Below, in pieces: positions 1 to 9,170 of a stretch of DNA of 9,170 bases. The notes beneath the pieces are model-generated. The model did not search any database. It saw only the letters and a list, made by a program, of their open reading frames with translations, and had not been told where the DNA came from. Made by a program: the position numbers and the translations under genes. Source of the DNA: a bacterium (lineage in GTDB: Bacteria > T1Sed10-126); the NCBI GenBank assembly GCA_003554945.1, contig PWHN01000073.1:1-9170 (forward strand), in the 5' to 3' direction. Position 1 is the stretch's first letter, and every line of letters begins with the position of its first letter.

Positions 1-35
1 CCCTAACCCCCTCCCTCCAGGGGAGAGGGGACTTT
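1..35. repeat. Partial GC-rich inverted-repeat element at left edge
   Basis: A C-rich run followed by TCCA and a G-rich run (CTCCCTCCAGGGGAGAGGGG) can fold into a short hairpin. Its style matches the dispersed intergenic repeats of many environmental bacterial genomes, and a similar C-run/G-run hairpin lies near 8916-8966 at the other end of this window. The element is probably cut by the window edge. It could also be part of a terminator for an upstream gene, but no T-tract follows directly. Confidence 0.4.
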
Positions 36-80
36 TAGGAGAGCCTTTAAGTAAATTTTATGGATATTTAAACGGTAGCA

Positions 81-116
81 CTAATCAATTGTGCTCTACT
101 AATCAATTGCGCTCTA
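81..116. repeat. Two tandem 18-bp repeats
   Basis: CTAATCAATTGTGCTCTA (81-98) is followed immediately by CTAATCAATTGCGCTCTA (99-116), with one mismatch at 92/110. Each copy contains the palindrome CAATTG. The pair lies about 120 bases upstream of the first gene of the ECF sigma operon, so it could be an activator or repressor site. A replication-slippage duplication is the simpler explanation. The rest of 36-231 is AT-rich, and I see no convincing sigma-A or ECF-type -35/-10 pair in it. Confidence 0.6.
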
Positions 117-234
117 CTATAGAAAAAAGGGACTCAATAGAATTAAAAAAATCGGGGGTTTTGTAATGTTAGGCGTTTATTAGTAGCAGAAAATGATAAA
201 AGTGTTAGTAATTATTTTTTAGGAGGTAATTGTG

Positions 235-795
235 ATGCGAAAATTTATTTTGATAGTTGTGATCCTGTCAGCAGTAGCGGGCTTCTTTGCGATGGCGAGT
301 ATTAGTCCGGCTTTGGCCGAGGGGAGCCGGGGTGGGACCGCCGAGCATTTTGCCAGGCGTGGTTTTGACGAGGAAGCGAGGCGCAAGCGAGGGCGAGACA
401 GGCAGTCGTGGTTCAAGGAGAAACTTGAGGAAGAGTTAAGTATCGACGACGACCAGGTTGAGAAACTGAGAAAAATCCAGCGAGAGTGGGAAAAGAAAGC
501 GGCAGGTTTACGTGCTGATTTGCAAAAAGAGCAGGTGGAGCTTGAGGAAATGTTAGAAGCTGGTGATCCGAGCATGACCCGTGTTCGTAGACAGTTAAGT
601 TCAAAATATGAAAAGAAGCAAAACCTTCACTTCGCCTGGCTGGAATACCGTAAAGAGGTCAAGGACGTGTTGACTTCTGACCAGCAGGAGAGTCTTCCGG
701 TCGGTTTTATCTGGGGGATTAGATCGCCATCCGCAACCGCTGTAATTACGCCATACCGGCCAGAGAGAGGTTGGCGGGAAAAGAAAATGAAATAA
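235..795 (+). CDS. Exported Spy/CpxP/ZraP-like helical protein
   Basis: A secreted, charged, almost wholly helical protein of the Spy/CpxP/metal-resistance type. The first ~28 residues are a signal peptide (basic M-R-K, hydrophobic core, A-L-A cleavage site) with no lipobox cysteine. The mature part has two copies of the family's LTxxQ-like motif, L-S-I-D-D-D-Q near residue 69 and L-T-S-D-Q-Q near 147, separated by long Lys/Glu/Arg-rich helices. One His near 133 falls where metal-binding relatives have HxxxM, but the Met is absent. A tail of about 30 residues beyond the second motif is not helical-looking. AGGAGG at 221-226 sits 8 bases before ATG 235. A GTG at 232 is the alternative start and adds one residue. 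Family members act in the periplasm as chaperones or metal binders. It heads an operon with the sigma factor 25 bases downstream, so a role in sensing or relieving envelope or metal stress is inferred. Confidence 0.82.
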   Translation: MRKFILIVVILSAVAGFFAMASISPALAEGSRGGTAEHFARRGFDEEARRKRGRDRQSWFKEKLEEELSIDDDQVEKLRKIQREWEKKAAGLRADLQKEQVELEEMLEAGDPSMTRVRRQLSSKYEKKQNLHFAWLEYRKEVKDVLTSDQQESLPVGFIWGIRSPSATAVITPYRPERGWREKKMK

Positions 796-820
796 CTGCC
801 AGGGTCGCGGTGAAATAATT

Positions 821-1375
821 ATGGACGTCGACCAAAAATTGATGCAGCGGGCCAGCAATGGTGACAGTGAGGCTTTTGGAGAGTTGATCCGTCGACATCA
901 GCAGCTCGCCTGGGGTCTGGCTTACCGTCTTCTGCGCGACCCCGGGGAAGCCGAGGATGTGGCCCAGGAAGCCTTTCTTAAAATTCTGCGAAACGCCGAT
1001 TCTTACAAGCCTTCAGCGCAGTTTAACACCTACCTTACACGCGTAGTTACACGTCTTTGTTACGATCGCTGGGACAAAAAGAAACCAGTCTACATTGAAC
1101 CGGCAAAACAGGGGGTTAACCCTTCCTGTAGTCCGTCTCCTCTGGACGGTTTTATTGCTGAGGAAGAGACGAAACGAGTTCAAAAAGCAATTGACGAGTT
1201 ACCGCGCCGCCAAAAAACAGCTCTCTATCTCCGCTATTACGAGGACTATGGATATACCGAGATAGCGGCGACCCTGGAGACCAGTGAGAAAGGAGCGGAA
1301 AGACTGCTGGCCCGGGGGCGCGAGCAATTACGCCAAAAATTAACTGTGAATGAAGAAAATAATTCGGGGGTTTAA
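821..1375 (+). CDS. ECF-family RNA polymerase sigma factor
   Basis: A 184-residue sigma-70 family protein of the extracytoplasmic-function class. Region 2 spans about residues 16-87 and includes the D-V-A-Q-E-A-F-L core-binding stretch at 46-53. Region 4 spans about 124-173 and opens with the D-E-L-P-R-R-Q segment, followed by a helix-turn-helix (G-Y-T-E-I-A-A ... S-E-K-G-A-E-R-L-L-A-R) that reads the -35 element. Regions 1 and 3 are absent, as expected for the class. It should direct polymerase to its own regulon when released from its anti-sigma factor, which starts 38 bases after the stop. The upstream ribosome-binding site is weak (GGTGA at 810-814), so it may depend on translational coupling with the Spy-like gene. 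I see no obvious ECF promoter before the operon, so autoregulation cannot be shown. Confidence 0.93.
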   Translation: MDVDQKLMQRASNGDSEAFGELIRRHQQLAWGLAYRLLRDPGEAEDVAQEAFLKILRNADSYKPSAQFNTYLTRVVTRLCYDRWDKKKPVYIEPAKQGVNPSCSPSPLDGFIAEEETKRVQKAIDELPRRQKTALYLRYYEDYGYTEIAATLETSEKGAERLLARGREQLRQKLTVNEENNSGV

Positions 1376-1413
1376 GGCTTAATTGTCGTTAATTAGTGAC
1401 GGAGGTTAAAAGG

Positions 1414-1878
1414 ATGAATTGTTCACATGTGGAAGATAAGCTTGATTTTTACCTGGACGGTGAGCTTCCGACCGGGCGCATCAATAAGCTGGAGCGTCAC
1501 CTCGAAGATTGTGTTGATTGTCGGAAGCTGTTGGAGGAGAGGAAGCGTCTGAATGCCATCATCTCGTCTTCCGATCCCATCCCGTCTGTGCCTGATCGGT
1601 TTGTTGAAAAAACGGTTACCAGAGCTGGGTTTGGAGCTGCTCGGCAGCGCCCGACGCCACTTTTCCGCCTGGCGGTGGCTGCCAGTCTACTGCTGGGGCT
1701 GCTGGTTGGACTACTTGGCAGCCGGCAATTAGTGCTGCAATTCGAGCAAGAAGCCATTGCTGAAGAAGAAACGATGATGGCCGGAGAATTTTTTGGTTTG
1801 CCGGAACCTGAAGATGATCCTCTGGCTGTTTATTATTTTTCATTATCTGAAGATAACAACCAGGGAGTTGAGGAATGA
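1414..1878 (+). CDS. Membrane-bound zinc-type (ZAS) anti-sigma factor
   Basis: A 154-residue single-pass membrane protein. The cytoplasmic N-terminus carries the ZAS signature H29-x3-C33-x2-C36, with Cys3 and His5 as possible extra ligands, inside a helical anti-sigma domain (about 1-50) of the zf-HC2 type. A transmembrane helix (about 86-102) leads to a short acidic C-terminal domain that should lie outside the membrane. The family binds the cognate ECF sigma factor and holds it inactive until a signal arrives. ATG 1414 is chosen because GGAGG at 1401-1405 lies 8 bases upstream. A GTG at 1396 would add six residues but lies before that site. The stop overlaps the start of the next gene (ATGA), so the Spy/CnrX-like partner is probably translationally coupled and may set the activity of this protein. 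Confidence 0.9.
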   Translation: MNCSHVEDKLDFYLDGELPTGRINKLERHLEDCVDCRKLLEERKRLNAIISSSDPIPSVPDRFVEKTVTRAGFGAARQRPTPLFRLAVAASLLLGLLVGLLGSRQLVLQFEQEAIAEEETMMAGEFFGLPEPEDDPLAVYYFSLSEDNNQGVEE

Positions 1879-2354
1879 TGTGGAAAAAAATTAAACCGTA
1901 TCTGCTTTACTTTTCAATCGGATTAAACCTGGCCTTTGTTTTATTTATTGGTTTCTACCTGGGGCCCTGGAGCGGTCGTGGTTCGCATCGTCGCACTGAC
2001 CGTCCCGATCCCCGGCGTTTCTTGAAGGAAGAGCTTGAGTTGACCGCGGAGCAGTGGGATGAGATTGAGCCCCGGATGGAAAAATTTAAACAAAAGGCGC
2101 AAGAAGTTCGCGCTGAGATTTCGCGTCAGCGCAGAAAAAAGCTTGATTTGCTGCTAGCTGACCGTCCCGACACGCCGGCGATTGAAGAAAGCCGGCGTCA
2201 GCTTCGTGAAGCGCGCGAAAACTGGCGCGATCTTTCCAGTCAACATTTTTCTGAAATGCGCGATATTTTAGACGAGGAGCAGCGCCGGCGGCTGCGTTCC
2301 CGCTTCAGCGAATTATCCCGCCCTGACACGCCCCCCGTTAACCACGCCAGGTGA
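1875..2354 (+). CDS. Membrane-anchored Spy/CnrX-like periplasmic sensor
   Basis: A 159-residue protein with an N-terminal membrane anchor (about 8-30, no cleavage site, no lipobox) and a charged all-helical external domain. It has the Spy/CpxP-family motif L-T-A-E-Q at 56-60 and a second related motif (I-L-D-E-E-Q) at 131-136. Just before the latter is H124-F-S-E-M128, an HxxxM pair. CnrX of the cobalt/nickel-sensing CnrYXH system uses such a His/Met pair as metal ligands, and CnrX is likewise anchored and encoded beside an anti-sigma and an ECF sigma. By analogy this is the periplasmic sensor half of the module, but the N-terminal HxxxH ligands of CnrX are not evident, so metal binding is not established. 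The start ATG overlaps the previous stop. GGGAG at 1863-1867 serves it, and a second ATG follows at 1878. Confidence 0.82.
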   Translation: MMWKKIKPYLLYFSIGLNLAFVLFIGFYLGPWSGRGSHRRTDRPDPRRFLKEELELTAEQWDEIEPRMEKFKQKAQEVRAEISRQRRKKLDLLLADRPDTPAIEESRRQLREARENWRDLSSQHFSEMRDILDEEQRRRLRSRFSELSRPDTPPVNHAR

Positions 2355-2454
2355 GCAAAGGATTTTTATAGTCTTTATATCTTGAGCTGGTTTTCCCTTT
2401 TCCCGAATCTCTCTTACCTGTCTAAATTATTTTATCCTCCGATAAGAAAAAGAT
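2355..2454. other. Intergenic stretch after the sigma operon
   Basis: AT-rich spacer between the anchored Spy-like gene and the PadR promoter. I searched for a hairpin followed by a T-run and found none, so the end of the first operon's transcript is not defined here. Confidence 0.4.
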
Positions 2455-2483
2455 TTGACAGCGGGACGAATTACATTTAAAAT
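2455..2483 (+). promoter_or_regulatory. Near-consensus sigma-A promoter for the PadR gene
   Basis: TTGACA (2455-2460, perfect -35) and TAAAAT (2478-2483, five of six at -10) are separated by exactly 17 bases. Transcription should begin near 2490, about 45 bases before the PadR start codon. This is the strongest promoter inside the window and suggests high basal expression held back by the dyad that follows. Confidence 0.82.
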
Positions 2484-2484
2484 A

Positions 2485-2503
2485 TATATGTAGTTCACAT
2501 ATA
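2485..2503. promoter_or_regulatory. Dyad operator candidate over the PadR transcription start
   Basis: TATATGT (2485-2491), AGTTC, ACATATA (2497-2503) is a perfect 7-bp inverted repeat with a 5-base centre, placed directly after the -10 where a bound protein would block initiation. PadR-family operators are commonly built from ATGT/ACAT half-sites, and most members repress their own gene. Autoregulation by the downstream PadR protein is the natural inference. The spacing between ATGT and ACAT here is 5 rather than the often quoted 8. Confidence 0.65.
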
Positions 2504-2534
2504 GAAACGAATTCTTGTAAGGAGGTAAAAAGAC

Positions 2535-2909
2535 ATGTGTGCTAATGAAAGCAGATGTCATGGTAAAGCCAACTGCTGTTGTCCATCGCCGACAAGTCGG
2601 CTGAAGAAACCGGCTGTTTTAATGCTTCTTTCGGAGCAATCCCTGCACGGTTATGCGATTATCGAAGAGCTGCAGGAACTGGGCATCGAGGGGGCCGAAC
2701 CGGGAGGGGTTTACCGTTTATTGCGTAACCTTGAGGACGAGGATCTGGTTGAGTCTGAGTGGGAGACCGAAGGGAAGGGACCGGCTAAACGGACTTACTG
2801 TCTGACGGCAGCGGGCGAGGATCGTTTGCTTGCCTGGCGGGGTCCGTTGACTCGAACGGCTGACCTGGTGGATGAGATTATGAGCCGGATAGAAACCGGT
2901 AATCAGTAA
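2535..2909 (+). CDS. PadR-family transcriptional repressor with Cys-rich N-terminus
   Basis: A 124-residue winged-helix regulator. The PadR domain covers about residues 27-100: an L-H-G-Y-A-I helix (37-42), the recognition region P-G-G-V-Y-R-L-L-R-N-L (56-66), a wing, and the family's G-P-A-K-R-T-Y-x-L-T-A-A-G-E turn (82-95). A short C-terminal helix would make the dimer. The unusual part is the N-terminal extension with Cys2, Cys8, Cys14, Cys15 and Cys16 plus His9, which is not part of the standard fold. It could bind a soft metal or metalloid, or act as a thiol redox switch, but this is inferred from composition only. GGAGG at 2521-2525 is 9 bases before the ATG. Likely targets are its own promoter and perhaps the downstream methyltransferase-importer operon. 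Confidence 0.9.
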   Translation: MCANESRCHGKANCCCPSPTSRLKKPAVLMLLSEQSLHGYAIIEELQELGIEGAEPGGVYRLLRNLEDEDLVESEWETEGKGPAKRTYCLTAAGEDRLLAWRGPLTRTADLVDEIMSRIETGNQ

Positions 2910-2934
2910 TAGGTTGTCGTTACCGCGGGGAGCG

Positions 2935-2996
2935 GGGCGCAGAGCGCAGGGCGCAAACTATCGAGCGGGCGAAAGGGCGATGGGTGAACGGGTAAA
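2935..2996. repeat. Degenerate GGGCGMA heptamer repeats
   Basis: Three contiguous 7-mers, GGGCGCA, GAGCGCA and GGGCGCA (2935-2955), are followed after a short gap by GGGCGAA (2967), GGGCGAT (2975), GGGTGAA (2982) and GGGTAAA (2990) at 7-8-base steps. It is strikingly G-rich on one strand and lies in the 183-base gap after the PadR gene. It looks like a slippage-prone intergenic repeat rather than a gene, and no clear terminator is associated with it. Confidence 0.5.
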
Positions 2997-3014
2997 TTTG
3001 TCTGGGAGTATCGG

Positions 3015-3030
3015 TGTATTGGGGGATACA
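3015..3030. promoter_or_regulatory. Small dyad upstream of the Cys-rich small gene
   Basis: TGTAT (3015-3019), six bases, ATACA (3026-3030) form a short inverted repeat about 65 bases before the next gene. It partly resembles the ATGT/ACAT style of the PadR dyad, but the arms are only 5 bp, so chance occurrence is possible. No good -35/-10 pair is evident beside it. Confidence 0.25.
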
Positions 3031-3092
3031 TAGTGTTTTTAAAACGGGACCAAAAATTTTGAAGTTACTAAATCTTTCGTGAGGTGATTGTT

Positions 3093-3287
3093 ATGTGTTG
3101 TTGTTCAGACGTTAGAAATCTTTGCTCCTGCTCGGACGGTCAGCGAAATGTTCGCCGGCGATTTTTTACCGATGAGGAGCGGGTAGGCATGCTCGAAGAT
3201 TACATTGCCGACCTTGAGAACGAACTCAAGGCTGCCCGAGAGCGACTTGATTCACTCAAAAGTGGCGAAGACACCTGCTGCTGTTGA
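3093..3287 (+). CDS. Small Cys-rich coiled-coil protein
   Basis: A 64-residue protein of unknown function. It begins M-C-C-C-S with further Cys at 11 and 13, continues with a basic R-R-R-F-F stretch (21-25), then a predicted heptad-bearing helix (about 27-56) rich in Glu, Leu and Arg, and ends in C62-C63-C64. Eight of 64 residues are cysteine, all at the two ends of the helix. In a coiled-coil dimer both ends could form a thiolate metal site. GAGGTG at 3081-3086 lies 6 bases before ATG 3093. An upstream in-frame GTG at 3084 overlaps that site and is less likely. I recall similar short proteins (an E-E-x-x-x-x-L-E-x-Y helix preceded by cysteines) in anaerobes and archaea, without an assigned function. 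The CCC runs echo those of the PadR protein upstream, which suggests shared chemistry such as soft-metal or metalloid binding. Confidence 0.7.
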   Translation: MCCCSDVRNLCSCSDGQRNVRRRFFTDEERVGMLEDYIADLENELKAARERLDSLKSGEDTCCC

Positions 3288-3291
3288 TTTG

Positions 3292-3301
3292 ACCGGCCGG
3301 T
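3292..3301. repeat. 10-bp perfect palindrome after the small gene
   Basis: ACCGGCCGGT begins 5 bases after the stop codon. It is perfectly self-complementary without a loop, so it would make a poor RNA hairpin. A pyrimidine-rich stretch (TCTCTTTCT) follows about 15 bases later. It may be a weak terminator or a protein site, but I cannot decide which. Confidence 0.3.
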
Positions 3302-3376
3302 GTAATCTACGGTGGCCTCTCTTTCTGCATGTCTTTGAGGGGCGATATGTGTTGTGTAAGCTAACCTCCTCTTAAA

Positions 3377-3406
3377 GTAACACTCTTTTAAAAAATGTGT
3401 TACAAT
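3377..3406 (+). promoter_or_regulatory. Promoter with overlapping dyad for the methyltransferase-importer operon
   Basis: GTAACAC (3377-3383) and GTGTTAC (3397-3403) are perfect 7-bp inverted arms separated by 13 bases containing TTTTAAAA. The same stretch contains a plausible sigma-A promoter, GTAACA (3377-3382, four of six at -35), 18 bases, TACAAT (3401-3406, five of six at -10), about 50 bases before the methyltransferase start. One arm covers the -35 and the other touches the -10, the classic layout of a repressor operator. The arms differ from those at the PadR promoter, so a different regulator, or a second mode of PadR binding, is implied. Confidence 0.6.
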
Positions 3407-3454
3407 TCTCCCCGTTGCGGGAAGTGACTTTTAATTTTTGAGGAGGCTGACAGC

Positions 3455-4531
3455 ATGAGCGGCGGGGTTAAGTTGCGCCGGGAGCTGGGAAAACGTTATC
3501 CCCGGGAGATTAGAAAGCTATGGCGGTATCCTCCGTCTGACACCGATCGATTTGATCGTTTATGCCGTAGTTACCGTGCTCTGGTCTTACTTGTTCAGGG
3601 GATAGAGACCAAATTTTTCGATTTATTGACAGAGTGGAATTCGGTCGACAAGGTGGCTTTTACACTCCAGGTTGAGCCAGCTTTAATAGAGCGCCTTTGT
3701 TACACACTAACCGAGCTTGATATTTTTATAAGTGAGGCCGAGCAGTACAAGTTATCTGATTTTGGCCGGCCCTTCCTTGCACCGGAAAATCTTTTCTACC
3801 AGGGTCATCTGCTCAAGCTCCGCAAAACCAAGCTGGAGCTTTTTAACTGCAGGTTGAAGGAGTCTTTCCAGGGGGAGCCGCCTTCCCGCGACGCCAAACC
3901 AATTTTTGAGGAGTCTTTCAACCTGGCGATGGCGGAAGCAACTCTGCGCGGTGACCTGCAGGAAACCGTGGAGCTGTTCCGCCGCGGCGACCTGCCGGCG
4001 TTAAGTGGTAGGCTTCTGGACCTCGGCGGCGGACACGGTCTTTATGCGCTTTCCTTCCTGGAGCTTTACCCTGAGCTGGAAGCAGAGGTATTGGATCATC
4101 CGGAAGTGGTTGTGAACCAGACCGCCCCGTTCCTCGACCACTTTTTGAACCCTGAGCGCATTGATACCTTTGCCGGCGACTTTACCAGTCTCTCCGTAAA
4201 AAATGAATACGACTTTGTCTTCGCTTCGAACGTCTTCTATAAACCGGAGGCTAAACTGAAAAATAGCCTGGAAAGTATCCGCCGTTGCCTGAAGCCCGGC
4301 GGCTACCTGTTAAGCAAGCACTTCCACTACGGCTCCGAGTCCCGCGGCGATCCTCACGTCCTCCTCTTTGATTTCGATCACTCGTTGAAGGGAGAGGACT
4401 ACGCCTCACGCCTGCGCAGCGGCCAGGAGTGGGAACAGCTTTTTGCGGCAAGTGGCTTTTCGGTGACCGGCAGCCACACGTATGAAAACTCCAACAAACC
4501 GTCTCGACTTACCATTGCAAAACTTGATTAG
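3455..4531 (+). CDS. SAM-dependent methyltransferase, O-methyltransferase fold, lacking the usual catalytic His-Asp
   Basis: A 358-residue two-domain methyltransferase. The N-terminal part (about 35-115) resembles the winged-helix dimerisation domain of the acetylserotonin/hydroxyneurosporene O-methyltransferase family. The C-terminal Rossmann domain has SAM motif I, L-D-L-G-G-G-H-G at 188-195, an acidic residue at the end of strand 2 (E-V-L-D-H-P), and the late R-C-L-K-P-G-G-Y-L-L motif. Where classical members have a catalytic H-D-W after S-N-V-L, this protein reads S258-N-V-F-Y-K-P, so the general base is missing. O-methylation of a phenol by the standard mechanism is therefore doubtful, and a thiol, a metal-bound or metalloid centre, or a cofactor is possible. 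AGGAGG at 3441-3446 is 8 bases before the ATG. It leads the importer operon, and its 3' end overlaps the next gene by about 50 bases. Confidence 0.85.
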   Translation: MSGGVKLRRELGKRYPREIRKLWRYPPSDTDRFDRLCRSYRALVLLVQGIETKFFDLLTEWNSVDKVAFTLQVEPALIERLCYTLTELDIFISEAEQYKLSDFGRPFLAPENLFYQGHLLKLRKTKLELFNCRLKESFQGEPPSRDAKPIFEESFNLAMAEATLRGDLQETVELFRRGDLPALSGRLLDLGGGHGLYALSFLELYPELEAEVLDHPEVVVNQTAPFLDHFLNPERIDTFAGDFTSLSVKNEYDFVFASNVFYKPEAKLKNSLESIRRCLKPGGYLLSKHFHYGSESRGDPHVLLFDFDHSLKGEDYASRLRSGQEWEQLFAASGFSVTGSHTYENSNKPSRLTIAKLD

Positions 4532-5660
4532 GTCCGACCAGAAAAGTTTTCCTTTCTCTGAGGAAAAGAAGCTCAGGGGGAAGGAGAGAGCATCAGACTT
4601 CGGGAAGGGTTTAATTAACCTGTCGGTATTTGTGTTGGCCTTAATTTTGATAGTTTCCCCAGTCTCTGCCGGTCAAATGGTTGAGGACATGGCAGGTCGG
4701 GAAGTGAAAATACCTAATCAACCTGAACGGTTGCTTGCCCTTGGGCCTGGGATGGTGCGAAAGCTGGCTTATTTTGATGCAGTTGACCGGTTGGTTGGCG
4801 TGGAAGAAATAGAACGGGAGTCGGATAAATATCGTCAGCCCTATCAATTAGCCAACCCGGAATTACGCCGAAAACCTCCGGCGGGTCCGGCGCAAGGGGG
4901 AGATCTGGAGCTGATAGCGTCCCGCGATCCTGACCTAATTTTATATTCCGGTGATTGTGATGAGGTGCGGCGTCTTCAGGAACGGCTTGAGATTCCCGTT
5001 CTGGTTTTTAAATTTACAGACCTGGCTGAAAAACGAGATCAGCTCCGTCGGACACTGCGTTTGCTGGGAGAAGTGCTGGACAAAGAGAACCGGGCTACGG
5101 ACATAATTGAATTTATAGAGACTTCAGTTGAGGAACTTGAAAGTTTAGCCGCCGAAGTCGCCGGCGAGGCACCAAAAATATTTATTGGTGGCACTTCTTA
5201 CCGCGGCGCTCACGGTCTGGCTGCTGCCCGGGTGCCCTGTCCACTGGCTGAATTTGTGGGCGGGCGGGACGTGGTTCAAGAAAATTTTTCTAACGTCCGG
5301 TTGGGTCACGTTGAGTTCAGTCGGGAGTTTTTACTCAGTGCCGATCCCGAGTACATTTTTCTTGATCTGCTTAACCTTGATTTAATCAAAGAAGACTTGC
5401 GGCGCCATCCTACCTATTTACAACTATCCGCTTTCCGGGAGGGGAAAACCTTCGGTCTTCATCCACACGCCTCCTATCACGTTAATTTTGAAACGGTGTT
5501 GATCAACTCCTATTACGTCGCCTCAGTCCTTTATCCGGAGAAACTTGATCGCGAGTCGTTTCTGGAACGAGCTGACGAAGTGTATGAAAAGTTTCACGAC
5601 AAAAATCTCTACGAAAAGATGGCAGAAATTTATGGCAGCTATGGAGAGCTTGAATTTTGA
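4482..5660 (+). CDS. FecB/BtuF-type periplasmic substrate-binding protein
   Basis: A class III (helical-backbone) binding protein of the Peripla_BP_2 family, the capture subunit for iron-siderophore, haem or cobalamin-type importers. The conserved start of the domain, D-M-A-G-R-E-V-K-I-P-x-x-P-E-R, follows the export signal. Later landmarks are D-P-D-L-I-L-Y-S-G, G-G-T-S-Y-R-G-A-H-G, D-P-E-Y-I-F-L-D and a Tyr-rich C-terminal helix (S-Y-Y-V-A-S-V-L-Y-P). These resemble a subfamily of anaerobes and methanogens whose ligand I do not know. The signal core is residues 44-63 (cleavage V-S-A/G), with no lipobox. The start is uncertain: ATG 4482 has no good ribosome-binding site, lies inside the methyltransferase gene and leaves an odd ~43-residue charged segment before the signal core. 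AGGAGAG near 4580 hints at a non-standard start nearer 4610-4622. The last codon overlaps the permease start. Confidence 0.9.
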   Translation: MKTPTNRLDLPLQNLIRSDQKSFPFSEEKKLRGKERASDFGKGLINLSVFVLALILIVSPVSAGQMVEDMAGREVKIPNQPERLLALGPGMVRKLAYFDAVDRLVGVEEIERESDKYRQPYQLANPELRRKPPAGPAQGGDLELIASRDPDLILYSGDCDEVRRLQERLEIPVLVFKFTDLAEKRDQLRRTLRLLGEVLDKENRATDIIEFIETSVEELESLAAEVAGEAPKIFIGGTSYRGAHGLAAARVPCPLAEFVGGRDVVQENFSNVRLGHVEFSREFLLSADPEYIFLDLLNLDLIKEDLRRHPTYLQLSAFREGKTFGLHPHASYHVNFETVLINSYYVASVLYPEKLDRESFLERADEVYEKFHDKNLYEKMAEIYGSYGELEF

Positions 5661-6712
5661 AAACGGAAACAGCTAAAGCAGAAGCGGTTCAGCAGTGTCT
5701 GGATCACTACGAGCAAAACAGTCGTGGGCGAGTAGTCTGGCTGTTTGTCTGTTGCATCTTGCTTTTGTTGCTTGTAGTATTGGCTCTGCTTGTCGGAGCT
5801 TCGGGGTTAACACCTGGTCAGGCTCTGGCTGGCCTGGCCGGCAACGGTTCGGCCACCGCTGTGACTATTGTCCGCCAGATTCGCTTGCCTCGAGTTCTTG
5901 TAGCGCTGCTGGCCGGTGGTGGACTTGCCGTTGCCGGTTCGGTAATGCAGTGTATACTAAAGAATCCGCTCGGCTCTCCTTTCACTCTTGGCGTGGCCCA
6001 GGCGGCAGCCTTTGGGTCGGCCTTTTCGATTGTCATGCTGCCCGGCAACGAGTTTTATACGCTGACGACGGCTGCCTTTACAAGCGCGCTTCTGGCTGCC
6101 CTGTTACTACTGGGCCTGGTCAGGTATCGGGGCATAACACCGGCAACCATGATTTTAACGGGCGTGGCTCTGGGCTCGCTTTTCACTGCCGGCACTACAG
6201 CGCTCCAGTATTTTGCCGATGACGTTGAGCTGGCTGCGATAGTTTTCTGGACCTTTGGTGACCTCTCCCGGGCGACCTGGACGGAAATTGCGATTATGGT
6301 CCTGACCTTTTTTCCCTTGCTGGGCTATTTTTTGTATCACTCCTGGGATTATTCGCTCCTTGGCGCCGGCGAAAACTCCGCCCTGAGCCTGGGAGTTCCA
6401 GTTGAACGTCTGCGTGTTGGCGGCCTGCTTGCCGCAGCGCTGCTTACCTCGGTTATTATTTCTTTTGTCGGCGTGATTGGATTTGTTGGCCTGGTTGCTC
6501 CGCACATAAGTCGACTACTGCTTGGTACCGGCGAACGCGGCGTGTTTCTCTTCTCCGTCCCTGTAGGTGCTCTGCTGCTTCTGGCTGCCGACACGGCGGC
6601 CCGCACTCTTTTTGCGCCTATTGTTCTCCCCGTCGGTATTTTAACTTCATTTTTAGGAGCGCCCCTCTTCCTCTATCTTGTTCTTCGCCGGCGGGGTTAT
6701 CGATGGGGTTAA
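5657..6712 (+). CDS. FecCD/BtuC-type ABC importer permease
   Basis: A 351-residue membrane subunit, the usual length for this family, expected to span the membrane about ten times and work as a homodimer. Family landmarks are R76-L-P-R-V-L, N103-P-L-G-S-P followed by G-V-A-Q-A-A-A-F-G, the cytoplasmic coupling segment around 238-253 (A-L-S-L-G-V-P), G-F-V-G-L-V-A-P-H-I-S-R at 275-286, and the closing D-T-A-A-R-T ... P-V-G-I-L-T-S-F-L-G-A-P-L-F segment. The start is a TTG at 5657 that overlaps the TGA of the binding protein (TTGA), with GGAGAG at 5643-5648 placed 8 bases upstream, so translation is coupled. The first ~25 residues are a soluble charged leader before the first membrane helix. 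Its 3' end overlaps the ATPase gene by 10 bases. Confidence 0.95.
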   Translation: MKTETAKAEAVQQCLDHYEQNSRGRVVWLFVCCILLLLLVVLALLVGASGLTPGQALAGLAGNGSATAVTIVRQIRLPRVLVALLAGGGLAVAGSVMQCILKNPLGSPFTLGVAQAAAFGSAFSIVMLPGNEFYTLTTAAFTSALLAALLLLGLVRYRGITPATMILTGVALGSLFTAGTTALQYFADDVELAAIVFWTFGDLSRATWTEIAIMVLTFFPLLGYFLYHSWDYSLLGAGENSALSLGVPVERLRVGGLLAAALLTSVIISFVGVIGFVGLVAPHISRLLLGTGERGVFLFSVPVGALLLLAADTAARTLFAPIVLPVGILTSFLGAPLFLYLVLRRRGYRWG

Positions 6713-7467
6713 AAATAAAGGAACTTAATTTTGCTTACGGTAAACATCCGGTTCTTGATAATATTTCCCTGGAAATTTCGGGCGGTGAAGTGGTGGCACT
6801 TCTTGGTCCCAATGGTTCGGGCAAGACAACCCTGCTCGAGTCTCTCGCCGGGATATTGACTCCTGAAGCTGAAAAATTACAGCTGGCCGGGGAGAGTTTG
6901 CAGGCCCTGGAGCGGGCGGAGCGAGCCCGCCAGGTTGCTCTTGTGCCTCAGAAAGAGCGACGACCTTTTGAAACAACTGTATTTGATTTTGTTCTCGACG
7001 GACGGCGCCCGCTCTCCGGCTGGCGTCCATCTGCAGGTGATCGGGAGAAGACGGCCCGGACGCTCGGCGAGCTTCAACTGACCGACCTGGCGGGGCGGCT
7101 TTATCACGAGTTAAGCGGCGGTCAACAGCAGAAAGTTCTGCTTGCGCGGGCGCTGGTTCAAAAACCGGATCTCCTTCTGCTGGATGAACCCACTGCCAAC
7201 CTGGACCTCAAGCATCAGATGGAAGTTATGGAAACCGTTCGAGCCCGGTCCGGGAAGGATCGAATTGTGCTTGCGGCAATGCACGAGTTAACACTTGCCG
7301 GCCGCTACTGCGACAAATTTATTCTTCTGAACAACGGGGCTGTTCATTCGGTAGGCGGTCCGGAGGTTATTACTCCCGATTCAGTTGCTGCTGTTTACGG
7401 CGTCGAGGCCGAGGTCACTGAACAGCCGGACGGCGGTCCCCGGGTTGAGCCAACCCGTCCGCTGTGA
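6703..7467 (+). CDS. FecE/BtuD-type ABC importer ATPase
   Basis: A 254-residue nucleotide-binding subunit with all ATPase motifs intact: A-loop Tyr12, Walker A G35-P-N-G-S-G-K-T-T43, Q-loop Gln83, signature L137-S-G-G-Q-Q-Q, Walker B L157-L-L-L-D-E-P-T with catalytic Glu162, D-loop N-L-D at 166-168, and H-loop His194 in A-M-H-E. The E-L-x-x-A-G-R-Y-C-D-K stretch after the H-loop is typical of FecE/BtuD rather than exporter ATPases. It should dimerise under the permease and drive import. It starts inside the permease gene (10-base overlap) and closes the operon. The C-terminus ends in a short Pro/Gly-rich tail. The stop lies only 7 bases from the convergent gene's stop, and no terminator hairpin is evident between them. 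Confidence 0.95.
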   Translation: MGLKIKELNFAYGKHPVLDNISLEISGGEVVALLGPNGSGKTTLLESLAGILTPEAEKLQLAGESLQALERAERARQVALVPQKERRPFETTVFDFVLDGRRPLSGWRPSAGDREKTARTLGELQLTDLAGRLYHELSGGQQQKVLLARALVQKPDLLLLDEPTANLDLKHQMEVMETVRARSGKDRIVLAAMHELTLAGRYCDKFILLNNGAVHSVGGPEVITPDSVAAVYGVEAEVTEQPDGGPRVEPTRPL

Positions 7468-7474
7468 GCGTGTT

Positions 7475-8005
7475 TTATGCTTTTGTCGACTGAAGAGATT
7501 GGTAAAGCAGATAGAAATAGTTAAAACCTAAAGCAACGGCTATTGTGGCTATTAGAGCAAAAGAAATTCTTATTCCAACTATCTGTGGACTAAAGACAGC
7601 CAAGCCGGCAAAAATTTGCGGTATTTCGACCAGGGTGGCGGCAATAAGCATCGCTATCAGCGGCGGCAGTCCCATACCGTTGGAATGGAAGCTTTTGATT
7701 ATCGGGTAAGCGATAAAGGGGCAGGGGGGAAGAATACTCCCGACAGCCGAAGAAAAAAATATTGAGCGTTTGTTATTTCGATTAAGCAGGTGTGTTAAGA
7801 CCTGTTTTTGGACTAAAAGCTGGATAGTACCACCAATAAATACTGCGCCGAGTATCGGTATAAAAAGGCCCTGGATTTCGTTCCAGCCCTGAAGCAGGGC
7901 GCTGTAGGCTCTGTCGGGCGAAACAAGCCAGAGAACGAAATAGAGCAGAAACGCTATGATGAGCATAAAACACTCTTCCAGTTTAAAGGCTAAAAAATCC
8001 TTCAT
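7475..8005 (-). CDS. Half-size permease subunit B (COG0701/ArsP-like)
   Basis: A 176-residue integral membrane protein with about five hydrophobic helices (roughly 12-30, 47-66, 83-105, 114-138 and 145-168). The central hallmark is L92-P-P-C-P-F-I-A-Y-P-I-I103, shared with its upstream neighbour. This fits one repeat of the COG0701 (DUF318/YraQ/ArsP) permeases, whose full-length members have two repeats in 300-350 residues and a cysteine motif in the corresponding helix. ArsP members export trivalent organoarsenicals, but most of the family has no known substrate. GGAGG (complement of 8016-8020) lies 10 bases before the ATG, and the gene starts 20 bases after the stop of the partner permease, so the two are co-transcribed. 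It is probably one subunit of a heteromeric permease. The family call is from motif resemblance and is less certain than the membrane topology. Confidence 0.75.
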   Translation of the reverse strand: MKDFLAFKLEECFMLIIAFLLYFVLWLVSPDRAYSALLQGWNEIQGLFIPILGAVFIGGTIQLLVQKQVLTHLLNRNNKRSIFFSSAVGSILPPCPFIAYPIIKSFHSNGMGLPPLIAMLIAATLVEIPQIFAGLAVFSPQIVGIRISFALIATIAVALGFNYFYLLYQSLQSTKA

Positions 8006-8025
8006 TAATAAATTACCTCCAGTTT

Positions 8026-8694
8026 TTAAAGACTAATTCCGCTGAAATAGACTGCGAAAGAGGCCAGGGATGCGCCTGTAAAAGCCAGGCCAACTCGAAG
8101 AGACATTATTTTGCCGTCAAAGTGGATTAGGTCGCCGGAGAGGTTGCAGGCAAAGACGAGACCTGAACTGAAGAGCATTGCCATCCCCCCGGAGAAGCTG
8201 GCCCCGCTACTGTATAAAGCAGCTATAATTGGATAACTAACAAAAGGACAGGCGGGCAGAAAAGCCCCAATCCCCAGGCCGGCAAACACTGCTGTGATTC
8301 CCGCCTGCTGACCCAGCAGTTCACCAACCAGCTCTTCGGGTAGCAACTCCACTGTTGCCCCAGCTATCAATAAGGCACCAATTACGTTTAAAACGTTGCT
8401 TTTGATGGAGCTTAAGGCAACTTTAGCACTGGTTTTGGCTTTACGGGCCGAAGTAAAATAGAGGAAAAAATAAACTGAAAAAGTCGCTACCAGCAACACG
8501 TGAACAACAGGGTTTTTCCCAAAAAACCGGGCGTAGTTCCCCAGGAAGGGAAGACCTCGAAAGGGAAACAGAACGAGCCAGCTGAGGAAAACAAAGAGTG
8601 TAATGGTGCCCGCCGTTATTAGTAGCCCGAGGGTGGGGGATTTATTTTGTGCTTTTCCGGTTGAGACCTCACCGTTGTCTACGTGCTTGTTCAT
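8026..8694 (-). CDS. Half-size permease subunit A (COG0701/ArsP-like)
   Basis: A 222-residue membrane protein: a hydrophilic N-terminus (1-20), helices at about 21-44 and 62-81, a basic loop (82-99, A-R-K-A-K), then a C-terminal half that parallels the partner protein (helices near 100-118, 132-156, 165-185 and 198-220). The shared motif is F145-L-P-A-C-P-F-V-S-Y-P-I-I157, with Cys149. The extra N-terminal helices make it about one and a half times the partner's size. ATG 8694 is preferred because GGGG (complement of 8702-8705) sits 7 bases upstream. A GTG at 8733 would add 13 residues but has only a weak site. It leads the two-gene minus-strand operon, and a small dyad lies upstream at 8758-8773. 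A substrate cannot be assigned. An organometalloid, metal or thiol compound would suit the neighbouring genes. Confidence 0.75.
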   Translation of the reverse strand: MNKHVDNGEVSTGKAQNKSPTLGLLITAGTITLFVFLSWLVLFPFRGLPFLGNYARFFGKNPVVHVLLVATFSVYFFLYFTSARKAKTSAKVALSSIKSNVLNVIGALLIAGATVELLPEELVGELLGQQAGITAVFAGLGIGAFLPACPFVSYPIIAALYSSGASFSGGMAMLFSSGLVFACNLSGDLIHFDGKIMSLRVGLAFTGASLASFAVYFSGISL

Positions 8695-8757
8695 AAATTT
8701 ACCCCAAAAAAGATGATACGCATAAATAGACACCTCAAATCAGACGCCAGAATTCTT

Positions 8758-8773
8758 AACTCAGGAGTGAGTT
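8758..8773. promoter_or_regulatory. Dyad upstream of the permease operon
   Basis: AACTCA (8758-8763), GGAG, TGAGTT (8768-8773) is a perfect 6-bp inverted repeat about 64 bases upstream of the minus-strand permease start. The position suits an operator, but I found no convincing minus-strand -35/-10 pair next to it, so the promoter of this operon is not located. Confidence 0.35.
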
Positions 8774-8844
8774 TGACGAATTGTTAGAAACTATAATGGT
8801 ATTTGTTTAGCGTGCGGCTATATCTCGCCACTTATTTCATAATT

Positions 8845-8992
8845 GCGGGCAAGCGACCGCAGGGAGCGCGTCTCGGAATCCAGCTTGAATTTTAGCCGGT
8901 TATCGTTCAAGACCACCCCCTTTTCCTTTTCCCCCTCGAAGGGGGGGAAGACAAAGGGGGGATGGATTGCGGATCGTGGTTCGCAATGACAA
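8845..8992. repeat. Dispersed-type intergenic inverted-repeat block
   Basis: Nested inverted repeats fill this stretch: CTTGAA (8884-8889) with TTCAAG (8906-8911); a long C/T-rich arm (8916-8935) against a G/A-rich arm (8941-8965) around TCGAA; and ATTGCG (8966-8971) with CGCAAT (8982-8987). The phrases GTCTCGGAATCC and CGCAATGACA are typical of dispersed repeats I have seen in many environmental bacterial genomes. No reading frame of note crosses it. It may be a non-autonomous mobile repeat or a mosaic of several, and it could also act as a transcript-ending structure. Confidence 0.55.
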
Positions 8993-9033
8993 TCGTTAGG
9001 TTAAGTCCGTAATGTCAGTGAAGGCGCTAAACA

Positions 9034-9053
9034 ATTATCTATAATGATAATAG
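9034..9053. promoter_or_regulatory. Fur-box-like AT hexamer array
   Basis: ATTATC (9034-9039), TATAAT (9040-9045) and GATAAT (9046-9051) are three adjacent hexamers of the kind that make up Fur boxes (GATAAT/ATTATC units). On the minus strand, TATTATCATTAT matches 11 of the first 12-13 positions of the GATTATCATTATC portion of the consensus. The array order differs from the classical forward-forward-reverse layout, so this may be chance in AT-rich DNA. If real, it points to iron or metal control of the gene beyond the right edge or of the permease pair. Confidence 0.3.
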
Positions 9054-9128
9054 CAGCGAAAATTTATAGCAATGGAAGCCTTTGGAGCGCTTTTCCTTTT
9101 TAGTGGCGAAATCTTGTAAACTAAAAAC

Positions 9129-9157
9129 TTGCCAGTAGCAAAAGGTTAACATATAAT
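9129..9157 (+). promoter_or_regulatory. Strong sigma-A promoter at right edge
   Basis: TTGCCA (9129-9134, five of six at -35), 17 bases, TATAAT (9152-9157, perfect -10). It reads rightward out of the window, so a gene on the plus strand should begin shortly after position 9170. Confidence 0.75.
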
Positions 9158-9170
9158 GAATATATATTCA
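9157..9170. promoter_or_regulatory. 14-bp perfect palindrome over the right-edge promoter start
   Basis: TGAATATATATTCA begins at the last base of the -10 and covers the expected transcription start. A perfect 14-bp palindrome there is a plausible repressor operator, in the same position relative to its promoter as the TATATGT/ACATATA dyad at the PadR gene. The window ends at its last base, so a longer symmetry cannot be excluded. Confidence 0.5.

Follow-up and report, generated by a model that had tools for sequence, protein, structure and literature searches.

A FecBCD-type importer operon with a methyltransferase-fold enzyme lacking the catalytic histidine and a predicted NikR operator

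The window, that is, the whole stretch of DNA analysed here, is a complete record of 9,170 bases (G000:C116) from a bacterial genome of 2.2 Mb belonging to a sparsely sampled group. It contains four co-oriented genes, all on the forward strand and with no intergenic space: a methyltransferase gene (MT; 3455..4531) of the Methyltransf_2 fold (PF00891, 49.2 bits); a gene for a substrate-binding protein (SBP; 4482..5660; Peripla_BP_2, 75 bits) of the TM0189 (2etv) subfamily; a FecCD-type permease gene with a TTG start (5657..6712; FecCD, 282 bits); and a gene for an ABC ATPase of the FecE/BtuD type (6703..7467; ABC_tran, 119 bits). The last three were assigned by Pfam, and MT by Pfam, alignment, tree and Foldseek. 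The four genes overlap, as noted in the initial annotation, by 50 (MT/SBP), 4 (SBP/permease) and 10 bases (permease/ATPase), the first value being the least certain because it depends on the sole usable in-frame start of the SBP gene. A Peripla_BP_2 protein, a FecCD permease and an ABC ATPase in one operon correspond to an importer of the FecBCD/BtuFCD type. Pfam searches of the genome found neither a second PF00891 protein nor a second PF01497 protein, so MT is the sole member of its family and the importer the sole one of the Fec/Btu type in this organism. The permease scored best against the BtuC model, with 218 bits, under the cut-off of 334 and thus short of the equivalog level, and Rfam found no cobalamin riboswitch in the window. 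The nearest solved relative of the SBP is 2etv (TM0189), putatively labelled as iron binding. Just downstream of the operon, outside it and on the opposite strand, there are two ArsP_1-like half permeases; a half permease of this type also adjoins L052, a distant MT homologue.

The O-methyltransferase fold and the intact S-adenosylmethionine (SAM) site initially proposed for the leading gene were both borne out. MT passes the PF00891 gathering score (49.2 versus 22.3 bits) and keeps the SAM motif DLGGGHG, and its dimerisation domain falls under the Pfam cut-off (18.8 versus 25.6 bits). An N-terminal dimerisation domain and a Rossmann SAM fold were nevertheless confirmed in the predicted structure, a model of medium quality only (pLDDT 64), which matched family members with Foldseek E values of 1e-16 to 1e-14, the best matches including DsyB, DnrK, BchU and RosA. 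The loss of the catalytic pair likewise held. Residues V260-F261-Y262 align with V-L-H of the VLHDW motif in human ASMT (4a6d), indicating that the catalytic His has given way to Tyr262. His289 occupies the acid position, a column that is Asp in six of the nine outgroup relatives of the wider alignment. MT thus has neither the His-Asp nor the acidic partner after beta-5 that characterise O-methyltransferases of the plant and ASMT type. The motif S-N-V-L-H-D-W, taken at first as the expected one, is correct as to the replaced His; judged by the alignment, however, it is the animal and plant form and not a general bacterial expectation, since most bacterial relatives have SNILH, which keeps the His without the HDW.

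Among RosA, DsyB, BchU and DnrK are enzymes whose methyl acceptor is N, S or C, as well as enzymes that act on O with no need of a His base. With structural neighbours of such varied chemistry, little can be read about the substrate of MT from the loss of the His by itself, which weakens the original argument that a mechanism without a His base points to a soft thiolate, a metalloid or a metal centre.

A search of sampled genome contigs with the window MT as a single sequence gave no match, and a profile built from two sequences, the window MT and its bacterial relative L039, was needed to reach an archaeal clade. This profile matched Methanosarcinales, ANME-1 and Methanococci. Clade members occurred in 30 of 346 archaeal genomes at E < 1e-45, in a sample drawn around the Methanococci match, and the ANME-1 genome GoMg1 had 11 matches at E < 1e-10. 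Among the 386 bacterial genomes sampled, only that of the window and G113 stood far above background, with scores that are inflated because both sequences were used to build the profile. Most archaeal loci have the gene order SBP-MT-permease-ATPase. An SBP-type gene lies at most six genes from MT in 32 of 42 loci (a count that takes in some NikA-type proteins, which were clustered along), and a FecCD permease is present in 20 of the 42. Tandem sets also exist, with two MT and five SBP genes in L141, and four of each in L153. These data establish an operon that crosses the domains, combining a Fec-type importer with a methyltransferase-fold enzyme devoid of the catalytic His. MT is not indispensable to the system, as shown by an operon in G250 that has the SBP without MT and by the location of MT away from the importer in L039. 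None of the nine bacterial SBP relatives collected adjoins a member of the MT clade of the window.

The initial annotation had asked whether the loss of His-Asp follows linkage to the importer, and in our alignment it does. The S-x3-H signature was kept in none of 40 importer-linked members (34 beside FecBCD genes and six beside Nik/Dpp genes), whereas it was kept in seven of the nine outgroup homologues and in three unlinked archaeal rows; none of the loci examined had a homologue with His-Asp at the place of MT in the operon. The 40 linked rows are not 40 independent trials. In a tree, the His-less members split from all but a few of the rows that bear the His, with an SH-aLRT value of 97, although the tree was made by a quick method and its outgroup does not form a clean clade; the branch of the window MT is long and lies close to L129, an archaeal copy without importer linkage. 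As far as these alignments go, the loss of His is a clade-wide trait and not an isolated mutation, and it goes together with importer linkage, probably through one or a few old events. Among the Fec-linked rows, position 262 is Tyr in 28 of 34, position 288 is Lys in 32 and position 289 is Gln in 29 and His in four, the window included. A His elsewhere at the catalytic site, which the initial annotation would have counted as a refutation, was seen in part: in the window, the place of the acidic partner is taken by His289, yet the Gln found there in 29 of the 34 linked relatives indicates that it is not a conserved base. Two of the 40 linked rows, paralogues in L153 and L154, have a His that the gapped alignment puts in the column of Tyr262, behind a shorter loop.

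The loss of both members of the classical pair, together with loop lengths that vary within the His-less clade, would suit a regulatory or chaperone subunit that binds SAM, or an enzyme that transfers another part of this molecule. We consider this improbable, because the SAM motif is strictly kept and Tyr262 and Lys288 are conserved in the Fec-linked members, a pattern that fits selection for a new active site.

Upstream of MT there is a predicted NikR operator, GTAACAC-N13-GTGTTAC (3377..3403), a perfect inverted repeat of 7+7 bases that ends 51 bases ahead of the MT start codon. It overlaps the sole promoter-like pair found in the region before MT, a -35 (GTAACA) and an extended -10 (TACAAT) on the forward strand (3377..3406), called by consensus match only (9 of 12 positions). 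The NikR signal of delta-proteobacteria is GTGTTAC-N13/14-GTAACAC, and its reversed form, GTAACAC-N13-GTGTTAC, precedes nikMLKQO of Desulfotalea psychrophila and, with mismatches, nikK of D. vulgaris (PMC545781, Table 4); the window site equals this reversed form at 14 of 14 positions and with the same N13 spacer. The palindrome was spotted first and matched to NikR afterwards, but tests of ten further motif forms in parallel had no positive outcome. Sites with up to two mismatches are expected 0.01 times in the window, and the one observed has none; no second perfect copy exists in the 2.2 Mb genome (spacers of 11–15 scanned), and none of 4,000 first-order Markov randomisations of the promoter reached 13 of 14 matches. 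Boxes for Fur, Zur, DtxR, MntR, PerR, ModE, ArsR, LexA and FNR did not beat shuffles in the promoter.

These results bear on two other explanations. Fec-type importers are mostly related to iron, and with the putative label of 2etv this would suit an ordinary importer of ferric siderophores or haem, in which case MT would be a chance or independent neighbour and the palindrome something other than a NikR site. This seems improbable to us, given the conservation of the operon across domains, the perfect NikR match, unique in the genome, and a best Fur-type box of only 9 of 18 positions (p 0.94). Secondly, MT could serve to detoxify metalloids or thiols, with the neighbouring ArsP_1-like half permeases, also represented beside L052, exporting the product. 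We regard this as very improbable indeed, since the half permeases are on the other strand and outside the operon, an importer works in the wrong direction, and the promoter has no ArsR-type box.

The genome of the window encodes one NikR (PF08753, 1.3e-32; NF003381, 191 bits with a cut-off of 105), which scores 151 bits with NikR of P. horikoshii and conserves the histidines and the cysteine of the nickel site; its gene, at 71408..71635 of G000 C104, adjoins hypE. Taking together the gene content, the clade, the conserved operon, the operator and a genuine nikR gene, we infer that the operon of the window is very probably under NikR control. In the archaeal operons, a scan with the bacterial consensus gave no convincing NikR site upstream, which counts against a reading in terms of NikR and nickel; nor is NikR itself a specific sign there, as the sampled methanogens encode it in any case. 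Weak sites (12 of 14) before FmdE-SBP operons in L027, from a bacterium, and L137, from an archaeon, are at chance level in the sequence scanned. In another bacterium (G111), locus L032 has a TonB receptor gene followed by a methyltransferase gene of a family other than that of MT, the Methyltransf_25/31 type, and an SBP gene of the subfamily of the window; directly upstream of the receptor gene there are two NikR-like sites (13 of 14 each), in opposite orientations and 75 bases apart, which would lend independent support to a reading in terms of NikR and nickel.

The neighbours of the archaeal MT genes also bear on the cargo. Some of these genes lie in NikA/Dpp importer clusters, with a NikA-like SBP and Dpp/Nik permeases; in ANME-1, the SBP of such clusters scores 206 bits with the staphylopine-binding CntA model, under its cut-off. 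DUF364, annotated as ‘heavy-metal chelation’, and FmdE are also among the neighbours, and a solved FmdE structure contained mixed Zn/Ni (PMC2954224). In L074, MT adjoins two genes for the synthesis of the nickel cofactor F430, cfbE and cfbD (NCBIfam equivalogs). Further neighbours are ATPases of the CbiA/MinD type, which presumably resemble the nickel-insertion ATPase CooC, and none of which matched the CooC model. L078 and L128 have CobS as a neighbour, and L076 has nitrogenase-like genes. The latter hinted at a nitrogenase-like partner, which was rejected for the window on the grounds that its genome lacks PF00148.

The CobS and nitrogenase-like genes would also fit a tetrapyrrole, and the operon could accordingly be read as an importer of a corrinoid or a nickel-tetrapyrrole of the F430 type, with MT modifying the tetrapyrrole. 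The best match of the permease, to BtuC (218 bits, cut-off 334), the cfb genes of L074 and the presence of BchU, a bacteriochlorophyllide methyltransferase, among the structural neighbours of MT agree with this. Nevertheless, the window has a NikR-type operator in place of a cobalamin riboswitch, the absence of PF00148 implies that the genome has no CfbD-type cyclase, and most archaeal loci have no tetrapyrrole gene alongside, making this explanation quite unlikely. Considering that the operator is a perfect match to the NikR type and that nickel import by a Fec-type system under NikR is known (PMC5140060), nickel is probably the cargo, rather than the corrinoids, haem or metalloids listed originally as ligands to test.

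We therefore lean, on balance, towards an operon repressed by nickel that would encode an importer of a nickel-organic ligand complex and a dedicated cytosolic SAM enzyme acting on the ligand. With plentiful nickel, Ni-NikR would sit on the promoter palindrome and silence the operon; under nickel shortage, the SBP would capture the complex, and the FecCD permease and the ATPase would import it. MT might then methylate the ligand. That it acts on the imported ligand is about an even proposition, suggested by the joint amplification of MT and SBP genes, the conserved gene order and the fact that no other partner is constant. The idea that MT methylates an imported compound, or a carrier that is taken up again, thus remains the leading one, the role of MT itself being inferred. 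We prefer methylation after import, since neither an exporter nor a further biosynthetic gene is present; that MT helps to make the ligand ahead of its export is almost as plausible. If the donor atom were already deprotonated by the metal, no His base would be required and methylation could free the metal. Release of the metal in this way is possible but doubtful, and that the donor be a metal-bound thiolate, imidazole, amide or phenolate, whose deprotonation by the metal would explain a base-free MT, is speculation.

Alternatively, MT could be biosynthetic, finishing a methylated nickelophore that is exported and re-imported with nickel, as in the case of staphylopine and pseudopaline. Its position as first gene under the operator, its amplification together with the SBP and the CntA-like scores of the ANME-1 NikA/Dpp clusters would all suit this role. 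Neither the operon nor the core conserved in archaea contains an exporter or a second biosynthetic gene, and no CntL-like enzyme, opine dehydrogenase or exporter is among the annotated ORFs of the window; we thus consider it unlikely.

Should the nickel reading hold in its boldest form, which we judge rather unlikely, the operon would represent a new nickelophore route common to anaerobic bacteria and methanogens, in which base-free SAM methylation of a metal-activated donor frees nickel in the cytosol, and the diversified SBP/MT sets of some methanogens would then read several ligands. More generally, an operon of the FecBCD type that includes its own SAM enzyme, is common in Methanococci and stands under a NikR operator in a bacterium would be a fourth route and would predict a new nickel-binding small molecule. 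The prediction is concrete, since it comes down to a single operator, SBP and enzyme, and could be tested in a genetically tractable methanogen.

Literature searches for locus tags of the MJ0085-MJ0089 type and for the pairing of MT with an importer found no paper. Several known systems share parts of the operon. The PF00891 enzymes ASMT, DnrK, DsyB and BchU share with MT the fold, the dimerisation domain and the SAM motif, whereas MT differs in that Tyr262 stands for the His and His/Gln289 for the Asp/Glu, in the conserved Lys288 and in its linkage to an importer. In the Cnt/Zrp systems for staphylopine and pseudopaline, as in the window, a SAM-using enzyme is encoded together with a metal-chelate importer; however, CntL is an aminobutanoyl transferase similar to nicotianamine synthase, the importer is of the Opp/Nik type, and the clusters include an opine dehydrogenase and an exporter. 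The NikMNQO/NikKMLQO systems of delta-proteobacteria have the same operator as the window in D. psychrophila, and one that nearly equals it upstream of nikK in D. vulgaris (PMC545781), but their transporter is of the ECF type and they have neither an SBP like that of the window nor a methyltransferase. Finally, although it has no methyltransferase and its SBP belongs to a subfamily other than the TM0189 type, NiuBDE (CeuE/FecDE) of Helicobacter pylori is, like the operon of the window, made of FecB-, FecCD- and FecE-type components, and it is controlled by NikR and imports nickel, possibly as an organic complex (PMC5140060).

About 43 residues precede the signal-like helix of the window's substrate-binding protein (SBP, of the TM0189 subfamily), and a later in-frame usable start codon, sought in the corresponding stretch (4482–4620), was not found; the predicted start, or the sequence there, may be in error. 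Two neighbouring genes for half-length ArsP_1-like permeases occupy the reverse strand (7475–8733), convergent with the operon. Between the operon and a PadR gene, positions 3093–3287 encode a 64-residue protein, Cys-rich at both ends (an MCCCS...CTCCC-like pattern) and with a coiled-coil in the middle, which did not match any family. At 232–2354, a run of consecutive genes encodes a sigma factor, an anti-sigma-like protein of the zf-HC2 type and a pair of periplasmic proteins resembling Spy/CpxP; together these probably constitute a cassette of envelope-stress type.

The His-less clade of the methyltransferase (MT) is expanded in ANME-1 type genomes (L074, L075, L148–L152), with up to 11 paralogues per genome (11 in one), several of them adjoining NikA/Dpp importers; in L074, the F430 synthesis genes cfbE/cfbD also lie beside a paralogue and such an importer. 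Elsewhere, MT and SBP genes form tandem arrays (4 + 4 in L153, 3 + 4 in L154 and 2 + 5 in L141), as if to discriminate among several ligands. A small cupin-like protein of ca. 115 residues adjoins the MT in four archaeal loci (L129, L143, L148 and L160).

In bacterium G113, the His-less MT is solitary (L039, 7336–8430), close to CRISPR-associated-looking genes, and the SBP operon is situated separately. The genus mates of G113 lack this MT, suggesting its acquisition by horizontal transfer.

NikR-like sites, scored over 14 positions of the GTAACAC-N13-GTGTTAC operator, also precede other SBP operons. In one bacterium and one archaeon, FmdE (PF02663) is encoded immediately 5′ of a TM0189-type SBP (L027, 2300–4562; L137, 4793–6562), each locus with one weak upstream site (12/14). 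In bacterium G111, two sites (13/14 each) lie ahead of a TonB receptor gene, followed by genes for a class I methyltransferase of another family and a TM0189-type SBP (L032, 3329–7436); from its sequence, this operon appears to be an independent nickel-type pairing of a SAM enzyme with an SBP of this type.
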